From the NCBI GenBank assembly GCA_902535505.1, contig CACATS010000001.1, positions 1-64,000 of the forward strand: a DNA stretch of 64,000 bases, given 5' to 3'. Position 1 is the first letter of the stretch. Each line of letters starts with the position of its first letter. The translations under genes and the position numbers were made by a program. Shown here piece by piece: positions 1 through 64,000 of this stretch. The notes under the pieces are model-generated. The model worked only from the letters and a program-made list of their open reading frames with translations. It ran no database searches and was not told the DNA's origin. The stretch is from an uncultured Pelagibacteraceae bacterium (GTDB lineage Bacteria > Pseudomonadota > Alphaproteobacteria > Pelagibacterales > Pelagibacteraceae).

Positions 1-240
1 GATAAATTAACTGTTGCTAGAGCAAGAAAAATACAAAGATTTTTATCACAACCTTTTTTTGTTGCAGAAGTTTTTACAGGCTCTCCCGGTAAGCTTGTAG
101 ATTTAGATGCAACCATAAAAGGCTTCGATTCTATTTGCAAAGGAGAATACGATCATTTGCCAGAGGCGGCCTTTTATATGGTCGGCGGTATAGAGGAAGT
201 AGTAGAAAAAGCTGATAAATTGAAAAAAGAAAGTAAATAA
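1..240 (+). CDS. atpD: F1 ATP synthase beta subunit, C-terminal fragment (truncated by window edge)
   Basis: Open frame from base 1 to TAA at 238-240: [35 protein letters not shown]...; typical AtpD C-terminus, followed by atpC. Confidence 0.95.
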
Positions 241-629
241 TGTCAGATAAATTTACTCTTGAAATTATTTCACCTGAAGGAACTATTTTAAAAGTAGAGG
301 CTTCAGAGGTAGTTATCCCTTCTTATGAGGGAGAAATGGGTATTTTAAAAAACCATATCCCATTAATAACTTTCTTGAGACCTGGCTTCATTAAAATTAA
401 AGGCAATGAGGAAACAATTTTTTTTGTAGAGGAGGGCACTGTAGAATTTGTAAATAATAATCTTCTGATTTTAACATCTACCGCTAAAGAATTGTCGGCT
501 ATTGATCAAAGCTCTATCCAAAAACAAATTACTGAAGCAGAGAAAAAAATAAGTAATGATAGTTTATCAGATAAAAAAAAATATTTGCTATCTTATAAAA
601 TAAATACTCTTAAAAACATTAATCAATAA
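240..629 (+). CDS. atpC: F1 ATP synthase epsilon subunit
   Basis: LEIISPEGTILKVEASEVVIPSYEGEMGILKNHIPLITFLRPG; start overlaps atpD stop. Confidence 0.95.
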   Translation: MSDKFTLEIISPEGTILKVEASEVVIPSYEGEMGILKNHIPLITFLRPGFIKIKGNEETIFFVEEGTVEFVNNNLLILTSTAKELSAIDQSSIQKQITEAEKKISNDSLSDKKKYLLSYKINTLKNINQ

Positions 630-1089
630 GTTCTTTTAATTTCTCCAATAAACTTAAATATAGAGTTTTTTTAAAATCAACAATTACGTGAGGAAGTTCA
701 TCTGGATCTATCCATTTCCAATCTATAAACTCTGGATATTTTGTTTTAAGATTAATTTCTTTTTCATTACCTATAAATTTTACAATAAACCACTTTTGCT
801 TTTGACCTTTAAACTTGCCTTTCCAAATGACGCCAACAAGATTATCTGGTAGTTCATATTCAAAAAAGCCATCTATCTCTTTTAATAATTTTATACTTTT
901 GATACTAGTTTCCTCAAAAAGCTCCCTTTTCATTGCTGATAGATAACTCTCACCTGAATTAACTCCGCCCTGAGGCATTTGCCACCTGTCCACTGGATTA
1001 TCTTTTCTTTTAGCAACAAAAACCCGATTATTTTTGTTAAGTATAATTACACCTACCCCATTTCTCATAGGAAGTTTTTTATTATTCAT
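619..1089 (-). CDS. rppH: RNA pyrophosphohydrolase, Nudix
   Basis: Nudix box GGVNSGESYLSAMKRELFEETS; RWQMPQGG. Confidence 0.92.
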   Translation of the reverse strand: MNNKKLPMRNGVGVIILNKNNRVFVAKRKDNPVDRWQMPQGGVNSGESYLSAMKRELFEETSIKSIKLLKEIDGFFEYELPDNLVGVIWKGKFKGQKQKWFIVKFIGNEKEINLKTKYPEFIDWKWIDPDELPHVIVDFKKTLYLSLLEKLKELID

Positions 1090-1091
1090 AT

Positions 1092-2228
1092 TTAAGAATT
1101 AAAAAGTTTAATAGCGTAATTAAGCTGATTATCTTTTTCAGAGTTGATTAAAAAATCCTCTCCTTTTTCCTCTACTAAAATGTCAGGAGTCACTCCCACC
1201 TCAGATATTGATTTTCCCGATGGTAAATAGTATTTTGATATAGTTAATCTCATACCGCCACCGTTCCTTAAAGGTATAATCGATTGAACAGAGCCTTTAC
1301 CATAAGAGTTTTCTCCTAAAATAATAGCTCTTTTATGATCCTTTAATGCTCCAGCAAAAATTTCCGATGCTGATGCAGAACCATTATTAATTAAAACAAC
1401 AATCGGTTTACCTTTTATTTCATCTCCTTTTCTGGCAAAAAATTTTCGAGTTTCTGAAATTTTTCTTCCTTTAGTGGATACAATTTCACCGTCCTCTAAA
1501 AAAAAATCAGTTATATTGATTGCCTGTTGAAGCAAACCACCAGGATTATTTCTAAGATCAAGCACATATCCTTTAATTTTTGGTTTTTTTTCAAATTCTT
1601 TTATAGATTTCAAAAATTGTTTATCACTATTTTCATTAAATGATTTAAGTCTTATATAACCAAGATTTTTTTCTTTACCAATTATACTTGCGCTTACTGA
1701 TTGAATTTCAATAATTTTTCTTACTATATTAAACTTTAAAGGTTTTTTTACATTTTTACGTCTCACAGTAAGTTCGATAGATGTGCCCACAGGACCTCTC
1801 ATCAATTTCACAGCCTCTAATAAAGATTTTCCTTGTACTTGCTCCTTTCCAATTTTTACTATGTAATCACCTGCTTTGATACCAGCTTTAGCTGCGGGGG
1901 TATCATCAATTGGAGAAATTACTTTTACCACTCCTGACTCCATCCCGATTTCTATCCCTAAGCCTCCAAACTCACCTTTTGTATCAGTTTGCATTTCTCT
2001 AAATAGCTCTGGACTCATATATGCTGAGTAAGGATCAAGAGACTGAAGAACACCGTTAATGGCAGAGTCCATCATTTCAGCTTGGTCTACATCATCTACG
2101 TAGTCCTTTTTAATATTTTCTAAAACTTCACCAAATAAATCTATTTTATCAAAAAGATCATTTTTTGAGTAAACCGGAGAAAACAACAAATTGAAAAAAA
2201 AAATACAAATTACAAAAATTTTTCTCAT
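1092..2228 (-). CDS. ctpA: C-terminal processing peptidase, S41 family, with PDZ domain
   Basis: S41 core NNGSASASEIFAGALKDHKRAIILGENSYGKGSVQ; PDZ; signal peptide begins MRKIFVICIFFF, so start trimmed from the ORF call to ATGA overlap with rsfS. Confidence 0.93.
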   Translation of the reverse strand: MRKIFVICIFFFNLLFSPVYSKNDLFDKIDLFGEVLENIKKDYVDDVDQAEMMDSAINGVLQSLDPYSAYMSPELFREMQTDTKGEFGGLGIEIGMESGVVKVISPIDDTPAAKAGIKAGDYIVKIGKEQVQGKSLLEAVKLMRGPVGTSIELTVRRKNVKKPLKFNIVRKIIEIQSVSASIIGKEKNLGYIRLKSFNENSDKQFLKSIKEFEKKPKIKGYVLDLRNNPGGLLQQAINITDFFLEDGEIVSTKGRKISETRKFFARKGDEIKGKPIVVLINNGSASASEIFAGALKDHKRAIILGENSYGKGSVQSIIPLRNGGGMRLTISKYYLPSGKSISEVGVTPDILVEEKGEDFLINSEKDNQLNYAIKLFNS

Positions 2229-2575
2229 ATCATTGCCTTTTCTTTTGGAATTTCCTCCGACCACATTTTTTCTAAATCATAAAAGTCTCTTTTCTCTGGA
2301 TGAAAAATATGCACAATCACATCGTGTGCATCAACTAATTTCCAATCACTGCTATTTTTGCCCTCTATACGACAATCGTCTATTCCTAGTTTTTTTAATT
2401 GGTCTACAAGAATTTCAGATAATGCTTGTAAATGTCTTGAAGATGTTCCAGAAGCTATAACCATATAATCTGCTATGTATGATTTATTTTTTAAATCAAT
2501 GCACGTAATATTTAACGCTTTATTATCATCTAATATTTTCTCAATATTATCTTTAATATCAATGATTCCCATCAA
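2225..2575 (-). CDS. rsfS: Ribosome silencing factor
   Basis: DYMVIASGTSSRHLQALSEILVDQLKK...DWKLVDAHDVIVHIFHPEKRDFYDLEKMW. Confidence 0.95.
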   Translation of the reverse strand: MMGIIDIKDNIEKILDDNKALNITCIDLKNKSYIADYMVIASGTSSRHLQALSEILVDQLKKLGIDDCRIEGKNSSDWKLVDAHDVIVHIFHPEKRDFYDLEKMWSEEIPKEKAMI

Positions 2576-3114
2576 ATATTTGATCTATTCCGCTTTTTTA
2601 ATTGTGTAGATGATATTAATATTGGTTTGTTTTTTATAAAGGTAATTTTATTTTTAAAATTTTTAACCACAGTAGATTTCATACCCTTTCTATCATATCC
2701 TCTTCTAGAAAAAACTATTAATTTCACTAATTTTAGTATTTTTTTATAGCTTTTCCACCTATGAAATCGTGATAAATTATCAGATCCTATTATGAGGTAT
2801 ATATTTTTTAATCTCTTTTTTTTTATAAAGTAATTAATTGCATCAATAGTTCTTGAGGATTTAATGATGTTTTCTAGATAAATTAATTTAATTTTTTTTT
2901 GATTTTTAGATATTCTTTTTGCAAATTTAATTCTTTCATCTAAAGAATAAAAAGTTTTATTTTTAAATGGATTTTTTTTGGTAATGACCCAGTAAATTTT
3001 TTTTAATTTTAATTTTTTGAAAGTAATTTTTGATATGCCTAAATGTCCTTTATGTGCAGGATCAAAACTACCACCTAATAAACCTATGTATTTTTTTTGG
3101 ATACTTGCCATCAA
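2572..3114 (-). CDS. nadD: Nicotinate-nucleotide adenylyltransferase
   Basis: GLLGGSFDPAHKGHL and IGSDNLSRFHRWKSYKKI. Confidence 0.93.
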   Translation of the reverse strand: MMASIQKKYIGLLGGSFDPAHKGHLGISKITFKKLKLKKIYWVITKKNPFKNKTFYSLDERIKFAKRISKNQKKIKLIYLENIIKSSRTIDAINYFIKKKRLKNIYLIIGSDNLSRFHRWKSYKKILKLVKLIVFSRRGYDRKGMKSTVVKNFKNKITFIKNKPILISSTQLKKRNRSNI

Positions 3115-4356
3115 CTATGGTCTAATAATTCCTTTACCAGAAACAAGATACTTATATGATGTTAATTGATTTATCCCTACAGGTCCCCTAGGCGGAAGCT
3201 TGTTAGTAGAGATACCAATTTCACCACCAAATCCGAATTCTCCTCCATCAGCAAATTGAGTTGAAACATTATGCATTGCTATTGAGCTATTAACACCATT
3301 TAAGAAAATCTCAGCATTTTTTTTATTACTAGTAATAATGCTATCGGTATGCATTGTGCCATATTTCAAAATGTGATCGACAGCTCTATGAACATTTTTT
3401 ACTGTCTTAATTGAAATAATTGCATCCAGATATTCAGTTTTCCAGTCTTTCTCTGAAGTTTTTTTTAATTTTCCTTTGAAAATTTTATTAATTTTTTTGT
3501 CAGCTCTGACCTCACAGCCTGAATTTAAAAGAGCGTCTACTATTTGTTTAGCATGTGAGTTTAGAGCTTTTTCTTCAATAAGAAGAGTTTCAACTGCTCC
3601 GCAAATACTTGTTCTCCTCATTTTTGCATTTAAAATTAAATCTTTTGCCATCTTTATGTTTGCAGTTTTATCAACATAAATATGGCACAATCCTTCAAGA
3701 TGTCCAATTACGTGTACATTAGAAAATTTTTGTACTTTTGCAACAAGTCCTTTGCCTCCTCTTGGCACAATTACATCAATATATGCACTCATTTTTGATA
3801 ATAACTGATCTACAATTTTTCTATTTTTATTCTCAATAAACTGAACACAATTTTGATTGATATTATTTTTTATTAAATTGTCTCTAAATAAACTTGCTAA
3901 TAATCTATTTGAATGAAAAGCTTCAGATCCACCTCTTAAAATAGAACAGTTACCTGATTTTAAACATAATGCTGCTACATCCGCAGTTACATTTGGTCTG
4001 CTTTCATAAATTACACCTATAACACCAATTGAAGTCGTTACTTTTTTTATACTTAGATTATTAGGTCTACGCCATGTTTCTAAAACTCTTCCAATTGGAT
4101 CTTTAAACTTTGATATTTCATTTATCGAGTATCTAATACCCTCTATTCTATTTTTATTTAAAATTAATCTATCAACTAGATTTTTTCTTTTAACATTTTT
4201 TACATCTTTTAAATTTTCTTTAATTATTTTATTTGTATTTTTTTTAAGTGATTGATTGTAATTATCTAAAACTTTTTTAATTTTTTTATGCTTTACGTTC
4301 TTAAGTTCCTCAAAGGCTTTTTTGGCATTTTTTCCTATTTGTTCTAAATAATTCAT
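3115..4356 (-). CDS. proA: Gamma-glutamyl phosphate reductase
   Basis: IGVIYESRPNVTADVAALCLKSGNCSILRGG; STQFADGGEFGFGGEIGISTNKLPPRGPVG. Confidence 0.96.
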   Translation of the reverse strand: MNYLEQIGKNAKKAFEELKNVKHKKIKKVLDNYNQSLKKNTNKIIKENLKDVKNVKRKNLVDRLILNKNRIEGIRYSINEISKFKDPIGRVLETWRRPNNLSIKKVTTSIGVIGVIYESRPNVTADVAALCLKSGNCSILRGGSEAFHSNRLLASLFRDNLIKNNINQNCVQFIENKNRKIVDQLLSKMSAYIDVIVPRGGKGLVAKVQKFSNVHVIGHLEGLCHIYVDKTANIKMAKDLILNAKMRRTSICGAVETLLIEEKALNSHAKQIVDALLNSGCEVRADKKINKIFKGKLKKTSEKDWKTEYLDAIISIKTVKNVHRAVDHILKYGTMHTDSIITSNKKNAEIFLNGVNSSIAMHNVSTQFADGGEFGFGGEIGISTNKLPPRGPVGINQLTSYKYLVSGKGIIRP

Positions 4357-5448
4357 TTATAATAATACCATATCATCTTTATGAATAACCTCACTTTTGC
4401 TTAAGTAACCAAGAATTGTTTCGATCTCCTTACTTTGTTTGCCTCTAATTTTATCTATTTCAGCAGAGCTAAAAGATGACAATCCTCGAGCTAATTGATT
4501 ATTATTCTGATCTAAAATCATTACATTTTCTCCCTTTTTGAAATTTCCATTAATCTTAGTTATACCAGCTGCGAGTAAGCTCTTACCATTTGATAAAGCT
4601 TTTGCCGCTCCATTATCAATATAAATAGTTCCATTGTAGTTAAGAGATCCAATTATCCATTTTTTTCTGGCGTCTAATGTAGAAATTTTTGGCAAGAAAT
4701 GGGTATATTTTTTATTTTTAATCATATTTGAAATCGGGTTATTTACTTTTCCATTAGCGATAAACATGTGACTACCTGAATTCATGCAAATCTTAGCAGC
4801 ATCTAACTTCGTAACAATTCCCCCTGAGCCAAGTTTATTTTTTCTATTATCTATCATAGAAATAATTTTTTCATTAATTGAAGTTACTTCTTTTACAATC
4901 TTTTTACCTTTTGATTTATCGTATAATCCATCAACATCAGAGAATAAAATCAGCATATCAGCTCCAATTATCTGAGCTACCCTTGCAGCTAGTCTATCAT
5001 TATCTCCATATTTTATTTCACTAGTTGCCGTTGAATCATTTTCATTGACTACAGGAATAGCTTTAAGTTTAAATAAATTATCAAATGTTCTTCGTACATT
5101 AATAGCTCTTCTCCTTTGTTCGGTGTCATCTGGACTAATTAAAATTTGACCAGTTTTAATTTTATATTTATCAAATATTTTTTGAAATTCTCCTGCTAAG
5201 TGAATTTGCCCAACTGATGCAATAGCCTGGCTCATTTCTAATTTAATTTTTCCTTTTTTAATCTTAAGATGTTTTTGGCCAAGAGCAATTGCGCCTGAAG
5301 AAACAATTACAAAGTTTTTTCCTTTTCCATATTTTTTAATATCTTTAATAAGAGAAGTTACCCACTTTTCTTTAAAAATACCTTTACTATCAACTACCGT
5401 CGCAGATCCAAGTTTTAATACTATTTTATTTGCATTTTTAATTAGCAT
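4357..5448 (-). CDS. proB: Glutamate 5-kinase with C-terminal PUA domain
   Basis: VVNENDSTATSEIKYGDNDRLAARVA; adjacent to proA. Confidence 0.96.
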   Translation of the reverse strand: MLIKNANKIVLKLGSATVVDSKGIFKEKWVTSLIKDIKKYGKGKNFVIVSSGAIALGQKHLKIKKGKIKLEMSQAIASVGQIHLAGEFQKIFDKYKIKTGQILISPDDTEQRRRAINVRRTFDNLFKLKAIPVVNENDSTATSEIKYGDNDRLAARVAQIIGADMLILFSDVDGLYDKSKGKKIVKEVTSINEKIISMIDNRKNKLGSGGIVTKLDAAKICMNSGSHMFIANGKVNNPISNMIKNKKYTHFLPKISTLDARKKWIIGSLNYNGTIYIDNGAAKALSNGKSLLAAGITKINGNFKKGENVMILDQNNNQLARGLSSFSSAEIDKIRGKQSKEIETILGYLSKSEVIHKDDMVLL

Positions 5449-6421
5449 ATCTTATCAGTAATTTTTTTATTTTTTGAATATCTTTGTGAGAATAAACAGA
5501 TACAATTTCATAATCATTTTTAATTTTTTTTTTAAATTCTTTTAATTTTTCATTTATCTTTTCATCATCTAATAAATCCGATTTATTGAAAAAAATGATC
5601 TCTTTCTTCTTTATTAAACTTTTATCATAATTAGATATTTCTAATTTAATTTTCTTATATGAATTTAACAAATCATCTTCTGATAAATCAATTAAGTGAA
5701 GTAAAATTTTACACCTTTCTATATGTCTTAAGAATTTATCCCCAAGACCAACACCTTTATGTGCACCTTCCACTAGACCGGGAATATCAGCTAAAGTAAT
5801 CTCTCTACCTCCGTAATAAGAAACTCCTAAATTTGGATTAATTGTTGTAAAAGGATAGTTTGCTATTTTTGGCTTTGCTCTTGTTAATGCTGCAAGCAAA
5901 CTGGATTTACCGGCATTTGGCTTACCAATAATTCCAATATCAGCAATTACTTTTAATTGAAGCCATATCCAAAATTCTTCACCTAATTTTCCATTAGTTT
6001 TTTTTCTTGGCGCTCTGTTTGTCGAACTTTTAAATCTTACGTTACCAAGTCCACCTTTTCCTCCCAATGCTACAAGATATTTTTCTTTATTTTTTGTAAA
6101 ATCGTAAATTAAGGTATTATTATCCTCCTCGTATACTTGAGTTCCTAATGGAACTTTTAAAATCAAATCTTCTCCATTAGCTCCAGTTTTATTTCTTTTA
6201 CTCCCAGGTTTTCCATGTTGTGCTTTAAAATGTTGAGCATACCTGAAATCAATTAACGTATTAAGGTTTCTATCTGATTGTACAATTATAGACCCCCCGT
6301 CACCGCCGTCACCTCCATCTGGTCCACCGTACTCCACAAACTTTTCTCTTCTGAAGCTTGCAGATCCTGATCCACCATTTCCAGCTTTAATATAAATCTT
6401 TGCTTGATCTAAAAATTTCAT
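5438..6421 (-). CDS. obgE: GTPase Obg/CgtA
   Basis: Gly-rich Obg fold; GKPNAGKSSLL, DIPGLVEGAHKGVGLGDKFLRHIERC. Confidence 0.96.
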   Translation of the reverse strand: MKFLDQAKIYIKAGNGGSGSASFRREKFVEYGGPDGGDGGDGGSIIVQSDRNLNTLIDFRYAQHFKAQHGKPGSKRNKTGANGEDLILKVPLGTQVYEEDNNTLIYDFTKNKEKYLVALGGKGGLGNVRFKSSTNRAPRKKTNGKLGEEFWIWLQLKVIADIGIIGKPNAGKSSLLAALTRAKPKIANYPFTTINPNLGVSYYGGREITLADIPGLVEGAHKGVGLGDKFLRHIERCKILLHLIDLSEDDLLNSYKKIKLEISNYDKSLIKKKEIIFFNKSDLLDDEKINEKLKEFKKKIKNDYEIVSVYSHKDIQKIKKLLIRYAN

Positions 6422-6461
6422 TTTTATTTTAATATAAATAATTTTGGTTATTTATATATAT

Positions 6462-6716
6462 CTAATTGGGGATTACAGAAACAAAAGTTCTGTTTAATTT
6501 AGATTTTTTGAATTTTACTTTTCCTTTAATCAAAGAAAAAATTGAATGGTCTTTACCCATACCAACATTATCACCAGGATGGATTTTTGTCCCTCTCTGT
6601 CTAACTATAATGTTTCCAGGTATTACAACTTGGTCACCGTATTTTTTAACTCCAAGACGTCTACCTTTACTATCTCGGCCGTTCTTCGATGATCCACCTG
6701 CTTTTTTAGTTGCCAT
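6462..6716 (-). CDS. rpmA: 50S ribosomal protein L27
   Basis: [43 protein letters not shown]. Confidence 0.97.
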
Positions 6717-7133
6717 TTAATTTCCTATTTTTTTTGCTATTTTTTTTATAACTTTTTTTTCTTCTTTGATAGGCTTATTTTTTTCGACGATTTTAGCCTC
6801 ACCTATAACTTTCCCATCCTTAGTTAAAATTTTTGTGATTTGTATTTTAGAATGGCGTTGTCTATGCCCGTTTTTCTTTCTTGAGTGTTTTCGTCTTCTC
6901 TTATGAAAAATTAATACTGTTCTATCTTTAATATTATCTAAAAGTTTAGCTTCAACTGTTGCCCCGTCAATTTTAGGACTTCCAATTTCAGTATTTTTGT
7001 CATCATTCAAAAGTAAAACATTATTAAACTTAATAGTTTCTCCAACTTTAGCGTTAAGTTTTTCAATTTCTAAAATTTTACTTGCAGATACTTTGTACTG
7101 CTTTCCACCTGTTTCAATTATAGCAAATGACAT
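6717..7133 (-). CDS. rplU: 50S ribosomal protein L21
   Basis: MSFAIIETGGKQYKVSASKI...IFHKRRRKHSRKKNGHRQ; start probably the internal Met rather than the ORF start at 7157. Confidence 0.93.
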   Translation of the reverse strand: MSFAIIETGGKQYKVSASKILEIEKLNAKVGETIKFNNVLLLNDDKNTEIGSPKIDGATVEAKLLDNIKDRTVLIFHKRRRKHSRKKNGHRQRHSKIQITKILTKDGKVIGEAKIVEKNKPIKEEKKVIKKIAKKIGN

Positions 7134-7198
7134 AAATTCTCTTTTTTTAATTTCCACGCAATATAGCCTTCACTGCTAGCAAGTCAAGATTATTGAAG

Positions 7199-7957
7199 TT
7201 AAAAAGAGTCCTTTAAATCTCTTAATTTTGAAAAAACTTTAGCTTCTGATGAATCTTTTAGGCCTAAAGTATGCCTAATCTCAGGATCATTACACCTAAA
7301 AAAAATATTCGTTTTAATTTCCTGATCTAAAGTAGTTGGAATAGTAGGCTGATTAGAATTTAGTTTTTTTTGAATTTCAATTTCTTTCTCTTTTAAAAAA
7401 ATATTTTTGGAGTCATATTTTAAACAAAAATTTAAATTTGATTTAGTATATTCGTGTCCACAATATATTTTTGTATCTGGTGGAAGTTTTTTAATTTTAT
7501 TTAAAGAATTAAACATTTCTTCATGGGTACCCTCAAAAACTCTACCGCATCCTAATGAAAATAAAGTATCACCTGTAAAAACTATTTTTTCTTTAAAAAA
7601 GAAAAATGCGATGTGGCCCTTAGTATGACCAGGCACAAAAATTACTTCAAATTCTAATTTTCCAATTTTATGCTTTTGGTTTTCTTTAAGTAGGATGTCT
7701 ATGCCAGGAATTCGATCTTTATCTAATTCAAAACCCAAAATTTTAGAATTATATTTTTTTTTCAACTCTAAATTACCATCAACATGATCGGCATGATGAT
7801 GAGTATTTAGAATAAAATCTAATTTCTTATACTTTTTAATTACATTATCACATGCCTTATATTCTGCAGGATCAACTATTGAAACTTTGTCAGACTCTTT
7901 ATCGTGAATTAAGTAACTAAAGTTATCACTTAAACAAGGAATAATTTCTACTTTCAT
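7199..7957 (-). CDS. gloB: Hydroxyacylglutathione hydrolase (glyoxalase II)
   Basis: THHHADHVDGN, PGHTKGHIAFFF, GDTLFSLGCGRVFEG. Confidence 0.94.
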   Translation of the reverse strand: MKVEIIPCLSDNFSYLIHDKESDKVSIVDPAEYKACDNVIKKYKKLDFILNTHHHADHVDGNLELKKKYNSKILGFELDKDRIPGIDILLKENQKHKIGKLEFEVIFVPGHTKGHIAFFFFKEKIVFTGDTLFSLGCGRVFEGTHEEMFNSLNKIKKLPPDTKIYCGHEYTKSNLNFCLKYDSKNIFLKEKEIEIQKKLNSNQPTIPTTLDQEIKTNIFFRCNDPEIRHTLGLKDSSEAKVFSKLRDLKDSF

Positions 7958-7958
7958 A

Positions 7959-8567
7959 TTAACTTATTAAAAAAATACCAACTTTCGAAAAAAGATTTTT
8001 AATTTCTAAATTACTTTTTCTTATTAATGAAGTTTTATTTTCATTTACTCCAACAACTTTTTTAATAATAATATTTTTTTCATCACAAAAATTAAATAAA
8101 TCTTTTATAGTGCACATGTGTAAATTAGGAGTATTATACCAAGTATTCGGTAGTGTTTTTGTAACTGGCATCTCGCCAAAAAGTAAAAGTTTTATTCTTA
8201 CTTTCCAATAGCCAAAATTAGGAATTGAGATAATAACTGATTTTCCTATCCTTAAAAGATTTTTTAAAACTTTCTCTGGTTCATAAAATGCTTGGAGAGT
8301 TTGACTTAATACAACATAGTCAAATGATTTATCAGGAAATTGATGCAATTCAGTTTCTGCATTACCCTGAATAACTGGCAAACCTTTATAAATACATTCT
8401 TTAACATTATCTTGATTAAGCTCTAGTCCACGTACCTCTATATTTTTTTCTATCCTGAGAAGATGCATTAAAGATCCGTCTCCACATCCTATGTCAAGAA
8501 CCCTCGTATTATTAGGTAATAAATCTGCAATTACTTTAAATTCTTTTTTCATTTTTAAATTTTTCAT
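7959..8567 (-). CDS. metW: Methionine biosynthesis protein MetW
   Basis: RVLDIGCGDGSLMHLL; ISIPNFGYWKVRIKLLLFGEMPVTKTLPNTWYNTPNLHMCTI; next to metX. Confidence 0.94.
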   Translation of the reverse strand: MKNLKMKKEFKVIADLLPNNTRVLDIGCGDGSLMHLLRIEKNIEVRGLELNQDNVKECIYKGLPVIQGNAETELHQFPDKSFDYVVLSQTLQAFYEPEKVLKNLLRIGKSVIISIPNFGYWKVRIKLLLFGEMPVTKTLPNTWYNTPNLHMCTIKDLFNFCDEKNIIIKKVVGVNENKTSLIRKSNLEIKNLFSKVGIFLIS

Positions 8568-9675
8568 ACATAGAATCTAAAAAACCTTTAAGTGTCTTTA
8601 AAAATTCAGGCTCATCAAGTAAAAAGGAGTCATGTCCTTTGTCTGTAACTATCTCAGAGTAAGAGACATCTGCACCTGACGCATTTAATGCTATTACTAT
8701 ATCTTTGTTATCTTTTGTTGTGTAAAGCCAATCAGAGGAAAATGATATGATTAAGAATTTTGTTTTTTGATTTTTAAATGCTTCTACCAAACCTCCTTTA
8801 AATTGTTTTGAAAGATCAAAATAATCCATCGCTCTTGTTATATATAGTATTGAATTAGCATCAAACCTTTCAACAAACGCATAGCCTTGATGTCTTAAAT
8901 AACTTTCAACCTGGAAGTCAGCATTAAAACTAAATTCATAATCTGCCTTCTCTTGTAATTTTCTACCAAATTTTTCCTGCATACCTTTTTCAGATAAATA
9001 ACTTATATGTCCAACCATTCTTGCAACTGCTAAGCCATTTTTTGGTTGAGAATTTTTCAAAACATATTTTCCATTATCCCATACAGGATCTGCCATAATT
9101 GCTTGACGAGCTAATTCATTAAGAGCAATATTTTGAGCGCTATGGCTCGAGCTACAGGCTATCGGCACCGCTGAAAACGCTTTATCCGGAAATGTTGCAC
9201 AAAATTGTAAAAGTTGCATTCCACCCATTGAACCCCCAGTCGCGCATAAAAGTTTTTTAATTCCTAAATGTTCAAGTAAGGACTCCTGAGCTTTTACCAT
9301 ATCTTTAATCGTTATAACTGGAAAATCCAATCCATAAGGTTTTTTTGTTACTGGGTTAATATCTTTAGGACCAAATGAACCCATACATCCTCCGATTACA
9401 TTTGCACAAATAACAAAATATTTATTTGTATCTATTGCTCTCCCAGGCCCTACAGCAGTAACCCACCAACCCTCTTTATTAGTAATAGGATTAGTTCCAG
9501 TTACGAACTGATCTCCTGTTAATGCATGAAACACAAGTATTGCGTTGTCTTTGTTATCATTCAATTTTCCATAAGTCTCGTAAGCGATAGGAAAATTTTT
9601 TATAGTTTTTCCGCAGTCTAGTTTAAGCGGTTTAGTAACGTCTAATTTCTTTATATTATCAAGTTTTATATTCAT
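8536..9675 (-). CDS. metX: Homoserine O-acetyltransferase
   Basis: ATGGSMGGMQLLQF, YETYGKLNDNKDNAILVFHALTGDQF; ORF extends in frame to 9705 but the conserved protein begins near MNIKLDNI. Confidence 0.94.
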   Translation of the reverse strand: MNIKLDNIKKLDVTKPLKLDCGKTIKNFPIAYETYGKLNDNKDNAILVFHALTGDQFVTGTNPITNKEGWWVTAVGPGRAIDTNKYFVICANVIGGCMGSFGPKDINPVTKKPYGLDFPVITIKDMVKAQESLLEHLGIKKLLCATGGSMGGMQLLQFCATFPDKAFSAVPIACSSSHSAQNIALNELARQAIMADPVWDNGKYVLKNSQPKNGLAVARMVGHISYLSEKGMQEKFGRKLQEKADYEFSFNADFQVESYLRHQGYAFVERFDANSILYITRAMDYFDLSKQFKGGLVEAFKNQKTKFLIISFSSDWLYTTKDNKDIVIALNASGADVSYSEIVTDKGHDSFLLDEPEFLKTLKGFLDSMYEKFKNEKRI

Positions 9676-9676
9676 C

Positions 9677-9703
9677 CAAAAAAAAAGCCCAGCTAAACTG
9701 GGC
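9677..9703 (-). terminator. Intrinsic terminator hairpin between SAM-II riboswitch and metX
   Basis: On - strand GCCCAG-TTTAG-CTGGGC then nine T; ends two bases before metX ATG. Confidence 0.8.
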
Positions 9704-9706
9704 ATA

Positions 9707-9758
9707 CCCTTTTTAGCTACATTTATTATGCGCTTGCAATATGGTTAAATCAGCGCAA
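9707..9758 (-). promoter_or_regulatory. SAM-II riboswitch aptamer upstream of metX
   Basis: On - strand TTGCGCTGATTTAACCATATTGCAAGCGCATAATAAATGTAGCTAAAAAGGG; nearly identical to the SAM-II aptamer sequence I recall from the marine metagenomic metA/metX leader. Confidence 0.95.
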
Positions 9759-9851
9759 ATAATGTTTACTAAATCATCACAAACTTGTCAATTTTATATA
9801 CGATAAAGAGCTATAGAAAAACTTAAACAATTTAGATAATACATTAATTAG

Positions 9852-10937
9852 ATGAGATTTCCTAAACCAAATAACATTGTTGCAGAGAAATATGTAGCTG
9901 GAATGAGCTTATTCAAGAGTAAATTAGCCAAGATTAAATTATCTGCTAATGAGTCTGCTCTTGGCCCTAGCCCAAAAGCAAGAAAACAATACTTAGAAGT
10001 TTCAAAAAACTTTGAAAGATACCCTGACTCTGATGGAACCTTTTTAAGAAATACTTTGGCTAATAAATTTAAGATTGATAACAATAGAATAATCTTAGGA
10101 TCAGGTTCTGATCAAATTTTTGAACTTATATGTAAATCGTTTCTTAAGAAAGGAGATGAAGTTATAGTACCTAAGTTTAGTTTTATAATTTACCGAATTT
10201 ACAGTAGAATGAATGGAGCAAAAGTTATTTATTCTAAAGAGAATAATTTTACTGTTTCAACTAAAGATATACTCAAAAAAGTTACAAGAAAAACCAAAAT
10301 AGTTTTCCTAGCTAACCCAAACAATCCAACTGGAACATATATTTCAAAGAGAGAATTACTCTTTTTAAGAAAAAAACTAAGAAGCAATATCTTGTTAGTA
10401 GTAGATGATGCTTATTTTGAGTATGTAAAAAATAAAGATTATTTGTCTGGTTTAGAAACTTTTATGAATTTTAAAAATGTAGTTATGACAAGAACTTTTT
10501 CAAAAATATATGGTTTAGCAGGGCTCAGAGTGGGCTGGGGATATGGATCAAAAGAAATTATCTCTGCATTAAATAAGGTGAAACCACCTTTTAATGTGAG
10601 CAGGCCAGCTTTGTTCGCAGCTTCTGCTGCTGTAAAAGATACTTTATGGCTTAATAAAGAAATTAAACACGTAAATAAATGGAATAAAAAAATGTTTTCT
10701 GAATTCAAAAAAATGAGAATAGAGACAAATAAAAGTTTTACTAATTTCTTATTGGTAAAATTTAATAAAGTTAAAACAAACTCTTCCCAAGTTTTTAGAT
10801 TACTTGCAAAATCAGGAATACTTGTTCGTAAAATGGATGTTTATGGAATTAAAAATTCTTTACGAATAACTATTGGTAAATCATCAGAGAATATTGCATT
10901 AATAAAAAAAATGAGAAAAATTTTAAATGTTTGGTAA
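9852..10937 (+). CDS. hisC: Histidinol-phosphate aminotransferase
   Basis: LSANESALGPSPKA, ANPNNPTGTYI, TFSKIYGLAGLRVGWGYG. Confidence 0.92.
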   Translation: MRFPKPNNIVAEKYVAGMSLFKSKLAKIKLSANESALGPSPKARKQYLEVSKNFERYPDSDGTFLRNTLANKFKIDNNRIILGSGSDQIFELICKSFLKKGDEVIVPKFSFIIYRIYSRMNGAKVIYSKENNFTVSTKDILKKVTRKTKIVFLANPNNPTGTYISKRELLFLRKKLRSNILLVVDDAYFEYVKNKDYLSGLETFMNFKNVVMTRTFSKIYGLAGLRVGWGYGSKEIISALNKVKPPFNVSRPALFAASAAVKDTLWLNKEIKHVNKWNKKMFSEFKKMRIETNKSFTNFLLVKFNKVKTNSSQVFRLLAKSGILVRKMDVYGIKNSLRITIGKSSENIALIKKMRKILNVW

Positions 10938-11823
10938 AATAAGTATAATAGGTTGTGGATTGATTGGCTCTTCAATTCTGAGAGCAATACAAGAAAAAAA
11001 ATTAGCTACAAAAATAAGTGTTTACGATAAGTCAAATAACGTTTTAGAATATTTAAAAAAAAATTTTACAGCTGATATTTGCTCTAATGTGTCTGAGACT
11101 ACAACAGATGCAGATCTGATAATAATTTCTACACCATTAAGTAGTTATAAAGAAATTTTGCTTTCTATAAAATCAAACTTAAAGGAAGGATCTATTCTTA
11201 CCGACACTGGTTCCACTAAAAAAGAAGTTAACAAAATTGTAAACAATTTAGGTCTTAAAAATATTACTTGGATAGCTTCACACCCAATAGCTGGAACAGA
11301 ATATAGTGGACCTGCCGCAGGATTTTCAAGTTTATTTAAAAATAGATGGTGCATTCTTTCTGCTGAAAATCAAGTTGCTAAAGATAAAATAGAAAACCTA
11401 GAAAAATTTTGGTCCAAATTAGGAAGTAAAGTTAAAGTCATGTCAATTGAAGATCATGATTATGTTTTGTCTTTAACAAGTCATCTTCCACATGCAGTTG
11501 CATATAGCATTGTTAGAACTGCAATTAATAATGAGGACAAATTTAAAAATGATGTTATTCAATATAGTGCTGGAGGATTAAGAGATTTTACTAGAATTGC
11601 TGCTTCAGATCCTTTGATGTGGAAAGATATTTTTATTGATAACAGTGAAAATATATTGAAAGTTTTAGATAACTATTCAAAAAATCTAGATGATATTAAA
11701 AGTGCTATAAAAAATAAAGACAGTAAAAAGCTTCTAGAAATATTTTCATCAACTAAAAAAGTAAGAAAAGAAATTATTGAAGCTGGACAGGATACTGAAA
11801 AACCAGACTTTGGAAGAAAATAA
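10927..11823 (+). CDS. tyrA: Prephenate/arogenate (cyclohexadienyl) dehydrogenase
   Basis: SIIGCGLIGSSIL; TDTGSTKKEV; ASHPIAGTEYSGPAAGF; LTSHLPHAVAYS. Confidence 0.9.
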   Translation: MFGKISIIGCGLIGSSILRAIQEKKLATKISVYDKSNNVLEYLKKNFTADICSNVSETTTDADLIIISTPLSSYKEILLSIKSNLKEGSILTDTGSTKKEVNKIVNNLGLKNITWIASHPIAGTEYSGPAAGFSSLFKNRWCILSAENQVAKDKIENLEKFWSKLGSKVKVMSIEDHDYVLSLTSHLPHAVAYSIVRTAINNEDKFKNDVIQYSAGGLRDFTRIAASDPLMWKDIFIDNSENILKVLDNYSKNLDDIKSAIKNKDSKKLLEIFSSTKKVRKEIIEAGQDTEKPDFGRK

Positions 11824-12531
11824 TTAATAATATTTTTTTATTTCAGTATAAATCTTATTTTCAAGTTCTTTAGTAAATTCATCATTTTCTTTACCAGGCA
11901 TAATAGGATCTAGAAATGAAATATGAATATCTCCTGAGAATTTCATAAAACTATTTTTAGGCCAGACTTTTCCAGTATTTAATGCAACTGGAATACAAGG
12001 TAAATTCAATGCTTTATATATTCGTCCTACTCCTTTTTTAAATGGAGGCTGTTCATCTAATTTTACCCGTGTACCTTGAGGAAATATCAATAGTGGTCTT
12101 TTATTTTTTTCTAATCTTTCTTTTATTTTGTCAAAAAAATTTAAATTTTCTTTAGTAGTAGTCTCTCTTATTATTGCTATAGAACCAATTTTTCTTAAAT
12201 ACCAACCAAATAAAGGTATATTCAAAAGTTCTTTTTTTAAAATAAAAATTGGACCATCAAGCGGAATTTGTAATGCAAAAGTTTCAAACATTGATTGATG
12301 AGCAGAAGCGACAAAAAAATTATCAACTTTTTTTAAGTTTTCTTCTCCGTGAAAAATTACTTTAGTATTCATTACAAGTTTTAAAATTAAAACAATGTAT
12401 TTCGCTGATAATCTTCCAAAAAAAATTGTAACTTTATTAGGAAGAATTAATGTTGGTATTGCTAATATGAAAATAAAAATAAGTCCAAAATAAAGAAAGA
12501 TATTAAAAATTAAAGATTTAATAAATTGCAT
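11824..12531 (-). CDS. plsC: 1-acyl-sn-glycerol-3-phosphate acyltransferase
   Basis: ASAHQSMFETF, IFPQGTRV. Confidence 0.88.
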   Translation of the reverse strand: MQFIKSLIFNIFLYFGLIFIFILAIPTLILPNKVTIFFGRLSAKYIVLILKLVMNTKVIFHGEENLKKVDNFFVASAHQSMFETFALQIPLDGPIFILKKELLNIPLFGWYLRKIGSIAIIRETTTKENLNFFDKIKERLEKNKRPLLIFPQGTRVKLDEQPPFKKGVGRIYKALNLPCIPVALNTGKVWPKNSFMKFSGDIHISFLDPIMPGKENDEFTKELENKIYTEIKKYY

Positions 12532-13760
12532 TAAGAATTTATCAATTTAAGTAAATTTTGTTTTTTTCTTATATATTTAAATTTATTTTTATTAATTAAA
12601 ATTTCAGCGATTAAAGGTCTCGTATTATAGTTTGATGACAGTGAGGAGCCGTAAGCACCAACATTTGTAATTGCTACAAAATCATTCTCAATTAATTTTT
12701 GATATTTTTTGTAAACTCCAAACTTACAAGTGCTTTCACAAATTGGACCTACAAATTCTATTGCACTTTTCATTTTGGATGAATTTTTAGTTATAGGAAT
12801 AATCTTATGAAATGCGTCATATAAAGCTGGACGCATAAAATCATTCATACCTGCATCTAATATTATAAAGTTTTTATTGAGCCCTTTTTTTATAAATTGA
12901 ACTTTACTTACAAGTAAGCCTGTATTTCCAATAATGGATCTACCAGGTTCAAAAATAATTTTACATTTAAGTTTTTTTGCAAAATTATTAACTAATTTTG
13001 CGTAATTATTTAAATTTATTGGTTTTTCATTATCATTATAATTAATTCCAAAACCTCCACCCAAATCGACATACTTTAAACTTAATTTTAGTTCCTTAAT
13101 TAATTTGTTCATTACATTAAGTGTCTTTTTAAAGGGCCCATCATTTAAAATTTGACTCCCTATATGAACACTTAATGCCTCAAGTTTGATATTTTTAAAT
13201 TTATTTATCTCTCTTAGAAAAGACTTAAAATTTTTTATTGATAAACCAAATTTATTATCTGCTTTACCAGTAGATATATTTTTATGTGTTTTTGCATCGA
13301 CATTAGGATTTAACCGAAAGCCAATGGAAACTTTTTTTCTCAAATTTTTTGCTAATTTGTTAACTAATTTCGCTTCACTCTCAGACTCACAGTTGATCAA
13401 TAAAATTTTTTTATTAATTGCTATTTTTAACTCGTCCTCAGATTTACCAACTCCCGAAAAAACGATTTTTTTTGGTTTAATGCCTGCTTTAATGGCCTTT
13501 AATAGTTCTCCGCCTGACACAACATCAGCTCCAGCACCAAGTTTACCTAAAATTCTTAAAATATTTGTATTGCTATTAGATTTTGCAGCAAAACATATTA
13601 AAGGATTAGTTTTTTTAAATGTTTTTACAAAATTTAAATAATTAGAAACTATTTGATTTTCAGAATAAATATAAAAAGGAGTTTTATTTTTCTTTAAAAA
13701 ATTCTGGATAGATACTCGCTCCAGAAATAAATTTTTGCCTACATATCTTAAATTTTGCAT
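12531..13760 (-). CDS. lysA: Diaminopimelate decarboxylase
   Basis: CFAAKSNSNTNILRILGKLGAGADVVSGGEL; VDLGGGFGINY; EPGRSI. Confidence 0.95.
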   Translation of the reverse strand: MQNLRYVGKNLFLERVSIQNFLKKNKTPFYIYSENQIVSNYLNFVKTFKKTNPLICFAAKSNSNTNILRILGKLGAGADVVSGGELLKAIKAGIKPKKIVFSGVGKSEDELKIAINKKILLINCESESEAKLVNKLAKNLRKKVSIGFRLNPNVDAKTHKNISTGKADNKFGLSIKNFKSFLREINKFKNIKLEALSVHIGSQILNDGPFKKTLNVMNKLIKELKLSLKYVDLGGGFGINYNDNEKPINLNNYAKLVNNFAKKLKCKIIFEPGRSIIGNTGLLVSKVQFIKKGLNKNFIILDAGMNDFMRPALYDAFHKIIPITKNSSKMKSAIEFVGPICESTCKFGVYKKYQKLIENDFVAITNVGAYGSSLSSNYNTRPLIAEILINKNKFKYIRKKQNLLKLINS

Positions 13761-13764
13761 AAGA

Positions 13765-13875
13765 TTATAAAATTATTTGTATATGATTATATTTTCCTTG
13801 ATACTTTGGTTCCGATTTCTTTCCACATCCAGATAGAGTTAAGATTATTATACAAATTAATACTAATATTTTCAT
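13765..13875 (-). CDS. Small LptM/YifL-like lipoprotein, 36 aa (not in ORF track)
   Basis: MKILVLICIIILTLSGCGKKSEPKYQGKYNHIQIIL; signal peptide plus lipobox LSGC; SD AAGGAGGT upstream; ATGA overlap with argH stop; lies between argH and lysA. Confidence 0.85.
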   Translation of the reverse strand: MKILVLICIIILTLSGCGKKSEPKYQGKYNHIQIIL

Positions 13876-15254
13876 TTTACCTCCTTTTTATATTTTTTAA
13901 TCATTGCTTTAACATTAGTAGTAGAAGTTCCTCCATAGGATTTTTTTGAGTTCATAGAATTATTTACATCAAATATTTTTAGTACATTTTTATCTAAATT
14001 TTTGTAAATTTTTGTTATTTCTTGTAAAGATAACTCAGGTAACAATTTACTTTTCTTTTCGGCGTAATTCACTAATTTTGTTGCAACCGCATAAGACTCT
14101 CTAAAAGTGAGTTTCTTTTCCTTTACCAAATAATCAGCAAAATCAGTAGCCGTGGTAAAACCTTCACTAGCCATTTTTAGCATATTTTTTTCATTCGGTT
14201 TTATTGAATTAACTAATTCAAGACTTAAAACCAATGAGTCATTTAAAGTATCAAATCCATCAAAGACAAGTTTTTTATCATCCTGAAGATCTTTGAAATA
14301 AGACATTGGAAGTCCCTTCATTATAGTAAGCATCGAATTTAAATTGCCATAGTTCAAACCAACTCTACCTCTGATTAATTCAGCAGGGTCAGGATTTTTC
14401 TTTTGTGGCATTATCGATGATCCAGTCAACATACTGTCATCAAATGAAATTAAATTAAACGCATTTGAATTAAAAATTATAAAATCTTCAGCTAATCTAG
14501 ATAAATGCATTGCACATAAAGCAGAGGCATATAAAAAATCTACTGCAAAGTCTCTGTCTGCAACAGAGTCTATTGAATTATCAGTTGGTTTCTTAAAACC
14601 AAGTTGTCTTGAAGTATAATTTCTATCTATTTTATAAGAAGTTCCCGCTAGTGCGGCTGAACCTAATGGGCACTCATCTAAAAGTTTTATATTATTTTCG
14701 AATCTTTTTTTATCTCTTTTAAACATTTCAAAGTAAGACAGAAGATAATGTGCAAACGAAATAGGTTGTGCATTCTTAAGATGTGTTAAGCCAGGCATAA
14801 CAGTATCAACATTTTTCTCTGCTTTTTTGATTAAAATTTTCATTAAAGAGTTAATGTTAGCTATAGTTTCTTTTGATGATTTTTTAATCCATAATTTGAA
14901 ATCTGTAACAACTTGATCATTTCTTGATCTAGCTGTGTGCAAAAAGCCTGCAGAAGGACCAATTAATTCAAATAATTTTTTTTCTATATTCAAATGTATA
15001 TCCTCAAATTTTTCTTGAAATTTGAACTTTCCTTTATCAATCTGTGATTTAATTTTTTTAAGACCATTGATAATTTTAGATCCCTCTTTTTTGCCAATAA
15101 TCTTTTGTTTAACAAGCATTTTGGTATGAACAATGGACGCAGCTATATCTTGCTCATAAAGTCTTTTATCTGCACTTATAGATGAGCCTATTTTTTGAAA
15201 AGAAAGTGATGTCTTTCCCTTTAGTCTATTCGCCCAAACAGTTTTATTTTTCAT
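13872..15254 (-). CDS. argH: Argininosuccinate lyase
   Basis: TGSSIMPQKKNPDPAELIRGR; TARSRNDQV. Confidence 0.97.
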   Translation of the reverse strand: MKNKTVWANRLKGKTSLSFQKIGSSISADKRLYEQDIAASIVHTKMLVKQKIIGKKEGSKIINGLKKIKSQIDKGKFKFQEKFEDIHLNIEKKLFELIGPSAGFLHTARSRNDQVVTDFKLWIKKSSKETIANINSLMKILIKKAEKNVDTVMPGLTHLKNAQPISFAHYLLSYFEMFKRDKKRFENNIKLLDECPLGSAALAGTSYKIDRNYTSRQLGFKKPTDNSIDSVADRDFAVDFLYASALCAMHLSRLAEDFIIFNSNAFNLISFDDSMLTGSSIMPQKKNPDPAELIRGRVGLNYGNLNSMLTIMKGLPMSYFKDLQDDKKLVFDGFDTLNDSLVLSLELVNSIKPNEKNMLKMASEGFTTATDFADYLVKEKKLTFRESYAVATKLVNYAEKKSKLLPELSLQEITKIYKNLDKNVLKIFDVNNSMNSKKSYGGTSTTNVKAMIKKYKKEVK

Positions 15255-15284
15255 TTTACTATGTTATCTACAATTTAAATTAAT

Positions 15285-15812
15285 ATGAAAATTATTAAAT
15301 CTTTTAAAATCTATATTCACATAATAGTTTTATCTCTTGTTAGCCAAAATCTTATTGGAGCAGAAGATTTTTCAAAAAATGTTATTATTCATGAAAAACC
15401 TCAAATTATCAGCGAACTCAAATTTAAAGACTCAAATCTTCAAAACGTTGATTTAATCGACAAAAGAGGCAAGATCATGATAATTAATTTTTGGGCCACG
15501 TGGTGTGCACCGTGCCGAAAAGAAATGCCATCTTTAGAAAAACTAGGCACTAAGTTACCAGAAATTGATATTTTTGCAGTGAATATGGAAAAACCAAACA
15601 ATATAAAAGTAGATAAATTTTTTAAAGATATAGGAGTAAAAGATCTAAAAACTTACTACGATCCTGAACTGAGATTAGTCAAAGAGTTCAAATTAAGAGG
15701 CTTGCCCACAAGCATACTTATTAATAAGGAAGGAAAAGAGTTTGGAAAAGTGATCGGTGAAATCGATTTTGCTAGTGAGGAATTTATTAAATTTTTAAGA
15801 AAATATATTTAG
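15285..15812 (+). CDS. TlpA-like thiol:disulfide thioredoxin-fold protein
   Basis: IINFWATWCAPCRKEMPSLEKL; signal peptide; divergent from argH. Confidence 0.9.
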   Translation: MKIIKSFKIYIHIIVLSLVSQNLIGAEDFSKNVIIHEKPQIISELKFKDSNLQNVDLIDKRGKIMIINFWATWCAPCRKEMPSLEKLGTKLPEIDIFAVNMEKPNNIKVDKFFKDIGVKDLKTYYDPELRLVKEFKLRGLPTSILINKEGKEFGKVIGEIDFASEEFIKFLRKYI

Positions 15813-16009
15813 TCTTTAAAAAAATAGGCAAGCAAAACTAAAACAATAATTGCAATAAATTGTAACAATACTCTTAACTGCATAAGTTTATTTGAATATT
15901 TTTTACTAGTACTTCCACCTTTAAATAAAGTATAAATACCCATTATTAAAACTATTGCAACAGCACCTAATAAAGTGAAACCTATAAAGTTAAATAAAAA
16001 TTCTGACAT
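15809..16009 (-). CDS. Twin-transmembrane HIG1-domain-like small protein
   Basis: FTLLGAVAIVLIMGIYTLFKGG...YSNKLMQLRVLLQFIAIIVLVLLAYFFKD. Confidence 0.75.
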   Translation of the reverse strand: MSEFLFNFIGFTLLGAVAIVLIMGIYTLFKGGSTSKKYSNKLMQLRVLLQFIAIIVLVLLAYFFKD

Positions 16010-16024
16010 TGGTATTTTATCTAT

Positions 16025-16678
16025 ATGACCTTTTCATTAAATACAATTATTTTAGAGCCACTTTCTAAAAAAAAACCAAAGAATGCAGTAATTCTTTGTC
16101 ACGGTTATGGTGGAGACGGAAAAGATATTTCAATTTTAGCCAGTTATTGGAGAGCACACCTGCCAGACACTATTATAATTTGCCCAGATGCACCTGAAAA
16201 ATGCGCAGCAAGCCCAACAGGTTTTCAATGGTTCGACTTAATGGATCAAACTCCTGAACAAATTTTATCAAAATCTTTTGTAGCTGAGAATAAACTTAAT
16301 AAATTTATAGATGAAGTTAAGGAAAAATATAATTTAAAAGCTAATGAAATTATCATTGGAGGTTTTAGCCAAGGTTGTATGATAACATTACAAACAGGAA
16401 TAAAGCGAAGAGACACTATAAACTCAGTTGTTGGATATTCTGGTAGAATTATAAGTACAGAACATCTCTCTAAAAATATAATTTCCAGACCGAATATTAT
16501 CTTAATGCATGGAGATCTTGATCAAGTTGTTCCAATAGAATCACTTCTTGAAGCAAAAGAATTTTTTGGAAAAAATAATTACAAAATTGAAACAAAAATA
16601 TTTAAAAACTGTGAACATCGTATACCAACCGAGGGGTCAAGTTTGGGTCTTCAATTCATTAAAAAACATTTCAATTAA
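16025..16678 (+). CDS. Phospholipase/carboxylesterase family alpha/beta hydrolase
   Basis: VILCHGYGGDGKD; GGFSQGCMITL; MHGDLDQVVP. Confidence 0.9.
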   Translation: MTFSLNTIILEPLSKKKPKNAVILCHGYGGDGKDISILASYWRAHLPDTIIICPDAPEKCAASPTGFQWFDLMDQTPEQILSKSFVAENKLNKFIDEVKEKYNLKANEIIIGGFSQGCMITLQTGIKRRDTINSVVGYSGRIISTEHLSKNIISRPNIILMHGDLDQVVPIESLLEAKEFFGKNNYKIETKIFKNCEHRIPTEGSSLGLQFIKKHFN

Positions 16679-16742
16679 TAAGTATTTTACCTGGTACATA
16701 ATTATAACTTGATAAAATTTTTCTTATCAGTTAGCTTTAATC

Positions 16743-17312
16743 ATGATTATTTCTTCTGCAGAAAAAGTTCCGTTAGAAAAATGCCCAGCATTGGTTCTTA
16801 ATGCCGATTTTAGACCTTTGAGTTATTATCCCCTTTCAATATGGTGCTGGCAAGATGCAGTTAAATCAGTTTTTTTAGATAGAGTGAGTATTGTTTCGAA
16901 TTACAAAAGAAAAATTAGAAGTCCATCTTTTGAAATGAATTTACCAAGTGTAATAGCTTTAAAAAATTTTATACAACCATCAAAAAATCCAAACTTTACA
17001 AGATTCAACGTTTTTTTGAGAGATAAGTTTGCTTGCCAATATTGTGGAGACAAAAAAGATTTAACTTTTGATCACCTTCTTCCAAAATCCAAAGGCGGTC
17101 TTACAGACTGGAACAACGTTGTTACAGCTTGTTCAAGTTGTAACGTGAAAAAAGGCGGTAAACTTTACAAAGATTGTGATTTAAAATTAACCAATAAGCC
17201 TTATGCTCCTACTGTGGAAGACCTTCACAGAAATGGTAGAAATTTTCCGCCTAATTTTTTACACGAAAGTTGGATGGACTATCTTTATTGGGATATCGAA
17301 TTAGAACCGTAA
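16743..17312 (+). CDS. HNH endonuclease family protein
   Basis: FACQYCGDKKDLTFDHLLPKSKGGLTDWNNVVTACSSCNVKKG. Confidence 0.92.
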   Translation: MIISSAEKVPLEKCPALVLNADFRPLSYYPLSIWCWQDAVKSVFLDRVSIVSNYKRKIRSPSFEMNLPSVIALKNFIQPSKNPNFTRFNVFLRDKFACQYCGDKKDLTFDHLLPKSKGGLTDWNNVVTACSSCNVKKGGKLYKDCDLKLTNKPYAPTVEDLHRNGRNFPPNFLHESWMDYLYWDIELEP

Positions 17313-17846
17313 TTAAATTTTTTCAGAAATTGTAATAGCTATTCTTGATGAAGTTTTGATAACTTTATCTAACACCCCAAATAAACCTTTTTTTGTTGCA
17401 CCATTGTCATAAGCTATATCTTTATGGTCAAGTTCATCTTGTCTAAACTTCATAATTTTCTTTTTTAACTCTTCCTCATCTTTACCAAGTTTATATGTTT
17501 GATCTTTATAATGACCATCTATTACTTCTTCAACAGAAGCAGTACATAACATAGCTGCTTTCTCACCAAGCATTGCCGTTCCAAAACCTAAAGTAACTCC
17601 CATTAAATCCCAGAGAGGCAAAAGTTTAGTTGGCTGAATATTTCTTTTTTTAATTTCATTATCAAAGTATTCATAATGCTCTCTTTCGTGCTCTTTCATT
17701 TCTTCAATCTTTCTTTTCAAAGCGGCATTTTGTTTGAAAGTTTTTAGAGCAAGTAGCTGGCCTTCATAAATTTTAATAGCACCACGTTCTCCAGCATGAT
17801 CTACTCTTATAATCTCTTCTAAAGTTTTTTTATTAGTTTTTTCCAT
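17313..17846 (-). CDS. coq7: Demethoxyubiquinone hydroxylase, COQ7 family
   Basis: IIRVDHAGERGAIKIYEGQL; EHEREHYEYFD; RQDELDHKDIAYD. Confidence 0.93.
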   Translation of the reverse strand: MEKTNKKTLEEIIRVDHAGERGAIKIYEGQLLALKTFKQNAALKRKIEEMKEHEREHYEYFDNEIKKRNIQPTKLLPLWDLMGVTLGFGTAMLGEKAAMLCTASVEEVIDGHYKDQTYKLGKDEEELKKKIMKFRQDELDHKDIAYDNGATKKGLFGVLDKVIKTSSRIAITISEKI

Positions 17847-18315
17847 AATTCTTTATTACTTTGAACATAATACCACTTAACAATATCGAAATAACTGTAT
17901 TTATTGTAGCAAGAGAAAGTCCGAAAAACCTAAAAGTTACGTCTTTACAGCTTATTAGAGTTTTATTCTGAAGTTGTTTTAATAAATCTTCTTTAGACAT
18001 GTTTACATTAGACGAACCCAAATCGCACACCAAAGACTCACTAAAAAATCCTTGTTCGATCCCTACATGGTAAAAAGAAACTACCGAACCAAAAATAAAA
18101 AATAATAGCACAATACCAGCAATTAATTTTTCAAATTTATTAATTATAAATATTAAAGAAATAAGTATTAAAGACGCTAAATAAGGAATTCTCTCAATTA
18201 GACACAAATTACAAGGTTCATGTCCTAATATGTATTGAATGAAATAAGCTATAGCCAAAGATAAAAAACTTAAAGCTAAAATACTGTTTAAAATTAACTT
18301 ATTGTTATTCAACAT
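17833..18315 (-). CDS. dsbB: DsbB-family disulfide bond formation protein
   Basis: GHEPCNLCLIERIPYLASL, multiple TM; start trimmed to MLNNNK. Confidence 0.85.
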   Translation of the reverse strand: MLNNNKLILNSILALSFLSLAIAYFIQYILGHEPCNLCLIERIPYLASLILISLIFIINKFEKLIAGIVLLFFIFGSVVSFYHVGIEQGFFSESLVCDLGSSNVNMSKEDLLKQLQNKTLISCKDVTFRFFGLSLATINTVISILLSGIMFKVIKNYGKN

Positions 18316-18914
18316 TAAGTGAAAATTATATAAAGGACGACGGCTAAAACCACAATAAAAATTCCAGTTAAAGTAAACCATAGCGCACCTCTTTTCTCGA
18401 TGAAATCACCAAATTTTTTCCCAAAAAGAAATGTTAAATAAGAAACTAAGAAAAATCTTAGTCCTCTGGTAAATAAACATATAAAGAAAAATACTGGAAG
18501 ATTATAAGCGATCACTCCACTAGTAATAGTAAAAACTTTAAAAGGAAGAGGGGTAAAGCCAGCTAAAAACATAATTCCAAGCCATGCTAAAAAACCACCT
18601 TTTGTAGACATCTTATCTTGCATCTCAAAAACTTTTTCCTCGTAACCATAAAATTCAATAATGACCATTGAGGCATCTAAAAAGAAAACTCCTAGCATGT
18701 ATCCAAACAACCCTCCTAAAACAGAGCCCGTTGTAGCTATAAGAAATATTTTAAGATAATCCTCTCTCTTTGCCACTACCATCGGAACAATCATTAAGTC
18801 AGGTGGAACTGGAAAAAAAAAACTTTCGATAAAAGCTACAAAACCTAATAAAGGCTTTGAAAATTTATGTCTAGCAAGCTCAACACATCTATCGTATAAT
18901 TTTTTTAAAATCAT
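18315..18914 (-). CDS. DedA/YqaA-family membrane protein
   Basis: FIESFFFPVPPDLMIVPMVVAKREDYLKIFLIATTGSVLGGLFGYMLG. Confidence 0.88.
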   Translation of the reverse strand: MILKKLYDRCVELARHKFSKPLLGFVAFIESFFFPVPPDLMIVPMVVAKREDYLKIFLIATTGSVLGGLFGYMLGVFFLDASMVIIEFYGYEEKVFEMQDKMSTKGGFLAWLGIMFLAGFTPLPFKVFTITSGVIAYNLPVFFFICLFTRGLRFFLVSYLTFLFGKKFGDFIEKRGALWFTLTGIFIVVLAVVLYIIFT

Positions 18915-19098
18915 GAATTTAAAATGCACAATCCTCAGGTATCTGGCAAGTTTAATATTATCTACAGTTGCTATTTATTCAATCGTTATAGTTGCAGGAA
19001 TATTTGGAGCAGATTACGGTTTTTCGCCAGAAGGAACATTTATTATTTGGATTTTAATGGCTATATTAATCAATCAAAGTGTAACGTGGAAAAAATAA
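18913..19098 (+). CDS. Small two-TM protein of unknown function
   Basis: 61-aa ORF with two hydrophobic segments, directly upstream of the next same-strand gene. Confidence 0.6.
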   Translation: MNLKCTILRYLASLILSTVAIYSIVIVAGIFGADYGFSPEGTFIIWILMAILINQSVTWKK

Positions 19099-20148
19099 AT
19101 GTCTAAGCCAATAGATCTTAAAACGGTAAAAATTTTCGAGCCTTTAAAAAAAAAACCGTCTTTTGAAAACAAAATTTTTAATACAATAAATGCAGATGAG
19201 GTTTACGAGGTTTTATCCAAACATTCTAATGAAACGGTAACTTTATGGTTTAAATTGCAGCAATCATGGTGCAATAACGCTTATAGTACCTTTAAAGATT
19301 ATGATAGTTACTTAATTTTAGTTTATTTAATCAATACTGTATTTAAAAAATATTCATATCGTTTTCAGTATTTGTCTTATACAGAATTTTATGAAAAAAA
19401 TGAACTTTTGATTGATAAAATTAACTTAATTGAAATTTCAAAAGAATTAAATATTCCTAAGGAAACTATAAGAAGAAAAGTAAATTTTTTACAAAATCAA
19501 AATATTATATATAGAAAAGGAAAATCAATTTTCTTCAATAGAAAGATAACAGAACTTCAAAGACCAGCAAATTCAAAAAGATTTATGGCTAATTTTTTAG
19601 AAAAGACTAGTCAAATTCTATCAAAAGAATCTTGGTTTGGTAGAGCATTTTCAAAAGAAGAAATAGAAGCATTTATTAATAAATATTTTACAATATGCTG
19701 GCAACATTGGTTTAGAATGCAAATTCCTTTTTTAGTGAGACATAGATCTTTTTTCGGTGACCTAGAAACTTGGAATGTATGGGGTGCAATAGGTATCTCA
19801 CAATTTACCGATTATTCAAAACAAGTAAAAAACAGAGTTGTTGAGGATCCTAGAACTTACGCAGACTTATATTTACACCTTTTAAGGCATACTCCTAAAA
19901 ATGGAATTAACGCCTCTTCTATTTCAGAAATTTCAACAATCCCAAGAGCTACAGTAATTAGAAAATTAAAGTATCTTACAAAGGAAAAGTTAGTAACGAA
20001 AAATAAAAAGCTAGAATATATGCTTTTACCTTCTCCCAAAAATATTAAATCTTTCGAACAAAACTATATGCATAACCAAAAGCATAAAGCTGGTTTTGTA
20101 ACTGTAATTTTCGACCTCATGAAAAACTCTTCATTCAAAGTAGAATAG
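19099..20148 (+). CDS. Unknown protein with two winged-helix/HTH-like segments
   Basis: IEISKELNIPKETIRRKVNFLQNQNIIYRKG and ISEISTIPRATVIRKLKYLTKEKLVTKNKK. Confidence 0.75.
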   Translation: MSKPIDLKTVKIFEPLKKKPSFENKIFNTINADEVYEVLSKHSNETVTLWFKLQQSWCNNAYSTFKDYDSYLILVYLINTVFKKYSYRFQYLSYTEFYEKNELLIDKINLIEISKELNIPKETIRRKVNFLQNQNIIYRKGKSIFFNRKITELQRPANSKRFMANFLEKTSQILSKESWFGRAFSKEEIEAFINKYFTICWQHWFRMQIPFLVRHRSFFGDLETWNVWGAIGISQFTDYSKQVKNRVVEDPRTYADLYLHLLRHTPKNGINASSISEISTIPRATVIRKLKYLTKEKLVTKNKKLEYMLLPSPKNIKSFEQNYMHNQKHKAGFVTVIFDLMKNSSFKVE

Positions 20149-20162
20149 GAACTTACAAAATT

Positions 20163-21008
20163 ATGGAAATCGTAACTACAATAGCACCCGTTTGTCTTGC
20201 CATAATAATGTTCGGTTTAGGTCTTGGCTTAACGATTGGAGATTTTACAAGAGTGCTTAAAAACCCAAGAGATTTCCTAGTAGGTTTTTTATGTCAGGTT
20301 ATTTTGCTTCCAATAATTGCTTTTATTTTAATTAGTATTATTTCACTACCACCAGAAATAGCTCTAGGAGTAATGGTAATTGCGGCAGCACCAGGAGGAG
20401 TAACCTCAAATATTCTTACTAAGTTTGCCGATGGAGACGTTGCTTTATCAGTTAGTTTAACTGCAATTGTCAGTTTATTAAGTATTTTCATCGTTCCCTT
20501 AATAGTTTTTAATTCTGCCGAATTTTTAGGGATTGAAACAGCAAAAGACATATCAATGCTTAATATAGCATTGAAAATGTTCTTTGTAGTAACTGTTCCT
20601 GTTATTTTTGGAATGATTATTAGAAGTTTAATGACTAATTTTATAATTTCTAAAACTCATATTATTCAAAGACTGTCAGTAATTTTATTTTTAGTCGTAT
20701 TTATTGCAATTTGGGTAGAGGAGTGGGATAGGATTGTTTCTTATATAACTAGAGCAGGTCTAATAGCTTTCATTTTAAATATGACTATGATTTTTGTTGG
20801 ATATTATGTTGCAAAGTTTTGGACATCAGGAATTGCGCAAAGAAAATGTATTTCATTGGAATGTGGCTTACAAAACGGAACTTTAGCAGTGTTTGTAACT
20901 ACACAATTATTCGATGATATTGTATTTATGGTACCAATAGCAGCGTATGCTTTAATAATGTTTTGTACCTCAATTATTTTTGTTCTCTTAGTAAGAAAAA
21001 TCAATTAG
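20163..21008 (+). CDS. Bile acid:sodium symporter (BASS) family transporter
   Basis: FGLGLGLTIGDFTRVLKNPRDFLVGFLCQ; ECGLQNGTLAV. Confidence 0.9.
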   Translation: MEIVTTIAPVCLAIIMFGLGLGLTIGDFTRVLKNPRDFLVGFLCQVILLPIIAFILISIISLPPEIALGVMVIAAAPGGVTSNILTKFADGDVALSVSLTAIVSLLSIFIVPLIVFNSAEFLGIETAKDISMLNIALKMFFVVTVPVIFGMIIRSLMTNFIISKTHIIQRLSVILFLVVFIAIWVEEWDRIVSYITRAGLIAFILNMTMIFVGYYVAKFWTSGIAQRKCISLECGLQNGTLAVFVTTQLFDDIVFMVPIAAYALIMFCTSIIFVLLVRKIN

Positions 21009-21024
21009 ATTACTAGAAAAAAAA

Positions 21025-21111
21025 GGGCGAATGGTGGAACTGGTAGACGCGCCGGACTCAAAATCCGGTGGTAGCAATACCTTGAGAGTTCGAGTCTCTC
21101 TTCGCCCACCA
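21025..21111 (+). tRNA. tRNA-Leu (anticodon CAA), CCA encoded
   Basis: GGGCGAA acceptor pairs TTCGCCC; anticodon arm CCGGA-CTCAAAA-TCCGG; long variable arm; GTTCGAGTC T-loop; CCA end. Confidence 0.97.
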
Positions 21112-21115
21112 AGTT

Positions 21116-22792
21116 ATGGATATAAGTAAATTAAATAGCCTAGTTGAACTTTACTTTAAAAAGACAGAAGAAGTTGAGTATAAAAGACCATTTTTAAAAT
21201 GGCTTAAACCTGACAAACGAACTTATAATTGGGAAGATGTAACTGAAATAATTTATAAACTTTCCGCAAAAATTAAATCATTAATAAAACAAGGTGATAG
21301 ATGTTTAATACTTTCTGAGAATAGACCTTATTGGTTAATGACCGATATTGCTATCATGAATGCAGGTGGAATTTCAGTTCCTATTTTTACAACTTATTCA
21401 GCGAACGATTATGAATATATTTTAAATGATTGTAAGCCCTCATTGATATTTGTATCAAACCAAGACCAATTTAGTAAAATTAAAAAATTTATAAATAGTG
21501 ATGTTAAGAAAATAATATCTTTTGAAAAAATAGATACTGATAGTTTGTTAATTCAAGAAATACTAAATGAAGAAATTAATGAAAAAATAGTTAATAAAGA
21601 TTTAAAAAGAAATATGCCTGCTTGTATAATTTATACATCAGGTACTTCTGGAAATCCAAAAGGAGTTGTATTAAGTCATGGTGGTATTCTGTCTAACTGT
21701 GAAGGTGCAGTTGAATTATTAGAAGTTTTAACTAAAAAAAAAGATCCAGTTTTTTTGACCTGGTTACCTTTATCACATTCTTATGAACATACAGTTCAAT
21801 TTATACAAATTATAGTTGGAGCAAAAGTTTTCTATGCTGAAAGTTTAGAAAAATTGATTTCTAATATGGGAATCGCAAAACCCACAATCATGACAGCTGT
21901 TCCAAGATTTTATCAAAATCTTTTTACAAAAATAAATATGAATTTTGAAAAGCAATCTGGATTTAAAAGAAAACTTATAAACCAGACATTAAATTTAGGT
22001 AAAAAAATACTCAAAAAAGAGAAGTTAAAATTTAGCGAAAAAATCACAAATTTTTTGTGCGAAAAATTAGTAAGAAAAAAAATCAGAAATCAGTTTGGTG
22101 GCAATCTTCAAGCTTTCGTATCTGGGGGAGGGGCTTTAGATCAAAATATTGGAGAATTTTTAAATGCCGTTGGTTTACTTACCTTACAAGGATATGGCCT
22201 AACCGAAGCTTCTCCTGTCGTAAGCTGTAATTTACCAGATTTAGTTAAGGTCGAGTCAGTGGGTCCTCCGTTTAGGACAAATAAAGTTAAAATAGCTGAG
22301 GATGGTGAAATTCTTATTAAAGGTGAAAACTTAATGTTAGGTTATTGGAATTTAAAAGAAGAAACTGAAAAAGTAATAAAAGAAGGGTGGTTACATACCG
22401 GAGATATAGGAGAACTAGATAAAAATAATTATTTAAAAATTACTGATAGAAAAAAAGATATCATTGTCAATTTAGGTGGAGATAATATTTCACCGAGCAA
22501 GATAGAAAATATTTTATGTTTAAATGAAAATATTAAACAATCTTTTGTTTATGGAGATAAAAAAAATTATTTAGTTGCATTAATTGTAAGTGAAAAAGAA
22601 AATAATAAAGAAAAAATTAAACTTATAATTGAAAATATAAATAAAAGTTTAACTTTAATAGAAAAAATTAAAAAATTTGTCGTAATTAACGAAGAATTTA
22701 CAATTGAAAACGGAATGCTTACACCAACTTTAAAGTTAAAAAGAAAAGAAATAATTAAAAATTATAAACAACAACTAGAAAATCTTTATTAA
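21116..22792 (+). CDS. AMP-binding long-chain acyl-CoA synthetase
   Basis: IIYTSGTSGNPKGVVLSHGGIL; GYGLTEASPVVS; WLHTGDIGELDKNNYLKITDRKKDIIV. Confidence 0.92.
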   Translation: MDISKLNSLVELYFKKTEEVEYKRPFLKWLKPDKRTYNWEDVTEIIYKLSAKIKSLIKQGDRCLILSENRPYWLMTDIAIMNAGGISVPIFTTYSANDYEYILNDCKPSLIFVSNQDQFSKIKKFINSDVKKIISFEKIDTDSLLIQEILNEEINEKIVNKDLKRNMPACIIYTSGTSGNPKGVVLSHGGILSNCEGAVELLEVLTKKKDPVFLTWLPLSHSYEHTVQFIQIIVGAKVFYAESLEKLISNMGIAKPTIMTAVPRFYQNLFTKINMNFEKQSGFKRKLINQTLNLGKKILKKEKLKFSEKITNFLCEKLVRKKIRNQFGGNLQAFVSGGGALDQNIGEFLNAVGLLTLQGYGLTEASPVVSCNLPDLVKVESVGPPFRTNKVKIAEDGEILIKGENLMLGYWNLKEETEKVIKEGWLHTGDIGELDKNNYLKITDRKKDIIVNLGGDNISPSKIENILCLNENIKQSFVYGDKKNYLVALIVSEKENNKEKIKLIIENINKSLTLIEKIKKFVVINEEFTIENGMLTPTLKLKRKEIIKNYKQQLENLY

Positions 22793-22923
22793 AAATTAAA
22801 TTTAAACTTATTTAATTTGCTTAAAAAAACATTGATATTACTAACTTTTTTTAATTTTATTTAAAATTAAAAAAATAATTAAAAAAATTAAATTTTGAAT
22901 CAAATTTGTAAATTAATTTATGT

Positions 22924-22954
22924 TTGACATGAATTTTTAATTAATTAATGTAAT
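22924..22954 (+). promoter_or_regulatory. Candidate sigma70 promoter for the 23-aa basic peptide
   Basis: TTGACA at 22924-22929 and TGTAAT at 22949-22954, 19-bp spacer, in an AT-rich spacer. Confidence 0.5.
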
Positions 22955-23002
22955 TATTAACAAACGAATCATTAAGATTTGTTTACTAACAAGGGAGAAA
23001 AG

Positions 23003-23074
23003 ATGGCTAAAAGAAGAAAAAAAGCTAAAAAGAAAACTAAAAAGAAAGCAAAAAAGAGAAGAAGAAGAAGATAG
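23003..23074 (+). CDS. 23-aa Lys/Arg/Ala-rich ultrabasic peptide, histone H1-tail-like (not in ORF track)
   Basis: MAKRRKKAKKKTKKKAKKRRRRR-stop; AGGGAGA SD upstream; promoter-like and terminator sequences flank it. Confidence 0.78.
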   Translation: MAKRRKKAKKKTKKKAKKRRRRR

Positions 23075-23089
23075 TTTTCTCTTTAACTA

Positions 23090-23125
23090 AACGCCCTTTT
23101 TATTCTTTAAAGAGGGCGTTTTTTT
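23090..23125 (+). terminator. Intrinsic terminator after the basic peptide gene
   Basis: AACGCCCT ... AGGGCGTT followed by TTTTT. Confidence 0.85.
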
Positions 23126-23795
23126 ATTCTGCTTGTTCAGAAAGATTCACTCTTCCAAGTGCTTTATCCATTTTTTTTTGAACTTCTTCGGAGGTTATTT
23201 TGAGAACAGCTTCAAATTCTGATTTTAATCTATCATAAGCTTTTTCAAAAAGTTGTCTTTCAGAATATGATTGATCAGCTATGATATCAGTATTCTTGTT
23301 TAAATCTTTAACTACCTCTGCTAATTCATAAATTTTACCAGAATTTATTTTTTGATCATACTCTTGTGCCCTTCTGCTCCACATAGTTCTTTTAATTTTA
23401 GGTTTAGTTTTTAAGATAGATATGCATTTGTTTATTTGATTAATTGAAGAAATTGGTCTTAGTTTAGATTGTTGATTTATCGGAACGGTCAAGGTTAATT
23501 TTTCTTTTTCAACTAAAATTTTGTAAAACTGTATATCAATTTCACCTATTTTAGCTTTTTCTATTGAAATAATTTTTCCAACTCCGTGTTTTGGGTACAC
23601 AACAAAATCTTTGATGTTGTAAGCTTTTTTCTCAGTAGGTTGTTTTTTTACTTTCTTAATTTCTGGTTTCTCGTCTTGTCCTGGTAAAACATTTTTCTTT
23701 TCATTTAATTTCGCTAAAACTTTTAATTTGGATTTTTTAACCTTTTTTACTTTTTTTACTTTTTTTACTTTTTTTACTTTTTTCTTTTTTGACAT
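23124..23795 (-). CDS. carD: CarD-family transcriptional regulator with lysine-rich N-terminal tail
   Basis: DFVVYPKHGVGKIISIEKAKIGEIDIQFYKILVEKEKLTLTVPINQ; N-terminus MSKKKKVKKVKKVKKVKKVKKSK. Confidence 0.93.
   Translation of the reverse strand: MSKKKKVKKVKKVKKVKKVKKSKLKVLAKLNEKKNVLPGQDEKPEIKKVKKQPTEKKAYNIKDFVVYPKHGVGKIISIEKAKIGEIDIQFYKILVEKEKLTLTVPINQQSKLRPISSINQINKCISILKTKPKIKRTMWSRRAQEYDQKINSGKIYELAEVVKDLNKNTDIIADQSYSERQLFEKAYDRLKSEFEAVLKITSEEVQKKMDKALGRVNLSEQAE
23741..23783 (-). repeat. 9-nt in-frame tandem repeat (KKV codons) inside carD
   Basis: + strand shows acttttttt repeated about five times. Confidence 0.9.
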
Positions 23796-23800
23796 TATTA

Positions 23801-24142
23801 TTATTTTCCTGGTTTTTCAGAAAAGTGTTCATCAAACTTATTTTTAATTTCTTTAAATTTTTCGTGATTTTTCATAGGCTCTTTTTTTTTTGAAATATTA
23901 GGCCATATTGCAGAAAACTTTTTATTAAGCAACAACCATTTTTCTTTATCTTCCACAGTCTCATCTGTATCTGCTTTAATTGCATCTATAGGACACTCGG
24001 GCTCACAAACACCACAATCTATACACTCATCAGGGTTTATAACTAGCATATTTTCACCTTCATAAAAACAATCTACAGGACATACTTCTACACAATCAGT
24101 AAGTTTACATTTAATGCATTCGTCTTTTACTATATATGTCAT
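23801..24142 (-). CDS. fdxA: Seven-iron-type ferredoxin
   Basis: [55 protein letters not shown]. Confidence 0.95.
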
Positions 24143-24528
24143 AATTTTTTCATTAACTTTAGTTTAATTTCAGCGCATTCTTTATCAGGAAAATATATCA
24201 AACCACAAATTCTTCTCATTAAATTTGACTCATATTGATCTATGGAATTATCTGAAATTATTACTTTCCAGAGATGCTCTATAATATCCTTTTTAATATC
24301 GAACGAATTTTTTTTGATAATATTTGTGTAATTAAGTAATTGATTTGAATTATTTTCAATTTCCTCCGCTTTTTTTAATATCTGATTTGCGTCATCATCT
24401 TTAATGTATGATTTAATAAAATCTTTTACTAAGTTTTTTTCGTGTTCAGAATAGATTTCGTCTATATTGGCCGCGTGAACTAGTAAAGCCGAAATTCCAA
24501 TTACACTTTCTTTGTCTAATTTGATCAT
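24139..24528 (-). CDS. TerB-like helical protein
   Basis: Acidic/helical 129 aa, [30 protein letters not shown]; position between fdxA and helicase. Confidence 0.6.
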
Positions 24529-26994
24529 CTATTTAATATTTAAAGAAAGGAGTTTATTAAATGGATTTTCTTTTTTGTCAAATCGTATTATTTTCTCTTT
24601 TCTCTTTTTTTCTCCTTTAAATATATAAGTATCCACTGCAACATCCTTTTTATAATTCATATTTATCATTAATTTATAAAAATTCTCTTTGGAACAACCT
24701 AATAGATTCATCATTTCAGAATTTACTTTGAATTTTTTATCTTTGGTATTATCGATAATTTTGAGAAATAGTTTCTCTAAAATATCAATTCTCACAAAGA
24801 ATTCCTTAAATTTTTCGAATCCGCATAGAAGTAAAAAATTTTTGTCAAAATTTGTATTTATCAAAAAATTTAAACCTGATTTAGGGATTAAATTATTGTT
24901 AGATAAATTATAAAACATTTTCCATAAACTAATTCGAAATTCCACAGCCTTAGGCTTTAACATTTTTGGTAGGTAAATATGGTATCTACCAATTTTGACT
25001 CCCATTCCCCACAGTTTTTTTCTTTCCTTGGAGGGAATTGATTTTACGATATTTTCTACAGCGCTACGTTTGATAACTCCATTATTTTCATATAATTGAA
25101 ATATAAGCCCCCTCAAATATTGATTTGAAACTTTATGATCCGTCAATTTTATCAGATCACCTAGAACTTCATTGATGTAATCTGCTAGCCAATTATTCAA
25201 AAATTTTAATAGTTTCATTTTCGACTCTTCATTTAATGTATCATCGGCAATTATCTCTATTTCAGGATTTAAGTAATCATTCCCCTTTTTTAATCTTGCT
25301 ATCGCATTTTCTTTCCAAATTATTTGATTTTCATTATTTATTGAGACTTCATTTTTTGTCAAAATTTCTTCAACTCTTTTTACCAGTTCTCCCTCAATTC
25401 CTTTTCTTGCAGCTTTCTTTATTGATTTAATATCTGTATCTAAAGTTTTGGAGGTTACCTCTATAATAAATTTTAGTCCTTTAAGTTCCCCAATCCTTTG
25501 GCCATCTATATAAATTTTATTTTCTTCGTTTATCTCCGTATTTAAAATTAAGTCTTGCTTTAAACTTCTTGAAAGAATACTTATCTTCTTATCTATAAAA
25601 CTTTTTGTAAGTTCCTCGTGTAATTTGTCTGATAATTTATCCTCTATACTTTTTGTTAATTGAACCCAATAGTCTGAATTTTCAACCCAATTTTTTTTGT
25701 TAGCCACATAAGACCATGTTCTCACATTAGACAATCTATGTGAAAGCAAGTCTACATTTCCGTGATCTTTTTCTAAGCCTTTAAGCTGCTCCTTCATAAA
25801 GATACTTGGTATTTTTTTTTTCCGTGTAGTTAAAAATTGAAATACTTTATCAACTACATTTATATGTTGCCCGTAAGCTTTTTTTTCAAAGTCAGGTATT
25901 TGACAGCATTCCCAAAGTATTTCTAAATTTTTATGGTAAATAATATTATTAGATCCCTTTTTTAAAAAAAATCTTAGCACGCTTTCGTCAAGAGAGTCAT
26001 TTGTTCTTATTAAATTTTTTTTGTTTGGCTTCAATTCAAGTGAACTAATTAATTTTTCAGGATTTTCAAAATTAAGATTTGAATTTCTCCAAAAAATTGT
26101 CTTTGTATAAGGTAATTGATGTTTTTCAATTTTTTCTATTTCATCAGAATTAAGAGTTTCACAATCACCAGTAGTGCCAAATCCACCGTCATTTTTATAT
26201 CTTCCAGCTCGACCTGCAATTTGAGACATTTCAATTAAGTTTAATCTTCTAGTTTTTTTTCCATCAAACTTTTTTAAATTAGAAAAATAAATTTCATTAA
26301 TATCCATATTCAAACCCATACCTATCGCATCTGTAGCGATTAAATAATCAACATCACCTGATTGATATAAGCCAACTTGAGAATTCCTTGTTTTTGGGCT
26401 AAGTGATCCCATGATCACAGCTGCACCACCCTTTTGTCTTCTTACTAATTCTGCGATTGCATAAACTTCTTCAATTGAAAAAGCTATAATTGCTGACTTC
26501 CTATCCAGTCTAGAAATTTTTTTAATACCCGAATAGCTAAGTTTAGAATATCTTTGCATCTTCTCGAACTCTACATTTTTTACTAGTTCACCAATTAAAT
26601 TTTCCATTACTTGAGACCCTAAAAACATGGTAAGTTTAGTTCCTCTGAACTCTAACAATCTTTCAGTAAAAATGTGACCTCTTTCTCTATCGGCACACAT
26701 TTGAATTTCATCAATAGCAACGAATTCAACGACTTTATCTTTTGGCATTGATTCAACTGTACAAATGAAGTAGTCGGCACTACTAGGAATAATCTTTTCC
26801 TCACCGGTTATAAGAGCAACTCTTTTAATCCCAACTTTATTTATACATTTGTCATAAACCTCTCTAGCAAGCAGTCTTAAGGGCAATCCAAATATACCAC
26901 TTTCGTAACTAAGCATTTTCTCTATAGCTACAAATGTTTTCCCCGTATTAGTTGGTCCCAGCAAAGCAGTAATTTTTTGAGATTGATTTTCCAT
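24529..26994 (-). CDS. SUV3-like DEAD/H-box helicase
   Basis: LLGPTNTGKTFVAIEKML; VAIDEIQMCADRERGHIFTERLL; DAIGMGLNMDINEIYF; QIAGRAGRY. Confidence 0.93.
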   Translation of the reverse strand: MENQSQKITALLGPTNTGKTFVAIEKMLSYESGIFGLPLRLLAREVYDKCINKVGIKRVALITGEEKIIPSSADYFICTVESMPKDKVVEFVAIDEIQMCADRERGHIFTERLLEFRGTKLTMFLGSQVMENLIGELVKNVEFEKMQRYSKLSYSGIKKISRLDRKSAIIAFSIEEVYAIAELVRRQKGGAAVIMGSLSPKTRNSQVGLYQSGDVDYLIATDAIGMGLNMDINEIYFSNLKKFDGKKTRRLNLIEMSQIAGRAGRYKNDGGFGTTGDCETLNSDEIEKIEKHQLPYTKTIFWRNSNLNFENPEKLISSLELKPNKKNLIRTNDSLDESVLRFFLKKGSNNIIYHKNLEILWECCQIPDFEKKAYGQHINVVDKVFQFLTTRKKKIPSIFMKEQLKGLEKDHGNVDLLSHRLSNVRTWSYVANKKNWVENSDYWVQLTKSIEDKLSDKLHEELTKSFIDKKISILSRSLKQDLILNTEINEENKIYIDGQRIGELKGLKFIIEVTSKTLDTDIKSIKKAARKGIEGELVKRVEEILTKNEVSINNENQIIWKENAIARLKKGNDYLNPEIEIIADDTLNEESKMKLLKFLNNWLADYINEVLGDLIKLTDHKVSNQYLRGLIFQLYENNGVIKRSAVENIVKSIPSKERKKLWGMGVKIGRYHIYLPKMLKPKAVEFRISLWKMFYNLSNNNLIPKSGLNFLINTNFDKNFLLLCGFEKFKEFFVRIDILEKLFLKIIDNTKDKKFKVNSEMMNLLGCSKENFYKLMINMNYKKDVAVDTYIFKGEKKRKEKIIRFDKKENPFNKLLSLNIK

Positions 26995-27151
26995 TTTTGT
27001 GTCAGTTAATTTTTTTTACACTATATATAGATCAAGGTTGAGAACAAAATAAGATTAAAACATGACCGAATCGATTTGTCAAATGTTCCTGTTTTAACAT
27101 TTGATTTGACTTCTAATGGTCAGTCCCCGTATAGGTAGATGTGTTTATTAA

Positions 27152-28390
27152 ATGACACAAAAAGTAAAAAAAAATATTTTAAAGTTAAAAGAGTCTTCCA
27201 CTTTAGCAATTAACGAAAGATCAAAAGAACTAATTAAATCTGGAAAAAAAATCTACAGATTTGGTTTTGGACAGTCTCCTTTTCAAATACCAGAAAACAT
27301 AGTTGATGTATTAAAATCAAATGCTCACAGAAAAGAATATTTGCCTATTCAAGGCTTGCCCGAATTGAGAGAAAAAATATCAAAATATTTATTTGATAGA
27401 ACAGGAGTAAAATACTCAAAAGAAAATATATTAATCACACCAGGTTCAAAAGAAGCCATGTTGCTAATGCACATAACGTTTAATGGAGAAATTTTAACTC
27501 CTGCTCCAAGTTGGGTTTCTTATGAACCACAAGCCGAAATTGGATCTAATAAAGTCCATTGGCTAGAAACCTCAAGATCTAACAACTGGTTTCCAACAGC
27601 AAAAGAACTTGAAAATAAACTCAAAAAAATAGGTAGAAAAAAAAATATTATTTTAATATTGAATTCACCAAACAATCCATCTGGAGCAGTTTGTAATAAT
27701 TTAAAAGAGTTAGCTTCTGTTGCAAAAAAATACAAATTAATTATTCTTTCTGATGAAATTTATACGGATTTGTCTTTTGACAATGATTACAAATCTATTT
27801 CTGAATTTTATCCAGAAAATACATTTATTAGTGGCGGCCTTAGCAAATGGTGTGGAGCAGGTGGGTGGAGACTAGGTTTCTTAGCAGTGCCAAACGGATT
27901 GAAAGAATTTATGAAAAGTTTAAAATCATTAGCAAGCGAGTCTTATTCAACTGTAAATACACCGACTCAGTTTGCTGCAGTAGAAGCGTATAATGGTAAT
28001 TACGAGAGTTATAGATTGAAAGTCAGAGCGATACTTAATGCTGTAGGGACATATGTTTACAACAACCTTAAGTCAAATAAAGTTTTAATAAATCCACCAC
28101 AAGGTGGATTTTATTTGATGCCTGAATTTAAAAATAAAAAATTTAAAACTTCAGCTCAATTATGCGATATAATTTTGAAAGAGACAGGTATTGCGATGCT
28201 TCCTGGATCGGATTTTGGCTTTAAACCAAAAAAAATGCTCACAAGATTAAGTTATACAGACTTTGACGGAATAGAATTTTTTAAAAATGTATCAAGTTAT
28301 AAATCTATTAGTGAGGAAATGGTCAAGACTTATGCCCCAAATGTAGTTGAAGGTGTAACAAAGCTATCAAATTGGGCTAAAAATTTATGA
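27152..28390 (+). CDS. Class I/II pyridoxal-phosphate aminotransferase
   Basis: YLPIQGLPELREKIS; LNSPNNPSGAVC; SGGLSKWCGAGGWRLGFLA. Confidence 0.9.
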   Translation: MTQKVKKNILKLKESSTLAINERSKELIKSGKKIYRFGFGQSPFQIPENIVDVLKSNAHRKEYLPIQGLPELREKISKYLFDRTGVKYSKENILITPGSKEAMLLMHITFNGEILTPAPSWVSYEPQAEIGSNKVHWLETSRSNNWFPTAKELENKLKKIGRKKNIILILNSPNNPSGAVCNNLKELASVAKKYKLIILSDEIYTDLSFDNDYKSISEFYPENTFISGGLSKWCGAGGWRLGFLAVPNGLKEFMKSLKSLASESYSTVNTPTQFAAVEAYNGNYESYRLKVRAILNAVGTYVYNNLKSNKVLINPPQGGFYLMPEFKNKKFKTSAQLCDIILKETGIAMLPGSDFGFKPKKMLTRLSYTDFDGIEFFKNVSSYKSISEEMVKTYAPNVVEGVTKLSNWAKNL

Positions 28391-28453
28391 GAATCTCTTT
28401 GACCTCAATTAAATTACATAGTTAAATTAACCATTATAACAAGAGGAGATCAC

Positions 28454-29452
28454 ATGAAAAAAATGACGTCATTGATTTCAGCGGTACTAGTAATGTTTGC
28501 TTTTTCAAGTCCCATTACTTCAATCGCAAAATCAGCAGAGTTCTTTTCAATAGGAACTGGAGGACCAACTGGAGTTTATTTCCAAGTAGGAAATGCTGTT
28601 TGTAAAATGGTAGCAACAATACAATCAGCAGATCATGGAAGAAAAAAAGGAACAGACAAAGCATATAGATGTTCTGCTCCATCAACAGGAGGTTCTACTT
28701 ATAATATTGGTCAAATTATGCAAGGTGAGTTACAGTTTGGTGTTGCACAATCAGACTGGCAGTACCATGCTTATAACGGAACTAGACCTGATAAAGTAAA
28801 GCCTTACGACAAGTTAAGAGCAGTATTTTCAGCTCACCCGGAACCATTTCAAATTATTGCTAGAAAAGGTTCTAGAATAAAAGACTGGAAGTCACTTGAA
28901 GGAAAAAAAGTAAATATTGGTAATCCTGGCTCAGGTCAAAGAGGTACTTTTGAAGTTCTTATGGAAGCTCACGGTGTAGATACTGGATATTTTGGATCTA
29001 CTTCTGAACTTACATCTTCAGAACAATCAGGTGCACTTTGCGATAAGAAAATAGATGCATTTGGATACACCGTAGGTGTTCCTAATGCTGGTGTTGCACA
29101 GTCAACAGATGGATGTGGAGCAAGCATAATAAATTTAGATACAGATGCAGTTAAAAAACTTGTAGCTGATAATCCTTTTTATGCATTTGCAACTATACCA
29201 AAAGGAACGTACAAAACTTCTAAAAAAGACGTAACTACTTTTGGCGTGATGGCATCTTTCGTAACAAGTGCAGACGTATCAGATGACTTAGTTTATGCAG
29301 TAACAAAAGCTGTTTTTGAAAATTTAGATAGTTTCAAAAAACAACATCCTGCATTTGCAAATCTAGATCCTAAAAAAATGATCAAAGATGGTTTATCTGC
29401 TCCGTTACACCCAGGTGCAATTAAATATTATAAAGAAAAAGGCTTAATGTAA
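28454..29452 (+). CDS. TAXI-family TRAP transporter solute-binding protein
   Basis: Signal peptide; FSIGTGGPTGVYFQVGNAVCKMV; ends PLHPGAIKYYKEKGLM. Confidence 0.94.
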   Translation: MKKMTSLISAVLVMFAFSSPITSIAKSAEFFSIGTGGPTGVYFQVGNAVCKMVATIQSADHGRKKGTDKAYRCSAPSTGGSTYNIGQIMQGELQFGVAQSDWQYHAYNGTRPDKVKPYDKLRAVFSAHPEPFQIIARKGSRIKDWKSLEGKKVNIGNPGSGQRGTFEVLMEAHGVDTGYFGSTSELTSSEQSGALCDKKIDAFGYTVGVPNAGVAQSTDGCGASIINLDTDAVKKLVADNPFYAFATIPKGTYKTSKKDVTTFGVMASFVTSADVSDDLVYAVTKAVFENLDSFKKQHPAFANLDPKKMIKDGLSAPLHPGAIKYYKEKGLM

Positions 29453-29465
29453 GCTAAGAAAAATT

Positions 29466-29497
29466 AAGGCCCAGTTGAAAGACTGGGCCTTTTTTTT
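29466..29497 (+). terminator. Terminator/attenuator between TAXI SBP and fused permease
   Basis: AAGGCCCAGT-tgaaag-ACTGGGCCTTTTTTTT. Confidence 0.88.
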
Positions 29498-29508
29498 ATG
29501 CTCATCAA

Positions 29509-31869
29509 ATGTCACAAGTAAATGAAAGTTTTTTTAAGAAGCACGATGATGAAGGTGGCTCAAGAAGAATTCTCAAAAGTTGGAATCTAAAGTTAGTTGG
29601 TTTTTTAGCTATAACCTGGTCATTGTTTCAATTATGGTATGCTTCGCCACTTCCATTTTTATTAGACTTTGGAAAATTAATTGATGTTCCCGCAAGAGCA
29701 ATTCATCTAGCTTTTGGAATGGGTCTTTGTTTTTTAGCTTACCCGGCACTAAAATCAAAAAGAAATTCATCAATTAATATTTTTGATTTTATATTAGCTT
29801 TAGTTTCTATCCTAGCTACGTTTTATCTGGTCATAGAATATGAGGGTTTAGTTTATAGGCAGGGCATTCTTTCCTCAGTTGAACTCTTTGGTTTTAAGAT
29901 TTCTTATGAACTAATTCTCGGAAGCATAGGAATCTTACTTCTTTTAGAGGCAACTAGAAGAGCGATTGGAATTCCACTGGTAGCTATAGCTTTAATATTT
30001 TTATTATTTTCAATTTTTGGACAAAAAATGCCAGATTTAATTTCTCACCAAGGTTTATCGTTAACAAGACTTGTTGGCTATCATTGGTTTGGTGGGGAAG
30101 CGATCTTTGGAATACCTATAAGTGTTTCTGTGAGTTTTATTTTTCTTTTTGTTTTATTTGGAGCAACTTTAGATGCTGCTGGAGGTGGGAAATATTTTCT
30201 TAACCTCGCATTTGCACTAGTAGGTAGGATGAGAGGAGGTCCTGCTAAAGCGGCTATTTTAGCTTCTGGACTAACTGGACTAATTTCTGGATCATCAGTA
30301 GCAAATACTGTGACAACTGGAACTTTTACGATTCCAATAATGAAAAGAACAGGTCTGACTTCAACAAAAGCAGGAGCTATCGAAGTTGCTGCATCTGTGA
30401 ACGGACAAATTATGCCGCCAATCATGGGGGCGGCAGCTTTTGTTATGGCAGAATTGTTAGGAATTTCATATTTCACAGTGATTACTCACGCATTTCTACC
30501 TGCAATTATTTCTTACATAGCTTTATTTTATATCTCGCATCTGGAGTCGGTAAAATTAAATATAAAAGGACTACCAGATGATCAAATACCGCCATTAGGA
30601 AAAACATTTTTAAGTGGAATTCATTTTTTAATACCAATATTTATACTAGTTTATTTATTACTAGTTGAACGATGGACAGCGGCGTCTGCAGTATTTTACT
30701 CAATTTTATCTCTATTCATAATAATAATTGTTAGAGAGGTTTTTACTGCAATTAGATTAAACGAGGGTTTCTTAAGTGGATTAAGAGAAGGGTACAATAA
30801 AGTCATCACCGGATTAGAAAAAGGAGCTCTTAATATGATTAGCGTAGCAATAGCTATTGCGACTGCTGGAATAATTGTTGGTGCAGTAGCATCGACTGGT
30901 TTAAGCAACAATCTAATAGTTATTGTAGAGGCAATCTCTGGAGGAAATGTAATCACACTACTTTTGTTAACTGCGGTACTTTGCATTATTTTAGGAATGG
31001 GTTTACCCACTACAGCTAACTATTTAGTTGTAGCTGCTTTGATGGCTCAAGTAGTCGTAGAAGTAGGGAGCGCCTCTGGATATGTCTTCCCTTTAATTGC
31101 CATTCATTTATATGTTTTCTACTATGGTTTAATGGCAGATGTCACACCACCAGTTGGTCTAGCATCTTATGCTGCGGCAGCAATTTCAAAGGCAGATCCA
31201 ATAAGAACTGGAGTCCAAGCATTTTGGTATAGTTTAAGGACAGGAATTTTACCAATTGTATTTATTTTTAATTCTGAACTACTTTTGATCGGTATTGAAA
31301 GTTTTTGGCATGGTTTAGTTGTTGTTGTGACCTCTCTTACAGCAATTTTAATTTTTACTGCTGCTACTCAAGGATGGTTTATAAATCGACTGAGATGGTA
31401 TGAAATAATAATATTTTTACTAATTTCAATGTCATTATTTAGACCTGGATATATCTTAGATAAATTTTATCCTAAATTTGAAAAACAAGTGCTTCAAGTT
31501 GATACATTAAACAGTATTGAATTTGACCCCCAAAGAGAAGTTCACGTCAAAGTAACAAGAAGGACAGAATACGGTGATAGATATAAACTATTTGTTATTG
31601 AGAAAGAAAGCTTTGATAAAAAATTTAATTTTGAGGAATACGGTGTTAATTTAATTAACGAAGACGGCAGGCTTACAGTTGATACTTTAAAATGGAACGG
31701 GTTAGCTAAAAAATCAGGCTTTGAAACAGATGATGTAATTATCGAACTTAAGATTGAAAATCTTGATAGACCAAACAAGTCTATCATTTATCCATTTTCA
31801 TTTTTACTAATTGCTATTTTTGGCTATTTAAATTTAAGATTTGGGAAAAACGATACCAAGCCCAAATAA
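29509..31869 (+). CDS. TRAP transporter fused permease (TAXI type) with C-terminal DUF3394/PDZ-like region
   Basis: GLISGSSVANTVTTGTFTIPIMKRTGLTSTKAGAIEVAASVNGQIMPPIMGAAAFVMAE; GLPTTANYLVVAALMA; C-terminal NGLAKKSGFETDDVIIEL. Confidence 0.93.
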   Translation: MSQVNESFFKKHDDEGGSRRILKSWNLKLVGFLAITWSLFQLWYASPLPFLLDFGKLIDVPARAIHLAFGMGLCFLAYPALKSKRNSSINIFDFILALVSILATFYLVIEYEGLVYRQGILSSVELFGFKISYELILGSIGILLLLEATRRAIGIPLVAIALIFLLFSIFGQKMPDLISHQGLSLTRLVGYHWFGGEAIFGIPISVSVSFIFLFVLFGATLDAAGGGKYFLNLAFALVGRMRGGPAKAAILASGLTGLISGSSVANTVTTGTFTIPIMKRTGLTSTKAGAIEVAASVNGQIMPPIMGAAAFVMAELLGISYFTVITHAFLPAIISYIALFYISHLESVKLNIKGLPDDQIPPLGKTFLSGIHFLIPIFILVYLLLVERWTAASAVFYSILSLFIIIIVREVFTAIRLNEGFLSGLREGYNKVITGLEKGALNMISVAIAIATAGIIVGAVASTGLSNNLIVIVEAISGGNVITLLLLTAVLCIILGMGLPTTANYLVVAALMAQVVVEVGSASGYVFPLIAIHLYVFYYGLMADVTPPVGLASYAAAAISKADPIRTGVQAFWYSLRTGILPIVFIFNSELLLIGIESFWHGLVVVVTSLTAILIFTAATQGWFINRLRWYEIIIFLLISMSLFRPGYILDKFYPKFEKQVLQVDTLNSIEFDPQREVHVKVTRRTEYGDRYKLFVIEKESFDKKFNFEEYGVNLINEDGRLTVDTLKWNGLAKKSGFETDDVIIELKIENLDRPNKSIIYPFSFLLIAIFGYLNLRFGKNDTKPK

Positions 31870-31899
31870 ATTTTTTTAAAAACTTAATTAATTATTTTA

Positions 31900-31944
31900 T
31901 TACATTACTAAAATAAGTAATATTATAACTGCAAGTATTTCCAT
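31900..31944 (-). CDS. Candidate 14-aa hydrophobic microprotein MEILAVIILLILVM (not in ORF track)
   Basis: AGGAGGT six bases upstream of ATG; otherwise empty intergenic region. Confidence 0.4.
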   Translation of the reverse strand: MEILAVIILLILVM

Positions 31945-31989
31945 AAAATCACCTCCTAAAAAATATTAAAAATTTTTTGTGTTTTAATT

Positions 31990-32142
31990 ATGATTAAGTG
32001 GTTGTATTTATTTTTCTGTAAGGTTGGATTACATAGGTTCGAAAAAGTTGATATAAACTATAGTTTTGGTCCCGGTGGTTCAACTGAAACGATAAAATGT
32101 AAAGATTGTGGGATTAAAAAAATTAGAAGAAAAAAAGATTGA
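31990..32142 (+). CDS. Candidate 50-aa zinc-ribbon-like (DUF1660-like) protein (not in ORF track)
   Basis: MIKWLYLFFCKVGLHRFEKVDINYSFGPGGSTETIKCKDCGIKKIRRKKD; C-x4-H ... C-x2-C-G pattern. Confidence 0.6.
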   Translation: MIKWLYLFFCKVGLHRFEKVDINYSFGPGGSTETIKCKDCGIKKIRRKKD

Positions 32143-32199
32143 TATCATTAAAATAAAAAACCGCAGTGAAATAAATTTAAAATTGTTTAAACTCTCCCT

Positions 32200-32898
32200 A
32201 TGAAATTCATCTTGAAAATATCATTTTTTTTATCTGTCCTCTGCACCTCAATTAACGCAGAGGTGAACTTTCAACAAAAAAAATTTTATTACGAAAATTT
32301 AGTTAAAAATTGGTCTAAAATATTTCCAGATAGCAATAGGAATGCTGCTGGTCCGAGGTTTTTCAAATATTTAATAGATCAAGACTTAACTTATGAAGAG
32401 TTTAAAGAATATAATAAATTTTATTGTCCTGTTTCAGGTTCTTTAATTAACCCAGGAGAAAAACCTGATTATATTTATGTTAAGGAGTTAAGAACACAAA
32501 AAAATATTTGTGGTGAGCTTTATAGATGTTGTTGGCCCTGTTCTTGTGATCTAATGAATTATACAAAAGTTAAAAAAATTAATCATAAATTTAAAGATGG
32601 TTCAAAAAAAATTGATGTTTTGTTAATAAATAACCCTTGTTCAAAAAAAGATTTTCCTAAGGAAGTAAATAGAAATTATTTTTGTAAAAATCAAAGACTC
32701 AATGATGATGAAGTATTTGTAGTTGATGGTAAACTTGTGATAGGTCTTTTTTATGAAGCCAAAAAATGTCAAAAAGCTGATATTAAAAAGATTGAAGCCA
32801 ATGAAATTACAGGCAGATTTTGTGCTTTTAAAAACGATATTCCGCTTGAAGAAATGAATATTGGTATGGGTGATATTTTTATTAGGATGGCGAGATAG
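32200..32898 (+). CDS. Secreted cysteine-rich protein of unknown function
   Basis: Signal peptide MKFILKISFFLSVLCTSINA; YCPVSGSLI, ICGELYRCCWPCSCDLMNY. Confidence 0.75.
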   Translation: MKFILKISFFLSVLCTSINAEVNFQQKKFYYENLVKNWSKIFPDSNRNAAGPRFFKYLIDQDLTYEEFKEYNKFYCPVSGSLINPGEKPDYIYVKELRTQKNICGELYRCCWPCSCDLMNYTKVKKINHKFKDGSKKIDVLLINNPCSKKDFPKEVNRNYFCKNQRLNDDEVFVVDGKLVIGLFYEAKKCQKADIKKIEANEITGRFCAFKNDIPLEEMNIGMGDIFIRMAR

Positions 32899-34333
32899 TC
32901 ATTTTGCTTTGTTTGAAAATATAAGTCTTCCCTGTTTCTTTTATTTTATAATTATTTGTTTTCCCGTTTGTCCATTTAATTTGTACTTCAAAGTCTTTTT
33001 CACCATTTCTAATTCCATAATGAGCAACAGGTTCCATTTGGCATAGATATCCTGAACCAGAGTCTATTGTTTTAGAATGTTTTCTTAAATTGGACGTTAG
33101 CGTCACTGTTGCTCCTCTAGCTGGAGCTCCATTTTTATTCAAAGCTTTTATTCTTAAATAATTTTTATCTTTTTTTACGTTTGCTTTGTAAAGTGTAAGT
33201 ATTTGATTTCCTGTTTCTCCATGTGCAATTAATAATTCCAAAATTCCGTCTTTATCGATATCTGCTACAGCAGCACCAGTTCCAAGACCATTTGCTTCAG
33301 AGTTAGATGTAATATTAATTTCCTCTAGTTTACCATTTTCTTTAACCTTAAATAATTTATTTGGTTCACCGATATTATTTAGAAATATTTCATCATATCC
33401 ATCATTATCAAAATCAGCTGAGATAACTGTTCGAATTTTAGATGGTCTTTTAAAGTTGGTATCTGCAATGTCTTTATAAGAGTTTTCTTTCCTTATAAAA
33501 ATACGATGTTCTCCATCCCAATTTCCACTAACAATATCTAATTGACCTCTGTACAAAATATCACTTAACGCAGTACCTCTTCCATTTTCATAAGGGTCTA
33601 AAACATTGTACCCTGATGCCACATCATAAAAAACACCATCAACATTTTTATATAAAAAATTTACTCCTCTTTCATTAGCTGCGAAAATATCAATATTGTT
33701 TGATAATATATGGCCAGCAACGACTGCTCTTCCACCAGTTATTTTATTCAAGCCAAACTCTGCTGCCCTATCTTTTATTCTTCCCTTAAACTTTTCATAA
33801 AATCTTGTTGGACCACCATAATTAGCAACATAAATACCATATTTTCCATTTCCTTTTCTATCTACACATACAACGGAACGACCGGCTGTGAAGTTTAAAT
33901 CAATTTGATTTTTCTTTTGTTCAAAAATGTCAGAAAATTTTTTATTTTTTAGATCTATTAATCGGTCGGAATATTGCTTTTCACCACTAAAAGTATCAGT
34001 ATTTAAAAAATAAATCTCTTCATACCCGTCAGAGTCAATATCGCAAGCAGCTACACCAATAGTAAAACTTCTTTTATCTGCAAACTTAGCATCATTTACA
34101 ATATTTATTAGTTTATTATTTTTGTATGACAAAGCTAAATTTTCACTTCCAAAACCAGCTACTATAAATTCATAAGTGCCGTCGTTATCAACATCAGCCA
34201 CAGAAATACCATATCTGAGACTTTCATAGTTGTTTTCTATTAAATCAGTAATGTCATTAAAAAAATTAGCCGATGCACTTTTAATTGAAATAAAAATAAA
34301 TAGTATTGAAACGAAGACAGTTTTTATTTTCAT
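32882..34333 (-). CDS. FG-GAP/VCBS repeat protein with ASPIC/UnbV-like C-terminus (CRTAC-like)
   Basis: Repeated DVDNDGTYEFIVAG, DIDSDGYEEIYFLN, DFDNDGYDEIFLNN, DIDKDGILELLIAHG; C-terminal GATVTLTSN...QIKWTNGKTNNYKI. Confidence 0.85.
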   Translation of the reverse strand: MKIKTVFVSILFIFISIKSASANFFNDITDLIENNYESLRYGISVADVDNDGTYEFIVAGFGSENLALSYKNNKLINIVNDAKFADKRSFTIGVAACDIDSDGYEEIYFLNTDTFSGEKQYSDRLIDLKNKKFSDIFEQKKNQIDLNFTAGRSVVCVDRKGNGKYGIYVANYGGPTRFYEKFKGRIKDRAAEFGLNKITGGRAVVAGHILSNNIDIFAANERGVNFLYKNVDGVFYDVASGYNVLDPYENGRGTALSDILYRGQLDIVSGNWDGEHRIFIRKENSYKDIADTNFKRPSKIRTVISADFDNDGYDEIFLNNIGEPNKLFKVKENGKLEEINITSNSEANGLGTGAAVADIDKDGILELLIAHGETGNQILTLYKANVKKDKNYLRIKALNKNGAPARGATVTLTSNLRKHSKTIDSGSGYLCQMEPVAHYGIRNGEKDFEVQIKWTNGKTNNYKIKETGKTYIFKQSKMTISPS

Positions 34334-34339
34334 TAAATA

Positions 34340-34732
34340 CTACTGTAGTATTTTCCAAGTTCCACTTGCAGAGGCTACTATGTCGCTTGAATTAGAAATT
34401 TCACAAGAAATAAAAACAAGTGTTTTAGTTTTTTTTAATATTTTTACTTTCCCAACAAGTTTATCACCAAGTTGGCCTACTGAGATAAATTTCATATCTA
34501 AATTAATTGTTACACATCTCCTGTCACCAGCAACTCTATGTGCAGCAGTCCCCATGCCAGTATCAGCAATAGTAGAGAGGAATCCACCATGTGCAATTTT
34601 ACCAGTGTTTAAATGAATTTCTTTAACTTCTATCGTAAAATCATATTGAGTCTCGCTAATCTTTTTTAGTTCTAACCCACCGAGATGTTTCATAAATCCT
34701 TTATTAGATTCGTCCATAATTTTTTTTACCAT
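34340..34732 (-). CDS. PaaI-like hotdog thioesterase
   Basis: HLNTGKIAHGGFLSTIADTGMGTAAHRVAG. Confidence 0.88.
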   Translation of the reverse strand: MVKKIMDESNKGFMKHLGGLELKKISETQYDFTIEVKEIHLNTGKIAHGGFLSTIADTGMGTAAHRVAGDRRCVTINLDMKFISVGQLGDKLVGKVKILKKTKTLVFISCEISNSSDIVASASGTWKILQ

Positions 34733-35606
34733 ACATTGGTATCAATTGTGAAAATATTACTGCTAATAAAATAATCATTATACCAAATACTTTTATTTCA
34801 CTTAAAAACTGATCTAAAAGTATCCATCCAAAAATTGAAGCAAACACTCCCTCAAGCGAAAATATAATTGCTACAGATGCAGGAGATAAAACTCTTTGAG
34901 CATATGCTTGAAGCATAAAAGCAACTCCACTAGATAATATTCCAGCGTAAAGTAACTCTGTAATTTCTTTTGAAATTAAATTGATTGTCACTGTCTCAAA
35001 AGTTAATGCAGGAAAAGAGCAAAATATACCTGCAACTAAACATTGAAAAGTTGCAATTGCTATCGGAAAATTGAAAATTTTCAAAACTTTATAAATAAAG
35101 ATTATGTGAAAAGCCCAAAAAAATGCTCCTATGATGACTAGCATGTCACCAAATCTTACATCATAATTTTTAATTTCACTTAAAAGCAATCCACCTATTA
35201 AACAAAGCATAACGGAAGGCCAAATAGATGGGTGAATTTTTATTGAAAAAATAAAATAAGAAATTAACGGGACTATGACAACATAAAGAACAGTAAAGAC
35301 CGCAGAGTTAGCAATGTCCGTATAAAGAAGTGAAACTTGCTGAAGTATATTTGCCATTCCAAAAATTGAGCCTAGTATTAATGTAAAAAAAAAGACTTTT
35401 CTTAAATTAAAATTGATCTTTTTAATTTCGTTAAATTCAAAATATATGAAAAAAGGCAGTAATCCCAAAAACCCTAAAAATAATCTTACAGCACAAAATG
35501 TATAAGGTCCAATAAAGTCCATTCCTGTATCTTGGGCAACAAAAGTTGTTCCCCAAAGAAACGAACACGCAAGAGCACAAGATATAGGGATCAAATTATT
35601 CTTCAT
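34704..35606 (-). CDS. EamA/DMT-family transporter
   Basis: SCALACSFLWGTTFVAQDTGMDFIGP; SLEGVFASIFGWILLDQ; start trimmed to MKNNLIP. Confidence 0.9.
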   Translation of the reverse strand: MKNNLIPISCALACSFLWGTTFVAQDTGMDFIGPYTFCAVRLFLGFLGLLPFFIYFEFNEIKKINFNLRKVFFFTLILGSIFGMANILQQVSLLYTDIANSAVFTVLYVVIVPLISYFIFSIKIHPSIWPSVMLCLIGGLLLSEIKNYDVRFGDMLVIIGAFFWAFHIIFIYKVLKIFNFPIAIATFQCLVAGIFCSFPALTFETVTINLISKEITELLYAGILSSGVAFMLQAYAQRVLSPASVAIIFSLEGVFASIFGWILLDQFLSEIKVFGIMIILLAVIFSQLIPMYGKKNYGRI

Positions 35607-35629
35607 GACCCTTACTAATTTAATTTGAT

Positions 35630-36889
35630 CTATACAGCAAGCTTGAAAGCAAAGTCTTTGCCAAGGCATTTACTAAGATAAACGCAAAACCTAGCACCCT
35701 CCGCACCATCTATTATTCTATGGTCGTATGAAAGTGAAATAGGTAAAATTTTTCTTGAAACAAATTTGTCTTTAACTTTTATTAATCTATCAAAACTTTT
35801 TCCAACCCCAAGTATCGCTACTTCAGGAGGGTTTATAATTGGGGTGAAGAAAGTTCCTCCAATACCACCCAAGCTTGATATCGTCATTGAACCGCCAAAA
35901 AATTCCTTCTTATCAATTTTCAGATCTCTGCAAAGTCTACTAGTTTTTCGTAAAGCGCTTCCAATTTCTTTTATACTCATTTGATCAACATCTCTTATTT
36001 TAGGTACCATAAGACCGTGAGGAGTGTCTACTGCAAAACCAACATGAAAATATTTTTTATAAATAATTTTGTCGTTAGCACTATCAATTGAAGCATTAAA
36101 ATTTGGAAATTTTTTCAAAGTACTTACAAGTGCTTTTGCTATAAAAGCAAGAGGTGTCACTTTTATTTTTTCACCAGTATAGTAATCATATAATGATGAT
36201 CTAAATTGCTCCATTTCTGTTATATCAACTTCATCATGCTGTGTTACATGGGGAATTTCAGTCCAAGATCTTACTAAGTGAGGACCAGATAATCTTTTAA
36301 CTCTTGGTATATCTTTTAATTCGATTTCACCAAACTCTTCGTGCGGATACTCTTCTTTATGAACTTTCTTTTCTACTTTCCCGCCGCTGACTGTAACCTG
36401 AGATCTTACAAAATTTTTAACATCTTCCTCGGAAACTCTACCACCTCTTTGAGAACCAGGTATTTCAACTACATTTGTACCTAACTCTCTTGCAAATTTT
36501 CTAACTTTTGGACTAGCTGACTTACTACCTGATTGCGATGTAGGTACTACAGGAATAATTACTTTTTGTTTCTGAGGTTTGGTTTCTTTTATTTCTGACT
36601 TCTCTACTTTTTTTTGCTCACTGACTGCTTCTTTTTTTTCCTCAGTAGTACTCTCAGCATTAAGATTAAGAATTAAGTCTCCTTTGTTGACTTTATCACC
36701 CACTTTAATATTTATTTTTTCAATAACTCCCTCATGCGTTGATGGTACTTCAACACTTGATTTGTCACTTTCCAATGTAATAAGAGAGTCATTTTTTTTT
36801 ATTTGTTGACCTTCTTTGACCAGAACTTCAATAATCTCCACGTCCTTGAAGTCACCCATATCTGGAACTAAAATTTTTGTACTAGCCAT
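35630..36889 (-). CDS. aceF: Pyruvate dehydrogenase E2, dihydrolipoamide acetyltransferase
   Basis: Lipoyl motif ESDKSSVEVPS; peripheral-subunit-binding SPKVRKFARELG; catalytic SYDHRIIDGAEGARF. Confidence 0.94.
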   Translation of the reverse strand: MASTKILVPDMGDFKDVEIIEVLVKEGQQIKKNDSLITLESDKSSVEVPSTHEGVIEKINIKVGDKVNKGDLILNLNAESTTEEKKEAVSEQKKVEKSEIKETKPQKQKVIIPVVPTSQSGSKSASPKVRKFARELGTNVVEIPGSQRGGRVSEEDVKNFVRSQVTVSGGKVEKKVHKEEYPHEEFGEIELKDIPRVKRLSGPHLVRSWTEIPHVTQHDEVDITEMEQFRSSLYDYYTGEKIKVTPLAFIAKALVSTLKKFPNFNASIDSANDKIIYKKYFHVGFAVDTPHGLMVPKIRDVDQMSIKEIGSALRKTSRLCRDLKIDKKEFFGGSMTISSLGGIGGTFFTPIINPPEVAILGVGKSFDRLIKVKDKFVSRKILPISLSYDHRIIDGAEGARFCVYLSKCLGKDFAFKLAV

Positions 36890-36891
36890 AT

Positions 36892-39800
36892 CTACAATTT
36901 AGATGGAAAATCTCTATCTTTATCAATTTTAAATTTTTTGATTGCACTTTCAGCCTTCTTGGTTTCAATTAACTGCTCTTTTGCTAGAGCACTTAATGTA
37001 TAGGCAACTATGTGTTCTTTATCGACTTCGAAAAATTTTCTTAGATTTTTTCTGGTATCACTTCTTCCATAACCATCTGTCCCTAAAGAGTAAAAAGGTT
37101 TTTCCGTGTAAGGTCTTATTTGATCTGAAAATGATCTAGTGTAATCCGATGCAGCAATAACTGGTCCATCTGTTTTTTCTAAACACTTTTGAACATATGA
37201 TTTTTTCTTTTTTTCATTTGGATTTAATAAGTTCCATCTCTCAGTTTCCATACCGTCTTTTCTTAATTCATTGAAGCTAGTAACACTCCATACATCAGAG
37301 TCTACACCATAATCTTTTGATAAAATTTCTGCAGCAGCAATTATTTCTCTTAAAATTGTTCCCGAACCTAAAAGCTGCACCTTAGTTTTATTCTTGTTGT
37401 TATTTTCTTTAAATAAATACATTCCCTTTAGAATTCCTTCATTGGAACCCTTTGGCTTTTCTGGGTGAGAATAATTTTCGTTCATTGCAGTGATGTAGTA
37501 GAAAATATTTTCTTTTTTCTCATGCATTCTTTTTAGTCCGTCTCTTAATATTACAGCCATTTCGTAAGCAAATGTAGGATCATAACTAATACAGTTTGGA
37601 ATATTCGATGCTAATAAATGACTATGACCATCTTGGTGCTGAAGTCCTTCTCCAGCTAAAGTAGTTCTCCCTGCAGTAGCCCCAATCAAGAAACCTCTTG
37701 CTTGAGAGTCTCCAGCGGCCCATGCTAAATCTCCAACCCTTTGAAAACCAAACATAGAGTAGAAAATATAAATCGGTATCATTTCTAAATCGTGATTTGT
37801 GTAAGCAGTACCAGCTGCAATCCAAGAAGACATTGCTCCCGACTCGTTTATACCCTCTTCTAATACTTGACCACTTTTATCTTCCCTGTAAGAACTTAAT
37901 TGTTCTGAGTCCACGGGCTCATATTTTTGACCTTCATGCGCATATATTCCTATCTTTTGGAAGAATCCCTCCATACCAAAAGTTCTTGCTTCGTCTGGAA
38001 TAATAGGAACTAATCTTGGTGATATATTTTTATCTCTTAGTAACGCAGTTAACATTCTAACTAATGCCATGGTAGTTGACATTTCTTTATCTCCTGTAGA
38101 TTTCATAAAATTATCGAAAATTTCTTTAGGTGGAGCTTTTATTTGTTTTGCAAAAGAAGATCTTTCTGGAATAAAACCACCAAGCTTTACTCTTTGAGCT
38201 TTTAGATACTTTATTTCTTCAGAGTTTTCATCTGGTTTATAATACTCAATGTTTTTTACCTGTTTATCAGTAAGAGGCACACCAAATCTATCTCTATAAT
38301 AAAGTAAATCCTCCTCATCTAATTTTTTTTGTTGGTGGGTTGTATTAATACTTTCACCAGATTTTCCCATACCATAACCTTTTATGGTTTTGGCAAGAAT
38401 GACTGTTGGAGAACCGGTATGTTGCATTGCTGAATGATAAGCTGCGTAAACTTTGTGAGGATCATGACCTCCTCTATTTAATCTCCATATATCTTTATCT
38501 GTCATTGTAGAGACCATTTCTTTTAATTCCTGATACTTACCAAAGAATTTCTCTCTTACATATAAACCGTCCTTCGCTTTAAAAGCTTGATATTCTCCAT
38601 CGACACATTCGTTCATTCTTTTTACAAGTAGGCCAGACTTATCTTTCATCAAAAGCTTATCCCAATAAGATCCCCAAATAACTTTGATAACATTCCAACC
38701 GGTTCCTCTAAAACTTCCCTCGAGCTCTTGAATAATTTTTCCATTGCCTCTAACAGGGCCATCAAGTCTTTGAAGATTACAATTAATTACAAAGATCAAA
38801 TTATCTAATTTTTCTCTTGCAGCTAGACCAATTGCTCCCATAGACTCTGGTTCATCCATTTCTCCGTCTCCTAAGAATACCCAAATTTTTCGACCCTCAT
38901 CTTTGACTAAACCTCTATTGATTAGATATTTTAAGAACCGAGCTTGATAAATTGCCATGATAGGACCAAGACCCATTGATACCGTTGGAAACTGCCAAAA
39001 GTCAGGCATCAACCAAGGGTGAGGATAAGATGAAAGACCATCTTTGCCAACTTCTTGTCTAAAACCATCCAACTGATTAGCTGTGAGCCTTCCCTCTAAA
39101 AAGGCTCTTGCATACATACCTGGAGCTGAGTGACCTTGAAAATAAATTAAGTCTCCACCAAACTTGTTATTTTTTGCTCTCCAAAAATGATTCATACCAA
39201 CGTCATACAATGTTGCTGCTGATGCAAAAGTCCCAATGTGTCCACCTAACTCAGAACTTTTCTTATTTGCCTTTACAACCATGGCAGCAGCATTCCATCT
39301 AATAATTGCTCTTAATTTTTTTTCAATATTTTGATCACCTGGGGATTTAGCTTCTGCCTCTGGCGGTATAGTATTTATGTACGGAGTTGTTCTAGTATCA
39401 GGCAAAACTAATCCTGATTTGTATGCTTGATCGATAACTTTATTTAATAGATAGCTTGCTCTTGGTGCACCATCAGTTTCAATTACAGAATTTAACGACT
39501 CTATCCATTCATTTGTTTCAATAGGGTCAATATCATCTTTTGAAGCTGGCTCTGCGAAAACTTTCTTAACCTGTTTTACGGGATTTAAGTTGCCATTTTT
39601 TTTAGGCTGTTCTTGAATTAATTCTTCTTTAACTTCTTCTTTTTTAATTTCTTGTTTTGGTGCAGAGGCTGCTTGACCGTTTTCTATAGTTGCTAATAAA
39701 CTTCCCTCGGATACTTTATCTCCAATTTTTACTTTTAAATCTTTTATTTGGCCCGCTGAAGGCGATGGAATCTCGACACTAGATTTATCGCTCTCGATTG

Positions 39801-39909
39801 TGACTATCGGATCGTTTTTATTTATTTCATCACCAGGTTTGACTAAAATTTCTATAACTTCGACGTCTTTAAAATCACCTATATCCGGAACTGAAATATT
39901 TTGAGCCAT
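36892..39909 (-). CDS. aceE: Pyruvate dehydrogenase E1 (homodimeric AceE) with N-terminal lipoyl domain
   Basis: N-terminal [45 protein letters not shown]; AceE signature [54 protein letters not shown]. Confidence 0.95.
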   Translation of the reverse strand: [1005 protein letters not shown]

Positions 39910-40154
39910 ATCTCTATTATAAACTGGAAGGAACATATAAAAAAGTTATTGAATAATAAACTAGAAAGTATAGCGCCTATTAGTTGAATAGTTCAATTTT
40001 TGACACATTTTTTGCCATTTTTTGTCACCTCTGAATGGTTCTATTAGTTATGAAATGGTTATTTAGTTTATTGTTCAAAAAGAGACAAATAAGAAGCAAT
40101 CAAGGTCAAATTGTTCAGAAATTTCTATTAAAAAAATATCTATTAAGGTAATTT

Positions 40155-40179
40155 CATAAGAGCTAAATTAGCTCTTATG
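40155..40179. promoter_or_regulatory. 25-bp near-perfect palindrome spanning the start codon of the acetoacetyl-CoA synthetase gene
   Basis: CATAAGAGCTAA-A-TTAGCTCTTATG; final ATG is the start codon. Confidence 0.85.
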
Positions 40180-42102
40180 AATGAACCATTGTGGCAACCT
40201 TCTGAAAAATTAAAAGAAAACTCTTTATTAAGAGATTTTTGTAAGTTTATAAATTTTAAATCACCGAAAAATTTTAAAGAAATTTGGCAATGGTCAATTG
40301 ATAATCCGGAGGAGTTTTGGTCAAAGTTTTGGGATTATTCAAAAATTATCGGAGTAAAGGGATCTGAAATAATAAAAAAAAATAAAGTTTTTAATAAAAC
40401 AAAATTTTTTTCTGACTCAAAATTAAATTATGCAGAGAATATTTTAAGAAAAAAATCTAATGAATTAGCTATAAACTTTCTGTCTGAAAAAGGTTTTGAA
40501 GAAAATATTAAATGGAATGATTTGTATGAAAAAGTTTGTAAATTCTCATCTTATCTCAAAAAACTTAACCTTCAAAAAGGAGATAGAGTTGCGGCTTACG
40601 TACCAAATAAAATTGAGTCTATTATTTGTTTTTTAGCATGTGCTAAGAATGGAATTATATGGTCTTCTTGCTCACCAGACTTTGGAGTTCAGGGTGTTGT
40701 TGATAGGTTTAAACAGATTAAACCAAAAGTTTTAATAACTTGTGATTACTATTACTACAATGGAAAAAAAATAAATATTCTAGATAAGGTTGACTTAATT
40801 CTCAAAGAGATGCCATCAATAAAAAAAGTGATTGCATACAATTATAACAATAAAGAAAAAGAAGATTTAAAAAACTTTATTAATTTTGAGAAGACTTTAA
40901 ATGGTAATTTAGATGAAATTTTTGAAAGATTCGATTTTGATCATCCCATTTATATTCTTTTTTCAAGCGGTACAACAGGAAAACCAAAATGCATCACCCA
41001 TGGGGCAGGAAATGTATTAATAGAACATAATAAAGAGTTTATACTTCATTGCGATATAAGAGACAATGAAAAGCTATTTTACTACACCACTACAGGCTGG
41101 ATGATGTGGAATTGGTTAGTTGGAGGACTAGCAACAGGATCATCAATTTTTCTTTTTGACGGAGCTCCAATATATCCAAAAATAGATGTTCTTCTTGAGT
41201 ATTGCCAGGATAAAAAAATTAATTTATTTGGTGTAAGTGCAAAATATATCGATCACCTAAAAAATGAAAAATATAATAGTAAGAAGTTAGATTTAAATTC
41301 TTTAAAAATTATTACTTCAACTGGCTCACCTTTAGCAGAGGAGAGTTTTAAATATGTATACAACAATATTAAGAAAGATGTTCACTTAGCCTCTATTGCT
41401 GGCGGAACTGATTTAGTCGGATGTTTGGTGCTAGGAAATCTTTTCTCTAATGTTCACAAAGGAGAAATACAAGGGCAAAGTTTGGGAATTGCAGTAGATG
41501 TTTTCACCGATGAAGGGAAAAGTGCTCAGGACGGAGATAAAGGAGAATTAGTTGTTAAACAACCTTTTCCTTCCATGCCAGTGAAGTTTTGGGGAGATGA
41601 CGATGGTAAAAAATATCACAAAGCTTACTTCACAAAATTTGAAAATATTTGGTATCACGGAGATTTCATTGAGAAAACTGATAAGAATGGATTTATTATG
41701 CGCGGAAGATCTGATGCTACATTAAATCCAGGAGGAGTACGAATTGGAACTTCCGAAATTTACCAGCAAGTTGAAGATGTAGATTTTATTACTGAGGGAT
41801 TAGTTATTGGCCAAAACTTTGATGACGATGTAAGAATTATTTTATTTGTTACTACCAAAGACAATCAGGAAATTGATGACGAAAAAGTAAGATTAATTAA
41901 ATCTAGAATAAGAAAAAACTGCTCTCCTAAACATGTGCCTGCAATGATTATTAAAGTTCCAGAAATACCAAGAACAAAAAGTGGAAAAATCGTAGAGCTG
42001 GCAGTTAAACAGATTATTAATGGTGAAAAAATTAATAATAAAGAAGCGATAGCAAATCCTAAAGCACTTAAATACTTTGAAAATTTACCACAATTAGACT
42101 AA
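40177..42102 (+). CDS. Acetoacetyl-CoA synthetase
   Basis: IYILFSSGTTGKPKCITHGAGNVL; YTTTGWMMWNWLVGGLATGSS; IAGGTDLVGC. Confidence 0.93.
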   Translation: MNEPLWQPSEKLKENSLLRDFCKFINFKSPKNFKEIWQWSIDNPEEFWSKFWDYSKIIGVKGSEIIKKNKVFNKTKFFSDSKLNYAENILRKKSNELAINFLSEKGFEENIKWNDLYEKVCKFSSYLKKLNLQKGDRVAAYVPNKIESIICFLACAKNGIIWSSCSPDFGVQGVVDRFKQIKPKVLITCDYYYYNGKKINILDKVDLILKEMPSIKKVIAYNYNNKEKEDLKNFINFEKTLNGNLDEIFERFDFDHPIYILFSSGTTGKPKCITHGAGNVLIEHNKEFILHCDIRDNEKLFYYTTTGWMMWNWLVGGLATGSSIFLFDGAPIYPKIDVLLEYCQDKKINLFGVSAKYIDHLKNEKYNSKKLDLNSLKIITSTGSPLAEESFKYVYNNIKKDVHLASIAGGTDLVGCLVLGNLFSNVHKGEIQGQSLGIAVDVFTDEGKSAQDGDKGELVVKQPFPSMPVKFWGDDDGKKYHKAYFTKFENIWYHGDFIEKTDKNGFIMRGRSDATLNPGGVRIGTSEIYQQVEDVDFITEGLVIGQNFDDDVRIILFVTTKDNQEIDDEKVRLIKSRIRKNCSPKHVPAMIIKVPEIPRTKSGKIVELAVKQIINGEKINNKEAIANPKALKYFENLPQLD

Positions 42103-42992
42103 AGATAATTGGCACAATTTTTGTGTAGCATCGAGTGAAGCTTTATGAGTTTATCAAAACTTTTGTTATATCCACCCCCAAGAACACCACACAACGGAAT
42201 ATTTTTTGAAAAAAAATTTTCTATAACAATTTGATCTCTTTTGTTAATTCCCTCATCAGTGATTTTAAGTTTTCCCAGTCTATCTTCATGATGAATGTCA
42301 ACTCCTGCAACATAAAAAATGAAATCATATGTGTTTTTATTAAGCTCCCTCAGGTTTTTGTTTAAAATATTAAGGTATTCTTTATCTTCCATATTATCTT
42401 TTAGCTCGATATCTATATCGCTTTTAGATTTCTTTGCAGGATAATTTGAAGCACAATGCATACTAAAAGTTAAAACATCTTTATCATTTTGAAATATTTC
42501 TGAATTTCCATTACCTTGATGTACATCTAAATCTAATATCAGGATTTTTTTTGCATATCCTTTATTTTTCAAATAATTAGCTGCGACAGCTGTATCATTA
42601 AAAACACAGTATCCCGCTCCTTGATCAAAGGTAGCATGATGACTTCCCCCAGCGGTATTACAAGCTAGCTTTGATTCCAAAGCAAGTTTACTAGCTAGCA
42701 CCGTCCCTCCGGTAGCAACGAAAGATCTTTTGACAACACTATCATTAATAGGAAAGCCAATTTTTTTCTGAGCTTTAATATCTAATGTCTTATTTTTAAT
42801 ATCATTAATATATTTAAGAGAATGAGAAGTTTTCATTGTTTCAACCGAACATTCTTCAGGAATATGAAATTTTTGAACTATATTTGTCTCAAGGAGATGA
42901 TTAGCTAAGGCACCAAACTTCTTAATCGGAAATTTATTATCATCATTTATTTTTGCAACATAGTCAGGATGATTTACTACGGGTAATTCCAT
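42099..42992 (-). CDS. Histone deacetylase/acetoin-utilisation-like deacetylase family protein
   Basis: GGSHHATFDQGAGYCVFNDTAVAANYL; ILDLDVHQGNGN; GVLGGGYNKSFD. Confidence 0.92.
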   Translation of the reverse strand: MELPVVNHPDYVAKINDDNKFPIKKFGALANHLLETNIVQKFHIPEECSVETMKTSHSLKYINDIKNKTLDIKAQKKIGFPINDSVVKRSFVATGGTVLASKLALESKLACNTAGGSHHATFDQGAGYCVFNDTAVAANYLKNKGYAKKILILDLDVHQGNGNSEIFQNDKDVLTFSMHCASNYPAKKSKSDIDIELKDNMEDKEYLNILNKNLRELNKNTYDFIFYVAGVDIHHEDRLGKLKITDEGINKRDQIVIENFFSKNIPLCGVLGGGYNKSFDKLIKLHSMLHKNCANYL

Positions 42993-43006
42993 TAAAAGAT
43001 AATATT

Positions 43007-44185
43007 TTATCTTTCAACACACATTGCAATACCCATTCCTCCGCCGATACAAAGAGTCGCTAAACCTTTTTTTACGTCTCTTTTAATCATTTCATGGATA
43101 AGTGTAACTAGTATTCTTGTTCCGGAAGCTCCTATAGGGTGACCCAAAGCTATCGCGCCACCATTTACATTTACTTTTTCGTCAGGAATAGAAAGAGTTT
43201 TTATAACTGCAATACTCTGAGCCGCAAAGGCTTCATTAATTTCAAAAAGGTCAACATCTTTTACAGACCAACCTGCCAAATCTAATGCTTTTTTTGAAGA
43301 AGGAATAGGACCAGTACCCATAAATGCAGGATCCACACCACAACTTGCCCAAGATTTAATTGATACCAGTTTTTGAACGCCACGTTTTTCTGCTTCTTTA
43401 CTAGACATTAACGTTACAGCTGCAGCACCATCATTGATTCCTGAGGCATTTCCTGCTGTTACTGTCCCATCATTTTTGAAAACAGGTTTTAATCTAGATA
43501 AAGCTTCTAAATTTATTCCAGCTCTTGGATGCTCATCTATATTAAAATCAATTTCTGCCTTTTTTGATTTAATTTTAAAGTTAACAATTTCCTCACTAAA
43601 CTTATCTTCTTTTTGAGCTTGAAGTGCTTTTTCCTGGGATTTTATGGCAAATTTATCTTGCTCGTCTCTAGTTATTTGAAATTTTTCAGCTACATTCTCA
43701 GCAGTCATGCCCATGTGGTAACCGTGAAAAGCATCCCATAATCCATCTTTAATCATAGTGTCTATTAAATCTGCATCTCCTAATTTTTTCCCATCTCTTA
43801 GATGGATTGCATGGGGCGCCAAAGACATACTTTCTTGACCACCTGCAACAACTATTTTGCTATCTTCAGAACTTATACTTTGAAATCCAGATGATATTGC
43901 TCTTATACCCGATCCACAAACTTGATTGACTATGTATGCAGGAACCTCTTTTGGAATACCAGATTTAATAGCTGCCTGCCTAGCTGGGTTTTGTCCTGTA
44001 CCACCTGTGAGAACTTGGCCTAGAACAATTTCATCTACCTCATTTTTTTTAACACCCGATTTACTTAAAACATTTTCTATAACACAAGCTCCAAGATCAT
44101 CAGCAGGAACATTTTTTAGAGATTTACCCAGTGAGGCCACAGCAGTCCTTACTGCAGAAGTTATATAGACATTATTTTTTTTCAT
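43007..44185 (-). CDS. Acetyl-CoA C-acetyltransferase (thiolase)
   Basis: [56 protein letters not shown]. Confidence 0.95.
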
Positions 44186-45500
44186 AACTACCTCTTGTTT
44201 TGTTTAATTCCATTAACCCTACAACAAAAGCTAAAATAATAAATAAAAAATTTCCGGTCTGTGATGTAAAAAAACTGCCTGTAGTCTTCAATGGGAAGAT
44301 TTCCGAAACAAAAATGATAAAAAAAGGTACAAATAGGTTTTTTATTTCAGACATACTATTTGAGTAAAAAGTAAAAGTTATAGATTTAATAAAAATTATT
44401 GAAAAAATTACAATTGAAAAAAACAATCCTATTATTCCTAAAGAAGTTGCAATTTCTAAGTAGTAGTTGTGGGGATGAGTGTTGCAACTGCCAATGTATT
44501 CAATCTTGATATCTTTTTCAATACTACTACAATTTAAAAAAAAAGATTTCACACCACCGCCAAAAACTTTGTTTTGTTCCCAAGTAAGAATGCCTGATAC
44601 AAATTCTTTTACATAAACATTTTTAGGCAATACTTTTTCAGAAGATGATAAGCTTTCATGAAAATAACTGATAAATTCAAAACTTTTTGACTTGAATGCA
44701 TTAAAATGATTGTAAGTTCGATCGTTTGTTTTAAATAAAAATGAAAAAATTAATAAGAATATTAAAGATGCAACTCCAATTAATTTTCTAAGTTTTTTTT
44801 CATAAATAAAAATTAACGACAAAGTGAAAATTGTAAAAAGTAAAGGTATTCTATTTCCTGAGGCTAATACCCCAAACAAAGTAATCGCAAATATAAATAA
44901 AAGTAAAAAATGTAAAAAAAATCTATTTTTTATCCCCGAGAAAAGTAAAACTGAATAAGGTAAAAAGATAAAAAACTTTTGAATAAAACCACCGGCAATA
45001 TATTCATCCCCAAAAACTCCAGATAGCCGTCTGCCGTCTGCACTTTCCATTCCTAATATGTTTTTTCCAAAAGTATATTGAATTATTAAATCAAAACTTA
45101 CTAAGAAAGCACAAAAACCGTAAACAAAAAATAATAATTTATAATCAATAATTTCTTTACTAACTAGGAACCGAACAACAAAGTATAAGATTAAAAATCT
45201 TAAAAATAAAAATGATTTTATCAATACAATATTTTGATCCTTAGCATTCGGAAAATCAAAATTAAATACATTATTAAAAAATCCATTTATAAGAATATAT
45301 AAAAATAAAATTAGAATTAATTTATCCGTTAAACCATATTTTATGTGAAATACATTTCCTTTAAAGAATAAAAATGTAAAGATGATTAAAAGAAATATAT
45401 TTAAATTTAAAGCTAAATTTCCAAAAATATATGATAATGGTATAAGTAAGATTATAAAATTAATTATATAATTTTTGGTAAAAATACTAGGAAAAGACAT
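44172..45500 (-). CDS. O-antigen ligase/polymerase-like multi-TM protein
   Basis: Many TM segments; SGNRIPLLFTIFTLSL; NTHPHNYYLEIATSLGIIGL (Wzy_C-like loop). Confidence 0.82.
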   Translation of the reverse strand: MSFPSIFTKNYIINFIILLIPLSYIFGNLALNLNIFLLIIFTFLFFKGNVFHIKYGLTDKLILILFLYILINGFFNNVFNFDFPNAKDQNIVLIKSFLFLRFLILYFVVRFLVSKEIIDYKLLFFVYGFCAFLVSFDLIIQYTFGKNILGMESADGRRLSGVFGDEYIAGGFIQKFFIFLPYSVLLFSGIKNRFFLHFLLLFIFAITLFGVLASGNRIPLLFTIFTLSLIFIYEKKLRKLIGVASLIFLLIFSFLFKTNDRTYNHFNAFKSKSFEFISYFHESLSSSEKVLPKNVYVKEFVSGILTWEQNKVFGGGVKSFFLNCSSIEKDIKIEYIGSCNTHPHNYYLEIATSLGIIGLFFSIVIFSIIFIKSITFTFYSNSMSEIKNLFVPFFIIFVSEIFPLKTTGSFFTSQTGNFLFIILAFVVGLMELNKTRGSYEKK

Positions 45501-45574
45501 TATATACTATAAATTTTATAGAAAAAATGATCAATAAAAATTATTTTTATAGAAAATAATTCTTTTTTTTTAAT

Positions 45575-45651
45575 GCGCCTGTAGCTCAACTGGATAGAGC
45601 GCTTGGCTACGGACCAGGAGGTTCTGGGTTCAAATCCTAGCAGGCGCACCA
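45575..45651 (+). tRNA. tRNA-Arg (anticodon ACG), CCA encoded
   Basis: GCGCCTG acceptor pairs CAGGCGC; anticodon arm CTTGG-CTACGGA-CCAGG; GTTCAAATC T-loop; CCA. Confidence 0.97.
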
Positions 45652-45780
45652 ATTTTTTATTGAAATTTATCAAATTTATTATTAAAAACTTAAATGCAAT
45701 TCTTAAAAAATATTTCATTACAAAATGCGGTAGTTATCTTTTTTATCATAATTTTTTTTATTTTATTACTTTTTACTTTC

Positions 45781-46542
45781 TTATTGTAAATAAGCAAAGT
45801 AAAGCAGCACTAACCCTAATACAATTCTATAAGCAATTATTAAATTTAGATTAAATTTCTGGATATATCCTAAAAAAAACTTTATTGTAAAAAATGAAAA
45901 CAAAAAAGATACAAAAATTGAAAATAAATTTATTATCGAAAAGCTCACGTCTTCCTGTGTAAAAGAATTGTTAAGCCCGTAAATTGATACAGCTGCTAAA
46001 GTTGGTATTGAAAGTAAAAAAGAAATTTTTCCTGAGTCAAATCTTTTAAAGTTGAGCAATCTTGCAGCTGTAATAGTTATTCCAGATCGACTTACACCAG
46101 GTATCAACGATATAGCTTGAAAAACCCCAATTATTAACGCTGCTTTAAAATTAAAACTTGTTTTAATTTCTTTTTCTAATTTAAACCTATCGCTTAAATA
46201 TAACAAAATTCCAAAAATTATAGTCATCCACGCAATAACTTTTATATTTCTTAGTTCTTCTATTAAATTTGTTTGAACCAATATGTATCCAATCAATATT
46301 ACAGGTATTGAGGATATAATTATTTTTATTAATAGTTTTCTATTTTCAAAAAAATTAAATATATCTTTATTAAAGTATGTTAACACAGCGATAAATGAAC
46401 CTATGTGTAAACTCACATCAATTGATAGCCCTTGATTTTCAAAATTGATGAATTTAGAAATTAAAATCAAATGCGAAGAAGAGCTAACAGGTAAAAATTC
46501 AGTAATTCCTTGAACTAAAGATAAAATTAATATTTCAATCAT
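45781..46542 (-). CDS. uppP: Undecaprenyl-diphosphatase, BacA family
   Basis: LSLVQGITEFLPVSSSSHLIL; SLIPGVSRSGITITAARLL. Confidence 0.95.
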   Translation of the reverse strand: MIEILILSLVQGITEFLPVSSSSHLILISKFINFENQGLSIDVSLHIGSFIAVLTYFNKDIFNFFENRKLLIKIIISSIPVILIGYILVQTNLIEELRNIKVIAWMTIIFGILLYLSDRFKLEKEIKTSFNFKAALIIGVFQAISLIPGVSRSGITITAARLLNFKRFDSGKISFLLSIPTLAAVSIYGLNNSFTQEDVSFSIINLFSIFVSFLFSFFTIKFFLGYIQKFNLNLIIAYRIVLGLVLLYFAYLQ

Positions 46543-46591
46543 TTAAAATAAATTAAAACTAAAGGATGTTTTTTTAATGTCAGCGCGAAAC

Positions 46592-46606
46592 GCATAACAG
46601 GTATGC
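46592..46606. promoter_or_regulatory. Dyad GCATA-ACAGG-TATGC upstream of gltD
   Basis: Perfect 5-bp inverted repeat, 5-nt spacer, in gltD 5' region. Confidence 0.5.
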
Positions 46607-46707
46607 AGAAAATTATATATGAAATTAAGGTTTTTTTAAAATATAGGTAATTGATACTGACCTTTTATTTGTGTAATTTTTTAAATATTTAACTAATTTG
46701 GCAACTT

Positions 46708-48153
46708 ATGAAAAAGAAAATGCTTAGATTTGTTGACGTAAAACAAGAGACCCCAGTAAAAAGGGTAACAAATATTCGAAAAGATGATTTTAACGAAATT
46801 TACAATGAATACATTACTGAAAAAGCCAAAGAGCAATCTAGTAGATGTTCCCAGTGCGGAGTTCCTTTTTGTCAAATTCATTGCCCATTAAGTAATAACA
46901 TTCCTGATTGGTTAAAACTAACAGCTGAAGGAAGATTAAAAGAAGCTTATGAAATTTCTCAAAGTACAAACAATATGCCAGAAGTATGCGGTAGAATTTG
47001 CCCTCAAGACAGACTTTGCGAGGGAAACTGTGTTATCGAGCAATCTGGGCATGGGACGGTTACAATTGGTTCAGTTGAAAAGTATATAAGTGATACAGCT
47101 TGGGAAAAAGGTTGGGTAAAACCAATAAAGGTTAAAAAAGAACTCAAGCAATCAGTTGGTATAATTGGAGCTGGCCCAGCGGGTATGGCTTGCGCAGAGG
47201 AGCTTCGAAAATCAGGTTATCAGGTAACAATTTACGACAGGTATGATAGACCAGGGGGGCTTCTAATTTACGGAATCCCAAATTTTAAACTTGAAAAATT
47301 TGTTGTCGAGAGAAGAACAAAACTTTTAAAAGATAGTGGAATAAAATTTGTTCAAAACTTTGAAGTTGGAAAAGATAAAACTTTATATGAATTGAAAAAT
47401 AGACATGATGCAATTTTAATAGCAACAGGTGTTTATAAGGCCAGAGAAATAGATATTCCAGGACATGATCTAAAAAATATATTTCCTGCAATGGAATTTC
47501 TAACAGCATCAAATAAAAAAGGTTTAGGAGATAAAGTAAAACTTTTTGATGATGGCACTCTAAATGCCGAAGGAAAAGATGTTGTAGTAATTGGTGGAGG
47601 AGATACGGCAATGGACTGTGTTAGAACATCAATAAGGCAAAAAGCAAAGTCAGTTAAGTGTTTATATCGAAGAGATAGAGAAAATATGCCTGGCTCAGCA
47701 AGAGAAGTTGGAAATGCAATAGAAGAAGGCGTTGAGTTTATTTGGCTCACAAGCCCAAAAAGTTTTATTGGAGACTCCAAAGTTAAGTCAGTTGAAGTTA
47801 ACAAAATGAAATTAGGCGACCCCGACTCGTCAGGAAGAAGGCGCCCTGAAATAGAAACTGGATCAGAATATCAAATAAAAGCAGATCTAGTAATTAAATC
47901 ATTAGGGTTCGACCCAGAAGATCTACCAAAATTGTTTGGTGCAAAAGAATTAGCGATTTCTCAATGGGGCACAATAAAAATTAATTTAAAGTCTATGCAA
48001 ACAAATTTAGATGGAGTTTTTGCTGCCGGTGATATTGTAAGAGGAGCCTCACTAGTTGTATGGGCAATTAGAGACGGCAGGGATGCTGCTACAGAAATTG
48101 AAAAATATTTACAATTAAAAGCTACGAAAAGCAAATCTGAAGAAGCAGCTTAA
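46708..48153 (+). CDS. gltD: Glutamate synthase small subunit
   Basis: SRCSQCGVPFCQIHCPLSNNIPDWL; GIIGAGPAGMACAEELR; GGGDTAMDCVRTSIRQ. Confidence 0.95.
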   Translation: MKKKMLRFVDVKQETPVKRVTNIRKDDFNEIYNEYITEKAKEQSSRCSQCGVPFCQIHCPLSNNIPDWLKLTAEGRLKEAYEISQSTNNMPEVCGRICPQDRLCEGNCVIEQSGHGTVTIGSVEKYISDTAWEKGWVKPIKVKKELKQSVGIIGAGPAGMACAEELRKSGYQVTIYDRYDRPGGLLIYGIPNFKLEKFVVERRTKLLKDSGIKFVQNFEVGKDKTLYELKNRHDAILIATGVYKAREIDIPGHDLKNIFPAMEFLTASNKKGLGDKVKLFDDGTLNAEGKDVVVIGGGDTAMDCVRTSIRQKAKSVKCLYRRDRENMPGSAREVGNAIEEGVEFIWLTSPKSFIGDSKVKSVEVNKMKLGDPDSSGRRRPEIETGSEYQIKADLVIKSLGFDPEDLPKLFGAKELAISQWGTIKINLKSMQTNLDGVFAAGDIVRGASLVVWAIRDGRDAATEIEKYLQLKATKSKSEEAA

Positions 48154-48154
48154 A

Positions 48155-51100
48155 ATGTATAATTACAAAAAAAATAAATCTCGACTAGAAAAAACTTATA
48201 ATTATAAATCTGAAATGGAGCATGACGCATGCGGAGTAGGTTTGATTGCTTCAACAAATGGGAAGAAAACTAGAAAAGTAGTTGAATATGGAATTGAGGC
48301 TCTAAAGGCTATCTGGCACAGGGGAGCTGTAGATGCTGATGGTAAATCTGGAGATGGTGCGGGTATACAAATTGAGATAGCTCCTGATTTTTTTAAGGAA
48401 AAAATTTTATCAACTGGTCATACTCCAGATGAAAATAATAGGATTTGTGTGGGAATGGTGTTTCTCCCTAGAACAGATTATTCAGAGCAGGAAAAGTGCA
48501 GAGAAATAATAGAGTCAGCATTATTGGATGGAAATTACTATATCTATGGGTGGAGGCAGGTCCCGATAAATCCAAGTGTTTTAGGAAAAACTGCAGATCA
48601 AAGCCGCCCAGAAATTGCTCAAGTAATGTTTAAAAAAAATGAAAATTTAGAAACAAATGATCTCGAAAGAGATCTTTTTGAAACAAGAAAAAAAATTGAA
48701 AAAACCGCTAGAGAAAGTCAGTTAAAAGAATTTTACATTTGCTCATTTAGCTCAAGATCAATTGTCTATAAGGGAATGTTTTTAGCTGAAATGTTGTCAG
48801 AGTTTTATCTTGATCTTAATGACGAAAAACTTACCTCAAGGTTTGCAGTATTTCATCAAAGATATTCTACAAATACTTTTCCTAGTTGGGATTTAGCACA
48901 ACCATTTAGGACATTAGCACATAATGGAGAAATAAACACTCTTAAAGGAAATATAAATTGGATGAAAATACACGAGCAAGACATGTCTAGCACTTTATTT
49001 AAAAATGTAAAAGATCTTAAGCCAGTAATTAGAAGCTCATCAGACTCCGGGGCACTTGATAATGTATTTGAACTATTAGTACATTCAGGAAAATTAGCTC
49101 CGTTAATTAAATTAATGATGATCCCAGACGCATGGTCTAAAAGAAGTAAAACAGTTCCAAAAAACCATCAAGATCTATTTAATTTTTTAAATAGTACTAT
49201 TGAACCATGGGATGGCCCAGCAGCTATTTGTGCAACAGATGCCAAATGGGTTTTAGCTTCCTCAGATAGAAATGGACTAAGACCATTAAGGTATACCGTC
49301 ACCTCAGATGATTTATTTTTTGCAGGTTCCGAAACTGGTATGATAAAAATTCCTGAAGAAAAGATTATTGAAAAAGGAAAATTGGGACCAGGTCAAATTA
49401 TCGCTATAGATTTAAAAAAAGGTAAATTATTTAAAGATAAAGAAATTAAAGATTTTCTAGCCAGAGACTACAAAAAATATAATAAACAAATCATTGATTT
49501 AGAAAAGAAGATTTCCGATGAAAATGAAAAACCAAATTTCACAGACGAAGATTTAAGAAAGAGACAGTATTTATCAGGCTTAAGTGTTGAAGATTTAGAA
49601 TTAATTCTACACCCAATGGCCGAAGAAGGCAAAGAGGCGTCAGGTTCTATGGGAGATGACACACCCGTAGCAGTTCTTTCAAGTCATTTCAGACCTGTTT
49701 CCCATTATTTTAGACAAAACTTTAGTCAAGTAACTAATCCTCCAATTGACTCCTTAAGAGAAAATAAAGTAATGAGTTTAAAAACAAGATTTGGAAATTT
49801 AGGGAATATTCTAGATTTTGATAATTTAACTGAAGAAAATATTTATGTTTTAGATAGTCCAATTCTTACAAATTCACAATTTAAAAAGTTTAAAAAATTT
49901 TTTTCCAAAAAAACTAAAGTAATTGACTGTACATTTGATATAAATCTATCTTTAAAAGATAGAATTGAATCAATCAGAGAAGAAGCTGAAATTTCTGTCA
50001 GAGAGGGAAGCACTTGCTTAATTTTATCAGATAAAAATATTTCCAATAATAAAGCAAGTATACCAAGTATATTGACGGTTGGAGCTGTTCACTCCCACTT
50101 AGTTAAGCATGGTCTAAGGGGGTATTGCTCATTAAATGTAGAATGCTCTGACGCCTTGGACACACACTCTTTCGCAGTTTTAATAGGTGTGGGCGCGACA
50201 ACAGTTAATCCTTATCTTGCAATTGACAGTATCTATCAAAGATTTGAAAAAAAACTATTTGGTAAATCCGATTTTAAAAGTTGTATTGTTAAGTTTAAAA
50301 AATCAATTGATGCTGGATTATTGAAGATAATTTCTAAAATGGGAATATCTGTAATTAGTTCTTACAGAGGCGGATGTAATTTTGAAGCTGTTGGCTTAAG
50401 CAGAGCTATTGTATCCGATTATTTTCCAGGGATGTCGTCTAGAATTTCAGGTATTGGTGTTATTGGAATTGAGAAAAAAATTAAAGAACTTCATACAAAA
50501 TTTAATGCAAAAAACGTTTTCACCTTACCCATTGGCGGTTTATACAGATATAGAAAAAGCGGTGAAGATCATCAATATCAAGGAAGGTTAATTCATCTTC
50601 TTCAAAGTGCAGTTGGAAGTGGATCATACGAGCAATATAAAAAGTATTCATCAGGTATACATAATCTACCACCAATTAATATTAGAGATTTATTGGAATT
50701 TAAAAAACCTAAAAAAGAGATAAACATAGAGGAAGTAGAACCCTTGGAGAATATATTAAAGAGATTTGGAAGCGGAAGTATGTCACACGGAGCTTTGTCA
50801 GCAGAAGCACATGAGACATTAGCAATGGGAATGAATAGAATTAAAGGAGCTTCATGTAGTGGTGAGGGAGGTGAGGATGCCAAAAGATTTAAAGTTCTTT
50901 CTAATGGTGACAGCGCAAATTCAAGAGTAAAACAAATCGCTTCAGCAAGATTTGGTGTGACTGTAGATTATTTAAATAATGCAAATGAAATAGAGATAAA
51001 AATTGCTCAAGGCGCAAAACCAGGCGAGGGCGGACAGTTACCTGGTTTTAAAGTAACAGATGAAATAGCTAGACTTAGACATTCTACTCCAGGTGTAACT

Positions 51101-52651
51101 TTAATTTCTCCTCCTCCACATCATGATATTTACTCAATTGAGGATCTGGCTCAATTAATTTACGACTTAAAGCAAATTAATCCTAAAGCACGTGTAGGAG
51201 TTAAACTAGTTGCATCTACTGGAATTGGAACTATTGCAGCGGGAGTTGCAAAAGCAAAAGCAGATATAATTTTAATTTCTGGCCACTCAGGTGGAACAGG
51301 TGCAAGTCCTCAAACAAGTATTAAATATGCTGGAATACCGTGGGAAATGGGCTTAACTGAAGCTAACCAAATTTTAACACTTAATAATTTAAGACATAAC
51401 GTAACTCTTAGAACTGATGGAGGATTGAAAACTGGCAGAGATGTAGTGATCGCTGCGATGATGGGCGCCGAAGAATATGGAATGGGAACATCATCTTTAG
51501 TTGCCATGGGATGTATAATGGTAAGACAATGTCACTCGAATACATGCCCAGTTGGTGTATGTAGTCAAGATGCTTCATTAAGAGAAAAGTTTAATGGAAC
51601 TCCAGAAAAAGTAGTAAACTTATTTAAATTTGTAGCAACTGAAGTAAGAGAGATTTTGGCCTCATTAGGATTTAGGTCTATAAATGAAATAATTGGAAGA
51701 ACAGATTTGTTATCTCAAGTAAATAAAGGCGCATCAAATTTAGATGACTTAGATTTAAATCCTTTATTAGTTCAAGCAGATCCGGGTGATAATCTAAGAT
51801 ATTGTAAAAACAATCACATTAATAAAGTTCCTGAAACTTTAGACGAAAAGATATGGTCAGATATAAAAGATAAAATAAATCCTTCACAGAAAAATAATTT
51901 TGAATACGAAATTGAAAATACTTCAAGATCAGTTGGAACAAGACTTTCTCATCATATTTACAAAAAATATGGTAATGAAAAACTAAACGACGAGACTATT
52001 AATATTAAATTAAAGGGTTCAGCAGGTCAGTCTTTAGGAGCATTTTTAACTAAAGGGATAAGCCTGACTGTAGAAGGTGACTGTAATGACTATGTTGGTA
52101 AAGGCTTGTCGGGCGGTAAAATAATTGTAAGGACTTCTAAGAAAAGTAAATTAATTGCAGAACAAAACACAATTATAGGTAACACGGTTTTATACGGAGC
52201 TACCTCAGGAAAACTATATGCATCTGGGCAAGCAGGTGAAAGATTTGCGGTAAGAAATTCTGGAAGTTTTGCTATTGTGGAAGGGTGCGGTGCTCATGGA
52301 TGTGAGTATATGACGGGTGGAAATGCAATCATATTGGGACCAGTGGGAGATAATTTTGGAGCTGGAATGACTGGTGGAATGGCTTTTATTTATGATGAAA
52401 AAAATGAGTTCGAAAACTTCGCCAATCCTGCCTCAATAATTTGGCAATCAGTCGAAACGGAGTATTGGAAAAAATTTTTAAAAGAAAGCATGATAGAATT
52501 TGAGACTGTCACTTTTTCACAAAAAACTAAAAAAATATTGAAAAATTTTGAAGAAGAATTAAAAAATTTCAAACAAGTTTGTCCAATTGAGATGCTTGAT
52601 AAATTAGACAACCCAATCAGCTTAAAGCCTCACATCAAGAAAGCAGGCTAA
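48155..52651 (+). CDS. gltB: Glutamate synthase large subunit
   Basis: EHDACGVGLIAS; SGHSGGTGASPQTSIKYAGIPWEMGL; CHSNTCPVGVCSQD. Confidence 0.97.
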   Translation: MYNYKKNKSRLEKTYNYKSEMEHDACGVGLIASTNGKKTRKVVEYGIEALKAIWHRGAVDADGKSGDGAGIQIEIAPDFFKEKILSTGHTPDENNRICVGMVFLPRTDYSEQEKCREIIESALLDGNYYIYGWRQVPINPSVLGKTADQSRPEIAQVMFKKNENLETNDLERDLFETRKKIEKTARESQLKEFYICSFSSRSIVYKGMFLAEMLSEFYLDLNDEKLTSRFAVFHQRYSTNTFPSWDLAQPFRTLAHNGEINTLKGNINWMKIHEQDMSSTLFKNVKDLKPVIRSSSDSGALDNVFELLVHSGKLAPLIKLMMIPDAWSKRSKTVPKNHQDLFNFLNSTIEPWDGPAAICATDAKWVLASSDRNGLRPLRYTVTSDDLFFAGSETGMIKIPEEKIIEKGKLGPGQIIAIDLKKGKLFKDKEIKDFLARDYKKYNKQIIDLEKKISDENEKPNFTDEDLRKRQYLSGLSVEDLELILHPMAEEGKEASGSMGDDTPVAVLSSHFRPVSHYFRQNFSQVTNPPIDSLRENKVMSLKTRFGNLGNILDFDNLTEENIYVLDSPILTNSQFKKFKKFFSKKTKVIDCTFDINLSLKDRIESIREEAEISVREGSTCLILSDKNISNNKASIPSILTVGAVHSHLVKHGLRGYCSLNVECSDALDTHSFAVLIGVGATTVNPYLAIDSIYQRFEKKLFGKSDFKSCIVKFKKSIDAGLLKIISKMGISVISSYRGGCNFEAVGLSRAIVSDYFPGMSSRISGIGVIGIEKKIKELHTKFNAKNVFTLPIGGLYRYRKSGEDHQYQGRLIHLLQSAVGSGSYEQYKKYSSGIHNLPPINIRDLLEFKKPKKEINIEEVEPLENILKRFGSGSMSHGALSAEAHETLAMGMNRIKGASCSGEGGEDAKRFKVLSNGDSANSRVKQIASARFGVTVDYLNNANEIEIKIAQGAKPGEGGQLPGFKVTDEIARLRHSTPGVTLISPPPHHDIYSIEDLAQLIYDLKQINPKARVGVKLVASTGIGTIAAGVAKAKADIILISGHSGGTGASPQTSIKYAGIPWEMGLTEANQILTLNNLRHNVTLRTDGGLKTGRDVVIAAMMGAEEYGMGTSSLVAMGCIMVRQCHSNTCPVGVCSQDASLREKFNGTPEKVVNLFKFVATEVREILASLGFRSINEIIGRTDLLSQVNKGASNLDDLDLNPLLVQADPGDNLRYCKNNHINKVPETLDEKIWSDIKDKINPSQKNNFEYEIENTSRSVGTRLSHHIYKKYGNEKLNDETINIKLKGSAGQSLGAFLTKGISLTVEGDCNDYVGKGLSGGKIIVRTSKKSKLIAEQNTIIGNTVLYGATSGKLYASGQAGERFAVRNSGSFAIVEGCGAHGCEYMTGGNAIILGPVGDNFGAGMTGGMAFIYDEKNEFENFANPASIIWQSVETEYWKKFLKESMIEFETVTFSQKTKKILKNFEEELKNFKQVCPIEMLDKLDNPISLKPHIKKAG

Positions 52652-53529
52652 TGAGTAAAATTAAAGTTTTCTGCTTTGGTTTTGGCCAAGTTGCAGAATG
52701 TTTTGTAAACAAGTTAATTAAAGAAAAGAAAGATTTAGACTTAGCTGTTACTTCAAGAGATCAAACTCACCAGATAGAATATAACAATTTTAGAATGACA
52801 TCATTTTTTTTTAAAGATGATAAGTGCGATGAGTCATTAAAATTAAAATTAGAAGAAGCAAATTATATTTTGATCTCTATTCCACCTGTTGATGGTAAAG
52901 ACATTGTTGTAAAATATCTTGATACCAATTTTAAAAATTTAAGAAATTGCAGATGGATTACCTATTTGTCAGCAACTAGTGTTTATGGAGACCACAAAGG
53001 CAATTGGGTCAACGAAGAAAGTATTACTAAACCAACTTCACCAAGTGGAATAAATAGACTTAAAGCAGAAAATTCTTGGACAAATTTATCAAAAAAAATT
53101 AACTTACCACTACAAATTTTTAGATTAGCAGGAATATATTCTAAAAAGTTTAATATATTAAGTAGGTTAAAAAATGGCAAAGCTCAAATAGTTGATAAAA
53201 AAGATCATTTTTTTTCAAGAATCCATATTGAGGATATAGCTAATATTTTATTTAAGTCCCTTGATAATTTTAAAAACAATCAAATTTATAACATCTGTGA
53301 TGACAAACCAACTTCGCAAAGTGAAGTGGTAGCTTTTGGTGCAAAACTATTAAAGATAAAACAACCAAGTCCTGTAAAATTAGAGGAGATTGAGAGTGAG
53401 ATGTTACAAAATTTTTATAAAGACTCAAAAAAAGTCGATAACAAAAAGATGAAAAATTTTTTTAATTACAATTTAGAATATCCCACTTACAAAGAGGGCT
53501 TAAATTACATTTTTAACAATAATATCTAA
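52651..53529 (+). CDS. NAD(P)-dependent epimerase/SDR-like protein (YeeZ-type)
   Basis: VFCFGFGQVAECFVNKL; YLSATSVYGDHKGNWVNEES. Confidence 0.85.
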   Translation: MSKIKVFCFGFGQVAECFVNKLIKEKKDLDLAVTSRDQTHQIEYNNFRMTSFFFKDDKCDESLKLKLEEANYILISIPPVDGKDIVVKYLDTNFKNLRNCRWITYLSATSVYGDHKGNWVNEESITKPTSPSGINRLKAENSWTNLSKKINLPLQIFRLAGIYSKKFNILSRLKNGKAQIVDKKDHFFSRIHIEDIANILFKSLDNFKNNQIYNICDDKPTSQSEVVAFGAKLLKIKQPSPVKLEEIESEMLQNFYKDSKKVDNKKMKNFFNYNLEYPTYKEGLNYIFNNNI

Positions 53530-54255
53530 TTCCTTCACTATTTTTGTTAAAGCCTTATGATCAGATAGACTGTGATCACCATTTTTAATAATTGAAATTT
53601 TCTTTTTAGCTTTATTAAATAACTTTAATACATATCTTGAGAAGACAATTGGTACGACCTCATCATTTTGGCCGTGTATCATTGTTATATTTATTCCAGA
53701 ATTTATTCTTTTGTTTAAAACTTTATTTTTCTTTCCATCTTTAATTAATTGTAATGTTATTGGGTACTCGTAATCACCACTTTTAATCAGAGTTTTACCG
53801 GTTTTAAATATTTCCTCTTTAATTTTTTTTGGAAATTTGTTCCACATTAATCTAGATAAAAACTCAGGCGCAGCGCCTATCCCAATAAAACCTTTTATTT
53901 GTGTTTTGAAATATTTAAATTGGTTAAGAGCAATCCATGCGCCCATACTAGAACCAATTAAAATAAAATTTTTTTTTCCAACAATTTTTTTTATTACTTT
54001 TTTCGTATCATTAGACCAAATACTAATATTTCCTCTAGTAAAAATTCCAGAAGATTTACCATGACCAGAGTATTCTAAGGCTAAAAAACCTAATTTATTC
54101 TTTTTTGCAAACTTAAAAAGAGTTTGTGGTTTTTTTCCCTCTATATCAGACATAAAACCAGGTAAAAAAATTAAATAAAGTTTTTCTTTTGAGTAATTAT
54201 CGATATATCTAAGTTTTTTTGCATGAGAGATTTTTAAAAATTTAAATTTTTTCAT
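53500..54255 (-). CDS. Alpha/beta hydrolase
   Basis: FLPGFMSDIEGKK; LEYSGHGKSSG; LIGSSMGAWIALNQ. Confidence 0.88.
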   Translation of the reverse strand: MKKFKFLKISHAKKLRYIDNYSKEKLYLIFLPGFMSDIEGKKPQTLFKFAKKNKLGFLALEYSGHGKSSGIFTRGNISIWSNDTKKVIKKIVGKKNFILIGSSMGAWIALNQFKYFKTQIKGFIGIGAAPEFLSRLMWNKFPKKIKEEIFKTGKTLIKSGDYEYPITLQLIKDGKKNKVLNKRINSGINITMIHGQNDEVVPIVFSRYVLKLFNKAKKKISIIKNGDHSLSDHKALTKIVKELDIIVKNVI

Positions 54256-54293
54256 ATTAGGACCTGTTAATTTGCTATTATATATTAAAAAAT

Positions 54294-55448
54294 ATGACTA
54301 CTAAAATAAATGTTTTACAAGTCATTCCGAGACTCGGATACGGAGGGGCGGAGACTGGATGTTATGATATAGCGCATTATTTGGCAGAGCAAAGCTGTGG
54401 GTCTTACATAGCAACTTCAGGAGGAGATTTATTAAAATTTGTTAAAAAGAACAAGGTCAAAGTGTTTAAACTTCCAGTTCATTCGAAAAATCCTTTAATG
54501 ATTATTTTAAATACAATTATGATGACTTTTTTTATCTTAATTAAAAAAATAAACATTGTTCATGCAAGAAGTAGAGCGCCAGCATGGTCGTGTTATTTTG
54601 CATGCCTAATGACAAACACGATTTTTGTCACTACATTTCATGGAACTTATAATTATAAGTCTAAATTGAAAAAATTTTACAACAGTATTATGCTCAGATC
54701 AAAACTTACAATAGCAGGTTCTAATTTTATTTTTGGACATATCAATGATAATTATAGCGAATATTTAAACAAGCATAAAAAACTTAGAGTAATTTTTAGG
54801 GGTATTAATGTAGATTATTTTAATTCAAAAAATATTTCAATTTTAAAACAAGAAAAATTAAAAAGAGAATGGAGTATAGATCCAAATAAATTCGTCATAT
54901 TGATGCCTGGTCGATTAACATATTGGAAAGGACAAGAAAAATTTGTTGAGGCATTAAATATTTTAATAGAAGATTACAATTTTACAAATTTTCATGCCAT
55001 TATACTTGGATCTGATCAAGGCAGAAAAGTGTATAGTAAGAAGCTTTTTAGTTTAGTTGAGAGATATAGCTTATCAAAAAAAATTAGTTTTATAAATCAT
55101 TGCGGAGAAATGCCTTTGGCTTATTCATTAGCAGATGTAGTTGTTTCTGCATCTATAGAGCCAGAAGCTTTTGGTAGAGTTGCTGTAGAGTCTCAATCTA
55201 TGGGTAAACCAATAATTGCAAGTAATATAGGTGGATCAAAAGAGACAGTTCTAAATAAAAAAACTGGTTTTTTGTATAAACATGACGATCCAAGAGAACT
55301 TGCTAAAAGTTTAAATACTGTTATTCAATTAAGTCAAGAAGAGTTGAAATTAATTGGAAACGAAGGTAGAAAAAACGTAGTAAAAAAGTTTGATGTAGAA
55401 TTGATGTGCGACTCAAATTTAAGAGAATATAAAAAATTATTAAAATAA
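54294..55448 (+). CDS. Family 4-type glycosyltransferase
   Basis: QVIPRLGYGGAETGCYDIA; ILMPGRLTYWKGQEKFVEAL; ASIEPEAFGRVAVESQSMGKPIIASNIGG. Confidence 0.92.
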   Translation: MTTKINVLQVIPRLGYGGAETGCYDIAHYLAEQSCGSYIATSGGDLLKFVKKNKVKVFKLPVHSKNPLMIILNTIMMTFFILIKKINIVHARSRAPAWSCYFACLMTNTIFVTTFHGTYNYKSKLKKFYNSIMLRSKLTIAGSNFIFGHINDNYSEYLNKHKKLRVIFRGINVDYFNSKNISILKQEKLKREWSIDPNKFVILMPGRLTYWKGQEKFVEALNILIEDYNFTNFHAIILGSDQGRKVYSKKLFSLVERYSLSKKISFINHCGEMPLAYSLADVVVSASIEPEAFGRVAVESQSMGKPIIASNIGGSKETVLNKKTGFLYKHDDPRELAKSLNTVIQLSQEELKLIGNEGRKNVVKKFDVELMCDSNLREYKKLLK

Positions 55449-57368
55449 ATGCCTCAGATAAAGTTATTAGATGGTAGCAAAGTTTCATTTACAAAATCGA
55501 TAAGTGGGTTTGAGTTATCGAAAAAAATTGGTAAATCACTAGAAAAGTCTGCTTTAATAATGGAAGTTGATGGTGAGTTAAAAGATTTAAGTCACGAGAT
55601 TACAAAAGACTCTAATGTAAGAATGATAACTTCTAAAGACAAGGAAGGTTTAGAGGTAATAAGACATGATGCAGCTCATATAATGGCTATGGCAGTTCAA
55701 GAGTTATATCCTGGTACTCAAGTTACTATCGGTCCAGTTATTGAGAATGGTTTTTATTATGATTTTGCTAGAAAAGAACCTTTTACTAGCGATGATTTAG
55801 ATAAAATTGAAAAAAGAATGACAGAGATAATTGATAGAAATGTTAAAACAAAGAGAGAAGTCTGGAAAAGGAAAAAAGCAATAGAACACTTTAAAAAAAT
55901 TGGAGAAAAATACAAAGCTGAAATAATTGAGACTATCCCGCAAAATGAGGAAATTTCAATTTATCATCATGGAGACACCTGGCATGATTTATGCAGAGGC
56001 CCACATTTAGCTTCATCAAGTAAAATTGGAAAAGCTTTTAAACTTACTAAAGTGTCCGGTGCTTACTGGCGAGGAGACTCAAAGAATGAGATGTTACAAA
56101 GAATTTATGGAACTTGTTGGAGTTCAAAAAAAGAATTAGATGAATATCTTAATCGCTTGGCTGAAGCTGAAAGAAGAGACCATAGAAAACTTGGCAGGGA
56201 AATGGATTTATTTCATTTCAGAGAAGAGAGCCCAGGGTCAGTTTTCTGGCATGAAAAAGGATGGTTATTATTTCAGAGATTAGTTGAGTATATGAGGATG
56301 AAACAAAGACTTGCTGGATATAAGGAAATAAATACTCCTGAACTTTTAGATAAGACCTTATGGGAAAAATCTGGTCATTGGGAAAAATTTGGAGAACATA
56401 TGTTCACATCTGAAACACCTGATGAGAAAACATTTGCTGTCAAACCTATGAATTGCCCAGGCTGTGTTCAGGTTTTTAATCAAGGTCTTAAGAGTTATAG
56501 AGATTTACCTTTAAAACTTTCAGAATTCGGAAAAGTACACAGATACGAACCGTCAGGAGCTTTACACGGTTTGTTAAGAGTTAGAGCCTTTACTCAAGAT
56601 GATGCACACATTTTTTGTACCGAGGATCAAATTACTGACGAGTCATTATCTGTCACAAATTTAATTTTAGAAATTTACAAAGATTTAGGATTCGAAGATG
56701 TAATTTTAAAATATTCTGATAGACCCCAACAAAGAGTAGGTGAAGATAAAATTTGGGATAAATCTGAAGCCGCTCTTTTAACCGCAATTAAAAAATCTAA
56801 TTTAGAATACTCAGTCAACAAAGGGGAGGGAGCTTTTTATGGACCAAAAATTGAATTTGTTTTAAGAGATGCTATAGGAAGAGATTGGCAATGTGGTACT
56901 CTTCAAGTTGATTTAAACCTGCCTGGAAGGCTAGGCGCAACTTATGTAGCTAAGGATGGAACTAAAAAAGTCCCTGTTATGTTACACAGAGCTTTGTTTG
57001 GTTCGCTAGAGAGATTTATTGGAATACTAATCGAAAATTATGCGGGCAAGTTGCCTTTTTGGTTATCTCCAGCACAAGCAGTGGTATGTTCAATAACAGA
57101 TGAGAACAATAAGTATGTGAAAAAATTATTTGAAGATCTGTTTAAAGAAGGTATAAAATGCGAAATGGATTTAAGAAACGAGAAAATTAATTATAAAATA
57201 AGAGAACATTCGCTAGCAAAAATTCCATATATTATAGTTTGTGGTAAAAAAGAAGTTTTGGAAAATACTGTAACAGTTAGAAAACTTGGTTCCGATAAAC
57301 AAGAAACAATCAAGAAAGAGAAACTCATCAAGATTATGTTAGATTTAAACAAGTTACCTTTAAACTAA
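55449..57368 (+). CDS. thrS: Threonyl-tRNA synthetase
   Basis: RHDAAHIMAMAVQELYPGTQVTIGPVIENGFYYDF; KPMNCPGCVQVFNQ. Confidence 0.97.
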   Translation: MPQIKLLDGSKVSFTKSISGFELSKKIGKSLEKSALIMEVDGELKDLSHEITKDSNVRMITSKDKEGLEVIRHDAAHIMAMAVQELYPGTQVTIGPVIENGFYYDFARKEPFTSDDLDKIEKRMTEIIDRNVKTKREVWKRKKAIEHFKKIGEKYKAEIIETIPQNEEISIYHHGDTWHDLCRGPHLASSSKIGKAFKLTKVSGAYWRGDSKNEMLQRIYGTCWSSKKELDEYLNRLAEAERRDHRKLGREMDLFHFREESPGSVFWHEKGWLLFQRLVEYMRMKQRLAGYKEINTPELLDKTLWEKSGHWEKFGEHMFTSETPDEKTFAVKPMNCPGCVQVFNQGLKSYRDLPLKLSEFGKVHRYEPSGALHGLLRVRAFTQDDAHIFCTEDQITDESLSVTNLILEIYKDLGFEDVILKYSDRPQQRVGEDKIWDKSEAALLTAIKKSNLEYSVNKGEGAFYGPKIEFVLRDAIGRDWQCGTLQVDLNLPGRLGATYVAKDGTKKVPVMLHRALFGSLERFIGILIENYAGKLPFWLSPAQAVVCSITDENNKYVKKLFEDLFKEGIKCEMDLRNEKINYKIREHSLAKIPYIIVCGKKEVLENTVTVRKLGSDKQETIKKEKLIKIMLDLNKLPLN

Positions 57369-57914
57369 GTGTCAAACTCTAAACCAAATTATTTTCAAAG
57401 AAGAACAAAGCATCAGGGACCTAGAGCTAATGAACGTATAAGGTCTTTAGACGTTCAGGTAATAGGAAGTGATGGAGCTAATCTTGGAGCGATGCCTTTA
57501 AATAAAGCAATCGAATTAGCTAGGCAAGAAGATTTAGATTTGATTGAAATATCTCCAAATACAAATCCCCCTGTTTGTAAAATTATGGACATGGGAAAGT
57601 ACAAATATGATTTACAAAAAAAAGCAAATCAAGCGAAGAAAAAACAAAAAATTGTTTCTTTAAAAGAAATTAAATTAAGGCCGGGTACAGAAACACATGA
57701 TTATAATTTTAAAATAAAAAATGCTAAAAAGTTTATCAGCAAAGGAGATAAAGTAAAATTTACAGTAAAATTTAAAGGACGAGAAATGCAGTATACCGAA
57801 TTAGGAAAAGAACTGATGAATAAAATTATTGACGAAACAAAAGATATAGCAAAAGTCGAGAGCCAGCCTAAATTTGAAGGCAGACAAATGGTGATGATAA
57901 TTCAACCTATTTAA
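57369..57914 (+). CDS. infC: Translation initiation factor IF-3 (GTG start)
   Basis: GPRANERIRSLDVQVIGSDGANLG; PPVCKIMDMGKYKYD. Confidence 0.96.
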   Translation: MSNSKPNYFQRRTKHQGPRANERIRSLDVQVIGSDGANLGAMPLNKAIELARQEDLDLIEISPNTNPPVCKIMDMGKYKYDLQKKANQAKKKQKIVSLKEIKLRPGTETHDYNFKIKNAKKFISKGDKVKFTVKFKGREMQYTELGKELMNKIIDETKDIAKVESQPKFEGRQMVMIIQPI

Positions 57915-57973
57915 ATCAATAATAATAGCATCTTGCTAACCTTTTATATTGCCTATATAAGTCCGAAATATTT

Positions 57974-58180
57974 ATGCCAAAATTAAAAACTAAAAGCTCA
58001 GCAAAAAAAAGATTCAGATTTACTGCTTCTGGCAAAATTAAAATGCCTCAAGCTGGTAAAAGACACGGTATGATTAAAAGAACAAATTCGCAAATAAGAA
58101 AACAGAGAGGCACTACGATAATGACTAAACAGGACTCAAGGATTGTTAAATCGTATATGCCATATAATTTAAGAGGATAA
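57974..58180 (+). CDS. rpmI: 50S ribosomal protein L35
   Basis: [23 protein letters not shown]. Confidence 0.97.
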
Positions 58181-58181
58181 A

Positions 58182-58538
58182 ATGGCAAGAACTAAACGTG
58201 GTGTAGTTAGTAGGGCAAAACATAAAAAAGTTTTAAAAACTGTGAAAGGCCAGTATGGCAGAAGAAAAAATACCATCAGAATAGCTCGTCAAGCTATGGA
58301 AAAAGCGATGCAGTATGCTTATCGAGATAGAAAAGCAAAAAAAAGAGAATTCAGATCTCTTTGGATACAAAGAATAAATGCTGGTGTTAGAGCTGAGGGA
58401 TTAACGTATGCTAAATTTATTAATGGATTAGCTAAATCAAAAATCAAATTAGATAGAAAAGTTTTAGCTGAATTGGCCTACAATAATCCAGAAGTCTTTA
58501 AATCTGTAGTAAAAAAGGTTCAATCCTCCCTTAGTTAA
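58182..58538 (+). CDS. rplT: 50S ribosomal protein L20
   Basis: [35 protein letters not shown]. Confidence 0.97.
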
Positions 58539-58587
58539 AAGGGTCTTTGATTTAACACAAACTTTAATATAAAAAATCAATTACCAG

Positions 58588-59655
58588 ATGAGTGATTTGG
58601 ATAAAATAAATTCTATTTTTAACGCTAAAATTGACTCTGTCAAAACTAAAGAGGACTTACAAAACATAAAAACAGAGTTTTTTGGAAAAAATGGTCAAAT
58701 TACAAAACAATTTAAAACTTTAGGTTCTTTAGATCCAGAAAAAAGAAAAGAGTTTGCCTCAAATTTAAATAAAATTAAAGACGATTTTACACATCAGTTA
58801 GAGCAAAAAATTATTGAAATTGAAACTAGTGAAATTAATGAAAAACTTAAAAATGAAAAGATTGATGTTACGCTTCCAATAAGACCAAATCGGCAGGGCA
58901 AAATCCATCCAGTCTCACAGGTTATAGATGAAATATCTTCTATCTTTTCAGAAATAGGATTTTCAGTTGCGGAGGGGCCTGATGTTGAGTCAGAGTATAA
59001 TAATTTTACAGCTTTAAATACACCCGAAGAACATCCTGCGAGAGACTTGCACGATACTTTTTATTTAGAGGAAAATAAAAAATTACTGTTAAGAACACAT
59101 ACATCTCCAGTTCAGATTAGAACAATGATGTCAAGTAAACCACCTTTTAAAATAATAGTGCCTGGAAGAACCTACAGATGTGATAGTGATCAAACTCACG
59201 CTCCAATGTTTCACCAGCTAGAAGGCCTTCACATAGACAAAGGTATCACAATGGGACATCTTAAAGGTTGCCTAGATTATTTTATAAAAAATTTTTTTGA
59301 AGTTAAAAAGTTAAAAATGAGATTTAGACCAAGTCATTTTCCTTTTACAGAACCATCGGCAGAAGTTGATATTGGGTACAAAATTGAAAAAGGAAAAATT
59401 GTTATTGGTGAGGGTGATAAATGGTTAGAAGTTCTAGGATGTGGAATGGTTCATCCCAACGTATTAAAAAATGTAAAAATTGATACGAAAAAATATCAAG
59501 GATTTGCTTTTGGAATAGGCATCGATCGTTTAGCAATGTTGAAATATGGAATTAATGATCTAAGAGCTTTCTTTGAGGCAGATTATAGATGGCTAAGTCA
59601 TTTTGGATTTGACCCGTTAGATGTCCCAACAAATTACAGGGGATTAAGTAAATGA
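58588..59655 (+). CDS. pheS: Phenylalanyl-tRNA synthetase alpha subunit
   Basis: [38 protein letters not shown]. Confidence 0.97.
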
Positions 59656-62054
59656 TCATAACAATTCCTTGGCTTAAAGAACATCTTAAAACGTCAGCTA
59701 AAGAAAAAGAGATTATAGACCGGCTTATAAATATTGGACTTGAAGTAGAGGGTGTAAAAGAAAACTCTGGAGATTTAGGTAAGTTTAAAATTGCTAAAGT
59801 TTTAAAAGCTGAAAAACATCCAAATGCTGATAAATTGAAAGTTTGTGATGTTACTACTGGCGGAAAAGAGATTATAAAAGTTGTTTGTGGAGCTCCAAAT
59901 GCTAGAGAGGGTTTAATCACAATCTACGCACCTCCTGGAGCTATAATACCAAAAACTAACTTTGAATTAAAGGTAGCTAAAATCAGAGGTGTTGAGTCGA
60001 AAGGGATGCTTTGCTCTGAAAGTGAACTAAATTTATCCAACGAGAGTGATGGAATTATTGAACTTAAAAATAAAGAGAAAGAAATAGGAAAAAGCTATTT
60101 TAAAAGTAGCTCGCAAAAAGTTATTGATATTTCCATAACCCCTAATCGGGCTGATTGTCTAGGAGTTAGAGGTATTGCAAGAGATCTTTCTTCAACAGGA
60201 GTTGGAAAATTAATTCAAATAAAAAGGAAAAAAATTAAACAAAATATTAAACACCAAATAAAAACATCGATTACAAAAGAAAAGAATCAAGGATGTGATA
60301 TCTTTGGAAGCTGCTACATTAAAAACATCACTAATAAAGAAAGTCCTGAATGGCTCAAAAATAAATTAATAGCATTAGGTTTGAAGCCTATCTCAGCTGT
60401 AGTGGACATTACAAATTATGTAATGTTTGACCTTAATAGACCTTTGCATGCTTATGATGCAGACAAAATTAATAAAGAAATTATTGTTAGAAACTCTAAA
60501 GAGGGTGAGACTTTCGAGGCATTAGATAACAAAAAATATAAATTAAAAAAAGATATGTGTGTAATCTCTGATAAATCTGGTATTCTTGGATTAGGCGGGA
60601 TTATCGGAGGCACAACTACCTCTACCAAATTTGATACAAAAAATATACTTTTAGAAGCTGCATATTTCAGCCCGTCTTCAATAAGAAAAACAGCTAGAGC
60701 ACTTAATATTAATACTGATGCAAAATACAGATTTGAAAGAGGAGTAGATCCTGATTCAATCAAAGAAGGGCTAGAACTTGCAACTGAACTTATTTTAAAA
60801 ATTTGTGGAGGGGAAGCTAGTAAGTTCCAAATTACTGGAAAGATTAATAAAAAAAATAAGGTAATTAACTTTCAAGTAGAAAAATTTGAAAAACTGATTG
60901 GTATTTCAATCACAGCGAATGAAATTGATAAAATTTTATCCTCTCTAGGTTTTAAGTGTAAAAAAAGTTCAAAAGTAATAAAAGTAGAAGTACCAAGCTG
61001 GAGGCCAGATATTAGTTTGGACGAAGATTTAATTGAGGAACTAATCCGGATTAAGGGGTTTAAAAATATAAAATTAATTAAACCTGTCAAAAATAGAACT
61101 CAAGATACTTTAAATTTTGCACAAAAGCTTTTCCATTTGTCACAGAGATCTATAGCGTCAAAAGGCTATATGGAAATAGTAACTTGGTCATTTACAGACT
61201 CCAAAATTGATAAACAGTTTTCTAAAAGTGAAAAAGAAATTTCAATATTTAATCCAATTTCGTCTGATCTTGATGTTTTGAGACGTTCAATTTTTTCTAA
61301 TTTAGCTATTTATCTTAAAAAAAACCAAGATAGAGGATACGAAGATTTATCTTTATTTGAAATTGGTCCAATATTCTTTGGAAAAAATCCAGGAGAGCAG
61401 CAAATTGTAGTTGGAGGTTTGAAATCTGGAAAAATAAATAGAAAAAGTTGGTTAGATAAAGAAAGAGATGTAGATATTTTTGATATTAAGGGTGATGTTA
61501 TGAGAACTCTAGTTGAACTAGGCATTGAAGAAAAAAATCTTTTTGTTAGCGATAATACTAAATATAGTTATCATCCTGGAAGATCAGGATCTGTTACATT
61601 TAAATCAGAAAAAGGACCTCATTTAGCTTATTTTGGCGAGATACATCCTGCAATTATAAAAAACTTGGATTGTAAAAACAAAAATATTTTCGGGTTTGAA
61701 ATTTTTTTGAAAAATATTCCTGAACCCAAAAGAAAATTAAGACAAAGCAAAAAAAGCTTTCAAGCCTCAGATTATCAAAAATCAGAAAGAGACTTTGCTT
61801 TTGTAATAGATAAAATATTTAAAATAGGATCGTTAGAGAAAATTATAAAAGAGGTAGATGAAAATTTAATACAAAAAGTATCTACCTTTGATGTTTATGA
61901 GGGAGAAAATATTCCAAAAGACAAAAAGTCAGTTGCAATTAATGTTACTTTACAGGCTATCGATAAAACTTTATCAGAGAAAGATTTAGATGAAATCAGT
62001 AAAAAAATTATTGATACAGTAAGTAAAAAAACTGGCGCTACGATTAGGTCCTAA
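59652..62054 (+). CDS. pheT: Phenylalanyl-tRNA synthetase beta subunit
   Basis: [22 protein letters not shown]-terminal FDX-ACB domain; after pheS. Confidence 0.97.
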
Positions 62055-63863
62055 ATGTCAGATATAAACAGAATTCGTAATTTTTCTATAATTGCGCACA
62101 TTGACCATGGCAAATCAACTATTGCAGATAGAATTATTCATAAGTGTGGAGGGTTAACTGAGCGTGAGATGAAACAACAAGTTCTAGACTCTATGGAAAT
62201 AGAGAGAGAGCGCGGTATTACAATTAAAGCACAAACAGTCAAACTAAATTATAAAGCAAAAGATGGTCAAGAGTATGTATTAAATATTATAGACACACCT
62301 GGACATGTGGATTTTGGGTATGAGGTTAGTCGCTCTTTATCTGCTTGTGAAGGCTCACTGTTAATTGTAGATAGCACCCAAGGCGTTGAAGCACAAACAC
62401 TAGCTAATGTCTATCAAGCTCTAGAGATAAATCATGAGGTAATTCCAATCTTAAATAAGATTGACTTGCCTGCATCTGATATTGAGAAAACAAAAAAAGA
62501 AATAGAGGATGTAGTAGGGATAGAGACAACAAATGCAATTTCTTGCTCAGGTAAAACAGGCGAAGGAATAGATGATATTTTAGAAGCAATAATAAGTAAA
62601 TTACCTGCACCAAAAGGTTTACCGAATGAAAAATTAAAATGTTTATTAGTAGATAGTTGGTACGACAGTTATTTAGGTGTTGTTATTCTTGTAAGGGTTA
62701 TTAATGGTAAATTACAAAAGAGTATGAAAATTAAATTAATGTCTAACAATCAAGAATATGTAATCGAAAAAGTTGGTGTTTTTACACCAAAGGCAAACGA
62801 TATCCCAGAACTTAACTCGGGTGAAATAGGATTTATTATTACAGGAATAAAATCTTTGTCAGAAACAAAAGTAGGAGACACAATATGTGATGCATCCAAC
62901 CCGATAAGCGAACCTTTATCAGGTTTTAAACCAAGTAAGCCAGTGGTATTTTGCGGTTTATTTCCGGTAGATAGTTCTGAGTATCAGAAATTGAAAGATG
63001 GACTAGCTAAGTTGAAATTAAATGATGCTAGTTTTTCATACGAACCAGAGTCTTCAAGTGCGCTTGGTTTAGGTTTCAGATGCGGATTTTTAGGATTGTT
63101 ACACCTTGAAATAATCACTGAGAGATTAGAAAGAGAATTTGATGTTAATTTAATTACTACGACTCCCGGGGTAATTTATAAAGTTCACAACATAAAAGGT
63201 GAAGTCCTTGATTTACAAAACCCTTCAAATATGCCTGACCCCTCACAAATAGAAAAAATTGAAGAACCTTGGATCAAGTCTACAGTAATAACACCAGATG
63301 AATATTTAGGATCAATTATAAAAATTTGCCAGGATAAAAGAGGAGTACAAACTAATCTCTCTTATTCGGGAAATAGAGCAGTTTTATCTTATGACTTACC
63401 TCTTAACGAAGTTGTTTTTGATTTTAATGATAGGCTGAAATCGGTTTCAAGCGGCTACGCTAGTTTCGATTATGAAATATCCGGTTACAGAGAAGGAGAT
63501 CTTGTGAAATTAGGAATTCTAGTAAATTCCGAACCTGTAGACGCATTGGCGATGATCATTCACAAAGATTTTGCTCAAAAAACTGGAAGACAAGTTTGTG
63601 AAAAATTAAAGGACCTGATCCCAAGGCATAACTTTATGATCCCAGTTCAGGCAGCGATTGGCGGGAAAATTGTAGCTAGAGAGTCCATAAAAGGATTTAA
63701 AAAAGATGTATTAACAAAAATTCATGGAGGTGGTGCAACCGATCGAAAAAGGAAACTTTTAGAGAAACAAAAAAGAGGAAAAGCAAGGTCAAAACAATTC
63801 GGTAAAGTTGAAATACCTCAAGAGGCATTTATTGGAGTTTTAAAAATTAATAAAGAAACTTAA
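62055..63863 (+). CDS. lepA: Elongation factor 4
   Basis: [41 protein letters not shown]-terminal [23 protein letters not shown]. Confidence 0.97.
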
Positions 63864-64000
63864 TGAAAAAAAAATTATTTATTTTTTCAAATGAAAGCAT
63901 ATTTTTTCAAAACGAAAAATATTTTTGTGACAATATAGACCTAAAATCAAGTCCAGAAGGATTAAATAAAAAATTTGAAGTAAATCTTTTTGGTAGAAAA
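63863..64000 (+). CDS. 5' end of an ORF running off the window (product uncertain)
   Basis: ATG overlaps lepA stop (TAATG): [46 protein letters not shown], open to the window end. Confidence 0.7.
   Translation, partial: MKKKLFIFSNESIFFQNEKYFCDNIDLKSSPEGLNKKFEVNLFGRK

Follow-up and report, generated by a model that had tools for sequence, protein, structure and literature searches.

The stretch of DNA analysed here (64,000 nucleotides, hereafter the window) comes from an AT-rich SAR11 genome (30% GC). The genomes nearest to it in the collection are single-cell genomes of uncultured Pelagibacteraceae; Pelagibacter ubique HIMB058 is among the relatives used. At the locus of interest, aceE (36892–39936, minus strand, TIGR00759) is separated by a divergent gap from a small, previously unannotated open reading frame on the plus strand (40050–40151, 33 codons plus TAA, MKWLFSLLFKKRQIRSNQGQIVQKFLLKKYLLR), which is followed by a palindrome, by the gene for acetoacetyl-CoA synthetase (acetoacetate--CoA ligase, AACS; 40177–42102, plus strand, 641 amino acids), and then by a convergent histone-deacetylase-family gene and a thiolase gene. 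The identity of AACS is given by its match to the equivalog TIGR01217 (770 bits against a cutoff of 521), with the AMP-binding domain matched as well, and the ATG at 40177–40179 is its conserved start. The aceE side of the gap (39967–40030) holds a promoter-like sequence on the minus strand, TTGAAC-18-TATACT, and inverted repeats (TTGAATAGTTCAA and TGACA...TGTCA) that are apparently conserved in close relatives.

The original prediction described a palindrome at 40155–40179 (CATAAGAGCTAAATTAGCTCTTATG) with two 12-base arms around a single central base, ending in the ATG of AACS. This description is exact, and perfect symmetry runs two bases further on each side, giving 14-base arms that span 40153–40181. 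The extended element is the longest mixed-sequence perfect palindrome of the window, the sole other one with 14-base arms being a pure A/T run; no second copy with up to three mismatches was found in the window, and none in dinucleotide shuffles. At the RNA level, a 10-bp stem with an AAATT loop had been expected, a fold that has to be replaced: the best predicted structure has 13 bp in its stem and 3 nt in its loop (−16.5 kcal/mol). Its 5' arm (TTCATAAGAGCTA, 40153–40165) starts 1 nt past the stop codon of the small ORF, the loop is AAT (40166–40168), and the 3' arm (TAGCTCTTATGAA, 40169–40181) holds the AACS start codon. None of 100 shuffled sequences folds equally well, and the hairpin persists when 200 nt around the palindrome are folded. 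We compared this fold with a background made up of the window and one 390-kb contig of a relative, taking the first ATG of each ORF as its start. Start codons in both are normally unstructured. The AACS start-codon fold is the most stable among 55 genes of the window (mean −2.0, SD 2.8 kcal/mol), and the AACS start of the relative ranks fifth of 355 (mean −1.6 kcal/mol). Shine-Dalgarno (SD)-like motifs are present at only 12–15% of the starts in these two sequences. The second most stable start-codon hairpin of the window belongs to the neighbouring histone-deacetylase-family gene (TGTTGAAAGATAAAATATTATCTTTTAATG, 42990–43019, minus strand, −9.2 kcal/mol). Its 5' arm consists of the last codons and the stop of the thiolase gene, and in relatives it is present, with varying stability, at loci in which the gene lies immediately behind the thiolase end.

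Conservation of the palindrome in relatives had been set beforehand as a check that could speak against it, and conservation was found; the cultured strain HIMB058 also has the element (L113, L273). Among 87 distinct leaders of the genus, the mean folding energy is −10.6 kcal/mol and the ATG is paired in 94%; the 41 leaders from other genera have a mean of −1.6 kcal/mol. A further proposed check concerned compensatory changes as opposed to plain symmetry in orthologous loci. In 38 distinct ungapped sequences, 93.5% of the cells are paired, and both partners have changed in 6 of the 11 pairs. Clear examples are the replacement of GAGCT/AGCTC by AAGCT/AGCTT, AAGGCT/AGCCTT (locus L077) and GTTA/TAAC (locus L217). 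Sliding the pairing partners against each other lowers pairing to 30–54%, and none of 500 shuffles is as good on any of five measures. Since the kinship of the sequences inflates such shuffle tests, we also ran a tree-aware simulation, in which the observed number of changes was placed randomly on a tree built from the flanking sequence (~390 nt). Here, 96.6% pairing was observed against 81% (SD 6.6) expected, and none of 1000 simulations reached the observed value. Judged by these sequence comparisons, the hairpin is maintained by compensatory change in the genus of the window. At L217 (genome G106, contig C19), the AACS gene carries several in-frame stops and the leader keeps a perfect compensatory hairpin, ATAAAAGTTA-CAT-TAACTTTTAT.

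Upstream of the palindrome, the leader alignment of the relatives revealed conservation at the protein level, M(K/R)WLINLLFKKK...IVQK.LLKKYLLR-stop, which corresponds to the small ORF. Its dN/dS is ~0.39 (77 sequences on a tree), compared with 0.37 for the AACS N-terminus and ~1.9 for the two wrong frames, and 168 of 300 changes fall on the third codon position versus 75 and 57 on the others. On these substitution patterns, the small ORF is coding and under protein-level selection. Of the 169 genomes of the genus, 121 contain a homologue, and a second genus has weaker matches, which lie in the gap separating aceE from a thiolase gene. Searches of the small ORF against Pfam and NCBIfam gave no match. 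The ORF is retained beside aceE also in genomes without AACS and hence has a role of its own. The annotation gains a conserved small protein from this analysis. Its stop codon lies 25 nt before the AACS ATG in the window, and this distance ranges from 16 to 26 nt across loci. The TAAGG that had been taken for an SD sequence (40144–40148) is the end of this ORF (...TTA AGG TAA), and AAGG is private to the window genome, the relatives having AAGA (65 of 78) or AAAA (12 of 78); being coding and unconserved, this sequence cannot carry the SD argument. An upstream extension of the AACS coding region was considered as well, as the frame before the ATG is open for ~10 codons in many genomes. We rejected it, since this frame lacks a usual start codon in the window and is interrupted by in-frame stops in L052, L053 and L122.

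Species differ in which of the two neighbours they have, and their comparison amounts to a natural experiment on what the hairpin requires. Where the small ORF and AACS are adjacent, the hairpin is found in 83 of 85 loci, compared with 1 of 45 loci with AACS but no small ORF and 0 of 20 loci that keep the small ORF but have lost AACS and have a convergent gene next; these counts come from related loci, are therefore not phylogenetically independent, and largely set one genus against others. Exceptions exist on both sides: L055 has the same synteny, has lost the small ORF and holds a weaker hairpin (−6.0 kcal/mol, not unusual compared with shuffles), while L056 and L123 have the small ORF and have lost the hairpin. 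Hence, the hairpin is neither a terminator of the small ORF nor a fixed attribute of AACS, but goes with the pair. Close gene pairs in general did not show start hairpins in the sequences examined, so that this is not a general SAR11 device for coupling.

Symmetry as such is predicted by a dyad operator in DNA as well as by a stem in RNA. That the element is the DNA binding site of an AACS repressor, as the original prediction offered as an alternative, would fit the near-perfect dyad in many species, and its position would be a fitting one for a repressor, provided that AACS had its own promoter inside the small ORF. Several features of the alignment favour RNA instead. Single changes in the core convert Watson-Crick pairs to G-U 18 times and to A-C 4 times, a preference that is modest after correction for the local mutation spectrum (p=0.024), the uncorrected count (p=0.004) being weakened by a C-to-T bias at neighbouring third positions. 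The spacing of the half-sites (the arm cores) is not fixed and varies from 3 to 8 nt, and the centre pair, relevant only to DNA symmetry, is not kept. In L044, L048, L057 and L108, where the ATG lies one codon later (16–19 nt from the small-ORF stop where measured), the arm sequences differ and the stem still reaches the ATG. Furthermore, the end of the dyad is locked to the ATG, no promoter-like site was found on the plus strand at the locus, and the genome holds no second strong copy, the next best having 2 mismatches and the pattern giving 10 matches versus 5 for a control pattern. We thus regard a DNA operator as distinctly unlikely. A regulon sharing the palindrome was rejected, as the pattern search in the genome itself stayed near the control level; a looser search of 61 genomes gave scattered matches with 1–2 mismatches, and among the matches listed perfect ones occur only at AACS. 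Covariation, together with a stem that follows the ATG, supports a predicted RNA structure hiding the AACS start codon, as originally proposed.

How might such a structure act? We propose translational coupling, in which the hairpin would block AACS as long as no ribosome completes the small ORF, and hold this reading with about even confidence. We infer that both ORFs lie on one transcript, that the hairpin represses AACS, and that translation of the small ORF relieves this repression. With the start codon buried in a stem of ~7 to 14 bp, 30S subunits could not easily initiate there on their own, notably in a lineage in which SDs are found at few genes. A ribosome finishing the small ORF would stop 16–26 nt before the AACS ATG, and its footprint and helicase activity may unfold the 5' arm and expose the ATG, which would then be available to a new or re-initiating ribosome; AACS synthesis would therefore follow translation of the small ORF. 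This suggests that making the small protein opens the way to AACS production. The locus has two features of coupled gene pairs, namely a co-oriented coding ORF that ends close upstream (the 33-codon ORF, 16–26 nt away) and a structure that covers the downstream start region (the predicted stem includes the ATG). The neighbour counts (83/85, 1/45 and 0/20), which are not independent, would agree indirectly with a dependence of AACS translation on that of the small ORF. According to a review (PMC12548453), coupling is compatible with structure that represses the downstream start, and with spacings of up to +25 nt; a library screen cited there found coupling lowered by structure immediately 3' of the stop codon, which counts against our proposal. 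The same screen speaks for the opposite role of a barrier, in which the hairpin stops ribosomes of the small ORF from re-initiating at AACS, uncouples the genes and keeps AACS low. A barrier would also account for the hairpin going with both neighbours, but a stem that includes the ATG, as in 94% of the folds of the genus, would block independent initiation too, which is needless for pure uncoupling, and we consider this role quite unlikely.

The hairpin could also be a translational switch that stands alone, be it an RNA thermometer or a site recognised by a small RNA or an RNA-binding protein, with the small ORF being incidental. The hairpin kept in L055 without the small ORF agrees with this, as does the spread of stabilities between species (about −16.5 to −8 kcal/mol), which differing set points might give. 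Such a switch, whether responding to temperature or to a trans-acting factor as originally suggested, does not explain why, of the 45 loci with AACS but no small ORF, 44 have no hairpin; nor was there a conserved unpaired binding sequence beyond the stem, or an Rfam match above chance, the single match scoring 20 bits against a gathering score of 80. A stand-alone switch thus appears rather unlikely, and coupling is the better specific reading because the hairpin is almost never seen without the small ORF. The element also lacks the conserved aptamer of a metabolite riboswitch: it is a single stem whose loop has 3 nt, and its unpaired positions form no conserved core. The position of the hairpin directly 3' of a stop codon would also suit an intrinsic terminator or attenuator of the small ORF, yet the stem is not followed by a T-run, a terminator-like site was not found, and the hairpin is absent after the small ORF in all 20 genomes that have lost AACS and have a convergent gene next; this possibility is highly improbable, and we rejected it. 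The small ORF could also be a sensor, its translation rate or stalling being set by a cellular signal and gating AACS via the hairpin. This reading is unlikely; if true, it would mean a metabolic attenuator based on a peptide, in an organism for which very few regulators are known.

Coupling by RNA unfolding is known from the MS2 coat and lysis genes, f1 genes VII and IX and E. coli rpmI-rplT (reviewed in PMC12548453). As in these systems, a co-oriented upstream ORF lies close by, the structure covers the downstream start, and an arriving ribosome would open it. The present case differs in that the upstream ORF is a conserved 33-codon gene without known family, and in that its short stem, placed after the upstream stop, encloses the AUG and not an SD. 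In translation attenuators with leader peptides, of the ermC and cat type, a hairpin behind a short ORF conceals the next start, an arrangement shared by our locus. Unlike such leaders, the small ORF is kept without the downstream gene (20 genomes), and is therefore not only a leader; moreover, no stalling motif was recognised in it, and one hairpin was seen here with no alternative fold. SAR11 bacteria count among the ocean's most abundant cells, and few transcription regulators are known in them. A start-codon hairpin held by compensation and tied to a small gene is a concrete and testable case of translational control in SAR11. Structured leaders of this lineage were surveyed by Meyer et al. 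2009 (PMC2704228), who described rpsB, ffh, SAM-V, pntA and rhtB elements. These are likewise compact cis-acting RNA structures, but the word 'acetoacetyl' does not occur in that paper, whose screen addressed GC-rich intergenic regions over 100 bp, and our literature search on AACS regulation in SAR11 found no report of the element. Altogether, the kind of device is known, while neither this example nor the small ORF linked to it appears to have been described.

Another strong start-codon palindrome was noted at locus L186 (~12727–13029; G002:C1:272727-273029, minus strand). This palindrome, TATATTGTTCAACAATTGAACAATATG, has a 12-bp stem and precedes a 100-amino-acid ORF that starts with MNNEDHFKILREIQNKPNST and resembles a small winged-helix regulator; it is possibly an autoregulatory operator.
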